Positions 1 to 64,000 of a stretch of 64,000 bases of DNA are shown piece by piece (the stretch's first letter is position 1; the number at the start of each line of letters is the position of its first letter). Origin of the DNA: Variovorax sp. S12S4 (GTDB lineage: Bacteria > Pseudomonadota > Gammaproteobacteria > Burkholderiales > Burkholderiaceae_C); contig NZ_JALPKR020000002.1 of NCBI RefSeq assembly GCF_023195515.1, positions 744,001 through 808,000 of the forward strand. Reading direction: 5' to 3'. The notes beneath the pieces were generated by a model. It had not been told where the DNA came from. It saw only the letters and a program-made list of their open reading frames with translations, and made no database searches. Both the position numbers and the translations under genes were made by a program.

Positions 1-105
1 GACGAAGCGAAACGTGCGATTCACGCACTGCGCGACTTTCCGTCCAATTTGCACGCCGACGGTTTGCTACAATTGGCGGCTCAGTTGCTTGAGCGACGTG
101 CCTGA
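1..105 (+). CDS. ispB: Polyprenyl (octaprenyl) diphosphate synthase, C-terminal end only
   Basis: The window opens inside a gene; 34 codons are readable before a TGA at 103-105. The end reads like the last helices of a trans-polyprenyl diphosphate synthase (an ALRDFP stretch followed by LLQLAAQLLERRA). This enzyme makes the side chain of ubiquinone from farnesyl and isopentenyl diphosphate in the cytosol. The call leans on this short tail and on context: in many Burkholderiales ispB is followed by a proline tRNA and then pilB, as here. The catalytic Asp-rich motifs lie outside the window, so the assignment is probable and not proven. Confidence 0.6.
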   Translation, partial: DEAKRAIHALRDFPSNLHADGLLQLAAQLLERRA

Positions 106-154
106 ACACCTCACAAGAGTTGGCAAGGACGACTTCTCTCTTTTTGCAACCAAT

Positions 155-231
155 CGGGGTGTAGCTTAGCCTGGTAGAGCGCTACGTTCGGGACGTAGAG
201 GCCGGAGGTTCGAATCCTCTCACCCCGACCA
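155..231 (+). tRNA. tRNA-Pro (anticodon CGG)
   Basis: A 77-nt cloverleaf. The acceptor arm pairs CGGGGTG (155-161) with CACCCCG (221-227), followed by discriminator A and an encoded CCA (229-231). The anticodon stem CTACG/CGTAG encloses the loop TTCGGGA, which gives anticodon CGG and reads CCG proline codons. The T arm carries GGTTCGAATCC. It lies between ispB and pilB, the usual position in this family. Confidence 0.96.
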
Positions 232-242
232 GTCTCTTAGGC

Positions 243-257
243 TGGCACCAATAATGC
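243..257 (+). promoter_or_regulatory. Possible sigma-54 promoter upstream of pilB
   Basis: TGGCACC-AATA-ATGC resembles the sigma-54 consensus TGGCACG-N4-TTGC. The invariant GG (244-245) and GC (256-257) have the required 10-base spacing. It lies just after tRNA-Pro and about 90 bases before pilB. Sigma-54 control is known for some pilus genes, mainly pilA. One mismatch in the -12 element and no visible enhancer site keep confidence low. Confidence 0.35.
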
Positions 258-346
258 CCGTGCCTGTTGCTGTGTAGCGATTTACAGGACGCGGGTGTTC
301 AGCGATGATCGTGAAGCATTTTTTCACATCTTTTGCAATTCGCTGA

Positions 347-2086
347 ATGGCTGCCGCCGAACTTCCTGTTAAAGAAAACACGCAAATCGCCCTTCCGGGC
401 CTTGCGCGCGCATTGGTTTCGGCCGGCAAACTCCCTGCAAAGACAGCGGAAGACATCTATCAGAAGTCGCTGAGCAGCCGAACCAGCTTCATTGCCGAAC
501 TGACCGGCAGCGGCGCCGTCTCGGCCGCCGACCTGGCCCACACGCTTTCTTCCGCCTTCGGCGCCCCGTTGCTCGACCTGGACGCAATCGACCACCAGCG
601 GCTGCCCAAGGACCTGCTCGACCCGAAGCTGTGCCTTGCATACCGCATCGTGGTGCTCAGCAAGCGCAACAACCGTCTCATCGTTGCAACCGCGGATCCC
701 TCCGACCAGCAGGCGGTGGAAAAGATCAAGTTCGCGTCGCAAATGGGCGTGGACTGGGTCATTGCCGAATACGACAAGCTGTCGCGAATGATCGAGGCCG
801 CCGCTGTCAGCGCGTCGGAAACCCTCAACAATATCGTCGGCGGCGGGGATTTCGAGTTCGACGACGTCACGGCCGATACCTCGGGCGATACGAACGAGCA
901 GGCGGCCATCGCCGAAGTCGAGGATGCCCCGGTCGTCCGGTTCCTGCACAAGATGCTGCTCGACGGCGTCAGCATGCGCGCATCGGACATTCACTTCGAA
1001 CCCTACGAGCACAACTACCGGGTGCGCTTTCGCATCGACGGCGAACTGCGCGAGATCGCCAGCCCGCCGACGCTCATCAAGGACAAGCTGGCCTCGCGGA
1101 TCAAGGTCATCTCCCGGCTCGACATCTCCGAAAAACGCATTCCGCAAGACGGGCGCATGAAGCTCAAGATCGGCCCGGACCGCGTGATCGACTTCCGCGT
1201 GAGCACCCTGCCCACGCTGTTCGGCGAGAAGATCGTGATCCGTATCCTGGATCCGAGCAGCGCGCGCCTGGGCATCGATGCGCTCGGTTACGACGCGGAT
1301 GAAAAGGAACGGCTGCTGAATGCAATCGGCCGTCCCTACGGCATGGTGCTGGTGACGGGCCCTACGGGCTCCGGAAAAACGGTGTCGCTCTACACCTGCC
1401 TGAACCTGCTGAACCAGCCGGGCGTCAACATCGCCACGGCAGAAGACCCGTCTGAAATCAACCTGCCCGGGGTGAACCAGGTCAACGTCAACGAACGTGC
1501 CGGACTCACGTTCGCCGCCGCGCTGCGCGCCTTTCTCCGGCAGGATCCCGACATCATCATGGTCGGTGAAATCCGGGACCTCGAAACGGCCGACATCTCG
1601 ATCAAGGCCGCGCAAACGGGCCACCTGGTGCTTTCGACGCTGCACACGAACGACGCGCCGACCACGCTCACGCGCATGCGGAACATGGGCATCGCACCGT
1701 TCAATATTGCGTCGAGCGTCATCCTGATCACTGCGCAGCGGCTGGCCCGCCGCTTGTGCCATCTCTGCCGTGCGCCGGCCGACGTGCCGCGCCAGGCCTT
1801 GCTCGACGCCGGCTTCAAGGAAGAAGAGCTCGATGGCTCCTGGAAGCCCTATCGCCCGGTCGGCTGCTCCGCGTGCAACGGCGGCTACAAGGGTCGCGTC
1901 GGCATCTACCAGGTGATGCCGATCTCCGAAGCCATCCAGGCCATCATCCTGCGCGACGGCAGCGCATTGGACATTGCGCGCCAGTCCGAAGCCGAGGGCG
2001 TTCGCTCGCTGCGGCAGTCGGGGCTCAGAAAAGTCATGCAAGGGCTCACCTCACTCGAAGAAGTGGTGGCGGTCACCAACGAATAA
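347..2086 (+). CDS. pilB: Type IV pilus assembly ATPase PilB
   Basis: A 579-residue cytosolic hexameric ATPase that powers pilus extension. The N-terminal PilB/GspE domain covers about residues 20-170. The ATPase core has Walker A GPTGSGKT at 338-345, an Asp box near 265-275, and a Walker B-like IIMVGEIRD at 403-411. A zinc-binding tetracysteine follows (CHLC at 471-474 and CSAC at 507-510), typical of PilB and GspE. The length matches the family. No strong ribosome binding site is visible before the ATG, but the conserved N-terminal domain begins soon after it. pilC follows after 29 bases and pilD overlaps pilC, so the three probably form one operon. Retraction ATPases (PilT) lack the N-terminal domain and the tetracysteine, so PilB is the clear choice. 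Confidence 0.97.
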   Translation: MAAAELPVKENTQIALPGLARALVSAGKLPAKTAEDIYQKSLSSRTSFIAELTGSGAVSAADLAHTLSSAFGAPLLDLDAIDHQRLPKDLLDPKLCLAYRIVVLSKRNNRLIVATADPSDQQAVEKIKFASQMGVDWVIAEYDKLSRMIEAAAVSASETLNNIVGGGDFEFDDVTADTSGDTNEQAAIAEVEDAPVVRFLHKMLLDGVSMRASDIHFEPYEHNYRVRFRIDGELREIASPPTLIKDKLASRIKVISRLDISEKRIPQDGRMKLKIGPDRVIDFRVSTLPTLFGEKIVIRILDPSSARLGIDALGYDADEKERLLNAIGRPYGMVLVTGPTGSGKTVSLYTCLNLLNQPGVNIATAEDPSEINLPGVNQVNVNERAGLTFAAALRAFLRQDPDIIMVGEIRDLETADISIKAAQTGHLVLSTLHTNDAPTTLTRMRNMGIAPFNIASSVILITAQRLARRLCHLCRAPADVPRQALLDAGFKEEELDGSWKPYRPVGCSACNGGYKGRVGIYQVMPISEAIQAIILRDGSALDIARQSEAEGVRSLRQSGLRKVMQGLTSLEEVVAVTNE

Positions 2087-2115
2087 CGAACACACCGTAA
2101 GAAATCGGAGATCGA

Positions 2116-3345
2116 ATGGCAACAGTGGCATCCAAGCGCACTTCAAACACACTCAAGGAATCTGTCTACGAGTGGGAAGGCAAGGACCGCAACGGCAAGC
2201 TGGTGCGCGGCGAACTCCGTGCCGCCGGCGAGAACCAGGTGCAGGCCGCATTGCGCCGCCAGGGCGTTCTTGCATCCAAGATCAAGAAGCGCCGCATGCG
2301 CTCGGGCAAGACGATCAAGCCCAAGGACATCGCGATCTTCACGCGCCAGCTGGCAACAATGATGAAAGCAGGCGTTCCGTTGCTGCAGTCGTTCGACATC
2401 GTGGGCCGGGGCAACGCGAATCCCAGCGTTGCCAAGCTGCTGAACGACATCCGCAGCGACGTGGAGACCGGAACCTCGCTTTCGGCGGCCTTCCGCAAGT
2501 TTCCGAAGTATTTCGACAACCTCTATTGCAACCTGGTGGAGGCCGGCGAAGCCGCCGGTATCCTGGAAGACCTGCTGGACCGTCTTGCCACCTACATGGA
2601 AAAGACCGAGGCGATCAAGTCCAAGATCAAGTCAGCGTTGATGTATCCCACATCGGTGGTGGTCGTGGCGTTTGTGGTGGTCGCCATCATCATGATCTTC
2701 GTAATCCCGGCGTTCAAGCAGGTGTTCACTTCCTTCGGTGCGGACCTTCCCGCACCCACGCTCTTCGTGATGGCAATGAGCGAATTCTTCGTCTCGTACT
2801 GGTGGCTGATCTTCGGCGGAATTGGCGGCGGCATTTACTTCTTCCTGCAGGCCTGGAAGCGCAACGAAAAAGTGCAGCGGGTGATGGACCGCGCATTGCT
2901 GCGCGTTCCGATCTTCGGAACTCTCATTGAAAAATCCTGCGTGGCCCGCTGGACCCGGACCCTGGCCACCATGTTTGCCGCCGGCGTTCCGCTCGTCGAA
3001 GCGCTCGACTCAGTGGGTGGCGCCTCGGGCAACACCGTTTACGGAGACGCCACGGCCAAGATCCAGCAAGAGGTCTCGACCGGCACCAGCCTCACCACGG
3101 CCATGACCAACGTCAACCTGTTCCCCTCGATGGTGATCCAGATGACGGCCATCGGTGAAGAATCCGGCTCCATCGACCACATGCTGGGCAAGGCCGCCGA
3201 CTTCTACGAGTCCGAGGTGGACGACATGGTGGCCGGCCTCTCGAGCCTGATGGAGCCCATCATCATCGTGTTCCTGGGCACGATCATCGGCGGCATCGTG
3301 GTGTCGATGTACCTGCCTATCTTCAAGCTGGGCCAAGTGGTTTGA
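2116..3345 (+). CDS. pilC: Type IV pilus inner-membrane platform protein PilC
   Basis: A 409-residue integral membrane protein of the PilC/GspF family, the platform on which PilB acts. It has the family's two repeated T2SSF domains (about residues 70-195 and 275-395). Each contains a TRQLATMMKAGVPLLQ or TRTLATMFAAGVPLVEAL motif followed by hydrophobic segments (about 180-205, 225-245, 375-400). The length is normal. It starts 29 bases after pilB with GGAGATCGA before the ATG. Its stop TGA shares one base with the pilD ATG (TGATG), which indicates translational coupling. Confidence 0.97.
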   Translation: MATVASKRTSNTLKESVYEWEGKDRNGKLVRGELRAAGENQVQAALRRQGVLASKIKKRRMRSGKTIKPKDIAIFTRQLATMMKAGVPLLQSFDIVGRGNANPSVAKLLNDIRSDVETGTSLSAAFRKFPKYFDNLYCNLVEAGEAAGILEDLLDRLATYMEKTEAIKSKIKSALMYPTSVVVVAFVVVAIIMIFVIPAFKQVFTSFGADLPAPTLFVMAMSEFFVSYWWLIFGGIGGGIYFFLQAWKRNEKVQRVMDRALLRVPIFGTLIEKSCVARWTRTLATMFAAGVPLVEALDSVGGASGNTVYGDATAKIQQEVSTGTSLTTAMTNVNLFPSMVIQMTAIGEESGSIDHMLGKAADFYESEVDDMVAGLSSLMEPIIIVFLGTIIGGIVVSMYLPIFKLGQVV

Positions 3346-4310
3346 TGCTGGTTTCGCGGGAGTTCGATGCCGCTTTGGCGGGCGTGCTGGGCCTATTGGT
3401 CGGCAGCTTCCTCAACGTGGTGATCTACCGTACCCCGGTGATGATGTACCGCAGTTGGCTAGCGGACGCTGTGGCCAATCTCATGTCGTCCAAGGATGCG
3501 CCTTCGCTCTGGACGCTGGTGTTCGGGCCTAAATCAGCGCCTCCCGCAGGGCTCGAAGCAGCGGCCGACAAGGCCGCCTTGGCCATCGAGAACCTGCCGC
3601 CTTTCAACCTGGCTCAGCCGGCTTCGCGCTGCGGGGCTTGCGGGCACAAGATCCGGTGGTACCAGAACATTCCGGTGCTGAGCTACCTGGTGCTGCGGGG
3701 GCGTTGCGCCGCCTGCAAGACGTTCATCAGCCCGCGCTATCCGCTGGTCGAACTGATCACGGGTGCGCTCTTCGCCCTTTGCGCCTATCGCTTCGGCCTG
3801 ACACCCACCGGCGCACTCTGGGCAGCGTTCGCGGCGCTGCTGGTGTGCCAGTTCCTGATCGATTTCGATACGCAGTTCCTGCCGGACACCCTCAACTACC
3901 CGCTGCTCTGGCTGGGACTCATCGGCGCGGCCATGGGGTGGACTGGCGTTGCATTGAGTTCAGCGGTCTGGGGCGCCGTGTTCGGCTACCTGAGCCTCTG
4001 GCTTGTGTACCATGGCTATCGCCTGGCCACAGGCAAGGAAGGCATGGGATATGGCGACTTCAAACTGCTGGCTGCTTTGGGCGCATGGCTCGGGGCCGAC
4101 TACCTCATCGCCATCGTCCTGGTTTCTTCGCTGGTGGGCGCGGTGATCGGCCTCACGCTGCGGCTTGTCGGCAAGCTGGCGCACAAAGACATTCCGATGG
4201 CGTTCGGCCCCTTCCTCGCCGGTGCGGGCCTGGTCTGCCTCGTCGCGGGCCCTGACGTCGTGCGGCAGTGGATTCCTTTCGCCTTCCCGCTCGGCCCATT
4301 CATCCGTTGA
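3345..4310 (+). CDS. pilD: Prepilin peptidase / N-methyltransferase PilD
   Basis: A 321-residue polytopic inner-membrane aspartic protease that cleaves the prepilin leader and N-methylates the new N-terminus. The N-terminal domain has the four-cysteine zinc site (CGAC and CAAC, about 20 residues apart), found in bifunctional members. The two catalytic aspartates are visible in the FDTQFLPD and GYGDFK regions. The ATG at 3345 overlaps the pilC stop; a TTG one codon upstream would add one residue and is less likely. It completes a pilBCD operon. It probably also serves any type II secretion pseudopilins in the cell, but none are encoded here. Confidence 0.96.
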
Positions 4311-4321
4311 AAAAGCGCGTG

Positions 4322-4923
4322 ATGCGGCGCATCGGGTTGACGGGCGGAATCGGGAGCGGAAAAAGCACTGTCGCGGCGTTGCTGGTCGCCGAGGGCGCTG
4401 TGCTCGTCGACACCGACGCCATCGCGCGCCGCATTGCTGAACCAGGGGGATTGCGATGCCCGCCATCGAAGCCGCCTTCGGCCACTCCGTGATTGCGCCG
4501 GATGGCGGCCTCGATCGCGCCGGCATGCGGCAGCTCGTGTTCGCCGACAGCGGCGCCAGGAAGCGCCTCGAGTCGATCCTCCACCCGCTGATCGGCGCCG
4601 AAACGGAACGCATGGCCACGGCCGCAGGGCAGGCCCCCGTCGTCTTCGACGTTCCGCTCCTGGTCGAATCCGGCCGGTGGCGCGCCAACGTCGACAGGGT
4701 GCTCGTGATCGATGCGACCGAGGACACGCAGCTGCGCCGCGTCATCGCGCGCTCGGGCTGGACGCCTGACGCCGTGCGCGCCGTGATCGCCCAACAGGCT
4801 CCGCGCAAGCTGCGCAGAGAGGCCGCGGATGCGGTCATTTTCAACGAGTCGCTCTCCCTGGAGGAACTCGGCCGAGAGGTACGGAGTCTCTGGAAGCTGT
4901 GGGCTTCGCCCGGCACGCGATAA
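4322..4923 (+). pseudogene. coaE: Dephospho-CoA kinase CoaE, broken by a one-base frameshift
   Basis: CoaE phosphorylates the 3'-hydroxyl of dephospho-CoA, the last step of CoA synthesis. The N-terminal part (ATG 4322) carries the P-loop GGIGSGKST and [10 protein letters not shown]. The frame then runs off near 4441-4456, and the rest continues one frame away from MPAIEA to the stop at 4921-4923 (including VVFDVPLLVES and the lid region). Restoring one base in the stretch AGGGGGATTGCGATG rejoins the two halves into a normal protein of about 200 residues. CoaE is essential in bacteria and the rest of the protein looks intact, so a sequencing error in the G run is the likely cause. It follows pilD by 11 bases, the standard order in this lineage. 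Confidence 0.85.
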
Positions 4924-4997
4924 TTCGAGACTTGCCGCAGCAGCGGCTGCACAACGATCAAGACAGAGAAGGCGCCACCGGGGTGCCATTCCCCGCG

Positions 4998-6491
4998 ATG
5001 CTTTTCAACTCGTATCCCTTTATTTTTGTCTTCTTTCCGCTGGTCCTGATCGGTTTCTTCCTGATCGGCAAGCGCAATGCCCGGCCCGCCGCCGGATTTC
5101 TCGCCCTGGCATCGCTGTTCTTCTACGGCTGGTGGAGCGTCAAGGCCCTTCCGCTGCTGCTGACGTCGATCTGCATCAACTATTGGTTCGGCCTGCGCCT
5201 GACGCCCGCCCCAGGGCGCGACGAGCGCAAGCGAAAGTCCCTGCTGATCATTGCGCTGGTGGTCAACCTCGGCGTGCTCGCGATCTTCAAGTACGCCAAT
5301 TTCTTCGTTTCGAACGTGAACGACGGACTGGCCGCGGCGGGCCTCTCGCAGATCCCGCTGCTGCACATCGTGCTGCCGATCGGCATCTCGTTCTATACCT
5401 TTACCCAGATCGCCTTCCTGGTCGACTGCTGGCAGGGCAAGGTGCATGAGCGCAGCTTCATTCACTACGTGCTGTTCGTCACCTACTTTCCGCACCTGAT
5501 CGCCGGCCCGGTGCTGCATCACGCGCAGATGATGCCGCAGTTCGGCAACCCGGCTACCTACCGGGTGAACGCGCGCAACATCGCGCTCGGCTTGGGCATC
5601 TTCACTTTCGGCCTGGCCAAGAAGATGCTGATTGCCGACCCGCTCGGGCAGTACGCGGACATGATGTTCAAGGGCGTTCACGAGGGTGTGTTGCCCTCGC
5701 TGTACACCGCATGGCTCGGTGTGCTTGCGTATACGCTGCAGATCTATTTCGACTTCTCGGGCTATTCGGACATGGCGGTCGGCCTGTCGCTGTGCATGGG
5801 CGTGCAGCTGCCGCTCAACTTCCGCTCACCGTACAAGTCGACCAACATCATCGAGTTCTGGCGCCGCTGGCACATCTCGCTCTCGAATTTTCTGCGCGAC
5901 TATCTCTACGTGCCGCTCGGCGGCAACCGGAAGGGCCCGGCCCGGCGCTACCTGAACCTGTTCCTCACCATGCTGCTGGGCGGCCTGTGGCATGGCGCCG
6001 CATGGACCTTCGTGATCTGGGGCGCGCTGCACGGCCTCTTCCTCATGGTCAACCATCTCTGGAACGCCACGGTCCGGCGCGGCAAGACAAGCTCGTCGCG
6101 CCTCGGCCGCGCGCTCGGGTGGTTCATCACCTTCCTGTGCGTGATGATTGCGTGGGTGGTGTTCCGCGCCGACAGCATGACGGCCGCCATCGAGATCTAC
6201 AAGGGCATGCTGGGCATGCACGGTGTGATTCCCAGCGCTTTCGGCGAGTTCAAGGTGCCGTTCCGCAAGCCCGAGTTCTTCCAGACCATGCTGGCCGGCC
6301 TCGTCATCTGCCTGGCGCTGCCCCCGACCATCACGCTCGACCGCTGGATTCCATCCGTCGCCGCGCTGGCCGGGCGCCCCGCGCTCAACCGCATTGCAAC
6401 AGCGCTGACGGCGTTGGGATGCGTTTTCCTCTTCGGCCTGTGCGTGTCGAAATTCGGCAACTACAGTCCCTTCCTCTATTTCCAGTTCTGA
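4998..6491 (+). CDS. MBOAT-family O-acyltransferase (AlgI/DltB-like)
   Basis: A 497-residue multi-spanning membrane protein. The family signature FWRRWHISLSNFLRDY lies at about 287-302, followed by YVPLGGNRKG, and the catalytic histidine is in GGLWHGAAW (H332). AlgI-type MBOAT proteins move acetyl groups across the inner membrane for O-acetylation of exported polysaccharides. The ATG at 4998 begins a hydrophobic MLFNSYPFIFVFFPL start typical of the family; upstream in-frame codons read as coaE-overlapping noise. The next gene starts 1 base after the stop and encodes an SGNH-like protein, the usual periplasmic partner of AlgI (as AlgJ/AlgX). The substrate polysaccharide is unknown. The pair interrupts the otherwise conserved coaE-zapD linkage. 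Confidence 0.92.
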   Translation: MLFNSYPFIFVFFPLVLIGFFLIGKRNARPAAGFLALASLFFYGWWSVKALPLLLTSICINYWFGLRLTPAPGRDERKRKSLLIIALVVNLGVLAIFKYANFFVSNVNDGLAAAGLSQIPLLHIVLPIGISFYTFTQIAFLVDCWQGKVHERSFIHYVLFVTYFPHLIAGPVLHHAQMMPQFGNPATYRVNARNIALGLGIFTFGLAKKMLIADPLGQYADMMFKGVHEGVLPSLYTAWLGVLAYTLQIYFDFSGYSDMAVGLSLCMGVQLPLNFRSPYKSTNIIEFWRRWHISLSNFLRDYLYVPLGGNRKGPARRYLNLFLTMLLGGLWHGAAWTFVIWGALHGLFLMVNHLWNATVRRGKTSSSRLGRALGWFITFLCVMIAWVVFRADSMTAAIEIYKGMLGMHGVIPSAFGEFKVPFRKPEFFQTMLAGLVICLALPPTITLDRWIPSVAALAGRPALNRIATALTALGCVFLFGLCVSKFGNYSPFLYFQF

Positions 6492-6492
6492 C

Positions 6493-7533
6493 ATGGAAGA
6501 CACGAAACCGGCCCGCATGTGGCTCGCCATCTTCGCAGCAGGCTTTCTCGTCTGCTGCGTGCTGCTGGTCATCAGCCTGCTGTCCCCGATTCCCTATGGC
6601 GACCTGACTCGCATCGGGCGAATTTCCGAGCGCGAATTCGGGTGGCGCCATCCGCCCCCGCCCATTCCGGACGCCAACATCAAGGCTTTTCCGATCCAGG
6701 AAGCCGATGTGCTCGTGATCGGCGACAGCTTTTCTGTCCGCTATGCCTGGCAGTCGGAGCTGGTCGGCGCCGGCTACCGCGTTGCGACCACGCATTGGGA
6801 CAAGACCGGGCCGATGTGCAGCGACTTTTCGGACTGGGTGCGCAAGTCCGGCTTCAAGGGCAGGGTTGTCATCATCGAAAGCATCGAGCGCCTGCTCCAG
6901 GGGCGCATCGAGGAGTCCAAGGAATGCGCAAGCATGAAGCGCCCGTTCGTGCCTTCGCCTCCTCCGTTCGAAAACCCGTCCAAGCCTGCTCTTACCGGCT
7001 TTCGTCTGAATTGGGACGCGGAACTGCTGAGAGGCTGGCTGACCTATCGCAATACCCGAGCCATTGAACGCTCCGAGAGCTGGACCAACACACCCGACCG
7101 CTGGGGCCCTCTCATCGATGCACGCACGGTGCCCGACGGCTGCAAGCAATTCAGCCACGTCGCCTGCAACAAATTGCTCATGACCGCGGAAGACCGGTTG
7201 ATGGACCCGCTCACCGCGGACTCCGCCACCTTCATGGCAAAGTTCACCGAAAAAATGGCGCCATCCCTGCGCGTCATCTGGATGGTCGTGCCCAACAAGA
7301 GCACGGTGTACCTTGACCAGAACCATGCCGCCGCGTTCCGCAGCACGTTCAACGACCTGAAGATCGGGCCGGATCTTTTTACACTGTCCGAGCAGAACCG
7401 CTTCAAAATCACGGACTTGTATCCTGCCAACGAAACGCACGTCTCCACCGCCGGCTATCTGCTCTTCGGTCAGCGTATGCTGGAGGCTGTACGTGAAGTG
7501 CAGCCCACCCCGGCGGCCGCGAAATCGCCTTGA
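6493..7533 (+). CDS. Membrane-anchored SGNH-like protein, probable O-acetylation partner (AlgX/AlgJ-like)
   Basis: 346 residues. One N-terminal membrane segment (about 9-30) is followed by a periplasmic domain. An SGNH block I motif VIGDSFS lies near residue 76 and a late ETHVSTAGY supplies a candidate Asp/Glu-x-x-His-like catalytic pair. In the alginate and related systems such a protein receives the acetyl group from the MBOAT membrane enzyme and transfers it to the polymer. The gene follows the MBOAT gene by one base, so the two are almost certainly co-expressed. The middle of the protein has no motif I recognise. A lone SGNH esterase is the alternative. Confidence 0.75.
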   Translation: MEDTKPARMWLAIFAAGFLVCCVLLVISLLSPIPYGDLTRIGRISEREFGWRHPPPPIPDANIKAFPIQEADVLVIGDSFSVRYAWQSELVGAGYRVATTHWDKTGPMCSDFSDWVRKSGFKGRVVIIESIERLLQGRIEESKECASMKRPFVPSPPPFENPSKPALTGFRLNWDAELLRGWLTYRNTRAIERSESWTNTPDRWGPLIDARTVPDGCKQFSHVACNKLLMTAEDRLMDPLTADSATFMAKFTEKMAPSLRVIWMVVPNKSTVYLDQNHAAAFRSTFNDLKIGPDLFTLSEQNRFKITDLYPANETHVSTAGYLLFGQRMLEAVREVQPTPAAAKSP

Positions 7534-7560
7534 ACTCGTCCCTCACATGAACCCGAACGC

Positions 7561-8317
7561 GTGATCCTCTACGAGTACCCATTCAACGAGCGCATCCGGA
7601 CCTACCTGAGGCTGGAGCATCTGTTCCGCCGCCTCGGCGAACTGGTGCCCGCCGAATCCGCGCTCTCCCATCATTTCGCCCTGGTCACGATTTTCGAGAT
7701 CATGGACGTTGCCGCGCGCGCCGACCTCAAGGCCGACGTGATGCGCGATCTCGAAAAGCACAAGAACGTCTTCAACAGCTACCGTGGCAACCCGGCGATC
7801 GCCGAGGCGGCGCTGGACCAGGTCGTCACCCAACTCGAGCGCAATTTTGCGGCGCTCAACAGCGTCTCCGGCAAGGCCGGCCAGGCGCTGACCGAAAACG
7901 AGTGGCTCATGAGCATCCGCAGCCGTGCCGGCATTCCGGGCGGCACTTGCGAGTTCGACCTGCCCGCGTACTACGCCTGGCAGCACCGCAGCACGGCAAG
8001 CCGGCGCACGGACCTGGAGCGCTGGTCGGGCACGCTCGCGCCGCTCGCCGAATCGATCTACCTGCTCCTCAAGCTGCTGCGCGAGGCCGACGTGCCCTAC
8101 AAGGTGATCGCCACCCACGGGCAGTTTCAGCAGAACCTCCCGCAGGGGCGCAGCTTCCAGCTGCTGCGCCTGCGGATCGACTCCGGCACTCGGGCTGGTG
8201 CCCGAAATCAGCGGCAACCGGCTCATGGTTTCGGTGCGAATGATGCGCCACGAGGCCGACGACCGCCTGCACCAGAGCACGGAAGACGCCGCCTTCGAAC
8301 TCACGCTCTGCGCCTGA
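7561..8317 (+). pseudogene. zapD: Cell division protein ZapD, broken by a one-base insertion near its end
   Basis: ZapD cross-links FtsZ filaments at the division ring. The reading frame starts at GTG 7561 ([19 protein letters not shown], a typical ZapD start) and matches the family for about 205 residues, to QLLRLRID. Then an extra base near 8179-8186 (GACTCCGGCACTCGGG) shifts the frame. In the next frame the family C-terminus continues ([19 protein letters not shown]) to the TGA at 8315-8317. Read literally, the shifted frame runs on into yacG and would give an artificial ZapD-YacG chimera. ZapD is not strictly essential, so a real mutation is possible, but a sequence error is simpler. Neighbours coaE and yacG are the usual ones. 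Confidence 0.85.
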
Positions 8318-8346
8318 GCGCAGCAGCGCGCCAAGACACACACGCC

Positions 8347-8568
8347 ATGAGCAACGGCAGGACCCACAACGACATCGGCGAGCGGATCGTCCGCTGCCCG
8401 GCCTGCGGCGGCGACAGCATCTACGCCGCCAGCAACCCCTATCGGCCCTTTTGCAGCGCGCGTTGCAAAGGCATCGACCTCGGCGCATGGGCCAACGAAG
8501 AATTCAGGATGCCCGCCGAAGAGCCGCCGGACGACGAACCCTTCGGCGATCCAAAGCTGAAGCAGTAG
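8347..8568 (+). CDS. yacG: DNA gyrase inhibitor YacG
   Basis: A 73-residue zinc-binding protein known in E. coli to bind GyrB and inhibit gyrase. The zinc site is CPAC near residue 17 and CSARC near residue 37 (C-x2-C-x-n-C-x3-C), followed by [15 protein letters not shown], the strongest family signature. The acidic tail and length are normal. The ATG at 8347 lies 29 bases after the zapD stop; the longer frame that enters from zapD is an artefact of the zapD shift. zapD-yacG adjacency is conserved in betaproteobacteria. Confidence 0.93.
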
Positions 8569-8589
8569 CTGGCTGCGGCGGCCGCCGCG

Positions 8590-10557
8590 CTATTTCTTCA
8601 GCGCTGCGCTGCCGTCGCTCAGCAACGCGCGGTCCATGTAAGTCGCGAAGGAGCGCGTGTACTTGGGCCGCAGATGGCCGGCGTCCTTGTATGCGGGAGC
8701 GCCATCGGGCATGGTGCGCAGGCACTGGCCATCGGCCGTGCACAGGTTGGCGACCGCATCAATCACCTCCACGCCGCTCGCAATGCCTATCTGCCGCAGC
8801 TTGTCGTTCAGTTCGCGCTGGTCCTGCAGTATCGGCAGCGTCGGCATCGAGCTCGTCACCTTCATGGATGCGAGCCGGCTGCCTTCCAGCAGACGCTTCG
8901 GCTCGAAATCGGGGCTCACGGGAATGTCGAGCAGCAAATAGACCTTCTTGCCCTTGCTCGACAGTTCGCGCAGCAGCTGGCCGAGCGAGTCGAATGCCAG
9001 CGCCATGCCGTCGCCGCCGCGGAACTGATGCGCCGCGCCGCTCGCATCACGGAAGTAATAGCCCGGCGCGCCGCCGGCGATGAAGTAGCAGTTCCAGCAC
9101 CCGCCGATCACCACCGTGTCGATCTCGGGGCTGCGGGCAAATTCCAGCACCGCGGTGCGCCGCTCGGCGCAGCCTATGTTCGCGTCGGCATAAACACCGG
9201 GAATCGGCGGGCAAGACCCCTGCGTCGCGAAGTAGATGGTGTTGGCCTTGTCGGGCACCGTGCGCGCGAGCTCCTCAGCGCGAGGACCATATTGCTGCAC
9301 ATGGCTGTCGCCGATCAGCAGGCTCTTGCGTGGACCCTTGCCCACCCGGTAGAGCAGATGCCGCCCGATTTCGTAGTTCTTGAAATCGTCGTAGTAGCCC
9401 ACGTCCGCGGCTGCCTCCGATATCTGCTGCAGACGAATGTCGTGATGGCGCGGCTGCAGCACGCCAGAGAACACCACCAGGCCCAAGACCACGAGCGCAA
9501 TGCCCAAGCCAGCAAGCCAGCGCAGCAGACCGGGGCTGGTGCGCGTACGCGTGTAGCGCTCGACGAACCGATAGGTCAACCAGGCCAGCACCACGCTCGC
9601 GACGACCGCCCCCGCGCGTACTGGCAGCGACGGCATTCCATCGCTCAGGATGCGCGCATAAGCGAGCAGCGGCCAATGCCACAGATAGAGCGGATAGCTG
9701 ATGAGCCCGATCCACACCATCACGCGGTTCGAGAGCAGGTACTTGTTCAGGAAGCCCGTGGGGCCGGCCGCAATGCAACTCACCGCCCCCAGCGTGGGCA
9801 GCAACGCCCACCAGCCGGGAAAGGCCTTGTCGCCGCGGATCATCACAAGCCCCAGTCCGAGCAGGCCCACACCGACGAAGGACTGCACATGGCTGCGCAA
9901 GCGGCTCGGCGCAGCGGGCTTCAGACGCATGCACGCGAGAATGCCGCCCACCATCAGCTCCCAGAAGCGCGAAGCCGGCGAATAGAAAGCCGCGGTGCGA
10001 AACGGATGGATCGTGAGCACATTGACGAGAAATGACACCACCGCAATCGCGAGGATCACGCGGATCATCGGCCAGCGGCGGCGCTAAGCCACGCCCAGCA
10101 GCACTGGCCAGAAAATGTAGAACTGCTCTTCGATGCCAAGCGACCACAGATGCAGCAGCGGTTTGGTTTCCGCAGCGGTATCGAAATAGCCCGCATCCGC
10201 CCAGAACACGAAATTGGCAAAGAAGGCCGCGCCACCCGTGACCTGCTTGCCCAGCTGCGCGAACTCGTCGGACAGCAGCATGTACCAGCCGAAGCACAAG
10301 GTGGCCAAGAGCACCAGGATCAGGGCTGGGAAGATGCGCCGGATACGCCGGGCGTAGAAGTCGCGATAGCTGAAGTCGCCGGCCACCTGGCTCTGCAGGA
10401 GGATGGTCGAGATCAGGAAGCCCGAGATCACGAAGAAGATGTCGACACCGATGAAACCGCCGGGCAGCACACCCGGAAACGCGTGATAGATCACCACGGA
10501 GGCCACGGCAATGGCACGCAGGCCGTCTATGTCCGGTCGGTACTTGGGATGTAGCAT
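8590..10557 (-). pseudogene. OafA/YrhL-type acyltransferase with C-terminal SGNH domain, in-frame TAG stop
   Basis: A 656-codon frame interrupted once. The N-terminal 157 codons (from ATG 10557) carry the acyltransferase-3 start [24 protein letters not shown] and [17 protein letters not shown] at 10084-10086 follows WPVLLGVA. The frame then continues without shift through RRRWPMIRVI and about nine further membrane segments, to a periplasmic SGNH domain with LLIGDSHVQQYGP. Family members usually have an aromatic residue, often Trp, at the stop position, so TGG to TAG is the simplest origin. Such proteins O-acetylate lipopolysaccharide or other surface sugars. The gene ends 21 bases from the yacG stop, convergent. 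If the stop is real, the protein is inactive. Confidence 0.88.
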
Positions 10558-10608
10558 CTATTGGAGTCGTTGAACGCGCTGTGGCGGTTCTGATTGTTTT
10601 GGGCAGGC

Positions 10609-11058
10609 CTACGCGGCCGACCCGGCGGCATGAGGAAGTCCGCGCTCCTCGGCCAGCCATTCAAGCACCGGCATCGCGCCGGGCAGCACGGGCGTCACGT
10701 CCAGCGGCAGCTGCTGCCAGCGCATTTCCTGCCCTTCGCGCATTTCGAATTCACCGCTCCAGGCCGTCACCTTGCACCAGTGCAGCCGCACCAGCGCATG
10801 CGGGTAGTCGTGCTCGGTGATCTTCCAGACCTCGGCACCCCCGATGGTGATGCCGAGTTCTTCCTGCAGCTCGCGCCGCAGCGCCTGCTCGACCGTTTCG
10901 CCCGCCTCGATCTTGCCGCCCGGAAACTCCCAGAAGCCGGCGTATGCCTTGCCCTCGGGACGAGTCGACAGCAGCAGCGCGTCGTCGGCCACGCGGATCA
11001 GCACGCCGACGGCCACCTCGGTGTGCTTGCGGCCCCCGGGTTGCGGCTGCGCGCTCAT
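10609..11058 (-). CDS. mutT: NUDIX hydrolase MutT (8-oxo-dGTP diphosphatase)
   Basis: A 149-residue protein with a complete Nudix box: GGKIEAGETVEQALRRELQ, then EELGI (G-x5-E-x7-R-E-U-x-E-E-x-G-U). The start VAVGVLIRVADDALLLSTRP and FWEFPGGK are MutT-like. The family removes 8-oxo-dGTP from the nucleotide pool. The ATG at 11058 overlaps the stop of the upstream ATPase gene by 4 bases, and the secA-argJ-ATPase-mutT order is common in the Comamonadaceae. Broader substrate specificity cannot be excluded from sequence. Confidence 0.92.
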   Translation of the reverse strand: MSAQPQPGGRKHTEVAVGVLIRVADDALLLSTRPEGKAYAGFWEFPGGKIEAGETVEQALRRELQEELGITIGGAEVWKITEHDYPHALVRLHWCKVTAWSGEFEMREGQEMRWQQLPLDVTPVLPGAMPVLEWLAEERGLPHAAGSAA

Positions 11059-11930
11059 GCGCTGGCCCGTCCGGCGTAGTCGCGCGCGAACTGGTAGGCC
11101 ACGCGGCCGCTGCGCGAGCCGCGCTCGAGCGCCCAGACCAGCGCCTCGGGGCGTGCCGCCTCGATGGCAGCCTGGCCCACACCGAAGGACGACAGCCACT
11201 GCGCAACGATGGCCAGGTATTCGTTCTGGCTGAATGGGTAGAAGCTGACCCATAGGCCGAAGCGCTCCGACAGCGAAATCTTCTCTTCGATCACCTCGCC
11301 CGGATGCACTTCGCCGTCCTCGGTGTGGGTGTACGAAAGGTTGTCCTTCATGTATTCGGGCAGCAGGTGGCGCCGGTTGCTGGTCGCGTAGATCAGCACG
11401 TTGGGCGTGGCCGCCGCAATCGAGCCATCCAGGATCGACTTCAGCGCCTTGTAGCCCGGCTCGCCTTCGTCAAAGCTCAGGTCGTCGCTGAACACGATGA
11501 ATTTCTCGGGCCGCTGCGACACCACCTCGACGATGTCCGGCAGGTCGGTCAGTTCGGCCTTGTCGACTTCGATCAGGCGCAGCCCCTGCGGCGCATAGGC
11601 CTGGAGGCATGCGCGAATGAGCGACGACTTGCCCGTGCCGCGCGCGCCGGTCAGCAGCACGTTGTTGGCCGGCTTGCCTTCGACGAACTGGCGCGTGTTG
11701 CGCTCGATCTTTTCCTTCTGGACGTCGATTTCCTTCAGTGAATCGAGCGCCATTGCGGCCACGTGCTTCACCGGCTCGAGCACGCCATGGCCCGAGCTGC
11801 GGCGCCGATAGCGCCAAGCGATCGACGCGTTCCAGTCGGCAGGTGCAGCCAGCGGCTGCGGCAAGATCGATTCGATGCGGCCGATCAGCTGCTCGGCGCG
11901 CTCGATCAGCTTCTGGAACTGCTCATTCAT
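11055..11930 (-). CDS. DUF815-family AAA+ ATPase
   Basis: A 291-residue cytosolic P-loop protein. Walker A is GARGTGKSS at about residue 92, a Walker B-like [10 protein letters not shown] follows at about 140, and sensor-1 [10 protein letters not shown] at about 175; these fit DUF815. The function in the cell is unknown. The N-terminus ([16 protein letters not shown]) is helical. It overlaps argJ upstream (stop TGA within ATGA at 11927-11930) and mutT downstream (11055-11058), so all three are translationally coupled. The linkage to argJ and mutT is conserved in the group but gives no clear functional hint. Confidence 0.9.
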
Positions 11931-13156
11931 GACCTGTAGTCGGCGTTGATGGTCACGTAGTCGTGGCTCAGGTCGCAGGTCCACACCGTTTCGCTCGCGT
12001 TGCCGCGGCCCAGGCCGATGCGCACCGTGATCTCGCTCTGCTTCATCACGCGCTGGCCGTCTTCTTCGCGGTACGACGGGTTGCGCCCGCCTTTCACCGC
12101 CACGTGCACGTCGTCCAGGAACAAGTCGATGCCTGTCTGATCCAGGTCGGCAATGCCGGCATAGCCCACGGCCGCCAGGATGCGACCCAGGTTCGGGTCG
12201 CTCGCAAAGAAAGCGGTCTTCACCAGCGGCGAATGCGCCACGGCATAAGCCACTTGCCTGCACTCTTCCGGATTGCGGCCGCCCTCAACCTGGATGGTGA
12301 TGAACTTGGTGGCGCCTTCGCCGTCGCGCACGATGGCCTGAGCCAATTGGCGCGCCACGTTCTGCATGGCAGCCACGAGTGCCTGGCCCTCTGCCGATTC
12401 CAGCGAGGTGATGGTTGCGTGCGCAGCCTTCTGCGTCGCGATGACCACGAACGAGTCGTTGGTCGATGTGTCGCCGTCGATGGTCACGCGGTTGAACGAA
12501 GCGTCTGCCAGACGCTTGGCCAGCGGCTGGATCAGCGACGGGTCGATCTTTGCGTCGGTGGCCATGAAGCCGAGCATGGTCGCCATGTTCGGGCGGATCA
12601 TGCCGGCGCCCTTGCTGATGCCGGTGATGGTGACCGTGGCACCGCCGACCTGGACCTGCTGGCTGAACGCCTTCGGAATCGTGTCGGTGGTCATGATGCC
12701 TTCGGCCGCACGCGCCCAGTGGTTCTCCGAAGCGTCAGCCAGCGCGGCGGGCAGGCCGGCTTCGATGCGATCCACCGGCAGCGGCTCCATGATCACGCCG
12801 GTCGAGAACGGCAGGATCTGCTCGGGCGCGATTTCGAGGTGGCGCGCCAGTGCGATGCAGGTGGAGCGCGTGCGCATCAAGCCGTCTTCGCCCGTGCCGG
12901 CGTTGGCGTTGCCGGTGTTGATGACCATGGCGCGAATGCCGTAGTTGGCCGCCAGATGGTCGCGGCAGACCTGCACCGGCGCCGCGCAGAAACGGTTCTG
13001 GGTGAACACGCCTCCAACCGCCGAGCCTTCGTCGATCAGCACGACGGTCAGGTCCTTGCGGTTGGCCTTGCGCACACCCGCTTCGGCCACGCCGATGCGG
13101 ACGCCGGGCACCGCGAACAAGGCGGCAGGATCAGGAGCGGACAGGTTCACGGGCAT
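11927..13156 (-). CDS. argJ: Bifunctional glutamate N-acetyltransferase / amino-acid acetyltransferase ArgJ
   Basis: A 409-residue enzyme of the cyclic arginine pathway that transfers the acetyl group between ornithine and glutamate. It belongs to the self-cleaving Ntn-fold family. The cleavage site and nucleophile lie in [19 protein letters not shown] (about residues 180-198), where the Thr after MA in NMATM is the new N-terminus of the beta chain. NTGNANAGTG and [10 protein letters not shown] are further signatures. The ATG at 13156 (MPVNLSAP) was chosen; an upstream extension of 36 codons into the secA end is low-complexity. It lies 28 bases after secA and overlaps the ATPase gene by 4 bases. 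Confidence 0.96.
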
Positions 13157-13184
13157 GGAGGTTTCTCTTCCGGAGTTTTCTGGG

Positions 13185-15977
<2,793 letters not shown>

Positions 15978-16172
15978 TGGCGTGGAGATGGGCGTGCACC
16001 TGACACAACAGGCACTGCGACCGGATTCCCTAAGATATGGTGAAAGCAGTTGGGCGCGCCTTCTTCGAATGCAAGCCTCGAAGAAAGCAAGCGGCTCCAG
16101 ACCGGATCTGCCGGCGCAAGCGTCGGCAAACCGGGCATTTTAGCTGCCCTTGTTCCACCCTCCGGATTACCC

Positions 16173-16481
16173 ATGAATCGCCGCTCCGTCCCGCCCGTCA
16201 CGCTGCACCAGGCCGCCGAAGGTTCGCCGACCCTGGCGAGCCTGATTGCGCGCGCGCGCGACTCCGGCGACCGACTGCGGGCGGTCGAGGGATTGATCCC
16301 GCCGGCCATGCGCCCGGCCGTGCAGGCCGGCCCGGCCGAGGGGGATGTGTGGTGCTTGCTGGTCAACGGCAGCGCCGCGGCCGCCAAGTTGCGCCAGCTG
16401 TCGCCCATGCTGGTCACCCGGCTGCGAAACCGGGGCTGGGACGTGAACACGATCCGGATCAAAGTCCAATCCGGGCGCTGA
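16173..16481 (+). CDS. DUF721 / DciA-like protein
   Basis: A 102-residue small protein (MNRRSVPPVTLHQAAEG) with a DUF721-like core, including LVNGSAAAAKLRQLSPMLVTRL and a C-terminal GWDVNTIRIKV. DciA proteins load or operate replicative helicase in bacteria that lack DnaC, and a DUF721 gene divergent from secA is a common betaproteobacterial arrangement. The similarity is seen mostly in the nucleic-acid-binding KH-like half. Function as a helicase operator is inferred from the family. The ATG at 16173 begins where similarity begins. Confidence 0.7.
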   Translation: MNRRSVPPVTLHQAAEGSPTLASLIARARDSGDRLRAVEGLIPPAMRPAVQAGPAEGDVWCLLVNGSAAAAKLRQLSPMLVTRLRNRGWDVNTIRIKVQSGR

Positions 16482-16533
16482 AAGAAAAAGGCGGCCGACC
16501 GGGCCTCCGCCGCCCAGGCCATCCCCATCGCGT

Positions 16534-17517
16534 CTATTGCGGTTGAAGCCCGATGTCGTGTGCCACCTTCTGCCAGCGCTCGGCCTCCGCACGCATGAAA
16601 GCACGCAACTCGCCCGTGGTGGAACCCTTCAGTTGCACGCCGAGGGACGTCATGCGCTCCCTCACCGACGGATGGTCCAGCGCAGCGATGGCTTCGCGCC
16701 GCAGCCGCTCGATCACTTCCAGTGGCGTGGTAGCGGGCGCAACCAGTGCCCACCACTGGTCGATCTCCATCCCCTTGAGTCCGCTTTCCGCCAGCGCGGG
16801 CACCTCCTTGAGCCCCGGAAGGCTCACACGTTGCGCGCTCGTCACCAAAAGCGGGCGGATCCGGTTGGCACCCATCAAGATGGAGCCGCTGGCCAGCGTT
16901 GCGAAGTGCCCGCCCACCGTACCCGCCGCCACGTCGGTAAGCGCCGGCGCCGATCCGCGGTACGGAACCATGTTGAACTTGATCTTGGTGCGGCTCGCCA
17001 GCAGCTCGGCCGCCAGATGGCTCACCGTGCCGGCTCCGCTGTGCGCAATGGCCGGCGGCATCGGTCGGGCAGCAGCCGTCTTGATGAAGGTCTTGAAGTC
17101 GCGACTGTCGTCGTCCATGCCCGCAAAGAACACGAGCGGGGAGGTGCCGATCATCGTCACCGGCGTGAAGTCGCGCAGCAGGTCGTAGGGCAACCGCGCC
17201 GTTACCGCGGGCGCAATGGCGTGCGGCAACTCGACAATGGCCAGCGTGTAGCCGTCGGGCGCGGCCTTGGCCGCCGCCTCGGTGCCGATCTGGCCGGCCG
17301 CTCCGGGCCGGTTGTCGACGATCACCGTGCTGCCGAGCGTCTGGCTCATGCGCTGCGCCATGGCGCGCGCAATGGCGTCGGTGCTCCCGCCCGCCGCCCA
17401 CGGCACGATCAGCTTGATGGGCTTGTCGGGAAAGGCCGCCCAGGCGCGCTGCGCCGTGGCGCTGAAGAGAGCGGCCGAACCGGCAGCCAGGAAGGCGCGG
17501 CGTTGCATTGCTTGCAT
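16534..17517 (-). CDS. Bug (TctC) family tripartite tricarboxylate solute-binding protein
   Basis: A 327-residue periplasmic protein. A signal with an RR motif (MQRRAFLAAGSAALFS, possible Tat type) precedes the mature start AFPDKPIKLIVPWAAGGSTD, the Bug-family hallmark of pocket loop 1. Bug proteins bind carboxylates or amino-acid-like ligands and are very abundant in Comamonadaceae and Bordetella. No TctA/TctB membrane genes are nearby, which is usual for orphan Bug genes. It lies 30 bases after the threonine-synthase-like gene on the same strand, suggesting that its ligand relates to that enzyme's substrate. The ligand is unknown. Confidence 0.92.
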   Translation of the reverse strand: MQAMQRRAFLAAGSAALFSATAQRAWAAFPDKPIKLIVPWAAGGSTDAIARAMAQRMSQTLGSTVIVDNRPGAAGQIGTEAAAKAAPDGYTLAIVELPHAIAPAVTARLPYDLLRDFTPVTMIGTSPLVFFAGMDDDSRDFKTFIKTAAARPMPPAIAHSGAGTVSHLAAELLASRTKIKFNMVPYRGSAPALTDVAAGTVGGHFATLASGSILMGANRIRPLLVTSAQRVSLPGLKEVPALAESGLKGMEIDQWWALVAPATTPLEVIERLRREAIAALDHPSVRERMTSLGVQLKGSTTGELRAFMRAEAERWQKVAHDIGLQPQ

Positions 17518-17547
17518 GGTTTCGATTCCTTTGGGTAACTAGGGAGC

Positions 17548-18758
17548 TCAGGCGGCCTCGTCCGGCCAGCTTGGGTCGCGCGAGGCGTTGGCGGTGAGCA
17601 TCAGCACCACGTGGGCATCGCCCGCAATGGCGCCGCCTTCGCGCAGTTGGCGAACGGCGTCCAGTCCGCCCGCGGCGCAGAGCTCGGCACTCACGCCGGC
17701 CGCCGTGAGCTTCTGCCGCGCAGCGCGGGCTTGGTCGTCGCTGACCACCACCGCGCCTCCCCGGAGGCGACGGCCGCCTGCCACTGCAAAAAGGTCACGG
17801 TGGAGCCGGCGGTGGAAAACTGCGCGGTGTGGCCGGGATACGCGCCATTGAGTGCGCCGCCGGCCAGCACGCGCGAGAGGCGCGCAAACGGCTCCACCAG
17901 CCAGAGTCGCGGCAGGCGCGCAATGCGCCCGGCGGCCAGCAGGTCGCGAAAGCCCGCGTAGATACCCCACGCCAGGTCGCCGCGCGCCGTCGGAATCACG
18001 ATGTGATCGGGCAGGCCGCCCTCGTTCAGGCACTCCAGGGCGATGGGCTTGTAGCCTTCGATTGCCAGCGGCGCGCTGCCCAATGCGGGCAGGCGGTAGT
18101 TCGTCAGCGCGAAATAGCCCGCATGCTGTGAGCGCTCACGCACAAACGCCCAGCGGCCAGCGTTGTCTGCAAAGGTGTAGCGCCGGGCACCGAGGGCGTC
18201 GAGCTGCCCTGCATAGGCTGCCGGCAGGCCTTCGTAGGTTGCCACTTCGCAGCCCAGGCCCGCAGCCCACGCATAGTGCGCCGCGGAAATCGCGGCATTG
18301 CCCGACGAGGCCAGCACCAGCGTGTGGGCACCGAAGTCCAGCGCTTGGGCCACGCCCACGGCCGTCATGCGGTCCTTGTGCGAGCCGGTGGGGTTGGACG
18401 ATTCGTCCTTGAGCGCAAGGCGCGCCACGCCGAACTCGCGCGCCAGGTCCGGCATCTCCAGCAGCGGCGTGCCGCCCTCGCCCAGCGTGAAACCTGGCGT
18501 GTAAGGCATGGGCAGCGGGCCGCCGCTGTCGGGCAGATAGCTGGCACGCAAGCCGGCGTGGACGCCCGTGGCACGGCAGGCCGGGCAGCCGTCGTTCGCC
18601 AGGGTGAGCGAATAAGGAGCCTCGCAGCGCAGGCAACGAAAGCCCTGCAAGCCAGGGTTTCTCACCGGCTGCGGCGGTCGCGCCCGCGCGGTGCCCGGCG
18701 AATCGGTGGGCGGCTCGGAAGGCGAGGCGAACTTGAAGTGCATTACGGGCGCGGGCAT
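17548..18758 (-). pseudogene. Threonine-synthase-like PLP enzyme, broken by a one-base deletion
   Basis: A fold-type II pyridoxal-phosphate enzyme. From 18758 the frame carries a zinc-ribbon-like start (CLRC and CPAC) typical of long-form threonine synthases, then the PLP lysine in SSNPTGSHKDRM and SSGNAAIS. The frame is lost near 17750-17770 (GCGCCTCCCCGGAGGCG). The family C-terminus continues one frame over (GGAVVVSDDQARAARQKL through LMLTANASRDPSW) to the stop at 17548. Adding one base in the C run restores about 403 residues. The true reaction may be threonine synthase or a related lyase; the Bug partner and LysR regulator suggest a catabolic role. Start at 18758 or the second ATG 18743. 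Confidence 0.8.
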
Positions 18759-18786
18759 GTGTCAGGCGGTCTTGGGTAGGAAGTCG

Positions 18787-18857
18787 TGCCTAAATCTTAG
18801 GCATCTGCAAATAAAATCATCTAGCTTGAAATACTCAAGCGATAAGAAAACTTATCG
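18787..18857. promoter_or_regulatory. Divergent control region with three inverted repeats
   Basis: Between the PLP-enzyme gene (leftward) and the LysR gene (rightward) lie three perfect inverted repeats. They are TGCCTAA-ATC-TTAGGCA (18787-18803), GCTTGA-AATAC-TCAAGC (18824-18840), and CGATAAG-AAAA-CTTATCG (18840-18857), the last ending at the LysR ATG. LysR-type regulators normally bind T-N11-A dyads in just such a divergent region, so these are candidate regulator-binding and activation sites. The third may also repress the regulator itself. The arms differ between repeats, so they need not bind one protein. Confidence 0.55.
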
Positions 18858-19778
18858 ATGCGCTTCGCCGAAATAGAGACCTTCCGCGCCCTGATGCGCG
18901 CCGGCTCCACCCGCAAGGCCGCGGCGCTGCTGCATGTGACGCAGCCCGCCATCAGCCAGTCGCTCAAGCGGCTCGAGGCGCAGGCCGGCATGGTGCTGTT
19001 CCAGCGCACCGGGGGCCGGCTGGTGCCCACGCCCGAGGCACGCGCGCTGTTGACGGAAGTCGAGCGGGTCTTCATCGGCATGGAAGCCATCGAGCACCGC
19101 ATGCGCAGCCTGCGCGACTTCGGCACCAACCAGCTTGAACTCAGCTGCTATCCGGCATTTGGGCTGGGCTTCATGCCGCGTGCGCTGGAGCGCCTGAAAG
19201 CGCAGCGCGGCGACAGCCCGTGGCCGCAGGTGTCGCTGCAGGTGCTCAGCTCCAAGGACGTGCGCGACCGCGTGGCCAAGGGTATTTCAGACTTCGGCCT
19301 GATGGCCGACGAACTGTCGCTCGAAGGCATCGACCATTCGACCTTCGCGCGCTTTCCCGGTGTGGTCGTGATGCCGCAGGGCCATGCACTGGCGCGCTTC
19401 AAGCGCATCGAGCCGGAGCAGCTCGCGCAAGTGCCTTTCCTGGCGCTGAACCCCGAAGACCCTTCGCACCGCGGCCTCGAAGCCGCGCTTGCCGAACGCG
19501 GCGTCGCGCTCCGGGTGATGGTGCAAACGCCCTACGCGGCCAGCGTGTGCGAGATGGCTTTGCGCGGCTTGGGCGTGGGGCTCGTCAACCCGATCACCGC
19601 GCTCGACTACGCCGAACGCGGCCTCGTGGTGCGCCGGCTCTCGGTCGACGTGTTCTTTTCATGCGTGCTGGCCATGCCCGCGGGCAAGGTGCTTTCGACC
19701 ACCGCCCGCGACTTTCTGTCACTCATGCGCCGGCAACTGGCGGAAGACGAAAAACGCATCCAGCGCTACCTGCGCTGA
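18858..19778 (+). CDS. LysR-family transcriptional regulator
   Basis: 306 residues. The N-terminal winged helix-turn-helix has the classic LysR pattern (FRALMRAGSTRKAAALLHVT then QPAISQSLKRLEAQ, about residues 9-43). A type-2 periplasmic-binding-protein-like effector domain follows (about 90-295). It is divergent from the PLP-enzyme/Bug operon across 99 bases and probably controls it and itself. The ATG at 18858 directly follows an inverted repeat, so no Shine-Dalgarno sequence is evident; the N-terminal domain nevertheless fits this start. The effector is unknown. Confidence 0.93.
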   Translation: MRFAEIETFRALMRAGSTRKAAALLHVTQPAISQSLKRLEAQAGMVLFQRTGGRLVPTPEARALLTEVERVFIGMEAIEHRMRSLRDFGTNQLELSCYPAFGLGFMPRALERLKAQRGDSPWPQVSLQVLSSKDVRDRVAKGISDFGLMADELSLEGIDHSTFARFPGVVVMPQGHALARFKRIEPEQLAQVPFLALNPEDPSHRGLEAALAERGVALRVMVQTPYAASVCEMALRGLGVGLVNPITALDYAERGLVVRRLSVDVFFSCVLAMPAGKVLSTTARDFLSLMRRQLAEDEKRIQRYLR

Positions 19779-19792
19779 CCCAGGCCGGCTAC

Positions 19793-20506
19793 TTACTTCC
19801 AGCCAAACTCGTGGTTCAGCCCCACGACGAAGCCGTTCACGCCGCGGGAGCCCGCCCCCGTCCTGGAAGCGCTCACGTCCAGGCTGATCAGCGGCGTGAG
19901 GCCGAAGCGCCATCCGATGCGCGAAGTCCACACGCCCGATGCGCGGCTGCGCTCCGCGATCAGCGAGACCTTTTCATCGAGCGCCCACTCCGCCGCCAGC
20001 CCGCCGCGCGGCGTGCGCACGCCGGTGCCCGTGGCCCAGTCGGCGCCGATGTTGGCGTGGAACTGCAGGCCATCCGCTGGGCGCCACGTGACCGGCAGCA
20101 CCAGTTGCCCGCCCGCCCGGCCGCCGCGCGTCACGTCGAACACGGCGCCGAGCGAAATTGCCGCGCTCAGCGGCGCACCGGCCGCCGGCCCGAAGAAGTT
20201 CCATTTGAGCTGCGGCCCCACGGTCACCGAATGCATGCCCTCCGCCGAGAGCCTGTCGATGTTCAACCCCAGCTCGACGGGCCCCACACGGCAGGACGGG
20301 CCGGCGTGCAGCACCGTCACCGGCTCTGAGCCGGTACGGCCCCACCAGGCTTCGTACTGGCATCGGCCCGCGTCGAGCGTGCCGGCGTCGTCGACGTCGA
20401 AATGGCCTGCAGCCTGGACACCCGCGCTCGCCAGGGCGCAGGCTGCCAGGAGCAGCCAGGCGAGCCGAGGCCGTCGAATCGTTGTTGTGAGTCTGTTCTT
20501 CTTCAT
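19793..20506 (-). CDS. Outer-membrane beta-barrel protein of unknown function
   Basis: 237 residues from the ATG at 20506 (a further ATG three codons upstream at 20515 is possible). The signal is MKKNRLTTTIRRPRLAWLLL then a hydrophobic run to AGVQAAG. The mature protein has alternating hydrophobic/polar strands rich in Gly and aromatics and ends in NHEFGWK, close to the aromatic C-terminal barrel signature. A role as a small outer-membrane pore or sensor is inferred. It lies 79 bases after the response regulator gene on the same strand, so it might be co-transcribed with the two-component genes, but the gap leaves this open. Confidence 0.6.
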   Translation of the reverse strand: MKKNRLTTTIRRPRLAWLLLAACALASAGVQAAGHFDVDDAGTLDAGRCQYEAWWGRTGSEPVTVLHAGPSCRVGPVELGLNIDRLSAEGMHSVTVGPQLKWNFFGPAAGAPLSAAISLGAVFDVTRGGRAGGQLVLPVTWRPADGLQFHANIGADWATGTGVRTPRGGLAAEWALDEKVSLIAERSRASGVWTSRIGWRFGLTPLISLDVSASRTGAGSRGVNGFVVGLNHEFGWK

Positions 20507-20585
20507 CGCCTGCATCCCGGGGATCGGGCATTCTAGGGACGGCGAAAGTCGCCGCGGTGACGCGGCAGCGCCCCGGCCGATTGCC

Positions 20586-21608
20586 TCAGATCTCGAACTG
20601 CGGCTGCAGCTCGCGGATGCGTTTGATGGCCACGCCGGCAGCGGCGGTGCGGGTTTCGACGCCGAGCTTCACGTACACCCGCTCCAGGTGCTTCTTGGCC
20701 GTGGCAGGGCTGCTGCCGAGAATTTCGCCGATGTCCTTGTTGGTCTTGCCCTTCACCACCCAGTAAAGCACCTCGGCCTCGCGTGCCGTGAGCTTCAGGC
20801 TCAGGCTCATGGCCTCGATCACGCCCGTGTCCGAAATCTCGCGCATGACGATCATCCATTCGTCGCCATCGTCGTCCTGCCCGGTCTGCCGATGCAGGCG
20901 AAGGCTGAGACTGCTTGCGCTTGAGGTGGCCCCGGCGCTCTTCACGATGGAAAGCGCCGGCGGCTCGATGCCCCGCTCCCTCGCGTCGGGCGCATGGCGG
21001 CGTAGCCACTCGAGCACCTCGGGCGGTGTTTCGGGCGCGCGGGTGTCGCAATAGCGCTGCAGCAAGTCGCGCGCGAGCGCCGTCTGCCAGATCAGCCGGC
21101 CCTCGGGCAGCCGCACGGTAATGCTGGCATAGCCGAACGCATCGAGCGCATTGCGCGCCTGCCCGGCCTGGCGCGCGTCCTGCCGGGCGCGGCGGGCGCC
21201 CTGCAGATGCACGTTCATGCGCGCCAGCACTTCCTTGGGCTTGATCGGCTTGGTGACGTAGTCGACCCCGCCCGCTTCGAGCGCGGCCACCAGGTGCTCT
21301 GTTTCGGTGAGCCCGGTCATGAACACGATGGGAATGTGCGCCGTTGCGGCATCGGCCTTGAGCCGGCGCGCCACCTCGAAACCGTCGATGCCCGGCATCA
21401 TCGCGTCGAGCAGCACGATGTCGGGGCGGGCCTGCGCGGCGCGCTGCAGCGCCTGTTCGCCGTTGGTGGCAATGAGCACCGTGTAGCCGGATTCGTCCAG
21501 CGCGTCGTGCAGCACCGCGAGGTTGTCGGGCACGTCGTCGACGATCAGCACCAGGTCGCTGTTGGCGCCTTGGTCGCGCAACGTTTTCGCAAGCGGTGTG
21601 GTTTCCAT
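20586..21608 (-). CDS. Two-component response regulator, REC plus LuxR-type HTH
   Basis: 340 residues. The receiver domain covers about 18-135, with phospho-acceptor D68 in VLLDAMMPGIDGF and the acidic pocket VDDVPDN. A linker of about 130 residues has no clear motif. A LuxR/NarL HTH spans about 275-330 (LTAREAEVLYWVVKGKTNKD, then GSSPATAKKHLERVYVKL). It is a DNA-binding output regulator. The gene starts 23 bases after the NCS1-transporter/hybrid-kinase gene, so the two should form one signalling pair. The kinase has its own receiver, giving a phosphorelay His-Asp with a second Asp here. Targets may include the divergent urease operon, by position only. Confidence 0.92.
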   Translation of the reverse strand: METTPLAKTLRDQGANSDLVLIVDDVPDNLAVLHDALDESGYTVLIATNGEQALQRAAQARPDIVLLDAMMPGIDGFEVARRLKADAATAHIPIVFMTGLTETEHLVAALEAGGVDYVTKPIKPKEVLARMNVHLQGARRARQDARQAGQARNALDAFGYASITVRLPEGRLIWQTALARDLLQRYCDTRAPETPPEVLEWLRRHAPDARERGIEPPALSIVKSAGATSSASSLSLRLHRQTGQDDDGDEWMIVMREISDTGVIEAMSLSLKLTAREAEVLYWVVKGKTNKDIGEILGSSPATAKKHLERVYVKLGVETRTAAAGVAIKRIRELQPQFEI

Positions 21609-21631
21609 GGGGTTGATGTTCGCCGCAATTT

Positions 21632-24600
21632 TCAGGCCGCACTCACGGCCGCGGCAAGCGCGCGGCCCATGGCCTCGAACTGGAACTGGCGGGCCAGCAC
21701 GCGCTGCGCCTCGGTCCATGCCCTGCATTCGGGCTCTTCGGCATCGATCTCGTCGAGCTGGTTCATGATGCCGCGAAAGTAGCCCAGGCTCACGGCTTCG
21801 TCGAGTGCGCGCAGCCTCGAAAGCGAAGGCGCCTGCACGGCGCGCGGCGCGGCGGCGGGCAACGGCTTCGCAGCCGTGTCCGTCCACTGCAGGCCGAGCC
21901 GCCGCTCGAGCCAGTCGAGCAGCTCCGTGTGCCGCACCGGCTTGACGAAGAAATCCTCGGGCGCGATGCCCACGTCGTTCTCCAGTCCCTTGTCGAAGGC
22001 ATTGGCCGAAACGATGGCCACCGGCGCATCGACCAGGCCCAGCTTGCGCGCACGGCGGATCGTCTCCCAGCCGTCGATGCCCGGCATGGCCAGGTCGACG
22101 AACATCGCGTCCGGCCGGTAGCCGGCTGCGATGAGGTCGAGCGCGTCGTGCCCGCTCGCGGCGGTGCGCAGGCCAAAGCCGAGCGGCGCCAGCACATGGC
22201 CGAGCAGGTCGCGGTCGGCCTCTTCGTTGTCGACCACCAGCAGTTGCCGCCGGCGCCCTTCGTAGCCGCGCCGCGCGCGTTGCGCCGGCGCAGCGCGGCC
22301 CAAGGCGCCTGCGGTCTCGTGCACGCGCGGCAGGAAGAGCCGCACGCAGAACAGCGAGCCCTCCCCGGGCGTGCTGCTCACCTTCATCTCGCCGCCCATC
22401 AGGTCGGTCAGCATCTTCGCGATGGTGAGGCCCAGCCCCGCACCGGGCGTTGCGGCCGCGGCCGCATCGCCGCGCGTGAAGGGCTCGAAGATGCGTTCGA
22501 TGTCTTCGGCCGTCATGCCCGGCCCGGTGTCTTCTATTTCGACCGAGGCGAACTCGCGTGCGTATGAAAGCCGCAGCGTCACCTCGCCCGCGGTGGTGAA
22601 CTTGATCGCGTTGCCCAGCAGGTTGATGAGGATCTGGCACACCCGCTTTTCGTCGGCGCGTACCACCTCGGGCAAGGTTCCCGCCGTCTCGAACCGGAAG
22701 CGCAGGCCCTTCTCGGCCGCCTGCAGTTCGAACATGTCGGCCAGCTCGCGCAGGGTGTCGGCAAAGCGCATCGGCCTGGCATGCAGCGTGAGCTTGCCGG
22801 CCTCGATGTGCGCAATGGCCAGCGTGCCTTCGATGAGCGACAGCAGATGCTCGCCGCCGCGCTTGATCACCGCCACCGCCTGCTGGCGGTGCGGCGGCAC
22901 CGATGCGTCTTCGCCCATGAGCTGCGCATAGCCAAGAATGCTGTTGAGGGGCGTGCGCAGCTCGTGGCTGATGGCGCTGATGTAGCGGCTCTTGGCCTGG
23001 TTGGCCTGGTCGGCGGCGCGGCGGGCCTCTTCGGCCGCGAGCTTGGCCTGCTCCGCGACTTCGCGCGCCTCTTCCGCAGTCTGCTTGGCCGACTGCAGCG
23101 CGCGGTCGGTGGCGCGGTGCAGCTCGATCTCGCGCATCAGCAAGTGCGTTTGGCGGTTCGATTCTTCCTGCGCCACCTTGCGGCTCTGGTGCGCCAATAC
23201 CAGCCACCAGGCCACGACGCCGGCAATGACCAGCAGCGCCATGTATGCCTTGAGAAAGCCGGAGCGCAACGACGACTGCTGCACGCCCGCCAGCGCTTCG
23301 GCGAGTTCCGACTGCGACGCGAGCTGCAGCGCGCTTTCGCCCAGCGCGCGCAGTTCCTGCTGGTAGAGCACGCCGAACACCACAGCCAGCACCGGCACGA
23401 TGATCAGCATCAGCAGCAGGAAGTGCCCCAGCCCCGTGTCGAGATAGCGCCAGCTGAGGCGCGGCAGCAGCCAGCGAAGCACCGACGACCACTGAGACGA
23501 AAGGCTCGCGTGCGGCTTGCACAGATCGCCGCAGCGCGCATCGAGCGTGCAGCACAGCGAGCAGATCGCCCCCTGGTAGGCCGGACAATGGGCCATGTCC
23601 GGGCCCTCGTATTCGCGCTCGCAGATCACGCAGTGCTGCACCTTGAGGCGCTGGTAGCTGCCATCGGCACCGCGCTCGTCCACATCGTTCTCGACGCGCG
23701 CCCAGCGAACCGCCCGCGGGCCCTCGGCCGGTGCAAAGGCGACCGCGCCATTGCCGACCGAACCGCGCGCCAGGTAGTACTTGCCGCCGGTCGCCCAGGC
23801 GATCAGCGGCGAAACCACCAGCGCCGTGCCAAGCGCAATGAGCGCCGAGAAAGCCTGCGCCAGCGGCCCGAAGACGCCGAGATGCGCGGTGATGGAAAGC
23901 AGCGAAGCCAGCGCCATCGCACCCACGCCCACGGGGTTGATGTCCCACAGGTGCGCCCGCTTGAACTCGATGCCCGGCGGCGACAGGCCCAGCGGCTTGT
24001 TGATGACCAGGTCGGCCACCACGGCCATCATCCAGGCGATGGCGATATTGGCGAACAGCCCGAGCACATCGCCCAGCGCCTCGAACACGTTCATCTCCAT
24101 CAGCATGAAGGCGATGAGCGCGTTGAACACCACCCAGACCACCCGCCCCGGGTGGCTGTGCGCCACGCGCGAGAAAAAATTGCTCCACGCCAGCGAGCCC
24201 GCGTAGGCGTTGGTCACGTTGATCTTGAGCTGAGAAATCACCACGAACAGCGCGGTCGCGGCCACGGCCCAGCCGTAGTTGGGAAACACGTACTCGTAGG
24301 CCGCCAGGTACATCTGGTTCGGATCGACCGCGCGCTCGACCGGCACCATGTGCGTGATGGCCAGGTAGGCCAACAGCGCGCCGCCCAGCATCTTGAGCAC
24401 CCCCAGCACCACCCAGCCCGGCCCGCCGGCCAGCACCCCCGCCCACCAGCGCCGGGCGCTCACGGCCGTGCGCGCGGGCATGAAGCGCAGGTAATCGGCC
24501 TGCTCCCCCATTTGGGTGATCAAGGCAATGCCGACAGTCAGCGCAGCGCCAAACAGGTGCAGATCGAATCCCTTCGCACCCGTTTTCACACCGTTGTAGT

Positions 24601-25273
24601 GCACGATGCCCGCGAATGCACCAGGATCGCGCGCCAGCACGAAGACGAACGGCACCACCAGCATCACCAGCCACAGCGGCTGGGTCCACAGCTGCAGCCG
24701 GCTGATGGCCGATACCCCGTGGGTGACCAGCGGAATCACCACCAGCGCACACACCAGGTAGCCCCAGACCGGCGGCACGCCGAGGGCGAGTTCGAGCGCA
24801 TAGGCCATCACCGCCGCCTCGAGCGCAAAGAAGATGAAGGTGAACGACGCGTAGATGAGCGAGGTGAGCGTGGAGCCGATATAGCCGAAGCCCGCGCCCC
24901 GCGTGAGCAGGTCCATGTCGACGCCGTAGCGGGCGGCATACACGCTGATCGGCAGGCCCGCCAGGAAGATGATGAGGCCCGTCACCACGATGGCCCAGAA
25001 CGCGTTGGCAAAGCCGTACTGCACCAGCAGCGTGGCGCCCACCGCCTCCAGGATGAGGAACGACGCCGCGCCGAAGGCCGTGTTGGCCACCCGCCATTCG
25101 GACCATTTGCGAAAGCGCTGCGGCGTGTAACGCAGCGCGTAGTCCTCGAGCGTTTCGCTCGCCACCCAGCTGTTGTAGTCGCGCCGCACCTTGACGATGC
25201 GCTGCGGCGCGTCGTCGGGGGTGGTGGAAGTCTCGGCGGGGCTCACACCGTTTCGGTGCAGCTTTCGTGCCAT
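21632..25273 (-). CDS. NCS1 nucleobase-type transporter fused to hybrid histidine kinase
   Basis: A 1213-residue protein. Residues about 60-500 form an NCS1 (cytosine/purine/allantoin permease) domain with about 12 membrane segments. A linker at 548-585 holds eight cysteines (HCVIC, HCP, ICSLCC, RCGDLC). Two further membrane segments flank a periplasmic loop (about 615-640 and 676-695), then a coiled coil (about 700-760), HisKA with H770 in [10 protein letters not shown], HATPase (about 870-980; [22 protein letters not shown]) and a receiver with D1060. The architecture parallels CbrA-type transporter-kinases, but with an NCS1 module. It probably senses a nitrogen compound such as urea, a purine or a hydantoin-like ligand. 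The next gene is its likely regulator, and urease genes are divergent. The ATG at 25273 is the last before conserved sequence. Confidence 0.93.
25244..25260. promoter_or_regulatory. Possible NtrC-binding site upstream of ureA
   Basis: CACACC-GTTTC-GGTGCA matches the NtrC consensus TGCACC-N5-GGTGCA in ten of twelve arm positions, with the right half perfect. It lies about 40 bases upstream of the sigma-54 promoter and inside the first codons of the divergent kinase gene. NtrC activates nitrogen-scavenging genes from such upstream sites. The close spacing to the promoter and one imperfect half-site limit confidence. Confidence 0.45.
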
Positions 25274-25295
25274 CCATACGTCTTTTGGCGAACAG

Positions 25296-25311
25296 CGGCA
25301 CGACTGTTGCA
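25296..25311 (+). promoter_or_regulatory. Sigma-54 promoter for the urease operon
   Basis: CGGCACG-ACTG-TTGCA differs from the sigma-54 consensus TGGCACG-N4-TTGCA at one base. The invariant GG (25297-25298) and GC (25309-25310) are ten bases apart. It points toward ureA, whose ATG lies 56 bases downstream, leaving a leader of about 45 bases. Sigma-54 with NtrC is a known means of nitrogen control of urease operons, for example in enteric bacteria. It is the strongest promoter match seen in the window. Confidence 0.75.
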
Positions 25312-25366
25312 AAGCCGAAGCCTGCCCAATAATGGCCGACCTCCACGCACCCGACGCCGCCCCCTC

Positions 25367-25669
25367 ATGGAACTGACCCCGCGCGAAAAAGACAAGCTGC
25401 TGATCTTCACCGCAGCATTGCTGGCCGAACGCCGCAAGGCGCGGGGCCTGAAGCTCAACTACCCGGAAGCCGTCGCGCTGATTTCCGCCGCCGTAATGGA
25501 AGGCGCGCGCGACGGAAAGAGCGTCGCGGCGCTCATGAGCGAGGGCCGCACCGTGCTCACCCGCGCCGACGTGATGGACGGCATCGCCGAGATGATCCCG
25601 GACATCCAGGTGGAGGCCACTTTCCCGGACGGCACCAAGCTGGTCACCGTCCACCAACCCATCGTCTGA
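25367..25669 (+). CDS. ureA: Urease gamma subunit UreA
   Basis: A 100-residue structural subunit of the nickel urease (UreABC)3. It begins [20 protein letters not shown], the family signature, and ends VTVHQPIV as in most UreA proteins. It is the first gene of the urease cluster, downstream of a sigma-54-type promoter. The length is exact for free-standing UreA. In many relatives ureD precedes ureA; here the divergent transporter-kinase gene takes that place. Confidence 0.98.
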
Positions 25670-25697
25670 CTCTTTTCCAGAACAAGAAAGCCCTGTC

Positions 25698-26297
25698 ATG
25701 CGCCACAACGTTTCCAAGACCCTTGCCCTCATTGCGATGCTGCTGCCACTCGCGGCCAGCGCCCACACCGGCGCCGACGGCGGCGTGCACCACGGCTTTG
25801 CCACCGGTTTTCTGCACCCGCTGACCGGCGCCGACCACCTGGCAGCCATGGTGGCAGTCGGGCTTTGGAGTGCGTTGGCCGCACGCCGCGCCTGGCCCGA
25901 TCTGCTGTGGGCGCCACTGGCTTTCGCGGGCATGCTGCTGGCCGGCGCGCTGATGGGCCTGGCGGGCGTGCAGTTGCCGGCGGTCGAGCCGATGATCGCG
26001 GCCTCGCTGCTGGTGCTGGGCCTGCTGGTTGCAACGCGCACCCACCTGCCGGCCGCGGCAGCCGCGGCGGTGGTAGGCGTGTTCGCCATCTTCCACGGCG
26101 TGGCGCACGGGCACGAACTCGCGAGCGAGCAAGGCGCCGCGCTGACGCTGGCGGGCATGGTGGGCGCCACCGTGCTGCTGCACCTGGCGGGCATCGGGCT
26201 CGGCTGGGCACTGCGCCATGCCAATGCCTGGCTGCCGCGCGTGACAGGCGCCGCGGTGGTGGCGCTGGGCGCGACGCTGCTCTCGCAGGCCGTCTGA
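25698..26297 (+). CDS. ureJ: HupE/UreJ-family nickel permease
   Basis: A 199-residue membrane protein. A signal-like start ([20 protein letters not shown]) precedes the HupE/UreJ metal motif [18 protein letters not shown] (about residues 42-59), then about five further membrane segments with HGVAHGHEL near 135. The family imports nickel or cobalt across the inner membrane, here presumably to supply urease. It lies between ureA and ureB, an arrangement known in other betaproteobacterial urease operons. Gap to ureA is 28 bases. Confidence 0.93.
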
Positions 26298-26316
26298 TCA
26301 AAGGCGCCGCGACACC

Positions 26317-26622
26317 ATGATTCCCGGCGAACTTTTTACCGACGACGGCGAGCACACGCTCAACCCCGGCCGCCGCACACTCACGCTGGTGGTGCAGAAC
26401 ACCGCCGACCGGCCGATCCAGGTCGGTTCGCACTATCACTTTGCCGAGACCAACGGCGCGCTCGGCTTCGACCGCGAAGCCGCGCGCGGCATGCGGCTCA
26501 ACATTGCCTCTGGCGCGGCGGTGCGCTTCGAGCCGGGCCAGCAGCGCACCGTCGAGCTGGTCGATTTTTCGGGCGACCGCGTCGTCTACGGCTTTCGCGG
26601 CCTCGTTCAAGGAAAGCTCTAA
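26317..26622 (+). CDS. ureB: Urease beta subunit UreB
   Basis: A 101-residue structural subunit. The signatures [27 protein letters not shown] and [14 protein letters not shown] are intact, and the protein ends [15 protein letters not shown]. UreB forms the trimer interface with UreC. It starts 19 bases after ureJ and its stop precedes the ureC ATG by only 3 bases, so translation is probably coupled. Length is normal. Confidence 0.98.
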
Positions 26623-26625
26623 GCC

Positions 26626-28368
26626 ATGGCAACGATCGGAAGGCGTGCATACGCCGAGATATTCGGCCCGACCGTGGGCGACCGGGTTCGTCTTGCGGAC
26701 ACGGACCTGCTGATCGAGGTGGAAGCCGACTACACACTGCGCGCCGGCGGCTACGGTGAAGAAGTGAAGTTCGGCGGCGGCAAGACCATTCGCGACGGCA
26801 TGGCGCAGTCGCAGCGCACGCGCGACGGCAAGGGCAGCGGCCCCACGGCCGGCGGCGCCGTCGACACCGTGCTGACCAACGCGCTGATCCTCGACCACTG
26901 GGGCATCGTCAAGGCCGACATCGGCCTGAAGGGCGGCCGCATCGCCGCCATTGGCAAGGCCGGCAACCCCGACGTGCAACCGGGCGTGGACATCGTCATC
27001 GGCCCGGGCACTGAGATCATCAGCTGCGAAGGCAACATCGTCACCGCCGGCGGCATCGACAGCCACATTCACTTCATCTGCCCGCAGCAGATCGAGGAAG
27101 CACTCGCTTCCGGCGTGACCACCATGCTGGGCGGCGGCACCGGCCCGGCCACCGGCACTTTCGCGACCACCGCCACCCCCGGTCCCTGGCACATCGAGCG
27201 CATGCTGCAGGCGGCCGATGCGTTTCCGATGAACCTGGGCTTCCTGGGCAAGGGCAACGCCAGCCTGCCCGATGCGCTGCACGAGCAGATCGAAGCCGGC
27301 GTCATAGGCCTGAAGCTCCACGAAGACTGGGGCACCACGCCCTCGGCCATCAGCAACTGCCTGGACGTGGCCGACGCCACCGACACGCAGGTGGCGATCC
27401 ACAGCGACACGCTCAACGAGTCGGGCTTTGTCGAAAACACCATTGCCGCTGTGGGCGGCCGCTCGATCTGCGCCTTTCATACCGAAGGCGCGGGCGGCGG
27501 GCATGCGCCGGACATCCTGCGCGTGGTGGGCGAGGAGAACTTCCTCCCCTCCTCCACCAACCCGACCATGCCCTACACCGTGAACACGCTCGACGAACAC
27601 GTCGACATGCTCATGGTGTGCCACCACCTGGACGCCGGCATTGCCGAGGACCTGGCCTTTGCCGAGTCGCGCATCCGCAAGGAAACCATTGCCGCCGAAG
27701 ACGTGCTGCACGACCTGGGCGCCATCAGCATGTTCAGTTCCGACAGCCAGGCCATGGGCCGCGTCGGCGAGGTGGTGCTGCGCTGCTGGCAGACGGCGCA
27801 CAAGATGAAGCTGCAGCGCGGCAAGCTGCCGGAAGACAACGAGCGCAACGACAACTTCCGCGCCAAGCGCTACGTGGCCAAGTACACGATCAACCCTGCC
27901 ATTGCGCACGGCATCGCGCACGAGGTGGGCTCGCTCGAAGTGGGCAAGTGGGCCGACATCGTCATCTGGAAGCCCGCCTTCTTCGGCGTGAAGCCCTTCA
28001 CCCTCATCAAGGGCGGCACCATTGCGATGGCAGCCATGGGCGACCCCAACGCGTCCATTCCCACGCCGCAGCCGGTGCACTACCGTCCGATGTTCGGCAG
28101 CTACGGCGGCTCGCTCGCCAAAAGCTCGCTGACCTTCGTTTCGCAGGCCGGGCTGGCCGCAGGCATCAAGGAACGCTACGGCCTTGCCAAGCATCTCAGC
28201 CCGGTAAAAAACATCCGCGACGTGCGCAAGAAGGACCTGATCCACAACAGCTACGCGCCGAAGATGGAAATCGACGCGCAGACCTATGCCGTGCGCGCCG
28301 ACGGGCACTTGCTGACCTGCGACCCGGCGGTGCAACTGCCTCTGACGCAGCGCTACTTCCTGTTCTGA
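26626..28368 (+). CDS. ureC: Urease alpha (catalytic) subunit UreC
   Basis: A 580-residue amidohydrolase-fold subunit that hydrolyses urea to ammonia and carbamate at a di-nickel site. Metal ligands are H147 and H149 (SHIHF), the carbamylated lysine K230 (GLKLHEDW), and later histidines in VAIHSD and CAFHTEGAG. The mobile-flap cysteine and catalytic histidine are C332 and H333 (MVCHHLDAG). All active-site residues are present. The length is slightly over the usual 567-573. It reads straight on from ureB. The enzyme needs UreDEFG for nickel insertion. Confidence 0.98.
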
Positions 28369-28477
28369 GCGGAGCGCTCAGGGTCTTGCACAAGAGGCCC
28401 GGCGCCCGCTTGACAGGCTGCGTATCCTCAAGGGTATCCATCCTGTCGTTTCACGCCTTTGGCGTTCCATTCGCACC

Positions 28478-29044
28478 ATGCTCACCGCCAACAAACTCAT
28501 GCCCCAGGGCCGCGGCCTTGCGCCCGTGCTGCTGAAGCGCGCCGCCACCATCGAACTCGACTGGGACGTGCGCCAGAAAAGCCGTTTCGACGCCACCGAT
28601 TCGCTGGGCCGGCAGATCGGCGTGTTCCTGCCGCGCGGCACGGCGGTGCGCGGCGGCGATGTGCTGGTGGCCGAAGACGGCTCGCTGCTCCGCGTGATCG
28701 CCGCGCCGCAGCCGGTGCTGCGCATCACGCATTGCACGGCTCACGGCACTCCGTTCGACCTGACGCGCGCGGCCTATCACCTGGGCAACCGGCATGTGCC
28801 CATCGAGCTCAAGCCCGACCACCTGAAGATCGAGCCCGACCATGTGCTCGCCGACATGCTGCGATCGATGCACCTCATCGTCGTCGCGGTCGAGGAAGCG
28901 TTCGAACCGGAGGGCGGCGCCTATGGGTCGCATGAGCATTCGCATGGTGGTGCCCATGACCATTCGCATGATCATGGTCATTCGCATTCCAAGGGTCCGA
29001 AGCCGCTGGTGCTTGCACCTGAGCTGCTCGATGACCATGGCTGA
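28478..29044 (+). CDS. ureE: Urease accessory nickel-donor protein UreE
   Basis: 188 residues: an N-terminal UreE domain (about 1-70; FLPRGTAVRGGDVL), a metal-binding C-terminal domain (about 75-150; LADMLRSMHLIVV), and a histidine-rich tail from about 152 with eleven His among Ser, Gly and Asp residues. UreE delivers nickel to the UreDFG-apourease complex. His-rich tails store extra nickel in several bacteria. A 109-base gap follows ureC; a repeat element lies between this gene and ureF. Confidence 0.95.
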   Translation: MLTANKLMPQGRGLAPVLLKRAATIELDWDVRQKSRFDATDSLGRQIGVFLPRGTAVRGGDVLVAEDGSLLRVIAAPQPVLRITHCTAHGTPFDLTRAAYHLGNRHVPIELKPDHLKIEPDHVLADMLRSMHLIVVAVEEAFEPEGGAYGSHEHSHGGAHDHSHDHGHSHSKGPKPLVLAPELLDDHG

Positions 29045-29065
29045 TTCGGGGCGCGCACCCGCCGA

Positions 29066-29284
29066 CGGGGTACCTTTCTCCGCGAATGTCCCCCGGCCTA
29101 CGGCCTCCTCCTTTATTTCGCTGCGCAAGGCACCCCATCGACGTGTGCGTGATGAACGGCGGTCGTTGATCGGCTGCTCACCAGCAGCGCGTCCATGTGC
29201 ACAGGCCATCGGGTACTCCCCGCAGCGAAATAAAGGAGGAGCCGAAGGCGGGGGACATTCGCGGAGGGGGAGTACCCGATGGCC
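29066..29284. repeat. Large inverted-repeat element between ureE and ureF
   Basis: The arms 29066-29125 and 29221-29278 are inverted copies of about 58-60 bases with a few mismatches; both contain the core CGCGAATGTCCCCC and TCCTCCTTTATTTCGCTGCG in complementary form. A second perfect pair of 17 bases, GGCCATCGGGTACTCCC (29204-29220) and its complement (29268-29284), frames the right arm. The loop of 95 bases codes for nothing recognisable. It looks like a miniature mobile or REP-like element, or a transcription-attenuating hairpin inserted in the operon. No transposase is present. Confidence 0.8.
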
Positions 29285-29341
29285 TTTGCACTCGCCCTGA
29301 ACAGCGGCGCGCCACCAAGCAGCGCCAAACGAACAGCTGAC

Positions 29342-30012
29342 ATGCCCGACGCACAAAGCCTCCTGCAGCTCATCTGGCTAGCATCCCCGGCCCTCCCCGT
29401 GGGCGGCTTCTCCTATTCCGAGGGTGTCGAAGCAGCCGTCGAATGGGCTGGCATCGATTCGGAAGTCAAAGCCATCGAGTGGCTCTCCGACCAGCTCTAC
29501 CTGAGCTTCGCGCGCGGCGACCTTGCACTCGTGGCCCAAGCCATACCCGCCTGGCGCGGAGGCGATGCAGCACGCATCCGCCAACTCAACGAGTGGGTCA
29601 TGACCACCCGCGAATCGGCCGAGTTCTTTTTGCAGACTGAGCAGATGGGCCGCTCCTTCGTCGAATGGCTCAAGCTGCACCACGACGACACCGCCGCCGT
29701 TTTTTCCGACCTGCCCGCGAGCTACCCCGTCGCGTTTGCCTTTGCCGCAAGCCGAACCGGAGCTTCGGTGCACGACGGCTGCCTTGCGTTCGCCTTCGGC
29801 TGGGCCGAAAACATGGTCGCCGCGGCGGTCAAGGCCGTGCCGCTTGGCCAGAGCGCGGGCCAGCGCATTCTTGCGCGGCTTGCGAGCGAAATTCCCACCG
29901 CCGTCGAACGTGCCATGCAGCTCGGCGACCACGAACGCCAAGCCTTTGCCCCCTTTTGGCCGTGTTGTCGGCACGCCATGAAACACAATACTCGCGCCTC
30001 TTCAGAAGCTGA
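29342..30012 (+). pseudogene. ureF: Urease accessory protein UreF, one-base deletion near the C-terminus
   Basis: UreF works with UreD and UreG to activate urease. From ATG 29342 the frame carries [17 protein letters not shown] and the family core up to DHERQAFAP. At the C run 29949-29953 one base appears lost. The proper C-terminus [19 protein letters not shown] lies in the next frame and ends at the TGA 30010-30012; as read, the protein instead continues to a stop at 30034, overlapping ureG. The conserved UreF C-terminal tail contacts UreG, so the change would matter if real. The position in a C homopolymer suggests a sequence error. Restored length is 223 residues. Confidence 0.88.
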
Positions 30013-30030
30013 CCGAACCGGACCTTTGCC

Positions 30031-30681
30031 ATGACCTCCGCCCTGCACCACATTCCCCATCGCACCAAGAAACTGCCGCCGCTGCGCGTGGGCATCGGCG
30101 GCCCGGTCGGCTCGGGCAAGACCACCCTGCTTGAAATGCTTTGCAAGGCGATGCGCGACAAGTACGACCTGGTCGCCATCACCAACGACATCTACACCAA
30201 GGAAGACCAGCGCCTGCTCACCGTGTCCGGCGCCCTGCCCGCCGAGCGCATCATGGGCGTGGAAACCGGCGGCTGCCCGCACACCGCCATCCGAGAAGAC
30301 GCCTCCATCAACCTCGAGGCCATCGACCGCATGCTCGAGGACTTTCCCGATGCCGACGTGGTGTTCGTCGAATCGGGCGGCGACAACCTCGCAGCCACCT
30401 TCAGCCCCGAACTGTCGGACCTGACCATCTACGTGATCGACGTGGCGGCCGGCGAAAAGATTCCGCGCAAGGGCGGCCCCGGCATCACCAAGAGCGATTT
30501 GTTCGTCATCAACAAGACCGACCTGGCGCCGTACGTGGGCGCGAACCTCGACGTGATGGAGCAGGACACGCAGCGCATGCGCCGCCAGCGGCCCTACGTG
30601 ATGACCAACCTCAAGACGCATACCGGCGTGGCCGAAGTGGTCGCCTTCATCGAGAAGCGCGGCATGCTCACAGCCGCCTGA
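30031..30681 (+). CDS. ureG: Urease accessory GTPase UreG
   Basis: A 216-residue SIMIBI GTPase that couples GTP hydrolysis to nickel insertion into urease. P-loop [13 protein letters not shown] at about residues 27-39, [10 protein letters not shown] and the nickel-site [11 protein letters not shown] (Cys-Pro-His) at about 84-94 are intact, as is [10 protein letters not shown] for guanine recognition. The start lies 18 bases after the restored ureF stop. It is the last gene of the urease cluster; no ureD follows. Confidence 0.97.
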
Positions 30682-30856
30682 GCCCCTTCGGCATTCGCGC
30701 ATCTGTGCCATTCCGGGCCGAGCCTTGCGTCGGCATCGGATGACACGCGCATGCGCCCAACTTCCTCATGGCGCCGGCTTTCGGCCGCCTACGGTGGTGC
30801 TTTCTATTTTCGAACCACGCGAACCCCGCGAACGAACAACGGAGAGCAACCAAGCC

Positions 30857-31357
30857 ATGACCACCACCGACGAACACGCCAAGCTCTGGGACCTGATCAA
30901 GGACACCCGCTACGGCATGCTGACCCATCGCCACGCCGACGGCCAGCTGCACAGCCATCCGCTCACCACGCAGAGCAAGAACATCGAAGAAGGCTCGACG
31001 CTCTACTTCTTCGTGCCCAAGAATGGCGACATTGCGCGCCATGTGGCAAGCGACCCCAGCGTGAACATCGCCTACGCCAACACCGACGCCGACAGCTATG
31101 TGTCCGTGACCGGCCGCGCCACGCTGCGGGAAGACCAGGCCAAGAAGGAAGCTCTTTTCAATCCCGCAGCCAAGGCCTGGTTTCCCGGCGGTGCGACCGA
31201 TCCGAACCTGGCATTGCTTGCAGTCGAAATCATCGGCGCCGAATACTGGGACGTGAAGGAAAGCAAGATGGTGCAGTTGCTGAAGATGGCCAAGGCGGCC
31301 ATCACCGGCGATCAGCCGCCGTCGCTGGGCGAACACAAGAAGCTGGATATCGGCTGA
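30857..31357 (+). CDS. Pyridoxamine 5'-phosphate oxidase-like general stress protein
   Basis: A 166-residue protein of the split-barrel flavin-binding fold (general stress protein 26 type). The pattern KLWDLIKDTRYGMLTHR, HSHPLTTQ and a late WWN-like WDVKESKMVQLLKMAKA fits this family. Members bind FMN or F420 and are often stress-induced; the enzymatic reaction is generally unknown. The ATG at 30857 has GGAGAGCAACC upstream. It stands alone, 175 bases after ureG. Confidence 0.85.
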   Translation: MTTTDEHAKLWDLIKDTRYGMLTHRHADGQLHSHPLTTQSKNIEEGSTLYFFVPKNGDIARHVASDPSVNIAYANTDADSYVSVTGRATLREDQAKKEALFNPAAKAWFPGGATDPNLALLAVEIIGAEYWDVKESKMVQLLKMAKAAITGDQPPSLGEHKKLDIG

Positions 31358-31495
31358 GAACGGGCGAAGGAGCATCGCTGTTCCGTCGCTTGCGATTAGA
31401 GGCAACCGCCCAGCTCCCTGGCTTGCAGGCCCTCGTGCCGGGTACTAGACTGGACTGTGAAGGCACCCGCAGTGCCGGGGGCCAAGGAGCAGGCC

Positions 31496-31942
31496 ATGTA
31501 CAAGCGCATCCTCGTCGCAACCGATGGCTCTTCACTCTCCGACAAAGCGGTCGACGCCGCCATCGACCTGGCCTTGCTGGCGCGGGCCGAACTGGTGAGC
31601 GTGACCGTCACGCACCTGCTGCCCTATGGCTACTTCGAAGGCTCGATGGTGATGAACCAGCGCGAAATCGAAGCCTCGCAGGAGCAGGTGGACAACGACG
31701 CCCAGCGCCTCGTCGATACGGTGCGGACCACCGCGGCGGCCAAGGGCGTTCGCAGCGCGCAAGCCATTGTGATCAAGTCCAACCAGGTGGCCGAGGCCAT
31801 CATCTCGACGGCCAAGAACCAGCAATGCGACCTGATCGTGATGGCCTCGCACGGCCGGCGCAGCCTTGCGCGCCTGCTGATGGGCAGCGAAACTCTGCAT
31901 GTGCTGACGCATTCGCACATTCCGGTGCTTGTGCTGCGATAG
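31496..31942 (+). CDS. Universal stress protein (UspA family)
   Basis: A 148-residue single-domain Usp. It starts MYKRILVATDGSSLSDKAVD. The ATP-binding motif G-2x-G-9x-G-S/T is replaced in part by HGRRSLARLLMGSETLHVL near the end (about residues 120-140), close to the ATP-binding class. Usp proteins help survival under starvation and oxidative stress. AAGGAGCAGGCC before the ATG is a good ribosome site and decides the start over an upstream GTG at 31457. Confidence 0.93.
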   Translation: MYKRILVATDGSSLSDKAVDAAIDLALLARAELVSVTVTHLLPYGYFEGSMVMNQREIEASQEQVDNDAQRLVDTVRTTAAAKGVRSAQAIVIKSNQVAEAIISTAKNQQCDLIVMASHGRRSLARLLMGSETLHVLTHSHIPVLVLR

Positions 31943-32071
31943 AGGCGATTGCGATTTTTCGGCAACAAAGCACAAGTTCACAGTTCGACTTGATCGTTTC
32001 CGGGCCATTGCCTGCACCGCTGCTACCCTTGCCGCTCCAAGGCCAATCCTGGCCGATCAAGGGAGTAGGTA

Positions 32072-32317
32072 ATGAGTCTTTTGTGGTTTCTGGTTGTGGG
32101 CCTGGTCGCCGGCTGGCTGGCCGGCATTCTTGTCAAGGGTGGCGGCTTCGGCTTGGTGGGCGATCTCATTGTGGGTGTGATCGGTGCTTTTCTTGGAGGC
32201 TTTTTGTTCAGCACGTTCGGCGTGTCGATGGGTGGCGGCCTTGTCGGCAGCCTGATCGTTGCCACCGTCGGTGCCGTCGTGCTCCTGTTCATCGTTCGCC
32301 TGATCAAGCGCGCATAG
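32072..32317 (+). CDS. GlsB/YeaQ/YmgE-family small membrane protein
   Basis: An 81-residue protein with three hydrophobic segments (about 4-22, 28-48, 55-77) and the family glycine pattern GWLAGILVKGGGFG, GDLIVGVIGAFLGGF. This transglycosylase-associated family is stress-linked, with no defined reaction. GGGAGTAGGTA precedes the ATG. It lies between the universal stress protein and the AsmA gene, 9 bases before the latter's proposed start. Confidence 0.92.
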   Translation: MSLLWFLVVGLVAGWLAGILVKGGGFGLVGDLIVGVIGAFLGGFLFSTFGVSMGGGLVGSLIVATVGAVVLLFIVRLIKRA

Positions 32318-32326
32318 CGTTTTCTA

Positions 32327-34333
32327 TTGAAATCAAAAATCCCACGCGTTGCCGCCTGGACCCTGCTTCTCCTTCTGGGCCTGGCGGCCATTGGCATCGC
32401 ACTTGTCCTGAGCCTTGACTGGAATCGTGCGCGGCCATGGATCAACCAACGCGTGAGCGAAGCGACCGGGCGCCCGTTTGCCATACGCGGCGACCTGGTC
32501 TTGCAGTGGAACAACCCCGAGACTGAAACAGGCTGGCGCCGCTGGGTGCCCTGGCCGAGGCTGAGCGCGCACGACATCACCCTGGGCAATGCAGACTGGA
32601 GCAAGACCGGCCCGCACCTGGCAGAAATCAGGCAACTGACTTTCTCGCTGAACCCGCTCTCGCTGCTGGATCACACGATCCGCATCCCCACGCTGGAACT
32701 CGCGGGCCCCGTTCTTTCGCTGGAACGCACCGCAGACGGCAAGAACAACTGGACGCTGGCCTCCGACAACACGGCGCCATCGGCCTGGAAGCTCGACCTG
32801 CAGCGGCTGGTGCTGAACCACGGCACCGTGAAGCTTGCCGATGCGCAGGCAAAGCTCAATCTCAAGATCGATGTCGAAAGCCTGCCGCGCGAAACCGCGG
32901 AGGGCTACGGCATCGGCTGGAAACTCGGCGGCACGTTTCGCCAGACTCCGCTGCACGGCAGCGGCCGGGCTGGCGCGGTGCTTTCGCTGCAGCAGGACAA
33001 GAAGCCCTACCCGCTGCAGGCAGGCGTGCAGATCGGCACCACGCGCATCGACATGGCAGGCACTTTGACCAAGCCCGATGCGCTCGCGGCGCTGGACCTG
33101 CGGCTGAAGCTTTCGGGCGCGAGCATGGCGCACCTGTACCCGATCACCGGCATCACCCTGCCCAACACGCCGCCCTTCAGCACCGAAGGCCACCTGGTCG
33201 GCAAACTCGACAAGGCCGGTGGACGATGGCTGTACGAACATTTCAAGGGCAGCGTGGGTGAAAGCGACATTGGCGGCACGCTCGAATACATCTCGCAGCA
33301 GCCGCGGCCTTTGCTGCGCGGGCAGGTGCAATCCAACCAGTTGCGGCTCGAAGACCTGGCACCGCTGATCGGCGCGGACTCCAACGCCAGCAAAGCCAAG
33401 CGGGGTGCCGCCGCCGTCCAGCCGACGGACAAGGTGCTGCCGGTGGAAAAGTTCGACACGGCAAGCTGGGGCAGCATCGACGCAGACGTGAAATTTGCCG
33501 GCCGCAAGATCATCCACGCCAAGGACCTGCCAATCGACAGCCTGGTGGCGGATTTGCATCTGAAAGACAGCGTGCTGTCGCTCACGCCGCTGAGCTTTGG
33601 CGTGGCGGGCGGCACCCTGGCCGCCACCGTCAAGCTCGACGGCAGGCAAAACCCGATTCGCGCGGATGTGCGGTTTTCGGCGCGCCGCCTGAAGATCAAG
33701 GAGCTTTTTCCAACGCTGAACACCATGCAGGCCAGCCTGGGTGAAGTCGGCGGCGATGCGGCATTGTCCGCGGTCGGCAACTCGGTTGCGAGCTTGCTGG
33801 GCACGTCGAACGGAGAAGTGAAGGCGCTGGTCAGCAAGGGCACCATGAGCAAGTTCCTGCTCGAAGCCATGGGGCTGAACATCGGCAACGTGGTGGCAAC
33901 CCAGATCTTCGGCGACAAGCAGGTTCAGCTGAACTGCCTGGCAAGCGACTTCAAGGTCACGCAGGGCGTGATGCAAACGCGATCGTTTGTGCTGGACACC
34001 GATGAATCGATCATCAACGTGACAGGGCAAATCAACTTGTCCAGCGAGCAGCTGGCACTGGAGATCCAGCCGCGGAACAAGGCGCTGCGCGTGCTCTCGC
34101 TGCGCTCGCCGCTCTATGTGAAAGGCACGTTCAAGAACCCCGATGTCGGCGTCGACAAGGGCGCGGTTGCGCTCAAGCTGGGTGCCGCAATTGCGCTGGG
34201 TGCCGTGGCTCCCGCCGCTGCATTGCTGCCGCTGCTGAACGTGGGGGCCGAGGAGTTTGCAGGCTGTGCGCCGCTGGAGGCCGCTGCAACGAAGAAGCCG
34301 CAGGCACCCGTTGCAAAGGCCCCGTCGCGCTGA
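32327..34333 (+). CDS. AsmA-family envelope protein
   Basis: A 668-residue protein anchored by one N-terminal membrane helix (about 9-30), followed by a long periplasmic AsmA/TamB-like repeat region. The start LDWNRARPWINQRVSEATGRPF and the C-terminal SEQLALEIQPRNKALRVLSLRSPLYVKGTF are AsmA signatures. Such proteins are thought to move phospholipids to the outer membrane or control its assembly. The start is taken as TTG 32327, since the basic-hydrophobic N-terminus begins there and no in-frame ATG fits. The start lies 9 bases from the previous stop. Confidence 0.92.
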   Translation: MKSKIPRVAAWTLLLLLGLAAIGIALVLSLDWNRARPWINQRVSEATGRPFAIRGDLVLQWNNPETETGWRRWVPWPRLSAHDITLGNADWSKTGPHLAEIRQLTFSLNPLSLLDHTIRIPTLELAGPVLSLERTADGKNNWTLASDNTAPSAWKLDLQRLVLNHGTVKLADAQAKLNLKIDVESLPRETAEGYGIGWKLGGTFRQTPLHGSGRAGAVLSLQQDKKPYPLQAGVQIGTTRIDMAGTLTKPDALAALDLRLKLSGASMAHLYPITGITLPNTPPFSTEGHLVGKLDKAGGRWLYEHFKGSVGESDIGGTLEYISQQPRPLLRGQVQSNQLRLEDLAPLIGADSNASKAKRGAAAVQPTDKVLPVEKFDTASWGSIDADVKFAGRKIIHAKDLPIDSLVADLHLKDSVLSLTPLSFGVAGGTLAATVKLDGRQNPIRADVRFSARRLKIKELFPTLNTMQASLGEVGGDAALSAVGNSVASLLGTSNGEVKALVSKGTMSKFLLEAMGLNIGNVVATQIFGDKQVQLNCLASDFKVTQGVMQTRSFVLDTDESIINVTGQINLSSEQLALEIQPRNKALRVLSLRSPLYVKGTFKNPDVGVDKGAVALKLGAAIALGAVAPAAALLPLLNVGAEEFAGCAPLEAAATKKPQAPVAKAPSR

Positions 34334-34366
34334 CAGCGCGAGAACGCGTTGGCAGCTCGTGGCCCG

Positions 34367-34624
34367 TTATTTCTGCGTATTGGCGCGTGCTGCGTGCGCC
34401 GCCCGGCACGCCTCCGTTGCGCGATACGAAGCCAATGCAAAGCAGCGCGCCTCGGCCTCGCGCGCAAGCGCCTCCAGCGAGCGGCGCTCTTCGGCCGCAT
34501 CCACCTGAAATTCGACCAGCCACTTCATGATCATTGCCATGACGATGAGCAGGCCGATGAGGGCGGCCATCAATGTGCCGCGCCAGTTGCGGATGCGCAG
34601 GACCGAAGATTCCGAGTTATTCAT
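34367..34624 (-). CDS. Small single-span membrane protein of unknown function
   Basis: 85 residues from ATG 34624 (MNNSESSVLRIRNWRGTL). One membrane segment (about 18-36, ALIGLLIVMAMIMKWLV) is followed by a helical Glu/Arg/Ala-rich tail with two cysteines. It resembles small inner-membrane proteins common in Comamonadaceae near hupB, with no assigned function. It is convergent with the AsmA gene and divergent from the HU gene. Reading frame and composition look genuine, but it has no recognised domain. Confidence 0.6.
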   Translation of the reverse strand: MNNSESSVLRIRNWRGTLMAALIGLLIVMAMIMKWLVEFQVDAAEERRSLEALAREAEARCFALASYRATEACRAAHAARANTQK

Positions 34625-34891
34625 TGCTGTGGGTGTGCAAGCCGGCAAGTTCAAAAGTTGCCCTGTTTGGCTTGGCCACGAAGATACGTGGTGCGCCCGA
34701 ATTCCCACAGGAAATGTTTCACGTTCGGGATTGGTTACGTGTAACACCGCAACTAGGGTACAACTCTGTCCAGTACGCCACACACCCTTCGGCGAAGTTC
34801 TCGCCGCGCGGGAATTCGGCGTTCGCATTCAGTCAAACTCGGGTGCTGTACCTATCTTTTTTCAACCGTTCTATTGAAAGGAACTCCTGTT

Positions 34892-35173
34892 TTGAACAAG
34901 ACCGACCTCATTGCCGCAATCGCAGAAGACACCAACCTCAGCAAGGCCGACGCAGGCCGCGCATTCGACTCGGCGCTCGAGCATCTGTCGCGCGCCCTGG
35001 TGCGTGGAGAAACCGTTCAGCTGATCGGCTTCGGCACCTTTACCGTGGCGAGCCGCGCCGAGCGCCAGGGCCGCAACCCATCGACCGGCGAAGCGATCAC
35101 CATCAAGGCCAGCAAGAGCCCCAAGTTCGCCGCCGGCAAGGCGTTGAAGGACGCGATCAACCAGGTGGGCTGA
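34892..35173 (+). CDS. HU-family nucleoid DNA-binding protein
   Basis: 93 residues. The start NKTDLIAAIAEDTNLSKADA and the DNA-contacting arm GFGTFTVASRAERQGRNPST are the HU signature, and the end AGKALKDAINQVG is normal. The start is TTG 34892 with AAGGA at 34878-34882; an upstream TTG at 34874 would place the ribosome site inside the gene. HU bends DNA and compacts the nucleoid. A 267-base gap upstream holds its promoter region, including the palindrome GTTAC-GT-GTAAC at 34734-34745. Confidence 0.95.
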   Translation: MNKTDLIAAIAEDTNLSKADAGRAFDSALEHLSRALVRGETVQLIGFGTFTVASRAERQGRNPSTGEAITIKASKSPKFAAGKALKDAINQVG

Positions 35174-35283
35174 TCGATCAGGGCACCAGCCCCGATCCAA
35201 AGTTGGCGATTCGCCGGCTCGAATACGTTTTCGGGCCAGCGCGCCAACCTGCAGCGCACCGCTGTACAAAGCCCGGCGCCGGG

Positions 35284-35922
35284 TCAACCGTCGCCTTCGG
35301 GCAAGAACCTGAAATACGCGCGTGCAGGCTGCTTCTCGGGCAAGACGTAGACCACGCCGCGCGCACTGCCGAACACCGGCTTCACATAGGTGTCGTAAAA
35401 CGCCGCGGGCACATTGATGCAGCCATAGGAGATGCGGTGGTCTTCCGCATTTGCCGACGCCAGCCGCTCCAGCCGCCGCTCTGACTTGTTGTTCGTTCGA
35501 ACGCGATGCATGGACACGGCCGCGCCATAGTCCACCCAGACAATATCTTCGCCTTGCAGGTTGACGCCAGGCTCTGAGACAAAGCGCCCGGCGGGCGTGG
35601 TGCGTTCATCAGGGCGTATGTCGGAAAGCTTTCGCTCGCCGATGCCTGGCACCGACTCGTCTCCTTGCGCGAGCCCCAGCAGCACGGGCGATGCGCCTTG
35701 CAGGGTACCGTCAGCGCCAAAGATGAAAACGCGCGCCTTCTTCTTGTCGACGATTACGAAAGGAAGGCCTTGGTTGTCTTGCGCGCTGGTGGCTGCTTGC
35801 GCCAGCTGCCGCACTTCGACCGATGCTTGGGTGCTTGCGGAATTCTCGGCAGCACCGGTTGCCGCGTGAATGAAGGCTGCCCCGCATGCAAGCGCAAAAG
35901 ACAGGAGCAGGGAGTTTTTCAT
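35284..35922 (-). CDS. Periplasmic L,D-transpeptidase-family protein
   Basis: A 212-residue protein with a signal (MKNSLLLSFALACGAAFIHA). The catalytic L,D-transpeptidase motif is HRISYGCINVP (His-x-n-Ser-x-Gly-Cys), with the active cysteine at about residue 174. Family members form 3-3 peptidoglycan cross-links or attach proteins to the wall. The ATG at 35922 is preferred over a TTG three codons upstream. The protein is shorter than many YkuD enzymes and has no LysM domain. It stands alone, convergent with the HU gene. Confidence 0.85.
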   Translation of the reverse strand: MKNSLLLSFALACGAAFIHAATGAAENSASTQASVEVRQLAQAATSAQDNQGLPFVIVDKKKARVFIFGADGTLQGASPVLLGLAQGDESVPGIGERKLSDIRPDERTTPAGRFVSEPGVNLQGEDIVWVDYGAAVSMHRVRTNNKSERRLERLASANAEDHRISYGCINVPAAFYDTYVKPVFGSARGVVYVLPEKQPARAYFRFLPEGDG

Positions 35923-35957
35923 AAGCGGCAAAACATGGCGCGAGAACCCGGCTCGGA

Positions 35958-35989
35958 GCGTGGCCGCAACTCAAAGTTGGCGGCCACGC
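35958..35989 (-). terminator. Strong hairpin between two leftward genes
   Basis: GCGTGGCCGC-AACT (35958-35971) pairs with AGTT-G-GCGGCCACGC (35975-35989), a 14-base-pair stem with one bulged base and a CAA loop. It lies after the stop of the Pro/Ala-rich gene on the minus strand. There is no clear U tract, so it may be a pausing or mRNA-stabilising hairpin and not a full intrinsic terminator. Confidence 0.45.
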
Positions 35990-36012
35990 CAAGGCGCCGG
36001 AGGCGCAGTCGA

Positions 36013-36372
36013 TCAGCCGCGGTCAGCGCGGGCGCGGCGCACCGGCGGTGCGGGCGCCGGCTCAGGTGCGGGCATTGGCGCAGCAACGGGTGCCGGTGCC
36101 GGCGCCGCCACCATGCGCACCGGCTCGGGCGCCGGTGCCGGGGCAACCACGCGCACAGGTGCGGCGGGCATGGCGGCTTGCAGCGTGGTGCCGGTTTCGC
36201 CCATGGGGCCGCCGGTCTGGTTTTGTTGTCCGGCCGGCATGTACACGTTGCCCGAGATGGCTGGCATGTCGGTCTTTGCCGCTTGTGCAACGCCTTGCGC
36301 CATTGCCGGTGCGATTGCGAAGGCCATGGCCGAGGTCACCAGAACGTGAGCCACCGAGTGCTTGATTTTCAT
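36013..36372 (-). CDS. Secreted Pro/Ala-rich protein of unknown function
   Basis: A 119-residue exported protein. A signal (MKIKHSVAHVLVTSAMAFAI, cleavage near AMAQG) precedes a short Gly/Gln/Thr region and then a low-complexity half built of Pro-Ala-Pro, Val and Arg-rich repeats (about residues 68-115). Such tails often span the cell wall or are disordered linkers. No domain is recognised. TGCAG-type sequence precedes the ATG without a strong ribosome site. It could be an envelope protein, given the L,D-transpeptidase next to it. Confidence 0.6.
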   Translation of the reverse strand: MKIKHSVAHVLVTSAMAFAIAPAMAQGVAQAAKTDMPAISGNVYMPAGQQNQTGGPMGETGTTLQAAMPAAPVRVVAPAPAPEPVRMVAAPAPAPVAAPMPAPEPAPAPPVRRARADRG

Positions 36373-36543
36373 CTGTAATTTCCCTGAAGTCTTGATTGCG
36401 ACTGGCAACCCGGGGGCGGATGCCCAGCGCGAGCGCAGTCTGCAATCAAGAACGCAGGGAGCGGCGCGAAGACGACAGCGCGCAATCCACGATCCGCACA
36501 AGTCGTGAAATTTGACGCGCTTGCATGCGCTGATGCGATGCCA

Positions 36544-37966
36544 TTACGCGCCGCGCCAGCCGCCGCCGAGCGCCTTGTAAAGGTTAACCATGTTCACAGC
36601 CTGCTTCAGTTGCATCTCGATGAGCTGCTGTTGCTCTGAATAGAGCTCGCGTTGCGCGTCCTGGCTCGAAAAATAATCTTCCAGGCCGCCGCGGAACCGG
36701 CGTGCGCGAAATGCTCGCCACTTTTTCGAGCGCCTGCACGCGGGCGTGCTGTGCCTCGAGTTGCGGGCGCATGTGGTCGTCGGCAATCAGTGCATTGGCA
36801 GTCTCGCGGAATGCGACTTGCGCCGCGTACTCGTAAGAGGCCATGGCGGCGGCCAACCGCTCTTCGTTGCCGGTGATATTGGCCGAGCGGCGGCCCCAAT
36901 CGAAGATGGGCAGCGACACGCCCAGCACGCCAGCCCAGCTCCTGTTGCCGCTGCTCAGCAGCGTCGACAAATCTCCGCTGATGCCGCCCGCCAGCGCCGT
37001 GAGCGAAATGGTGGGCAGCATGGCTGCCTTGGCCGCTCCCACGCCTGCGTTGGCGGCTTCCACCCGCGAATAGGCCGCCAGAAGATCCGGACGCCGCTGA
37101 AGCAGGCTCGACGGCAGGCCCGCCGCAACCGTCGCCGTGGAGCTCTGGGGCCAGGGCCGTGCGCTGCCCGTGTCGGGCGGCACCGGTTGGCCGACCAGTA
37201 CGTTCAGCCATTGCAGGTCTTGCGCAACGCGCATGCGGAATTCTTCTTGCCGCACCCGTGCGTTCTGCAGCAGCGACTGCGCGCGGTACACGTCAAGCTG
37301 CGCCGCACCGCCGGCCGCCTTGGCGCGGCCGATCATGTCGGCGTTGGAGGCCAGGCCGCTTTCGTTGGCATTTGCCAGCGCCAGCAGTGCGCGGTCGGCG
37401 CGCAGGGTGAGATAGGCATTCGACACCTCCCCCACCAGGTTCATGCGGGCCGCGGCAAAGTCCTTGTCGCCCGCCTCGGCCAACGCGCCGGCTTGCTGCG
37501 CCGTGCTCTGCTGGCGCCCGAAAAAATCGAGCTCGTAAGACGTGACGCCGGCCTGGATGTCGAAGCTGTTCGACACACGCCCGTCGGACGGCACATTGCC
37601 GACCGGGCTGAGCGAACCCTGCGGCGTGGTTTGCGCGCGCTGCGCATGGCCCGACAACCCGATTTGCGGGAACAGCGAGGCACGGCTTCCCGCATACACG
37701 GCGCGCGCTTCGCGGGCCTTCGCGGCATAGGCGCGCAGGTCCCGGTTCTGGGTGAGCGCGGTGGCTATGAGCCCGCGCAGTTCATCGTCCTGAACAAAGT
37801 TGCGCCATTCGACCGGCTCGGCGTTGGGCGTCGCGGTGCCCGCAGGGAATTGCGAAGGCAACGCCAGGTCGGGTTGCTTCATGGGTGGAGTCATGTTGCA
37901 GCCGCTCACCACCAGCACCACGCACACTGCCAGCACCATCAAGATGAGCCGCAGAGAAAAACGCAC
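36544..37966 (-). pseudogene. NodT-type outer-membrane efflux lipoprotein, one-base insertion near the C-terminus
   Basis: A TolC-like outer-membrane factor. A lipoprotein signal starts at GTG 37966 (VRFSLRLILMVLAVC) with the lipobox VVSGC. The TolC repeat follows, including LDFFGRQQSTAQQAG, LQRRPDLLAAYSRVEAANA and LPIFDWGRRSANI. An extra base near 36695-36703 (rc ACGCCGGTTCCGC) shifts the frame. The end continues in the next frame (FRGGLEDYFSSQDAQRELYS, then VNMVNLYKALGGGWRG), matching the family. The upstream glycosyltransferase reads into this gene in the same frame without a stop. It would form the export channel for the polysaccharide operon. Confidence 0.82.
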
Positions 37967-39943
37967 GAAACCCGCTTCGGGCGCGCCGAATCCTGCGCTG
38001 GCGAGCAGGGCCGACGCGGCACGCCATGGCCGTACCTGAACCGCGACGTGGCTCGGGGGCACGTTGAACACATGGCTTACCAAACGTTCGCGCTGCGCCT
38101 CGGTGCCGGCAAATCGCAGTTCGGCACCGGCCGAGCTCTTGCCGGCAAGCTTCGCAGGCAACCAGCCGACTGGCTCGACGTACACCTCCAGCGGCTGCCC
38201 CACGCGCATGCGCTTGAGAGCGCGCGATTCGAGCAGCGCGCCATCCGCAGCAATGTTGACGAAGCGCGAGTCGATTTCGCCGGCGGCCGTTCGCAGCCGG
38301 GTGCGCGCGCGCCAGGGAAAGCGCTCTTCCTGATCGGGCCGCGGCAGATCGACGCAGGCGATGAGCGCCGCCAGGCAAAGAACAAGCGCAATGCCGGTCC
38401 ACACCAGATTGAGTTCGTCGCCGGGCGTGAGCTCCTCGCCGCTCAAGGCCACCGATGCGCCGCCCAGTTGCAGCGCCACCAGCAGCCCGCCGAACACGGC
38501 CACCAGCTTCCAGTGCACCACCGTCTTGGAGCGGTCGAGCCCCTTGTTCGTTACCTTGAAGGGGCGGCCGAAGGGCCGCAGCATTGCGCTGGCAAGCGTG
38601 CCCGTTACCGCCATGGCGGCCACGAGCTGGCTCACCTCGCTGAACACCGGCAGGCACCGCCGCTGGCTGATCCAGTAGCTGTAGGCCCAGAACATCATGA
38701 GCGGCGGCAACCCGAACGAAGCAAAGGCTTGCGGCGTGGCATGGAACACCGACACGCCCGCGTACCAATAAAGCGCAGGCGCCAGCATGATCATTGCCAT
38801 GAACGGCTTGCCCAGCCAATGCAGCAGCCCGTGCAGGAAGTGCAGCCGCGCCGAGAAGCTGTAGCCCTTGCCGCGCAGCGGACCGTTGGGCAGCAGCGCG
38901 AGCTGCACCGTGCCCAGGCACCAGCGGCTGCGCTGATTGATGTAGTCGATGATGCTCTCGGCCGACAAGCCGTTCGACAGGCGCTCGCCCAGCCAGCGCG
39001 TGATGTGGCCCTTGCGCAGCAGCAGGTAGGTGGTGTGGATGTCTTCGCACACGCTGCCCACCGGAAAGCCGCCCGCAGCCGTGATCAGGTCGCGCCGCAC
39101 GATGAACGACGTGCCCACGCAGAAGGCCGAGTCCGCCGCGTCCTTCGCGGGTTGCAGCACGTCGAAGAACACGCGCTGCTCGTCGACCCAGCTGTCCGTA
39201 GCACGCAGATTGTGCTGGATGGGATCGGCGTTGTAATAGAACTGTGGCGTTTGCACCAGCCCGACCTTGCGGTCCGCAAAGAGGCCGAGCATGCGGTAGA
39301 TGATTTGCCGCTGCGGCGCAAAGTCGGCGTCGAGCACCAGGATGTACGGCGCGTTGGTTACGCCCGCGGAAATCTTCAGCCCGTTGTTCATGTTGCCCGC
39401 CTTGGCGTGGCTGTTGTCGGGCCGGCGCGCGTAGTGCACGCCCTTGCGCTCGCAGTAGTCGCGCAGCCAGTCGCGCCGGGTGTCGTCCAGCACCCAGACG
39501 TTCACTCGCGGATAGTCGATGGCCTGCGCGGCGATGATGGTTTTTTCGAGCACCGCCAGTTCTTCGTTGTAGGTGCAAATGAACACATCCACCGCAGGCA
39601 CCTTGTCGCCGCGGCGGCGCAGCTCGGCCTCGCCGAGATCGGCCAGCGGCGTGTTGTCGCGCCGGCCCACCAGCATGTGGATGGACATCAACGTGTAGAC
39701 GATGGCCGTGAGCTCGAAGGCCAGAAACACCCATGCAAACAGCGTTTCAAAGCCCAGGTCCGAAGGCGGCATGGTGGCCACCACGCGCCACACGGCATAG
39801 CGCATCAGCAGCAGCGCGGTAAGCGCGCCAAACACCATGCGATGGCTGGTGCGATCGACCCGCGCCAATGACATGAGGAGAAGCGCGAGGCCCGCAACAA
39901 GGGCGTTGAGCTGGAACTCCGGCGTAGCGATCAGGTTGGACAT
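37967..39943 (-). CDS. BcsA-like family 2 polysaccharide synthase with PilZ-like domain
   Basis: About 659 residues before the next gene's GTG. Membrane segments lie near 12-30, 38-57 and 66-92. The GT-A domain has FICTYNEE (121-128), VLDD (151-154), DAD (205-207), the catalytic ED (300-301), and QRSRW (337-341), all needed for processive beta-glycan synthesis. More membrane segments precede a PilZ-like domain (about 555-650). Its RxxxR element is present, but the second motif reads NIAADG with Ala in place of the usual Ser, so c-di-GMP binding may be weak. There is no stop codon before the downstream outer-membrane factor; the literal frame fuses the two. The start ATG 39943 overlaps the previous gene by 13 bases. 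The polymer made may be cellulose-like. Confidence 0.85.
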
Positions 39944-41250
39944 GATGGGATAGCTCCTGCGGCAATGGTCTTGCCGGTGAAGGGGTTGAAGCCGGTTGCG
40001 GCAAGCGCAATCCAGGCGGTAGCGCCCAAGTGGGGCCAGCGGTAGTAGTAGAAGTCGGCGCCCGTCGAGTCCGGTCCTATGGCCAGGCCGGTGGAAATGC
40101 GGGCGCTCGGGGTTGCGTAATACAGGCCGTTGTCGGCACGTTGCGATGCAAGCAGCTGCCACAGCGCCTCGGGTGCGCTGCCCTTGCGCGCCACCAGCGT
40201 GGCGGCGGCCTGCGCGCTGCCCTCGGTCCAGATGCCGTCGGGGTTGCGCGAAAAACCGTAGCCCTCGGCGAAGCGATGGTTCTTGTCCACCCAGTCGAGG
40301 GCACGCGTCCAGGTGCAAGAGCCTTCAGGCGCCGCCAGCAAAGGCCACAGCTGCGCATCGAGGCCCGAGGCTTCGGTGGAGATGGTGGCGCCGTCCTCCT
40401 TGGTGCCGATGTTGAAGCGCTGCTCCGAGCCATTCCACATGCGGTTGACGAAGTCGAGCGCGGTGCGGGCCTGCTGGCGCTCGGCTTCATTGGGCCCGCC
40501 CGCGCGCGCGGCCCAGGCTGCCGCCATGGCAATGTCGATGTTGTGCTCGGTGGACTTCCAGGTCTGCGCGCGCTGCGCGTTGTCCCAGCCATACCAGCCG
40601 CCGTTGTAGCCGTCAGGCGCATTCTTGGCGCGGGTGCGCTGCTCGATCCAGCCCAGCAGCTTGCGCGCGCTGTCCAGGTAGGCCGGCGACCGCTCCGCCT
40701 CTGAAAGGTTCAGCAGCAGCAACGCGGCCCACGCCACGTTGCCGGTGGCGGTGCTCACCTGGTAGGCATCGGCAATCCATTGCTTCTTGCCCGCATCCCA
40801 GCGGCCCGGCAGCGCGGCCTTGTCTTCGGTCATGGGCCCGGCGCGATAGGCGTTGCGCACGCGGCCGTCGGGCATGCCCGGGTCGCGCTCCATGGCGCGC
40901 ACCACGGCATCGCCGATGCGCTTGGCCGAAGCCGTGTCGCCGCAGGCCAGCAGCGCAATGCCGGCCAGTGCGTTGTCATAAGTAAAGGCTGCGCCGGCCA
41001 GCGCGGGCTCCAGCGGCGGGCCCTGCTTGTTGTCCCCAAGCCGGTAGCTCGCAAGGAACAACGGCCCCGAGGCTGCGCCCTTCTGGTCTTCAACCACCGC
41101 GCGGCGCAGCCCCTCGCAGCTTTGGCGCGCGAGCTGCTGCTGCGTGGCGCCAGGCTTTTGCGCATGGGCCGCGGGCATCAGCAACATCGACACCATCGAT
41201 GCGAGAGCGCAATGCGCCAAGGTGCGCGGAATGGAGGAGAGAACCTGCAT
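39931..41250 (-). CDS. Periplasmic helical-barrel protein of the polysaccharide operon
   Basis: 439 residues with a signal (MQVLSSIPRTLAHCALASMV, cleavage near AAHAQ). The body shows repeated helix pairs with WGWD-, WGSEQ- and YNGGWYGWDN-like aromatic motifs, resembling (alpha/alpha)6-barrel glycosidase-like proteins. I do not recognise a catalytic pair. By context, between an HlyD-like adaptor and a BcsA-like synthase, it may trim or guide the polymer in the periplasm, as BcsZ does in cellulose systems. It starts 41 bases after the adaptor gene and overlaps the synthase start. Confidence 0.7.
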   Translation of the reverse strand: MQVLSSIPRTLAHCALASMVSMLLMPAAHAQKPGATQQQLARQSCEGLRRAVVEDQKGAASGPLFLASYRLGDNKQGPPLEPALAGAAFTYDNALAGIALLACGDTASAKRIGDAVVRAMERDPGMPDGRVRNAYRAGPMTEDKAALPGRWDAGKKQWIADAYQVSTATGNVAWAALLLLNLSEAERSPAYLDSARKLLGWIEQRTRAKNAPDGYNGGWYGWDNAQRAQTWKSTEHNIDIAMAAAWAARAGGPNEAERQQARTALDFVNRMWNGSEQRFNIGTKEDGATISTEASGLDAQLWPLLAAPEGSCTWTRALDWVDKNHRFAEGYGFSRNPDGIWTEGSAQAAATLVARKGSAPEALWQLLASQRADNGLYYATPSARISTGLAIGPDSTGADFYYYRWPHLGATAWIALAATGFNPFTGKTIAAGAIPSCPT

Positions 41251-41291
41251 GGGCTTGTTCCGGCTGCTGGGCGGTGCATTTCTGCCTGTGC

Positions 41292-42548
41292 TCAGGATCT
41301 TTGAAGGGTGGCCGTCACCACCTTGCCGGGGGCGCACATGTTGCTGCCTCCATCCGCCGGAGCCGCTGGCGCCTCTTTGCTTTCGATGCGCGCCACGGCG
41401 TAGAGGGAGCCCTGCTCCGCGTAAGGGAACGGCACGCTGTAGGTGCTTTGCAGTTCTTCTGAAGCCACCGGCAGCAATTGCTCGACCCGCGCAGGCATCG
41501 ACTTGGAGTTTTCGCCGATCTTCACGTCGAGCATGGAGCCGATGCCCAGGCGCTTGGCCACACGCGCCGGAAACACAGCCACCACGCCCAGGCGGCTGCA
41601 GTCGGTCACGCGCACCAGCGAGGCACCGGCCGTGACGTAGGCGCCCTCAGGCGCGAGCACCGAATGAACCTGCCCCGCCTGCGTGGCCTTGATCTCGTAG
41701 GAAGACAGCTTTTCGACCCGGCGGCGCTCTTCGTCTTCGAGCTGAATGACTTGCTTGAGCTGCTGGAGAATGGCCGCGCCGTCTTGCTGGGCGCGGCCCA
41801 CGCTGTTGCGCAGCGCCTCGCGGCGGCTTGCCAGCGTCTGGAAAAGGCTGTTGCCGCTGGTGCCCACAAAGGCGCCCTGCCCCGCGCTTGCCACCGTCTG
41901 GGCCTGGCCGGCAAACGCCTGCTCCGCCACAGCCGCAGTGGCTCGGGCTGTGTTCAGCTGCGCCACCGATGCGTTCATGACCTGCTCGCTGATGGCGCCT
42001 TCGGCCAGCAAGGCCTGGTTGGTCTTGACCTTGTTTTCTTGCTCTTCGACCATGCTGTGCGCCGCATCGCGCTGCCGGCGAGCAACCTGCCAGGCCTCCC
42101 AGGCTTGCGCCACAGAGGCCTGGCGGTGAACGTTGGCCTCCTGGCCGACGGACCTCATCTCCTGGTTGTCGGCCTTGAACTGGTTGCCCAGCTGCGCCAA
42201 CTGGCTTTGCAGCGCCAGGTGCTGCGAACGCAGCGTGGTCAGGATTTCCTGGTTGACGGTCGGGTTGCGCACCGTGGCCACGGTGGTGCCTGGCTCTACC
42301 GTGTCGCGGGCGTGCACGACCATTTGCGTGACCACGCCGTTGATGGGCGACGTGATCAACGCCACCGGCGCCTGCAGCACCGCCCGGGTGGCCTGCGACG
42401 ACAAGAGCGGCTGCACCAGCGTTGAGACCATCAGCCACAGCACAAAAGCCAGCAGCACATAGCCCGCCAGCTTGGGAACAAAGGCGCCAGCTTGCCGGCG
42501 CTGGCCGCTGGACAAGAAAACCAATGAAGGCAGTTTCGACACGCGCAT
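41292..42548 (-). CDS. HlyD/Alg44-like periplasmic adaptor protein
   Basis: 418 residues. One membrane segment (about 25-50), two biotinyl-lipoyl-like halves (TSPINGVVTQMVVHARDTVE, about 80-100, and IKATQAGQVHSVLAPEGAYV, about 290-310), and a long coiled coil between them (about 110-280; SEQVMNASVAQLNTARAT) are the membrane-fusion-protein plan. It links inner-membrane synthase and outer-membrane factor. AGAGGTGGGGT before the ATG at 42548 fits a ribosome site. It is the first gene of a four-gene leftward operon ending in the outer-membrane factor. Confidence 0.9.
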   Translation of the reverse strand: MRVSKLPSLVFLSSGQRRQAGAFVPKLAGYVLLAFVLWLMVSTLVQPLLSSQATRAVLQAPVALITSPINGVVTQMVVHARDTVEPGTTVATVRNPTVNQEILTTLRSQHLALQSQLAQLGNQFKADNQEMRSVGQEANVHRQASVAQAWEAWQVARRQRDAAHSMVEEQENKVKTNQALLAEGAISEQVMNASVAQLNTARATAAVAEQAFAGQAQTVASAGQGAFVGTSGNSLFQTLASRREALRNSVGRAQQDGAAILQQLKQVIQLEDEERRRVEKLSSYEIKATQAGQVHSVLAPEGAYVTAGASLVRVTDCSRLGVVAVFPARVAKRLGIGSMLDVKIGENSKSMPARVEQLLPVASEELQSTYSVPFPYAEQGSLYAVARIESKEAPAAPADGGSNMCAPGKVVTATLQRS

Positions 42549-43389
42549 ACCCCACCTCTTTGATGCGAAGGCGTGCGCCGAAGACCGGCGCAACATCCAT
42601 TGAATGAAAGGAATTGCCCACAGCACAACGGAGCCGGCCGACCGTGATGGCCAGCGTGTCCGCAATGCTGCAGTGCAATAAGAAGGTACGGCGAAAGGCG
42701 ATTTACCACTGCTTCGGTCCGCAACAAGATGTGCGAACTTCACATTGGCGCCGCTCGTCCGCTCGCGCAAAGGTCCTACACGGCTCGCGGCTTTGAGCGG
42801 GTTGACAACAAAAGACCTCATGCGGCAAGCAGCCGCCGCGCCCCTCAGGCCGCCCAGTGAGCGGGCAGGAAAAGGGTCGGAAGTGCGAGGCGCGAAGGTT
42901 CAACCGCTCCACATCGCGAAACCGGTGCGCGAGGGCGGCTGAACATATCCGGTAACCAACCTGATCGAAGCTGACGGTTTTCGACAACGCCCGCAACGAT
43001 TGGCCGTGGCAAAGCCCCCACGCAGCCGCATTTACATCAGCGATACCTGCGACACAAGGCAATACATGCGGGATTGCGGTTGGCGTCATAGTGCTTTTCC
43101 GCGATTTGCAGCCCCCAGTGCCGGGCCGCCGCAAATTGCCACCCCCACGCTCTTCGGCCGTTTACCGAGGCGCTACCGGAGCACAGGTCGTGTCATTGCT
43201 GCCCATGAGCGCCGCCTTCGCCGAGCCGCCCTGTGGAAAAAGCACGCCTTCTTTGGCGCGCGCACCGCGCGCGAGGCCCTGACGAGTAGCGCTTTATGGT
43301 TAATGCGCTGTAACGCCATTGAATGCTATTTGCTTCATCAAGACGCCAAGAACGAATGACGTTTCCGGCAACGTCAGGAAGGGCATGCC
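42549..43389. other. Long intergenic stretch, 841 bases
   Basis: No gene with family signatures is seen on either strand. Open frames present are short or rich in Arg/Pro/Cys and look like chance frames in GC-rich DNA. It must hold the leftward promoter of the polysaccharide operon and the rightward promoter of the small secreted gene at 43390. A TTGACA-like sequence occurs near 42800, without a clear -10 partner. No terminator or repeat stands out. Confidence 0.5.
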
Positions 43390-43793
43390 ATGTCCATCAC
43401 CCGCTTCGCCATTCGCACGCTTGTTTGCGTTGCTGCCGTGCCCGCCATTTCAGACGAGCCCCCGGACCGCACGACCGCGTGTACCTGAACAAGGCCGAGA
43501 TCGAGAGCACCTTGATTGGCAGGCCCATCGTCTCGAGCAATCTTGCGAGCGGCATGGTGTCGCGCTGGCAGTTTTATGCCGACGGCCGCGTCGACTTCGT
43601 CAACCGAAGCGGCCCGGGCCGCGCCTCGGGCAAATGGTTTTTGAACCCGGATGGCGCCATGTGCGTGACGATGGTTGCCCGAACCGGCTGCCGCTACTGG
43701 TTCAAGACCGAGAAAGACGGCGCCCTTGCGAATGCCAACACCAGGGAGCCCAACGCGCCCACGGTGGCCGAGATACGGTTCGAGCAGCCGTGA
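43390..43793 (+). pseudogene. Small secreted protein of unknown function, one-base deletion
   Basis: A start ATG at 43390 with AGGAAGGGCATGCC opens a signal-like MSITRFAIRTLVCVAAVPAI. The frame is lost in the C run near 43462-43468 (GAGCCCCCGGAC), and the mature part continues one frame away (DRVYLNKAEIESTLIGRP, then WYFKTEKD-like WFKTEKD). Restoring one C gives about 134 residues. The mature domain has FYADGRVDFVNRSG and CVTMVARTGCRYWF with two cysteines that could form a disulphide. I recognise no family. It is convergent with the enoyl-CoA hydratase gene. Confidence 0.6.
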
Positions 43794-43823
43794 AACCATC
43801 AGGGCACGACTGCCCTGCACTAC

Positions 43824-44585
43824 TTAGGCACGCCCGATGAAAGCGGCAACTCCGTCGCGAAACGCCTGGCTGCCATACACCTCCTCGATCAGGTCATCGT
43901 CGTCCAGCCGCTGCTCGACGACGATGCGGCGGATGCTCTCCTTCACGGCCTTGTGCGTGACCGGCGACAGTGCCATGAGCCGGTCCGCCAACGCAAGGGC
44001 CGCGGCACCCAGTTCGCCCGGCGCGCAGGCGGCGTGCACATAGCCGCAAGCCAGCGCTTCCTGCGCCGTCAGGTGGTCGGCCAGCAGCAGCATGCGCTTG
44101 ACGCGCGGCACGCCCAGGGCGGCCTGCAGCCGCGCGATGTTGCGCGACGACAAGGTGTTGGACAGCGTCTTGGCAATCGGCGCACCAAAGCGCGATGCGT
44201 CGCTGCAGACCCGGAAATCGCAGGCCGTGGCCAAAGCCAGGCCGCCGCCCACGGCCCAGCCGTCGACCACCGCCACAGTGGGGACGGCAATGCGCTCGAC
44301 CGCATCGATGACGCGCTCCACGAAAGCCTCGTAGGCAATGCCGTCGCGGCCGCCCTGAAAGTTTTTGAAGTGGCCGATGTCCGTGCCCGAGATGAAAGAC
44401 TTGCCGCCCGCCCCCTTGAACAGCACGCTGCGCACCGCCGGGTTTCGCACGCACGCGCCGATGTGGTCCAGCAGTGCCTCGTACATCGGCAGCGTCATCG
44501 CGTTGTGGCGTTCGGGGCGATGGATCACGATCTCGGCCACGCCCGAGGCATGGACTCCCAGCCGCACGCAGTCAGCTGAACTCAC
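43824..44585 (-). CDS. Enoyl-CoA hydratase/isomerase (crotonase family)
   Basis: A 253-residue crotonase-fold enzyme. The oxyanion-hole region SFISGTDIGHF and VDGWAVGGGLALATACDFRV (about residues 95-115) are typical. It lacks a clear pair of catalytic glutamates, so it may be a hydratase, isomerase or another crotonase reaction. The GTG start at 44585 overlaps the CoA-transferase stop by four bases, showing translational coupling. With the transferase it likely processes an acyl-CoA made from an imported carboxylate. Confidence 0.88.
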   Translation of the reverse strand: MSSADCVRLGVHASGVAEIVIHRPERHNAMTLPMYEALLDHIGACVRNPAVRSVLFKGAGGKSFISGTDIGHFKNFQGGRDGIAYEAFVERVIDAVERIAVPTVAVVDGWAVGGGLALATACDFRVCSDASRFGAPIAKTLSNTLSSRNIARLQAALGVPRVKRMLLLADHLTAQEALACGYVHAACAPGELGAAALALADRLMALSPVTHKAVKESIRRIVVEQRLDDDDLIEEVYGSQAFRDGVAAFIGRA

Positions 44586-45763
44586 AAGGCCTCCGCCGCG
44601 CCGGCTGGCGTGTTGATCTCGGCCAGGATTTCCTCGTTGTGTTCGCCCAGCAATGGCGGGTGCCGCCGCACCTGCTGCGGCGTGCCCAGCAGCTTGACGG
44701 GAAAGCCGATGTTCTTGACCTTGCCCTCGATTGGATGATCGATTTCCATGCACATGCGGCGGTGCGTGCCGTGCTCGCCCTCGAATGCCTCCGGATACGA
44801 CAGGATGGGCCCGGCGGGGATGCCGGCGGCCAGCATGGCGTCGATCCAGTCGGCGCTGTTCCGCTGGCCGAACTCCCGTTCGAGCGCCTCGATCAGCGCC
44901 TCGCGGTTCTTCAGGCGCAGCGACACGCTGGCGTAGTCCGCGTGCTCGACAAGGTCCGGCCGCTGCAGCAGTTCGCACAGCCGGGTCCAGAGCTTCTGGT
45001 TGGTCGCGCCCATCACGAAGTAGCCGTCGCGCGCCTTCACCGCCTGGTAGGGCGCGCTCATCTTGTTGCTGGTGCCCAGCGGTGTCGGCCGCGTGCCCGT
45101 GCCCCAGTACTCGGACATGTCCCAGATCGAGAAGGCCATGGCCGCGTCGAACAGCGAGGCGTCGATGTGCTGGCCCACGCCCGACTTCTGCGCGCCGATG
45201 TAGGCCGCGAGCAGCGCGTAGGTGGCAAACAGCGCGCAGCCGATGTCGGCCACCGGCACGCCGGCCTTCACCGGCTTCTCGCCGGGGTAGCCGGTCACGC
45301 TCATCACGCCGGACATGGCCTGCGCCATCAGGTCGAAGCCCGGCCGGTCGGCCCATGGGCCGCTCTGGCCAAAGCCGGAGATGCTGACGTACACGATCTT
45401 CGGGTGGATCTTCTTGATCGACTCGTAGTCGATGCCCAGGCGCTGCACCGCGCCGGGGCGGTAGTTCTCGACGATCACGTCGGCGGTCTGGGCCAGCTTG
45501 TAGAACGATGCGCGGTCGTCCTCGTTCTTGAGGTCCAGCGTCAGCGAGCGCTTGTTGCGGTTCATGTTCAAGAAGCCCATGCTGTCCGGCCCCTTCATCT
45601 TGAAGCCCATGGCGCCGCGGGTCTGGTCGCCGCCCGGCGGCTCGACCTTGATCACGTCGGCGCCCAGGTCGGCCAGCAGCATGCAGGCGAACGGCCCGGC
45701 CATGACCTGGCTCACGTCCAGCACCCGAATGCCCTGCAGCGGCAGTTGTCGCGCTTGGTTCAT
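44582..45763 (-). CDS. CaiB/BaiF-family (class III) CoA-transferase
   Basis: A 393-residue enzyme that moves CoA between carboxylic acids. The family start LPLQGIRVLDVSQVMAGPFA, ADLGADVIKVEPPGGDQTRG, and the catalytic aspartate region (GQHIDASLFDAAMAF, with Asp near residue 175 in the HIDASL motif) are visible. The length is typical. It overlaps the downstream enoyl-CoA hydratase gene and starts 4 bases after the upstream Bug gene, so the three are one operon. The substrate acid is unknown. Confidence 0.94.
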   Translation of the reverse strand: MNQARQLPLQGIRVLDVSQVMAGPFACMLLADLGADVIKVEPPGGDQTRGAMGFKMKGPDSMGFLNMNRNKRSLTLDLKNEDDRASFYKLAQTADVIVENYRPGAVQRLGIDYESIKKIHPKIVYVSISGFGQSGPWADRPGFDLMAQAMSGVMSVTGYPGEKPVKAGVPVADIGCALFATYALLAAYIGAQKSGVGQHIDASLFDAAMAFSIWDMSEYWGTGTRPTPLGTSNKMSAPYQAVKARDGYFVMGATNQKLWTRLCELLQRPDLVEHADYASVSLRLKNREALIEALEREFGQRNSADWIDAMLAAGIPAGPILSYPEAFEGEHGTHRRMCMEIDHPIEGKVKNIGFPVKLLGTPQQVRRHPPLLGEHNEEILAEINTPAGAAEAL

Positions 45764-45767
45764 TTTT

Positions 45768-46745
45768 TCAGCCCTCCTCGGTGACCTTGGCGGTGCGCAC
45801 CACGTCGCCCCATTTCTTGAACTCGGCAGCCATGAAGGCCGCGAACTTGTCGACGGAACCGCCGCCGTCCTCCACGCCATAGCCATCGAAGCGCGCAACC
45901 ACATCCGGCAGCGCCAGCACCTTGTTGATGTCGGCATTGATCTGCAGGGCCAGGTCCCTGGACATGTCCTTGGGGCCGACCACGCCATACCAGCTGGACA
46001 CGTCGAAACCCTTGAAGCCCTGCTCGTCCATGGTCGGCATTTCCGGAAAGCCCTTGGCCCGCTGCAGGCGCGTCTGCACGATGCCCGTCATGCGCTTGGC
46101 CTTGACCTGGGCCGTGGCCGCCGTCATGGTGTCGAAGCTGTAGTCGATCTGCCCGCCGATCAGGTCCGTCTGCATCGGGCCCGACCCCTTGTAGGGCACG
46201 TGGATGCTCTTGACGTCGGCGGCCATGTTGAACATGGCGGCCGCCAGGTGCTGCACCGATCCCGTGCCGGAGGAGCCGAAGCTGATCTTCCCCGGGCTCT
46301 TTTTGCACTGCTCGACCACCTCCTTGATGGAGCCGGTGGAATTCTTCGCGCTGGTTACCAGGATGTGCGGCGTGGCGCCGACCATGGCAATGGGCGCGAA
46401 GTCTTTCAGCGGGTCGTAGGTGATGCTCTTGAAGATGTGCGGCGAAATGGCATGCGTGTTGACATGGGCCATCAGCAGATTCACGCCCTCGGTAAACCGG
46501 GTGCGTGCAAAGAAGTCCGCGGCCAGTGCGCCGGTGGCGCCGGGCTTGTTCTCGACCACCACCGAGCGGCCCCACAGCTCCGAGAGCTTCTGCCCCACGA
46601 TGCGCGCAAACACATCGGTGCCGCCGCCGGGCGCCCAGCCCACGTAGATCTTGACGATGCCCTTGGGCAGCTCTGTGGCCGCGAGGGTTCAGGGCGCGGC
46701 CAGCGCGCCGGCGCTGGCCGCAATGAAGTCTCGGCGTTTCATCAT
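45768..46745 (-). pseudogene. Bug-family solute-binding protein with an in-frame TGA in its signal peptide
   Basis: From ATG 46745 the signal reads MMKRRDFIAASAGALAAP, then TGA (46689-46691), then continues in frame TLAATELPKGIVKIYVGWAPGG and a complete Bug domain to the stop at 45768. A TGG (Trp) at that codon would give an uninterrupted 325-residue protein with a Tat-like signal. The mature part includes WAPGGGTDVFARIVGQKL and FGSSGTGSVQHLA. As read, only an internal start such as 46643 (MGWAPGGG) could be used, and that lacks an export signal. It would bind the substrate of the CoA-transferase operon. Either a true nonsense mutation or one base error. Confidence 0.85.
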
Positions 46746-46877
46746 GTCGTGCGTCCTTTGTCTCTGTCGTAGTAGTGCCGCTACTCTCCCGTAGCGCAGA
46801 GGACGTCGCAAGAATGTGAAAGGCATGCCTGGCTTCGCAATCCGCGAAGCCGCAGCCGCAGGAGGGCCGCTTTCTTT

Positions 46878-47783
46878 CTAGGCTTTGCTGCCGATCAGCT
46901 GGTCCACCACGTTGCGCAGCGTCTGCTCCTGCGCATGGCCTTCCACGCAAGACAGCACGTAGGCGCGGTGGTGCCAGTCGCCCTGGATTTCGGCCGAGCC
47001 CAGGTCGTCTTCGGGGTGAAAGCTGCGCAGTACCTCGGGCGGCATCAGGCCCACACCCAAGCCATGGCGCACCAACGCCAGCATGGTGTCGAAACCGCTG
47101 GTCGAGAAGTTGTTGGGAAACGACCGGCCGCGGCTGCGATAGGCCCCCTGCAAGGCGGACAGGATCGCCGAGCCCTTGCCGAGGCTGACGATCGGCAAGT
47201 CCAGAAAGTCGTCGATGCCCACGGGCCCTTCCGCCGCAAACTGGAAATGCCGGCGGCTGTACACGAGCACCAGCCTGTCCTGCCGGTAGTCGAACTTCGG
47301 CAGGTCCAGGAACCCGCTCTTCTTCTCATAGATGCCGACATCGATCACCTTGTCGCGCAGCAACTGCTGCACGATCTTGCTGTTCTCTTCCATGATCTTC
47401 AGCGTGATCTGCGGGTAGGCGTCGCGCAGGCGGGCGATGTCCTTCGCAAGAAACTGGATGATGGCCGCCTTCGGCGCGCCGATGAGGATGCGCCCGTCCT
47501 GGCCATGGCTCAGCACCTGGGCATCGCCCTCGAGCCGGCCGATGAGGTTGTCGATCTGCCGGATGTGCGCCATCAGCCGGCTGCCGGCCTCGGTGATCAA
47601 CACGCCGTGGGGCACCCGCTTGAACAGCTTGGCGCCCAGTTGCGCCTCCAGGTCCGTCACGCGCTTGGACGCAGCGGCCACCGCCAGGCTCAGCCTGTCG
47701 GCGGCCCGCGAGATGCTGCCTTCCTCGGCAATGCAAAGAACGAGTTGGACGGTGGTGGAGTCGAGCTTCATGGGGGTCGTCAT
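46878..47783 (-). CDS. LysR-family transcriptional regulator
   Basis: 301 residues. The wHTH covers about 8-66 (VLCIAEEGSISRAADRLSL, then VAAASKRVTDLEAQLGAKLF), followed by an effector domain (about 95-295). It lies upstream of the Bug/CoA-transferase/hydratase operon on the same strand, a common layout for the regulator of such clusters, though not divergent. A 132-base gap separates it from the Bug gene. Start at ATG 47783 or the fifth codon ATG at 47771. The effector is unknown. Confidence 0.92.
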   Translation of the reverse strand: MTTPMKLDSTTVQLVLCIAEEGSISRAADRLSLAVAAASKRVTDLEAQLGAKLFKRVPHGVLITEAGSRLMAHIRQIDNLIGRLEGDAQVLSHGQDGRILIGAPKAAIIQFLAKDIARLRDAYPQITLKIMEENSKIVQQLLRDKVIDVGIYEKKSGFLDLPKFDYRQDRLVLVYSRRHFQFAAEGPVGIDDFLDLPIVSLGKGSAILSALQGAYRSRGRSFPNNFSTSGFDTMLALVRHGLGVGLMPPEVLRSFHPEDDLGSAEIQGDWHHRAYVLSCVEGHAQEQTLRNVVDQLIGSKA

Positions 47784-48197
47784 TGCACCGTTAGTTATGA
47801 GCGATATGTAATACCAAATGTGTACAACTTTGAGGCACTCCGCCGTCCAAACCGCCCATCACAGAGGGGGAGTTCTCCGCCACTGCGGTGGATAAGACGG
47901 TGGAAAAGCCTTTTGCGCGGGCAGGCGCCCTGCGCACCCCGCAACAGTACGCGTACTCCGGACCCGAAGTGGCCCATGGCAAGACGGCGGGTATCGCTTC
48001 ACGGAACTCTCGCACGGACTTCACGTTGACTTCGCCCGCGGCACGCACACTGCCTTCCGACAGCGGCCGGCGTTGGTAGAGGCAAGGGAACAAAGATCCG
48101 CTCAGGGAAAAAACGCCTCGATGCCGGCCGCTGTCACCCTTCAAGATCCGAGCAAGCCCAGTGACCGCGCGGCGCCACATGCGGAGGGCGCAAAGGC
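47784..48197. other. Intergenic stretch at the left edge of the island, 414 bases
   Basis: No convincing gene on either strand. It lies between the conserved LysR gene and the first accessory gene, so a left attachment site might be expected here. I searched it for a copy of the tRNA-Ser 3' end (GAGATTCGAACTC) and saw none. The sequence is GC-rich and without a clear terminator. Confidence 0.5.
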
Positions 48198-48557
48198 TCA
48201 GTCGACGATGCGCCCGGCGCGCCGCGCCAACCGCGCGTATTCGCTCAAGGGCTTGTTCGCCTTCCAGTAAAGGTCGCGCTCGATGCCCAGCATGCCGCCC
48301 AGCAGCCGGATCGACATCAGTGCGCGCGCGGACACGTGGCCCGGCGCGGGCGCCCCCATGCCAAGGTCGCACAAGCCATAGGCCGTGTCTGCGTCGTCGG
48401 GGTTCAGTTCAGTGATGAGCCACCTGGCAGCGCCGCGCGGGTTGACCCACTTGACCACCGGGTGCGGATCGAAACGAGGGTTGCCGCGCGACGCCTTGCC
48501 GTTGGCCAGCAATAGCTGGCGCAACTCGGGGGTGATGAGTTTCAAAAAGGCCTCCAA
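48198..48557 (-). CDS. DUF2958-domain protein
   Basis: 119 residues. LITPELRQLLLANGKAS, PVVKWVNPRGAARWLITELN, DTAYGLCDLGMGAPAPGHVS and GIERDLYWKANKPLSEYA are the DUF2958 pattern. This family occurs mostly on plasmids, integrative elements and in the accessory regions of Proteobacteria; its role is unknown. It is divergent from an XRE regulator across about 120 bases and is the first clearly accessory gene after the core region. Confidence 0.85.
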   Translation of the reverse strand: MEAFLKLITPELRQLLLANGKASRGNPRFDPHPVVKWVNPRGAARWLITELNPDDADTAYGLCDLGMGAPAPGHVSARALMSIRLLGGMLGIERDLYWKANKPLSEYARLARRAGRIVD

Positions 48558-48676
48558 GGTCGCTGTCCAAACGACTCAGGCAGTGAGCTTTTGAGCATGT
48601 CTTAAAGAGCACATCTTCGCGCATGTGTCGTATAAGACGTTTCCTTGAGATGCACATTTCTTCACGCTCGGAAGCG

Positions 48677-49051
48677 ATGAAAAATGCCAGTCGAAGAGCC
48701 ACACCCCCGCCCGCACCCATAGCGGGGACCTTGCCTAACGAGGTAACGCTGGCGCTAGGGAAGAATCTGAAGAAGCTGAGACTTGCCGCTGGCAAGACCC
48801 AAGTGGCCTTGGCCTACGACGCGGAGGTCGAGCGGTCCCGGATCTCCAAGCTCGAAGGAGGTCACATCAATCCATCAGTGATGACGCTGGCCACCCTCTG
48901 CTACAGCTTGGGGACGACCTTGCCTGTGCTTTTCGAGGGGATCGTTGCGACTAACGCTCCGACGTCTGAAGGGGGTTTGCTGCGGAGAAAGAATCAGGCG
49001 GTTTTGAACAAACCGGCACGGTCTGCGGCAAAGCGCTCGCTCAGGAGCTGA
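48677..49051 (+). CDS. XRE-family HTH transcriptional regulator
   Basis: 124 residues from ATG 48677; in-frame ATGs at 48623 and 48650 are alternatives and none has a good ribosome site. The Cro/C1-type HTH runs about residues 27-85 (LGKNLKKLRLAAGKTQVALA, then YDAEVERSRISKLEGGHINP). A basic Ala/Arg/Ser tail follows. It probably represses itself and the divergent DUF2958 gene. In the gap, CTTCGCGC is flanked by ACAT/ATGT repeats (48609-48628) and GTCGTATAAGAC (48627-48638) is a near-palindrome; both are candidate operators. Confidence 0.88.
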   Translation: MKNASRRATPPPAPIAGTLPNEVTLALGKNLKKLRLAAGKTQVALAYDAEVERSRISKLEGGHINPSVMTLATLCYSLGTTLPVLFEGIVATNAPTSEGGLLRRKNQAVLNKPARSAAKRSLRS

Positions 49052-49209
49052 CCCTGCCAAGAATTTCGCCTCGCTGGGATCGCGTCCGCGCACTATCGAG
49101 GATTCGTTCGGCCTACGAGACTATCTATTCCGTTCGCATCTGCCGCCGAAGAACGGCGTTAACACAGTCTGCACGCAGATGTGATGCTAAACATCCATGA
49201 GGGAGGCAT

Positions 49210-49512
49210 ATGCGCGAATGGTTCTTCAGTCTGCTGATGTCGTACCCCGGCGCATTCAACCTGATCGGGAAGGCACTGTTCTCGCTCGCCGGCATTCTTG
49301 CGCTGCTCGGACTACGACTTGATCGCCTCAGCGGAAAGCTTGAACGCATATTCGCTCGTGCCGGTGTTTCAACACCAGACGCGTTAGCGGCGTTCCCTTG
49401 GTGGCTACGGATGGCGATTCCCGAAACGATCTTGGGGTGGATATTGCTGGTGGCGCTCGCACTGCTCGGAATCTGGTTCGCGCTAATGGGCAAACGCGCT
49501 AAAAAACTCTAG
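49210..49512 (+). CDS. Small two-span membrane protein of unknown function
   Basis: 100 residues. Two hydrophobic segments (about 20-36 and 72-92) flank a polar middle (LDRLSGKLERIFARAGVST). GAGGGAGGCAT before the ATG is a strong ribosome site, which supports it as a real gene. It has no known domain. It is convergent with the putative AbiC gene, 24 bases apart, and could be a partner, but convergence argues against an operon. Confidence 0.7.
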   Translation: MREWFFSLLMSYPGAFNLIGKALFSLAGILALLGLRLDRLSGKLERIFARAGVSTPDALAAFPWWLRMAIPETILGWILLVALALLGIWFALMGKRAKKL

Positions 49513-49536
49513 AAGCAAGCGAACGCAAGGGACGAG

Positions 49537-50412
49537 CTATTCACCCGTCCAATGGGTGCCGTCCACCGCACCTATTGCGACGATATCCACGGCATTAAAT
49601 TTCTCAGGTAGGAAAGCGCTTGGCAAGTAGTGACGACGATGCGCGAGAGATGGGTCGACGGAAGGTAGCGGCTTCAGCATGCCGTACTTTTCAACCAATG
49701 GCTTGAAGTTTTCGCGTCCAAAACTAGTAAGGCAGTTGTAGAACAGCAGCTGCAGTTCCACCGAAGAAAGCTGTGCTCTTACGAAGGTCGTGTATCGCCG
49801 TTTGTCTTCGACTCCACTCGAATCGATGAACTTTAAGACGTGATACAGGTGCCGAAAGTAGTGGCCTAACTGACCCTCGAATTGCGCAAACAGATTTTCA
49901 TATGCCCGCTGGATTGCTGGCAGGTCGTTGGTTCCTGCATTGGGGATTTCTCGGTCTCGAAGTTGTTCATAGACGTGCTGCAAGGCAAAGCGACCACCCG
50001 CCACGTTGCCATGCCCGCGATGCACAATGATCGCTGCAGTAATGTCGGCTTGCGTTCGAACAAGTTGAAAGAACGTGTTCTCGAATTGCTGCAGTTTCAG
50101 CGTAGTAACCTGCGATTCCATCTGAGCCCGTTGTCCCGCGAGTTCGCCTCGAGTAAGTTTCAACTCTTCACGCTGAAGTGAGAGTTCTTGGCTCTGCTGA
50201 CGAATAGTGAAAATCAGCGCGGCGAAAGCGCAGCCGGTGAAGAGTGCATTGACAGCGCCAAACATATCGCCTGCCGGTCCTCGACTTGGCCAATCAGGGT
50301 TCAACCAATACACCAACCCGCCGCCAAGCCCCCATGCGACCAAAGTGAGGGCAAGCAGTAGTAGAAGCACGCGATAGCTTGTCCTTCCCTCGCGTTCAGT
50401 TTTGCCAAGCAT
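49537..50412 (-). CDS. Putative phage abortive-infection protein (AbiC-like)
   Basis: 291 residues from ATG 50412, chosen for its strong site GAGGAGAAGG over an ATG 16 codons upstream. Two N-terminal membrane segments (about 13-36 and 52-70) precede a coiled coil (about 78-110), then a helical domain with LKLQQFENTFFQLVRTQADI, GHYFRHLYHVLKFID and ELQLLFYNCLTSFG. This matches the putative phage-AbiC family. Members are thought to stop phage spread by killing or halting the host cell. The evidence is family resemblance; no activity is shown. It lies in the tRNA-Ser island. Confidence 0.82.
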   Translation of the reverse strand: MLGKTEREGRTSYRVLLLLLALTLVAWGLGGGLVYWLNPDWPSRGPAGDMFGAVNALFTGCAFAALIFTIRQQSQELSLQREELKLTRGELAGQRAQMESQVTTLKLQQFENTFFQLVRTQADITAAIIVHRGHGNVAGGRFALQHVYEQLRDREIPNAGTNDLPAIQRAYENLFAQFEGQLGHYFRHLYHVLKFIDSSGVEDKRRYTTFVRAQLSSVELQLLFYNCLTSFGRENFKPLVEKYGMLKPLPSVDPSLAHRRHYLPSAFLPEKFNAVDIVAIGAVDGTHWTGE

Positions 50413-50836
50413 TCCTTCTCCTCGAGTTGTTTCTGATAGCGCGAGCATCGTGAGTGACACTACGGTTCAGCTGTTCTATACAGATCCGAGACTAGCGACA
50501 TGGCCAGCTCTAGACAACGCTGGGCAGCGCACCAAGTGAAGCACAAAGACGCACCATCGCTCCGGAAGTGTCGCTTCTGTAGCAATCCGCAGCAGTTTGA
50601 AGCCCGGCGCTCAGCGCATCGTCTGCGTCCCTGACCACATCGAACAAACGAAAGCTACGGCGAGCCTGAAGACTTGGGCGGGGTTAGGAAAAGCCTAGAG
50701 AGTGCTCGGCCGCGCAGCCCTCAAAATTTTTGGCGGTCCCACCTTCGTTGGACCGAAGCAACGCACCTCAACGGCGAAGAGTCTCAGGTCGCCTCATATC
50801 GAATCACGCGCGTAGGCCGCAACTAAGAGTGGGCCA
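50413..50836. other. Intergenic stretch within the island, 424 bases
   Basis: No convincing gene. A short rightward frame near 50515-50640 contains CRFCSNP in a His/Lys-rich context, reminiscent of a zinc-finger fragment, but it has no start and ends quickly. The leftward promoter of the AbiC-like gene must lie at its left end. No terminator stands out. Confidence 0.45.
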
Positions 50837-51417
50837 TCAGCGTACTCGGTACTTAAAGCTGTGACCGTAGCGGCCCATCTGAATGCCGGCGAAGTACTGG
50901 TCTTCGACGTTGAAAAGACGGGGGATCTGTAGCAGCTCGCCATTCGCTGCTTGCTGCTCGTACAGGTGGAGGACTGCAATGAACAGTCCCCCAACCGCGT
51001 TCAGGCAATTCTTTAACGTGGCGCGCACAAAGTATTGGTCGCGCTGGTGCTTGACCTTATTGTGATCCGACCACCAGATCGGCGGCTGGTTAGCCGTCCA
51101 TCCAACCCAGGGCCGATGAGTCAGACCAAAGCGCGGCACCTGAATTTCAAAGTCGACGAAATTTGGACACCCTGCGGTCACCTCAGGGTAATACGCGCCA
51201 ATCGATGATGCCTGAGAGTTGGGAGCAAGCCTTTGGCAGAGCTGCTTCAGAACAACATCAACCTCGGCGCTCGCGCCGAGGAGGAGACGAGCTATTTCAA
51301 GGAATAGGTGTCATCGTTTCCGGTGAAGTCCACGAATCTTGAGAGACGGTCTAGGTCATCTTCCAGCGCAAGAAAGTAGTTCCAATGAGCAAAGGCGCCG
51401 GCACGATGAATGGTCAT
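50837..51417 (-). pseudogene. Unknown protein, broken by a one-base deletion
   Basis: Two parts join into one protein. From ATG 51417 the frame reads MTIHRAGAFAHWNYFLALED to FTGNDDTYSLK and stops near 51303-51318. One base on (CCTTGAAATAGC, near 51317) the frame continues EIARLLLGASAEVDVVLKQL, PRFGLTHRPWVGW, and ends GRYGHSFKYRV at 50837. Restored length is about 193 residues. The Trp-rich middle and ordered pattern look like a real cytosolic protein. I recognise no family. The last 114 codons alone have a possible GTG start at 51181. Confidence 0.6.
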
Positions 51418-51720
51418 GGGATATCGAAGACTTGGTGAACTTGGACCGGTGGAGTATGCGCCGGTACCTGACCGGCTTCGAGCTGACAGCCCCTATGTTG
51501 GCCCCTGGCAACATGCACGATGCGGCGGATATTCTCACGTCGTCTCACACCAAGTCACGCGCGCGTGACCTCCCCTGTACACCCCTCAGAAACCTGGTGA
51601 AACCCGCTGGATCTAGGGCAATTTTCATTGATGGGGATAGCCATCGCCGCTACGCCGTAAGACGGGAATCAGTAGCAAGTTGCAAAACCGAAGAACACCA
51701 ACAGGCGCCTCCGAGAGCTA
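51418..51720. other. Intergenic stretch within the island, 303 bases
   Basis: No gene I can support. A rightward frame of 130 codons (51339-51731) crosses it and overlaps the start of the unknown gene at 51417; it has no ribosome site and no recognisable domain. It should hold the promoter of the leftward unknown gene. Confidence 0.4.
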
Positions 51721-51939
51721 CTAATCTTTGATTACTACCGCTACCGAAGGTGACTCCGGATGGAATTCCAGATCAGTGGACGCAGTGCGTAGCTTCCAAG
51801 GTCGAGCTACTTCGGTCTGGGAAACAGCCATAACCGAAGAACCAAGCCCAATCAGCGTCCCATGATAAATCTCAGAACCAACTCGAACCTCTAGTGTCTT
51901 TCCAACTAGCCCCTCCCATTGATCGTAGGTGATGGTCAT
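51721..51939 (-). CDS. Small unknown protein, second of a coupled pair
   Basis: 72 residues (MTITYDQWEGLVGKTLEVRV). Short beta-rich pattern with repeated Val/Gly and Thr, ending SPSVAVVIKD; it resembles a small SH3-like or Hfq-like beta fold, but this is only an impression. Its ATG overlaps the stop of the upstream small gene (ATGA), so the two are translated together. No family recognised. Confidence 0.6.
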   Translation of the reverse strand: MTITYDQWEGLVGKTLEVRVGSEIYHGTLIGLGSSVMAVSQTEVARPWKLRTASTDLEFHPESPSVAVVIKD

Positions 51940-52121
51940 GGCGCGCCCCGCTTGAAGAAATCTGCTATGTCGGGTAGTTCGTCAATGAGAGGGCGAATAC
52001 CGCGATTGACGTAGTCATCAGGCGATAGCGACAGCTCGTTGCCTCCGGGATCACGGACTTGGACGCCGTGAATGACGCCCGAGTTAAGGCGCTGCACATA
52101 AAGTCCAACATAGCTCGACAT
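51936..52121 (-). CDS. Small unknown protein, first of a coupled pair
   Basis: 61 residues (MSSYVGLYVQRLNSGVIHGV). It has an acidic Pro/Asp-rich second half ending DELPDIADFFKRGAP. It overlaps the next gene by four bases. A pair of short coupled genes in an island is the usual layout of toxin-antitoxin or immunity modules, but neither protein matches one I know, so no function is given. Confidence 0.6.
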   Translation of the reverse strand: MSSYVGLYVQRLNSGVIHGVQVRDPGGNELSLSPDDYVNRGIRPLIDELPDIADFFKRGAP

Positions 52122-52344
52122 AAATGACTCCGCAAATAAACCGAAATGGAAGAAGAACGGGGGTGAGCAGCAGACCAGTCATCAGAAAAAGCTGGCAGAT
52201 AACGCCGACCCGCAGAGGAACAATGCTTAAGCAGCATATCGGCACGACGGCCTGCTCGCAAGCAGTTAGTGGCCACCGAGGAAATTCGTCGACCAATAAT
52301 CAGCATTGATCCGGGCACGGCCTTCGACACGCACCGCGCAATCC

Positions 52345-52640
52345 ATGACCGCGGCCCGGTCCGGCGAGGTGCGCGGGGCGATCTGAGCCGAGTTCGACTT
52401 GGAGGGCGCGCTGCGGGTAGTGCCGGCCAAGCGGATGAAGGCGAAGGAACAGGCGTGCTACGCAGGATAGCGGTGACGCGACTACCGCGCGGATTCCGCT
52501 CGACCTTCAGGGACTGGCGCGCCGAGCAGACGCAATATCCGAACGAGGTCGCGGAGATGGCGCTCGCACACGCGGCCGGAAACAACGGTCGAGGCGGCCT
52601 TCGATCGATCGCTTCGCTAGAAACTAAGCGGTGAGGCGCC
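52345..52640 (+). pseudogene. Remnant of a tyrosine recombinase (island integrase)
   Basis: Broken pieces of a phage/island integrase catalytic domain. From 52345: TAARSGEVRGA with the catalytic Arg, a stop, then AEFDLEGALRVVPAKRMKAK. After an internal deletion and shift comes GFRSTFRDWRAEQTQYPNEV and AEMALAHA (the His-x-x-Arg region), and then decayed end sequence. Its end overlaps the 3' end of the kinase gene at 52617. It cannot encode a working enzyme. With a second remnant at 56011-56160 in the same orientation it marks past integration events. Confidence 0.8.
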
Positions 52641-53996
52641 CGGCAATGCAGCCAGCCGAGCATCCTCCTGCGCCTTCAGTCCTTCAATTGCGTGACGAAC
52701 GATTGGAGAGCGGCAACCGGATGGCTCTATATGCTGCAAGAAATGGCAGTCATGTTCTATCAAAATATCATGGACTCGCTGCGCCAGTTCCGGATCCTCA
52801 ACTGAGGAAATCATTTTTGTGCAAGTTTCCATGGCAGCGAAGCGGTTCTGGCGAACAGCAGCAATGATCGAGGATCTCAGCGCTTCCGCCTTGGTTTGAG
52901 CGCTGACATTGTGTGCATCGAACAGCACCTTCATGTTGCTCGCGATCTCCTCAGCGAAGCTCCATGCGTACGTTGCTTCAAGGGCCATCTGCTGATAAAT
53001 CTGCACGAACTGCGCACGCAAACCTGCGTCGATTTCTAGGGCCATTACCAAGAAAAGCTCCTTGGGCGAAGCCATGCACACTTGGTACTTATCCTGCGCA
53101 GTAAGCATCGCTAGCGCTTCGATGAACGAGCCAACCTCTCCTGGCTCGTAGTTTCCAGACGCCTTCAACCGGTCAGTAATTGCCCGTTGTAAACCATCTG
53201 CGCTGATAGGACCTATCGCGCGTCCAAGCACCGCATCGAAGGCCGCTTTGAGGCTCTGCTTCAATGCAGCCAGCGATTGATAGCGGCTAGCTTTTGCCAT
53301 GGCGCAGCAGCGCTCAATTACTGGAAACAGTGCTCCAGGAATTCCATCCGCCATTAGGTAGATCGGATTGCGGCCACTCAACACGGAGTAGAAGGTCTTG
53401 CCGAGCATAAAAATATCGCCCGCAGCATCTGCGTCTTTGAATCCACCCTGCAAAAATTCGGGCGGCAGATACCCCTCGGTCCCCCAGTACATCGACTGGC
53501 GCGTGAACGCGGTACTTGACCCATGTTCAGTACACAAACCGAGGTCAGACACGACCATCCTATTTCCACTATGGAGAAAATTTTGCGGCTTGATATCTCG
53601 ATGAAAAATGGATCGGGCGTGCAGCTGCGAGATGCAATCAATCATGTGATTGAAGTACACCTCTATCGCTGGAAGATCGTCTCGAATGATTTGCGCACGA
53701 GCCGACAGATCCCCATTCTCATAGAACGGCATGACGAAATAGGGCGGGTCGTGATCAAGATTGGCGGCAAGGATCGGCATGACATAGCTATTGCCCTCGA
53801 ACTGCTGCATCACTCGAACCTCCCTTCGAAATCTAGAGCGAGCTTCAGCCTCCGGTAACTTGCAGTACTTCAACACCATGACAGGCGTCGCCATACCGAC
53901 ATAGGCGACGAAAAGCAAAGTCCCCATCCCTCCGGCGTCACTGCACAGACTCTGTACAACGAACCGGTTGTCAATCACCGTTCCAACCTCAAACAT
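52617..53996 (-). CDS. Ser/Thr protein kinase with a long C-terminal helical region
   Basis: 459 residues from ATG 53996. Eukaryotic-type kinase: a degenerate glycine loop AGGMG (21-25), ATP-lysine K43 (VMVLKYCK), catalytic HRDIKPQN (132-139) and metal motif DLG (151-153, in place of DFG), then GTEGYLPPEFLQGG. Residues about 280-459 are helical with no recognised domain. No membrane segment, PASTA or sensor domain is present, unlike housekeeping Hanks kinases. It follows the XRE-ImmA gene by 150 bases on the same strand. In islands such kinases can act in phage defence (Stk2-type); that role here is an inference. Confidence 0.85.
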   Translation of the reverse strand: MFEVGTVIDNRFVVQSLCSDAGGMGTLLFVAYVGMATPVMVLKYCKLPEAEARSRFRREVRVMQQFEGNSYVMPILAANLDHDPPYFVMPFYENGDLSARAQIIRDDLPAIEVYFNHMIDCISQLHARSIFHRDIKPQNFLHSGNRMVVSDLGLCTEHGSSTAFTRQSMYWGTEGYLPPEFLQGGFKDADAAGDIFMLGKTFYSVLSGRNPIYLMADGIPGALFPVIERCCAMAKASRYQSLAALKQSLKAAFDAVLGRAIGPISADGLQRAITDRLKASGNYEPGEVGSFIEALAMLTAQDKYQVCMASPKELFLVMALEIDAGLRAQFVQIYQQMALEATYAWSFAEEIASNMKVLFDAHNVSAQTKAEALRSSIIAAVRQNRFAAMETCTKMISSVEDPELAQRVHDILIEHDCHFLQHIEPSGCRSPIVRHAIEGLKAQEDARLAALPGASPLSF

Positions 53997-54145
53997 GGAT
54001 GCCCCCAAATTCGATATCGCGCAATCTATCCAGTAGATGCCGAGTGCCCAACCACACAGCCCTCGATCGCGCCGCAACCAAGAAGCTACGCAATCAACTG
54101 GTGCGCGTTACAACACCCAAGCCAACCGACTTGCTGAATGCTTTC

Positions 54146-55240
54146 TCACGGCGCGGAGAACAGATTGACGACCTCTGCGCTTCGCACTCCTTGTGGTTGC
54201 CCAAGAAGATCGCTCAGCAGCCGCGGCTGGACATACATCTTTCGAGCAACAGCGGCGAGCGGTACACCAAGTTCGTCAGTCATCATTTGAAGCCCGTCGG
54301 CAACCACCTCCGGACTTTCGACAATCATGCTGGCGTCCTCATGTTCTTCGATAGCTTCGCCGTGCCGCCGAAGCGTGATGTAGCCCGCGCGAACTTGATC
54401 GTCCGTGAATACTCCAAGCTGCCGCCCGCGGTAGAGCAGCGCAGCCTTGGATACGCCCCACCGAAGCTTGAGTTCGCTTAGCCCGTCCCAGTTAAGGCGC
54501 GAGCGCCTAAGGGCTTTATGGCTCTCGGCCAAGAATGAAGCCCGCGGCAACAAGAAGGCACTCGCGAATCGATTAGCTTGGTTTTCGGTCAAGCGATCCC
54601 CCGTGAGCACGCCAATATGCAGCGCGAAATGTCCAAGCTCATGAGCGACGCCAAAACGGGCGCGGCAAGCTGACCTGCCGGAGCCATTAAGCGCGATCAC
54701 CGGTCGGCGAGTGGCAAACGAGACTGCGTCAACTTCATGGGCCAGGCCGTTAACGCGCATGACCACGGCACCGGCGTTCTCAGCTACCCGGGTAATGTTG
54801 CTAATCGGTCCCCAGCCCAAGCCCCATTCGGCGCGACACCTTTCTGCACCGCGCTCAATCGTTTCATCAGATGAGGGGTCGGCCTCTTCGATACGGTAGT
54901 CGGGCAAATCGAGATACTCATCCAGCACGCAGACCAGCCGCTTCAACATCTCACCGCGCGCACGCGCATACTGGCGCAGCGCAACCTTTGTGGTGAGTTG
55001 CTTTCGGAAATGGCACTGCTCCTCTGTGAGCGGCATCGGGTCTACATGCCGCAGAAACTCGGGCAATATTCCCAAATGATCGACCAAGGATTGCTCAAGC
55101 GTTGTAGAGACAGGCTCAGCACCCGTCTCGATGCGACTAAGGTACTGCTTCGACTTTCCTAACTTCTCCCCCAATTCGGTCAGCGACAGACCGTTGAACA
55201 GGCGGGCAAGGCGGATGTTGAAACAGAGGATCTGACTCAT
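54146..55240 (-). CDS. XRE HTH regulator fused to ImmA/IrrE-family metallopeptidase
   Basis: 364 residues. The XRE-type HTH occupies about 5-60 (LARLFNGLSLTELGEKLGKS then KQYLSRIE). The ImmA/IrrE peptidase domain holds the zinc motif HELGH at 200-204 (FGVAHELGHFALHIG) and a following acidic region ENQANRFASAFLLP. IrrE/ImmA proteins cleave repressors on stress signals; fused HTH-peptidase proteins are common on mobile elements. Its ATG lies inside the stop of the upstream unknown gene (4-base overlap), so they are co-translated. The kinase follows 150 bases downstream. Confidence 0.92.
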   Translation of the reverse strand: MSQILCFNIRLARLFNGLSLTELGEKLGKSKQYLSRIETGAEPVSTTLEQSLVDHLGILPEFLRHVDPMPLTEEQCHFRKQLTTKVALRQYARARGEMLKRLVCVLDEYLDLPDYRIEEADPSSDETIERGAERCRAEWGLGWGPISNITRVAENAGAVVMRVNGLAHEVDAVSFATRRPVIALNGSGRSACRARFGVAHELGHFALHIGVLTGDRLTENQANRFASAFLLPRASFLAESHKALRRSRLNWDGLSELKLRWGVSKAALLYRGRQLGVFTDDQVRAGYITLRRHGEAIEEHEDASMIVESPEVVADGLQMMTDELGVPLAAVARKMYVQPRLLSDLLGQPQGVRSAEVVNLFSAP

Positions 55241-55875
55241 GGCCCCGCCGACGCTTCTGCACCGTCATCGGCAGCCGGGCGCCGCTTAGGCGTGATGAGC
55301 GGCTTCTTGATCTCGACAGAAGCAGGCATAGATGGCTTTGCCTCGCCGATCTTCCTGAAAATTCCGCCAGAGGTCCAACGACATACCTCTTGCCCAGACT
55401 GGGAGAAGCCCAGCAGCACAACCCGCGGCTCACTCATCTCATCGGCACCTTGATCAATCACGAACACGAAGCGTGCTGCTTCGCCCGGCTCCGCCTCCTC
55501 AAGCAAAGGAATCTGAAACTGATGAACCTCAAGAACGGCACGCTTCTTGGGCGAGTCTGCGTCGTCGTTGCTGAAGCGGCAGGGGATACCGCAAATCGAA
55601 AACACGATGTCCAGTCCGTTGTTTTCAACCTTTAGCCAAGGGTGAAGTCCAGATAGGTACTCCAGGGTGATGCGCTGCTTCTGGCGCCCAAAGCGGGTGG
55701 TGCCTCGGGTGTACGGCGTGTCCGTGTCACGCACCATGTCGTCTTCCGTGGCTCGCCATTCTTCAAGAAACCATGAAGAGACCACGTTCAAATACTCCTC
55801 CTTCAAGACCGGGGGAGACTGCCATCGGATGATTTGAGAACGAGCATGTTTTGTGCACTCTTGATTGATCGTCAA
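55237..55875 (-). CDS. Unknown protein coupled to the XRE-ImmA gene
   Basis: 212 residues (MTINQECTKHARSQIIRWQS). It has a soluble mixed fold with FSICGIPCRFSNDDADSPKK and a basic C-terminal tail (KKPLITPKRRPAADD). No family is recognised. It is the first gene of the leftward set 55875-52617 and overlaps the XRE-ImmA gene by four bases, the way a target or partner of an ImmA-type protease is often placed. It may be the peptidase's substrate or co-factor; this is inference from layout. Confidence 0.75.
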   Translation of the reverse strand: MTINQECTKHARSQIIRWQSPPVLKEEYLNVVSSWFLEEWRATEDDMVRDTDTPYTRGTTRFGRQKQRITLEYLSGLHPWLKVENNGLDIVFSICGIPCRFSNDDADSPKKRAVLEVHQFQIPLLEEAEPGEAARFVFVIDQGADEMSEPRVVLLGFSQSGQEVCRWTSGGIFRKIGEAKPSMPASVEIKKPLITPKRRPAADDGAEASAGP

Positions 55876-56010
55876 CGGATTATGTGCGAAATCTAAGATT
55901 CGTCAACCACGCAAGTTGCCATCGAAATCTGATCGGCGGACGCCCCTCCGACATGACCACTTACGCAGGTGTGCGCCGCATGAACGTGAGCACCGTTGCA
56001 CGGGTTTCGC

Positions 56011-56160
56011 TCCACCTTCGTGACTATTGGGCTGAGCTGAGAAGCTTCCGAACGAGTTCGCCGAGATGACTCTGGCGCCCGCCGTCGGCAGCAGGGCCGG
56101 GGCGACGATCTTCTGGAGAAGTGAAAACACAGCGACTAGTGCTTTCATGGACTGGCCGAG
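56011..56160 (+). pseudogene. Second tyrosine recombinase remnant, next to tRNA-Ser
   Basis: Fragments in shifting frames match an integrase C-terminus: TFRDYWAE-like text near 56014-56037, then PNEFAEMTLAPAVGS (frame beginning at CCGAACGAG, 56047), then RGDDLLEK near 56090-56115 with stops after it. The end lies about 25 bases from the 3' end of tRNA-Ser, where island integrases normally insert. It is more decayed than the first remnant. It cannot be functional. Confidence 0.65.
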
Positions 56161-56183
56161 CCTTGATGAGAGGCATCAACAGC

Positions 56184-56271
56184 TGGCGGAGAGTGTGAGA
56201 TTCGAACTCACGGACGCTTTCACGTCGGCAGTTTTCAAGACTGCTGGTTTAAACCACTCACCCAACTCTCC
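56184..56271 (-). tRNA. tRNA-Ser (anticodon TGA)
   Basis: An 88-nt class II tRNA on the minus strand. The acceptor GGAGAGT pairs with ACTCTCC, then G and an encoded CCA (56184-56186). The anticodon arm GCAGT/ACTGC encloses CTTGAAA, anticodon TGA, reading UCA and related Ser codons. A long variable arm is present (GACGTGAAAGCGTC), and the T arm is GAGTTCGAATCTC. Its 3' end faces the island, making it the likely integration site. Confidence 0.96.
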
Positions 56272-56303
56272 GGAACCGTCGATTTTATGCTGACGCTGGC
56301 CCG

Positions 56304-57563
56304 TCAATCCTCGGGCAGGAAAAGCGTCTGCAGGTCGCTCAAAAAATCCAGCCCGCGTTCGGTCGGCCACACGCGGTGCAAGTCGCGCGCGATAAGGCCC
56401 TTGCGCTCGGCTTCTTCCAGGCCTTTTTGAATGCTGGTCATGGCGAGGCCGGTGCGCTCGCTGAACTGGGGCAGCGTAAAGCCTTCTTTCAGGCGCAGCG
56501 CGTTGAGCATGAACTCGAACGGCAAGTCGGCCAGCGCAACCTCGTCGCTTTGCGACACGGCCATGCCGGCACTGGCGTTTTGCATGTACAGGCGCGGCTC
56601 TCTGTAACGCACCTGGCGCACGATGCGGTGCGCAAAGCTCAGCTTGCTGTGCGCGCCGGCGCCAATGCCAAGGTAGTCGCCAAACTGCCAGTAGTTGAGG
56701 TTGTGCGCGCAGGTGTGGCCGCTGCGCGCATAGGCAGAAACCTCGTAGCGCGCCATGCCGCTGGCAGCGGTTCGCTCGGTGATGCGGTCGAGCATGGCGT
56801 AGGCCAGGTCGTCTTCAGGCAAGGCGGGCGGAAACTTGGCGAACCAGGTGTTGGGCTCAATGGTGAGGTGGTACACCGATATGTGCGGCGGCGCGAGCGC
56901 CAGCGCTTGGCTCAGGTCGGCGTCCAGGCCCTCGATGGTCTGGCCCGGCAGGGCGTACATCAGGTCTAGGTTGAAGGTGTCGAACGCGCTGGCGGCCTCT
57001 TCCACGGCGGCAATGGCCTGGGCGCGGTCGTGCACGCGGCCAAGCGCTTTCAGGTGCTCGTCGTTAAAGCTTTGCACCCCCACCGAAAGGCGGGTGACGC
57101 CCGCGCTGCGGTAAGCGCGAAAGCGGTTTCGCTCGAAGGTGCCGGGGTTGGCTTCAAGCGTTATTTCGCACTCGGGCGCGAGCTTGAGGCGGGCGCGCAC
57201 GTCGCCCAGCAGGCGGTCGATGGCCTGGGGTGAAAAGAGGCTGGGTGTTCCGCCGCCGATAAAAATGGTGTGAACGGTGCGGCCCCAGATCAGGGGCAGC
57301 GCGGCGTCCAGGTCGGCAATGAGCGCATCGAGGTACGCCGCCTCGGGAATGCCTTCAGCCTCGGCCTCGCTGGTGGCGCGCCACTCGTGCGAGTTGAAGT
57401 CGCAATAAGGGCATTTGCGCAGGCACCAGGGCAAATGAATGTAGAGGGACAAAGGCGGCAGCGCCGCCAGTTGCAGGGGGCCGGGCCGCATCCAATGCAG
57501 CACGTCGTTGGCCTGCGGGGCGCCCGCGGCCTGCGCCGGCTGAATGGGAAACACGGTGGCCAT
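56304..57563 (-). CDS. hemW: Radical SAM heme chaperone HemW
   Basis: 419 residues. The iron-sulfur motif CLRKCPYC (C47, C51, C54; C-x3-C-x2-C) is followed by DF in place of the fourth cysteine of true HemN, the mark of HemW. TIFIGGGTPSLF and EANPGTF are further signatures, and the C-terminal HemN domain contains AHSKLSFAHRIVR-like sequence. HemW inserts heme into respiratory proteins. Earlier annotation as coproporphyrinogen oxidase is common but wrong for this motif. It follows rdgB by 29 bases in the conserved block. Confidence 0.95.
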   Translation of the reverse strand: MATVFPIQPAQAAGAPQANDVLHWMRPGPLQLAALPPLSLYIHLPWCLRKCPYCDFNSHEWRATSEAEAEGIPEAAYLDALIADLDAALPLIWGRTVHTIFIGGGTPSLFSPQAIDRLLGDVRARLKLAPECEITLEANPGTFERNRFRAYRSAGVTRLSVGVQSFNDEHLKALGRVHDRAQAIAAVEEAASAFDTFNLDLMYALPGQTIEGLDADLSQALALAPPHISVYHLTIEPNTWFAKFPPALPEDDLAYAMLDRITERTAASGMARYEVSAYARSGHTCAHNLNYWQFGDYLGIGAGAHSKLSFAHRIVRQVRYREPRLYMQNASAGMAVSQSDEVALADLPFEFMLNALRLKEGFTLPQFSERTGLAMTSIQKGLEEAERKGLIARDLHRVWPTERGLDFLSDLQTLFLPED

Positions 57564-57592
57564 TGGGTTCAGTCAGTCAGTCAGCCCGTCGG

Positions 57593-58201
57593 TCAAAACC
57601 AGCGTTCGCGCATCAGCGCGAGCATGGCCTTTGCCGCCTGGCCGCGGTGGCTGTTGGCGTTTTTTACCTCGGGCGGCAGTTGGGCAAAGGTTTTGCCAAA
57701 GCTGGGCAGGTACATGACGGGGTCGAACCCGAAGCCGTTGTCGCCAATGGGCGCCCGGGTTATTTCGCCGACCACGCGGCCTACGGCGATGAGGGGCTCG
57801 GGGTCGTCGTGGCCGCGCAGCGCAACCAGGGTGCTGACGAGCGCGGCGCGGCGGTTGGCTACGCCGTTCAGCTGCTCGAGCAAGGCTTTCACGTTGTTGG
57901 CATCGCCCTTGGCATAGCCGAACTGGGTGGCATAAAACGCGGTGTCGACGCCGGGCAGGCCGCCGAATGCATCGACGCAAAGGCCGGCGTCGTCTGCAAT
58001 GGCGGGCAGGCCGGTGGCGGCGCTGGCATGGCGCGCCTTGGCCAGGGCGTTTTCAACAAAGGTGCGAAACGGCTCTTCGGCCTCGCCCACGCCCAGTGCC
58101 GATTGGGGCACGAGCGTGACGGACAGCTCCGCAAACAGTTGCTGAAGCTCGGCAAGCTTGCCGGCGTTGTTTGATGCCAAAACCAGTTGCATTGCCGCCA
58201 T
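57593..58201 (-). CDS. rdgB: XTP/dITP diphosphatase RdgB
   Basis: 202 residues. It cleans the nucleotide pool of ITP, dITP and XTP. The start LVLASNNAGKLAELQQLF has the Ser-x-Asn-x-x-Lys motif, GLPAIADDAGLCVDAFGGLPG holds the metal aspartates, and GDNGFGFDPVMYLP and SHRGQAAKAM complete the family. Normal length. It starts 4 bases before the stop region of rph and lies in an operon with rph and hemW. Confidence 0.97.
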   Translation of the reverse strand: MAAMQLVLASNNAGKLAELQQLFAELSVTLVPQSALGVGEAEEPFRTFVENALAKARHASAATGLPAIADDAGLCVDAFGGLPGVDTAFYATQFGYAKGDANNVKALLEQLNGVANRRAALVSTLVALRGHDDPEPLIAVGRVVGEITRAPIGDNGFGFDPVMYLPSFGKTFAQLPPEVKNANSHRGQAAKAMLALMRERWF

Positions 58202-58204
58202 TGC

Positions 58205-58936
58205 TTATTTGGCGAGCAAAACCTGCTGCTGCATGACAATGAGTTCGCCAATGCCCTTTTCGGCCAGGCCGAGCAGGATGTTCATCTCGTCGCGCGAAAA
58301 CGCCGCGCCTTCGGCGGTGCCCTGCACTTCAACAAAATGGCCGGCGCCGGTCATCACCACGTTCATGTCGGTGTCGCAGGCGGAGTCTTCGGTGTATTCC
58401 AGGTCGAGCAGCGGCGTGCCGCCGACGATGCCGACCGAAATGGCGGCCACGTGGCCTCGGATGGGCGTTGCGGGAATGGTGCCGGCGGCCAGCAGCTTGT
58501 TGACGGCGTCTTGCGCGGCGACGAATGCGCCGGTAATGGCCGCGGTGCGGGTGCCGCCGTCGGCCTGCAGCACGTCGCAGTCGAGGTGAATGGTGCGCTC
58601 GCCCAGGGCGGCCAAGTCGAACACGGCGCGCATCGAGCGGCCGATAAGGCGCTGGATTTCTTGCGTGCGGCCGGTCTGCTTGCCCTTGGCGGCTTCGCGG
58701 CTGCTGCGGGTGTGGGTGGCGCGGGGCAGCATGCCGTATTCGGCGGTAACCCAGCCTTCGCCGCTGCCCTTTTTGTGCGGGGGCACGCGCTCTTCGACCG
58801 AGGCGGTGCACAGCACGCGGGTTTGGCCGAATTCGATGAGCACCGAGCCTTCAGCGTGAATGGTGAAGCCGCGGGTCATGCGAACGGGGCGCAGCTGGTC
58901 GGCGGCACGGCCGCCGCTTCGTGTGAAAGCAGTCAT
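58205..58936 (-). CDS. rph: Ribonuclease PH
   Basis: 243 residues of a phosphorolytic 3' exoribonuclease that trims tRNA precursors. The RNase PH start [58 protein letters not shown] and [19 protein letters not shown] are present. Length is close to the usual 238. It lies between the PP2C gene and rdgB on the minus strand, the common Burkholderiales order. Confidence 0.98.
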
Positions 58937-58998
58937 TTTTTAGAGGTATGTAAGAAACAAAAGCGGAGGCAGCTCCGCAAGCCGAAGCAGCCCGAATA

Positions 58999-59904
58999 TC
59001 AGATCTTCTTGGCGGCAGAACGGCGAATGGCTTCGTTGATTTCGGCAATGGAGCGCTCGATGGCGTCTTCGTCCATGTCGTCGATCTCGCCGTCGGAGGG
59101 CATGCCGGCCTGGATGGTGGAGGCAAACACGCCGTCGTCGATGGTTTCGGTCGAAACGCCGCGGTCTTCGCGCTTTGAATCGGACATTTCCCATTCGAGC
59201 GCGATGAGCGTGACGTTGTCGCTGTGGGCGCCGCCCTTGCGAAGCGCCATTTCGGCCAGGTCTGGCGCAGCATCGGACACGGGCTTGTCGGAAGACAGGG
59301 TGTGCACGATGACGGCGTCGTCGAGCACGCCCCACACGCCGTCGGAGCACAGCATGATGCGGTCGCCGCGCTGCAGTTGCAACGGGGCAGAAATATCGAA
59401 CAGCGGCGTGGTAGGCGAACCCAGGCAGGTGAGCAGCAGGTTGCGGTTGACGGGCATGTCGGAGCCGTGGGGGCGCGGGCGCTCGGCATGCGAATGGTCG
59501 CGCGTGCGGGTGAGCAGGCGGCCGTCGCGCACCACGTAAAGGCGCGAGTCGCCGCAATGCATCCAGGTGGCGGTGGTGCCCTGGAGCACGGCCGCAACCA
59601 CGGTGGTGCGGGGCGTGTCGAGCATGGCCTTGTTGCTGGCGTACCGCATGATCTGCTGGTGCGCCGCCATGGCCGATTCCGCCAAGAAGGCCTTCACGTC
59701 CTTGACCGTTGGGCGGGCTTCGCGCTGGTACAGCGCCGCAATGGTCTGCAATGCGAGCTGGGCCGCAACCTCGCCCTCGGGGTGGCCGCCCATGCCGTCG
59801 GCCAGCACAAACAGGCCGGACTCCCGCGTGTAGCAATAGCCCATGCGGTCTTCGTTCTTGAGGCGGCCGCCTTTGCGGCTGACCTGGAATACCGAGAATT
59901 TCAT
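58999..59904 (-). CDS. PP2C-family Ser/Thr protein phosphatase
   Basis: 301 residues from ATG 59904 (MKFSVFQVSRKGGR). PP2C metal motifs are NEDRMGYC, LADGMGGHPEGEVAAQ, CGDSRLYVVRDGRL and SDGVWGVLDD, then GAHSDNVTLIALE. A C-terminal acidic tail follows. It probably removes phosphate from substrates of the kinase just upstream, whose stop it overlaps by four bases. No regulatory domain is fused. Confidence 0.95.
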   Translation of the reverse strand: MKFSVFQVSRKGGRLKNEDRMGYCYTRESGLFVLADGMGGHPEGEVAAQLALQTIAALYQREARPTVKDVKAFLAESAMAAHQQIMRYASNKAMLDTPRTTVVAAVLQGTTATWMHCGDSRLYVVRDGRLLTRTRDHSHAERPRPHGSDMPVNRNLLLTCLGSPTTPLFDISAPLQLQRGDRIMLCSDGVWGVLDDAVIVHTLSSDKPVSDAAPDLAEMALRKGGAHSDNVTLIALEWEMSDSKREDRGVSTETIDDGVFASTIQAGMPSDGEIDDMDEDAIERSIAEINEAIRRSAAKKI

Positions 59905-60908
59905 GCCGGACGGGTGGTAGGTGCCGCGGCCCTGGGCAGGGCCTTCTTGTCGAAGGAGCGGATGTTGTCGAATGAAAGCCGCACCTTCTCGCCGACGGTG
60001 AGCTTGGTGTAGCGCCGCTCGCCTTCGCGGCTGAGTTCTTTTTGCAGCGCAAAGACCGACTGCGGGCGGGAAAGCGGGTCGAGCGACATGCACCATTCAA
60101 CCACTTCGATGAGGTTGTCGGAGTACACGCCGCGCAGGCGCGACAGCGACAGGCTGAGCCGGTCTTTCTCGATGCGGCGCGGCGCGTCGTTGGGCGGGTA
60201 GCCCTGCATGCAGGCGTAGATGCAGGCGCCAATGGCGTAGATGTCGGTCCAGGGGCCCATGGACGAGTCGCGCCGGTACATCTCGGGGGCGGCAAAGCCG
60301 GGGGTGTACATGGGGCGGATGAAAATGCCCTCTTTGCTGAGCACTTCGCGTGCGGCACCAAAGTCGATCAGCACGGCGCGGTCTTCGTCGGTAACAAAGA
60401 TGTTGGCGGGCTTGATGTCCAGGTGGAGCATCTTGTACTGGTGCACGATGCGAAGGCCGCGCAGAATTTCATCGAAAAGCGAGCGGATGGTCGATTCGCG
60501 GAAGACCTTGGGCCGTTTCAGGTCGCGCGCGGTCACCACAAAGTCCTGCAGGGTGGCGCCCTCCAGGTAGTTCATGACCATGTAGACGGTTTCGTTCTCT
60601 CTAAAGAAGTTGAGAACGCTGACCACCGAGGCATGCGAGATTTGCGCGAGCGAGCGGCCTTCTTCGAAAAAGCTCTTCAGGCCGAGCCGGTAGAGGGAGA
60701 GCTTTTCGGGCGCGACCTCGGGCGTGAGCTCGCCGGGCCCGCGAGTTGCCAGCGAGGAAGGCAGGTATTCCTTGATGGCAACCTGCTGTCCGCTGGGGTC
60801 GATGGCGAGATAGACGACGCCAAACCCGCCTGCTGAAAGCCGGCGAACGATGCGGTAACCGCCAATGACCGTATCGGGCAGCAGGGGCGAAGGCTTGACC
60901 TTTGACAT
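59901..60908 (-). CDS. Ser/Thr protein kinase (Hanks-type), partner of the PP2C phosphatase
   Basis: 335 residues from ATG 60908. Glycine loop SAGGFGVVY (about 28-36), ATP-lysine in VAIKEYLP, catalytic loop HLDIKPANI with Leu in place of the usual Arg (HLD instead of HRD), metal motif DFG and APEMYRR are visible, so the catalytic aspartate and metal site are intact. A short C-terminal region ends without a sensor domain. It is soluble. With the adjacent phosphatase it forms a reversible signalling pair; its substrate is unknown. It is divergent from yicC. Confidence 0.93.
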   Translation of the reverse strand: MSKVKPSPLLPDTVIGGYRIVRRLSAGGFGVVYLAIDPSGQQVAIKEYLPSSLATRGPGELTPEVAPEKLSLYRLGLKSFFEEGRSLAQISHASVVSVLNFFRENETVYMVMNYLEGATLQDFVVTARDLKRPKVFRESTIRSLFDEILRGLRIVHQYKMLHLDIKPANIFVTDEDRAVLIDFGAAREVLSKEGIFIRPMYTPGFAAPEMYRRDSSMGPWTDIYAIGACIYACMQGYPPNDAPRRIEKDRLSLSLSRLRGVYSDNLIEVVEWCMSLDPLSRPQSVFALQKELSREGERRYTKLTVGEKVRLSFDNIRSFDKKALPRAAAPTTRPA

Positions 60909-60999
60909 AATCCGGGAGTTTCGCCCGAAGGCGATGGTGCGGCAAGCGAACGCCATGCCGACGCCTCGGTGCATACAGCAAAAACCACAGTGAGGCGCA

Positions 61000-61914
61000 A
61001 TGCCAGTTTACAGCATGACCGGCTATGCCAGTGGCCAGAACGGCCCCGTTGGCAGCCACTCCGAAGCCGAAGCACGGCCTACCGCCGCAGGCCGACTCGG
61101 GGTCGAAATACGCTCGGTCAACAGCCGCTTTCTCGACCTCACCTTCAAACTGCCTGAAGAACTGCGCCAGCATGAAACCGCGCTGCGCGAGCTGCTCACG
61201 GGCAAGCTGAAGCGCGGCAAGGTCGAAGTGCGGGCCGCCATCGAAAACACGGCCCAGGGCGGCATTGCCGAGCCCTCGGTCAAGCTGCTGCAGCGCCTGA
61301 ACGGCGTGCAAGACGGCATCAAGGCCTGGCTGCCCGGCGCCCGCGAACTGAGCGTGGCCGACGTCTTGCGGCTGGCCGGCGGCGACGGCACCACCCGCGG
61401 CGACTGGGGCAGCGACCTGCTCGACGTGGCCGGCAAGGCGCTGGAAGCGCTGATGTCCGCCCGCCAGCGCGAAGGCGCGCGGCTCGCCAAGATGCTGGAA
61501 GCGCACCTGGCCCAGCTGCGTACGCTGGTCGAACAGGCCGGCCCGCTGATTCCTCAACTGGTCGAGCAGCAGCGCGCGCGCTTCCTGGAACGCTGGCAAG
61601 AGGCCATGGGCCTGACGGGCGGCACCCTGCCCGAGGCCGCGCAAGACCGGGCGCTGAACGAGGCGACGGCTTTTGCGATTCGCATCGACGTGGCGGAAGA
61701 GCTCACGCGCCTCAATTCGCACCTGGACGAGATCGAGCGGCTGCTCAAGAAGGGCGGCGAAATCGGCAAGCGGCTGGACTTCTTGATCCAGGAACTGCAC
61801 CGCGAGGCCAATACACTGGGCTCCAAGTCCGCAGCGCTGGAGCTCACCCGCATCGGCGTGGACATGAAGGTGCTGATCGAGCAGATGCGCGAACAGGTAC
61901 AAAACATCGAATGA
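61000..61914 (+). CDS. yicC: YicC-family endoribonuclease / stress protein
   Basis: 304 residues. [38 protein letters not shown] [14 protein letters not shown] and the C-terminal DUF1732 region [20 protein letters not shown] are the family pattern. YicC proteins are recently recognised ribonucleases that act in RNA decay. A GAGGCGCA-type site precedes the ATG. The gmk ATG overlaps its stop by four bases. It is divergent from the kinase gene over 91 bases, which should hold both promoters. Confidence 0.95.
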
Positions 61915-62543
61915 GCGAGCGTATGGACTATCCGGGCAACATTTTTGTGGTGGCGGCACCCAGCGGTGCCGGCAAATCGAGCCTGGTCAAAGCGCTCATG
62001 GAGCTGGACACGGCCGTTCAGCCCTCGGTTTCGCACACCACCCGGCCACCGCGCGGGCAAGAAAAGCACGGCCGGGAGTACTTTTTCACCTCGCCGTCGG
62101 AGTTCGACGCCATGATTGCCGCGGACGGCTTTGTGGAATGGGCCCACGTGCACGGGCACCGGTATGGCACCTCCAAAAAGGCCATTGAAGAGCGAATTGC
62201 CCAGGGGGCGGACGTTATTCTGGAAATCGACTTCCAGGGCGCGATCCAGATTCGCAAGACCTTTGCCAACGCGGTCATGATTTTCATCTTGCCGCCAAGC
62301 TGGGAAGAACTCCGCTCCCGGCTGGAACGGCGCGGCGAAGACAGCGCCGCCGTCATCGAGCTGCGGCTCAAGAATGCCGCCGAAGAGATGGCCCGGGCGG
62401 GGGAATTCGACTTCGTTATAATCAACGAGTTATTTGAGCGCGCGCTTTTCGATCTCAAGGCGATCGTCCACGCTCAGCGGCTTCGGTACTCTGCACAACG
62501 CCGCGCACGTGCCGACACATTTGCCGCACTGAACATCCCCTGA
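61911..62543 (+). CDS. gmk: Guanylate kinase
   Basis: 210 residues (start [10 protein letters not shown] at 61911; ATG at 61923 is an alternative). It phosphorylates GMP to GDP. P-loop [14 protein letters not shown] (about 15-28), [21 protein letters not shown] for GMP binding, and [14 protein letters not shown] are intact. It overlaps yicC by four bases. rpoZ follows after 31 bases, and spoT next; this yicC-gmk-rpoZ-spoT order is conserved and ties nucleotide level to the stringent response. Confidence 0.98.
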
Positions 62544-62574
62544 TTTCCTGCTCACTGACCGAAAGATTCTCATC

Positions 62575-62778
62575 ATGGCCCGCATCACCGTCGAAGATTG
62601 TCTGCTTCAGATCCCCAACCGCTTCCAGCTGGTTCTGGCCGCCACCTACCGTGCGCGCATGCTGAGCCAAGGCCATGCGCCCAAGATCGAGAGCAAGAAC
62701 AAGCCCGCCGTGACCGCCCTGCGCGAGATCGCCGAAGGCAAGATCGGCATCGAAATGCTCAAGAAGGTGCCGGGCTGA
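62575..62778 (+). CDS. rpoZ: RNA polymerase omega subunit
   Basis: 67 residues. [31 protein letters not shown] [30 protein letters not shown], normal length. Omega helps assemble RNA polymerase and takes part in ppGpp binding. It is followed by an intrinsic terminator and then by spoT. Confidence 0.98.
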
Positions 62779-62803
62779 TCTGACGCACCCCTGCAACGAA
62801 AAG

Positions 62804-62827
62804 GCACCGCAAAGCGGTGCTTTTTTT
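62804..62827 (+). terminator. Rho-independent terminator after rpoZ
   Basis: GCACCGC (62804-62810), loop AAA, GCGGTGC (62814-62820), then seven T (62821-62827). A perfect 7-base stem with a U tract placed 26 bases after the rpoZ stop. It should end the yicC-gmk-rpoZ message before spoT, though readthrough could still supply spoT. Confidence 0.93.
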
Positions 62828-62871
62828 ACGTCTGGACGCGTCCATACAGCGGTCACGCTAAAGTGGTAGCC

Positions 62872-64000
62872 ATGAGTGCGGTTGCCAAACATCAGTCCCA
62901 TGCCCCTTCGGGCATGCCAAAGCCGAGCCCGGCGGCGCTGAATGCGGCCGCCGCAAGCTTTGCCGCGCTGACGGCCAGGCTCGATTACCTGAGCCCCGAG
63001 GACACCGAGCTGGTCCGCCGCGCCTACCGCTTTGCCGACGAGGCCCACCTGGGCCAGCTGCGCAACAGCGGCGAGCCCTACATTACGCACCCGATTGCCG
63101 TGGCGGCGCAATGTGCCGAATGGAAGCTCGACGCGCAGGCCCTGATGGCCGCCCTGCTGCACGACGCCATCGAAGATTGCGGCGTTACCAAGCCGGAGCT
63201 GATCGAACGCTTTGGCGCCCCAGTCGCCGAACTGGTCGACGGGCTCACCAAGCTGGACAAGCTGCAGTTCAACACGCGCGAAGAAAACCAGGCCGAATCG
63301 TTCCGCAAGATGCTGCTGGCCATGGCGCGCGACGTGCGCGTCATCCTGGTGAAGCTGGCCGATCGCACGCACAACATGCGCACGCTGGACGATGCGCCGC
63401 GCGAGAAATGGGCCCGCATTTCGCGCGAAACGCTCGAGATCTACGCGCCCATCGCCCACCGGCTCGGGCTGAACCAGACTTATCGCGAGCTGCAGGAGCT
63501 GTCGTTTCGCCACCTGAAGCCCTGGCGCTACGCCACGTTGTCCAAGGCCGTGGCCAAGGCGCGGGGCCGACGGCGCGATTTGATCCAGAAGGTGCAGAAA
63601 GAGGTCGAAACCGCTTTCTCGGCCGCCGGCATGACGCTGCGGATTGCTGGGCGCGAGAAAACGCTCTATTCCATCTACCGCAAGATGGAAGAAAAGCACC
63701 TGAGCTTTGCCCAGGTGACCGACATCTACGGTTTTCGGCTGATCGTGCCGAACGTGATCGCCTGCTACACGGGCCTGGGCATCCTGCACCAGATGTACAA
63801 GCCGCTGCCGGGCAAGTTCAAGGACCACATCGCCATTGCCAAGCTCAACGGCTACCAGTCGCTGCACACCACCCTGGTGGGCCCGGCCGGTGTGAACGTG
63901 GAGTTTCAGCTGCGCACGGAGGCCATGCACGTGGTGGCCGAATCCGGCGTGGCGGCGCATTGGCTCTACAAGGCCGCGGAGCCGAATGCGGCAAGCAACG
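62872..64000 (+). CDS. spoT: Bifunctional (p)ppGpp synthetase/hydrolase SpoT/RelA, 3' end missing
   Basis: 376 codons are present before the window ends. The hydrolase domain has HPIAVA, the HD motif LLHDAIEDCG (about residues 100-109) and LVKLADRTHNMRTL. The synthetase domain begins with REKTLYSIYRKMEEK and FRLIV (DIYGFRLIV), and YQSLHTTLVG follows. An intact HD site points to a bifunctional SpoT-type enzyme and not a synthetase-only RelA. The start is ATG 62872 (MSAVAKHQ). The TGS, helical and ACT domains lie outside. Confidence 0.96.
   Translation, partial: MSAVAKHQSHAPSGMPKPSPAALNAAAASFAALTARLDYLSPEDTELVRRAYRFADEAHLGQLRNSGEPYITHPIAVAAQCAEWKLDAQALMAALLHDAIEDCGVTKPELIERFGAPVAELVDGLTKLDKLQFNTREENQAESFRKMLLAMARDVRVILVKLADRTHNMRTLDDAPREKWARISRETLEIYAPIAHRLGLNQTYRELQELSFRHLKPWRYATLSKAVAKARGRRRDLIQKVQKEVETAFSAAGMTLRIAGREKTLYSIYRKMEEKHLSFAQVTDIYGFRLIVPNVIACYTGLGILHQMYKPLPGKFKDHIAIAKLNGYQSLHTTLVGPAGVNVEFQLRTEAMHVVAESGVAAHWLYKAAEPNAASN

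Follow-up and report, generated by a model that had tools for sequence, protein, structure and literature searches.

We describe a sensor kinase with a transporter-like N-terminal part, encoded in a 64,000-nucleotide stretch of the genome of Variovorax sp. S12S4 that is referred to here as the window. The kinase, P0001, is read from a single frame without an internal stop (G000:C2:765635-769273 in the genome), is followed by the gene of its likely cognate response regulator and is divergent from a urease cluster, whose ureA begins 93 bases away on the opposite strand (Table 1). The ureA, B, C, E and G genes were named by NCBIfam and UreJ and UreF by Pfam; the genome's one UreD match lies about 280 kb from this cluster, at G000:C2:484219-484824.

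Table 1. Features of the kinase-urease locus, with positions in the window.
Feature	Position	Strand	Evidence
Hybrid sensor kinase P0001, NCS1-Cys8-HisKA-HATPase-REC, 1213 aa	21632..25273	-	
NCS1-fold transporter-like part, about residues 30-503	23765..25186	-	AF2 model; Foldseek/VIA; hhalign
Eight-cysteine module, residues 548-585	23519..23632	-	alignments
Extra hydrophobic segment, residues 618-636	23366..23422	-	helix in AF2 model
Extra hydrophobic segment, residues 676-694	23192..23248	-	helix in AF2 model
HisKA, residues 760-826, SHELRTP box at 769	22796..22996	-	Pfam
HATPase_c, residues 874-981	22331..22654	-	Pfam
Receiver domain, residues 1012-1121, FVDLAMP at 1058	21911..22240	-	Pfam
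Likely cognate response regulator, REC + LuxR-type HTH, 340 aa as called, helix SPATAKKH	20586..21608	-	Pfam, adjacency
Sigma-54-type element for the kinase gene, TGGCACGAAAGCTGCA, overlapping the nominal ATG	25257..25272	-	
Imperfect TACG-N8-CGTA dyad, 7 of 8 fixed bases	25277..25292	.	ureA-kinase gap
Sigma-54-type element for ureA, CGGCACGACTGTTGCA	25296..25311	+	
Urease cluster ureA, ureJ/hupE, ureB, ureC, ureE, ureF, ureG, divergent from the kinase	25367..30681	+	NCBIfam, Pfam

The C-terminal part of P0001 is that of a hybrid histidine kinase, with an H-box in HisKA, an HATPase_c domain and a terminal receiver that carries its aspartate; Pfam recognises these three domains (the last as Response_reg) and returns no match for the N-terminal part. 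The regulator, with REC (PF00072) and GerE HTH (PF00196) domains, is of the NarL/LuxR type. In the N-terminal part the AF2 model and Foldseek/VIA reveal the NCS1 version of the LeuT fold, and no SSS/SLC5 domain is present. The NCS1 transporters Mhp1 and CodB have this fold in common with the kinase over about 400 residues, but at only 13-17% identity, and P0001 differs from both in being fused to a kinase, in lying out of reach of the Pfam model and in the replacement of the Na2 hydroxyl ligands. An NCS1 assignment through Pfam fails: in scans of the window protein and its relatives the family profile (PF02133) does not match the kinase N-terminal parts, though it does match a free-standing relative (in locus L157), and the fold and profile evidence from AF2, Foldseek and hhalign is used in its place. 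Against PDB sequences the N-terminal profile gave chance matches only, and the free-standing relative a single match, to an unrelated synthetase (E 0.0099).

W117 and Q121 of Mhp1 belong to its hydantoin site, and S312 and T313 are its Na2 hydroxyl ligands. The former pair aligns with F148 and the near-invariant E152 of the kinase and the pocket therefore differs from that of Mhp1; the latter pair aligns with K350 and I351, of which K350 is kept in 13/13 and 61/61 sequences. The NCS1-Cys part as a whole averages 69% column identity (alignment A2), compared with 50% over the full-length alignment (A1).

Between the transporter-like part and the kinase core lies a stretch that the initial annotation treated as an eight-cysteine linker. 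The cysteines are indeed there, and all eight are kept in 13/13 full-length relatives (40-81% identity) and 61/61 nearer relatives, which makes of this stretch a conserved module rather than a mere linker. Its profile, used alone over 398 genomes, gives 58 strong matches in 52 genomes and one further marginal match (21 residues, E 9e-4), and the 58 places are, matched by genome and copy number, the 58 long fused NCS1 frames described below; the free-standing NCS1 relative has no such module. Being both kept and restricted to fused frames, the module therefore behaves, as far as sequence can tell, as an obligate coupling module of the receptor, sitting where STAC sits in CbrA. Pfam, which may not hold a STAC model, gives no match here, and a comparison with PDB sequences found no relative (best E 0.81 and 0.56). 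Modelled alone, the module reaches a pLDDT of 71.5 and a pTM of 0.49, with a likewise only moderate pLDDT in the AF2 model; Foldseek matches to the lone model have E values of at least 0.17 throughout, and many are RING, FYVE or PHD zinc fingers, a likeness that hints weakly at zinc. The module probably binds metal.

Fusions of transporters to kinases are known for the SLC5 family (CbrA, CrbS, RpuS and PrlS; PMC13022988, PMC7918813, PMC9100948) and for Amt (Ks-Amt5; PMC5764959), and a 2026 preprint (PMC13022988) counts CbrA among the rare transporter-kinase 'transceptors'. Like P0001, CbrA, CrbS/MxtR and RpuS have an N-terminal LeuT-fold transporter domain, a linker domain and HisKA-HATPase; CrbS and RpuS have a REC domain too, and the LuxR-type regulators CrbR and RpuR. 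They differ in carrying an SSS domain, where P0001 has NCS1, and STAC and PAS, where P0001 has the eight-cysteine module, and the P0001 family, unlike the SLC5/STAC kinases, is linked to urea and amide genes. Ks-Amt5, as far as the accessible text describes it, is likewise an uptake transporter recast as a nitrogen-compound receptor and fused to a histidine kinase, but is an Amt trimer without a linker domain such as PAS, HAMP or STAC and ends in DHp and CA. A literature search, with most subscription journals outside its scope, found no description of an NCS1-kinase fusion. Table 4 of PMC2907700 lists, beside urt/ure genes of Dechloromonas aromatica, a 'histidine kinase' (1131 aa) and a 'Che-Y like receiver' (VIMSS583663/583664); the accessible portion of that paper mentions no transporter domain in this kinase, which by its listed size and place is probably a member of the family.

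The fused frame is widespread. In a sample of 398 Pseudomonadota genomes (338 of them good), the NCS1 profile matches 53 (52 of the good ones) with 60 matches in all, and 58 of these lie in frames of at least 894 residues, the other two being the free-standing relative and a 94-residue frame. Homologues are also listed in databases, and Variovorax accounts for most of the named ones among the 120 listed. A local fusion artefact, with transporter and kinase encoded separately in relatives, which the initial annotation had named as the outcome that would undo its reading, is rejected on these counts; its claims that an NCS1-type part and a hybrid kinase share one frame, and that the plan is CbrA-like, with transporter-fold part, linker and kinase in that order, are borne out by the domains, the AF2 fold and the fused relatives. 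In two loci (L043:6818-10833 and L164:6845-10655) the kinase end attached to the NCS1-Cys sensor has no REC and the neighbouring gene encodes a REC-EAL or a REC-kinase protein, respectively, which we read, from sequence, as an exchange of the kinase output with the sensor unchanged. The kinase of L175 is similar in its short length (883 aa). A formamidase homologue lies near the kinase in all three, that of L043 falling below the 55% threshold of the context count below and being detected in a separate neighbourhood comparison.

The search for this architecture and its neighbours that the initial annotation had called for thus gives a recurrent protein with urea and amide genes nearby. Regions were fetched for 40 of the 60 matches (the other 20 were left out, a few of them being present in another sample), and L196, which failed the N-terminal criterion, was omitted from the count. 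On L033 and L035, NCBIfam models scoring above cut-off supplied the names UrtA, B, C, D, E, FmdA and AmiE, and genes of other loci were named by their similarity to these. Every one of the 38 kinase copies that passed the criterion has at least one of urease, urt, fmdA and amiE within range (urt at 36, fmdA at 28, amiE at 14, urease at 6), and 32 are divergent from urtA. A further 80 named-genome loci were chosen as the nearest relatives of the window protein, and are therefore biased to Comamonadaceae and their kin; of the 81 copies here, 58 form a direct divergent pair with ureA and 66 are accompanied by one of the gene sets, as are 50 of the 58 whose flanks are ample. The remaining eight well-flanked copies, without any of urease, urt, fmdA and amiE in range, belong to Zoogloea (three) and, one each, to Denitromonas, Cognatazoarcus, Curvibacter, a Rhodocyclaceae and a gammaproteobacterial MAG. 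In the Zoogloea-type cluster L101:7024-13357, and similarly in L104 and L106, the kinase follows a gene pair and no urea genes are in range; the second member of the pair, scanned in L101 only, is NtrC-like.

At the level of whole genomes, UrtA (E<=1e-100) accompanies the NCS1 part in 52 of 53 cases and is found in 117 of the 345 genomes that lack this part (Fisher 8e-21). The genome of the window itself holds a second kinase-regulator pair (L033, C2:5375.6 kb), divergent from urtABCDE-fmdA. The regulator family is present in 87 of 94 loci and, in those whose gene order was compared, lies directly downstream of the kinase except in L091 (seven genes away); five phylum-sample copies were scored as lacking a regulator, which is nonetheless seen in three of them (L181, L182 and L194).

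Two facing heptamers with a spacing of 2 form the dyad to which NarL/LuxR-type regulators bind. An inverted-repeat search without a preset pattern returned TACGTC-N4-GACGTA in 17 of 35 kinase-urtA gaps and, more weakly, TACGCC-N4-GGCGTA in 7 of 57 ureA-kinase gaps when one mismatch was allowed. The core TACG-N8-CGTA is exact in 26/34 kinase-urtA gaps and within one mismatch in 31/34, the 1228-base gap of L171 being left out, while 200 shuffles of these gaps give means of 0.135 and 3.0 and maxima of 2 and 9. Of 36 further loci, most of them with urtA at another place such as downstream of the regulator, 34 have an exact core at most 500 bases upstream of urtA; the upstream regions of L120 and L185 have none. 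The whole 2.53 Mb of loci contains 81 exact cores, and shuffled versions of it 10-15.

The dyad goes with the kinase. In none of 59 kinase-less genomes is it exact upstream of urtA, and 4 have it when one mismatch is tolerated, where shuffling gives a mean of 7.65; the 59 come from 117 genomes that have UrtA but no kinase, 19 being among 30 kept loci and 40 hand-picked down the list. For 11 kinase-bearing genomes the best urtA copy has the exact core in six and lacks it in five; in four of the five (L181, L182, L184, L194) the kinase-adjacent urtA has the dyad, and the fifth is outside the fetched regions. Furthermore, the variable residue of the regulator helix SPxTVxKH covaries with base 5 of the half-site, N occurring with T in 15 of 19 cases, leaving four N-helix regulators not so paired, and T accompanying a residue other than N in 2 of 38 (relatedness uncorrected; L066, with two kinase copies, was omitted, as were L183 and L191, whose helix does not match the pattern and which both have N with T). 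The two pairs in the genome of the window follow suit: RR1 (helix SPATAKKH, urtA1 site TACGCCACCCGGCGTA) and RR2 (SPRTVNKH, urtA2 site TACGTTGAATGACGTA) carry K and N, and their sites C and T. TACGCC-N4-GGCGTA has a single exact site in this genome (C2:544854-544869), about 92 bases before the called urtA1 start and about 220 kb from the kinase gene, and nine sites with one mismatch; read backwards, the pattern gives 82. Dyads of the facing-heptamer geometry are thus conserved where expected and covary with the regulator helix, and short of experiment the covariation and the paired sites appear to tie regulator to operator.

The initial annotation's assignment of the output to the adjacent LuxR-type regulator is supported, but the best-supported target is not urease; it is urtABCDE, the urea importer, which the regulator probably controls. 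Direct control of urease through the dyad was considered and rejected: none of 58 ureA-kinase gaps (57 loci and the window) has an exact core, 13 have one within a mismatch (shuffles mean 1.4, largest 5) and 45 have none even so. With 7 of 8 bases in the window's own gap, such control is weakly indicated and appears doubtful.

Sigma-54-type elements scoring at least 13 of 16.1 occur in the same 58 gaps, 43 of which have one directed at ureA and 32 one directed at the kinase; shuffles that preserve base content only give 1.6%. In the 35 kinase-urtA gaps the element points toward the kinase in 16 (score at least 13; shuffled 3.7%), and those toward urtA are not above shuffles (1/35 at this score vs 3.7%). 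Counted over the window by itself, one-mismatch copies of the pattern number two, no more than chance would give (2.78 expected), and the putative assignment there is based on position and conservation. The conserved element also covers the nominal start codon of the kinase (window:25257-25273), and database relatives begin at differing codons.

From the architecture, predicted fold, conservation, gene context and the dyad with its link to kinase presence, all read from the sequences, we propose with a probability of roughly 0.6 that P0001 is a transporter-derived receptor kinase for urea and/or short amides, whose regulator acts on urtABCDE. The gene company of the free-standing NCS1 relative in L157, a CN_hydrolase and Peripla_BP_5 and AmiR/ANTAR proteins, speaks for the same reading. 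The ligand, the direction of signalling, the phosphorelay, activation rather than repression and DNA binding are what we infer in the following scheme. Because the kinase-regulator genes and ureA carry sigma-54-type elements, nitrogen limitation, through NtrC-type control, would set the level of sensor and urease, raising kinase, regulator and urease via sigma-54. Urea or a short amide would bind the NCS1-fold pocket, and occupancy, perhaps with some transport, would alter its conformation; the cysteine module, probably metal-binding, and the two extra hydrophobic helices would relay the signal to the HisKA/HATPase core. Phosphate would pass to the built-in receiver and on to the neighbouring REC-LuxR regulator, which would bind TACG-N8-CGTA upstream of urtABCDE and activate uptake of urea or amides, together with fmdA and amiE where these lie downstream in the same run. 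The sensor would in this manner add a specific 'substrate present' signal at the importer. Such a mechanism would mirror the regulation of a separate pyruvate symporter, MctP, by RpuS/R, an SLC5/STAC kinase and LuxR-type regulator (PMC9100948). For the wider statement, that a widespread unnamed family combines the NCS1 fold and the obligate eight-cysteine metal module into a urea/short-amide sensor, exchanging its kinase output (mostly with REC-LuxR as partner, but beside a REC-EAL or REC-kinase gene in L043/L164), keeping its amide context and having in the operator the definition of a urea-import regulon, we put the chances at about even.

The nitrogen-compound role suggested in the initial annotation is supported, but the context (urt, fmdA, amiE) points to urea and short amides rather than to purines or hydantoin. 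Other NCS1 proteins carry allantoin, hydantoin and uracil, and urease is the end of purine breakdown, so that a kinase with this fold could sense such an intermediate upstream of urea and induce the urea pathway in advance; we hold this to be distinctly improbable, as urt, fmdA and amiE are what recurs among the neighbours that were named (many were left unnamed, purine genes being outside the scan), fmdA far outnumbers urease in the phylum sample and the hydantoin-site positions are changed. It is also improbable, if somewhat less so, that the transporter part is an anchor, with the kinase responding to a nitrogen, redox or metal signal from inside the cell, for instance through the cysteine module: eight cysteines could sense metal or redox, and urease requires nickel, but the stronger conservation of the NCS1-Cys part and its retention with differing kinase ends beside a formamidase homologue speak for a sensory role of that part. 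CbrA without its SSS part is still able to signal (PMC7918813), which favours the anchor.

A working urea or amide symporter whose kinase reports flux, a true transceptor, would explain why the transporter core is kept in the AF2 model, and histidine transport is reported for the SSS domain of CbrA (PMC7918813 and PMC13022988). We consider this unlikely, as a lysine kept throughout stands at a Na2 ligand position of Mhp1, an ABC importer is usually nearby and Ks-Amt5 is reported to have lost transport on becoming a sensor (PMC5764959). Should the receptor reading hold, NCS1 would be the third transporter family among transporter-kinases, after SLC5 and Amt, present in 53 of the 398 sampled genomes, and P0001 a candidate dedicated urea/amide sensor, of a little-known kind, with a new coupling module to compare with STAC; the concrete candidate operator allows a quick reporter test of the idea.

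Three minor observations may be added. An Rfam match to RF02514 (5' ureB sRNA; window:26817-27100, minus strand, 103 bits) is antisense to ureC and may merely reflect conserved urease coding sequence. A simple gene caller finds few plausible genes at window:47800-56300, perhaps a decayed or foreign region. Finally, the free-standing NCS1 protein, a possible amide/nitrile transporter, lies in one run (L157:6949-11984) with a CN_hydrolase, an AmiR/ANTAR protein and a Peripla_BP_5 protein that we read as AmiC-like.
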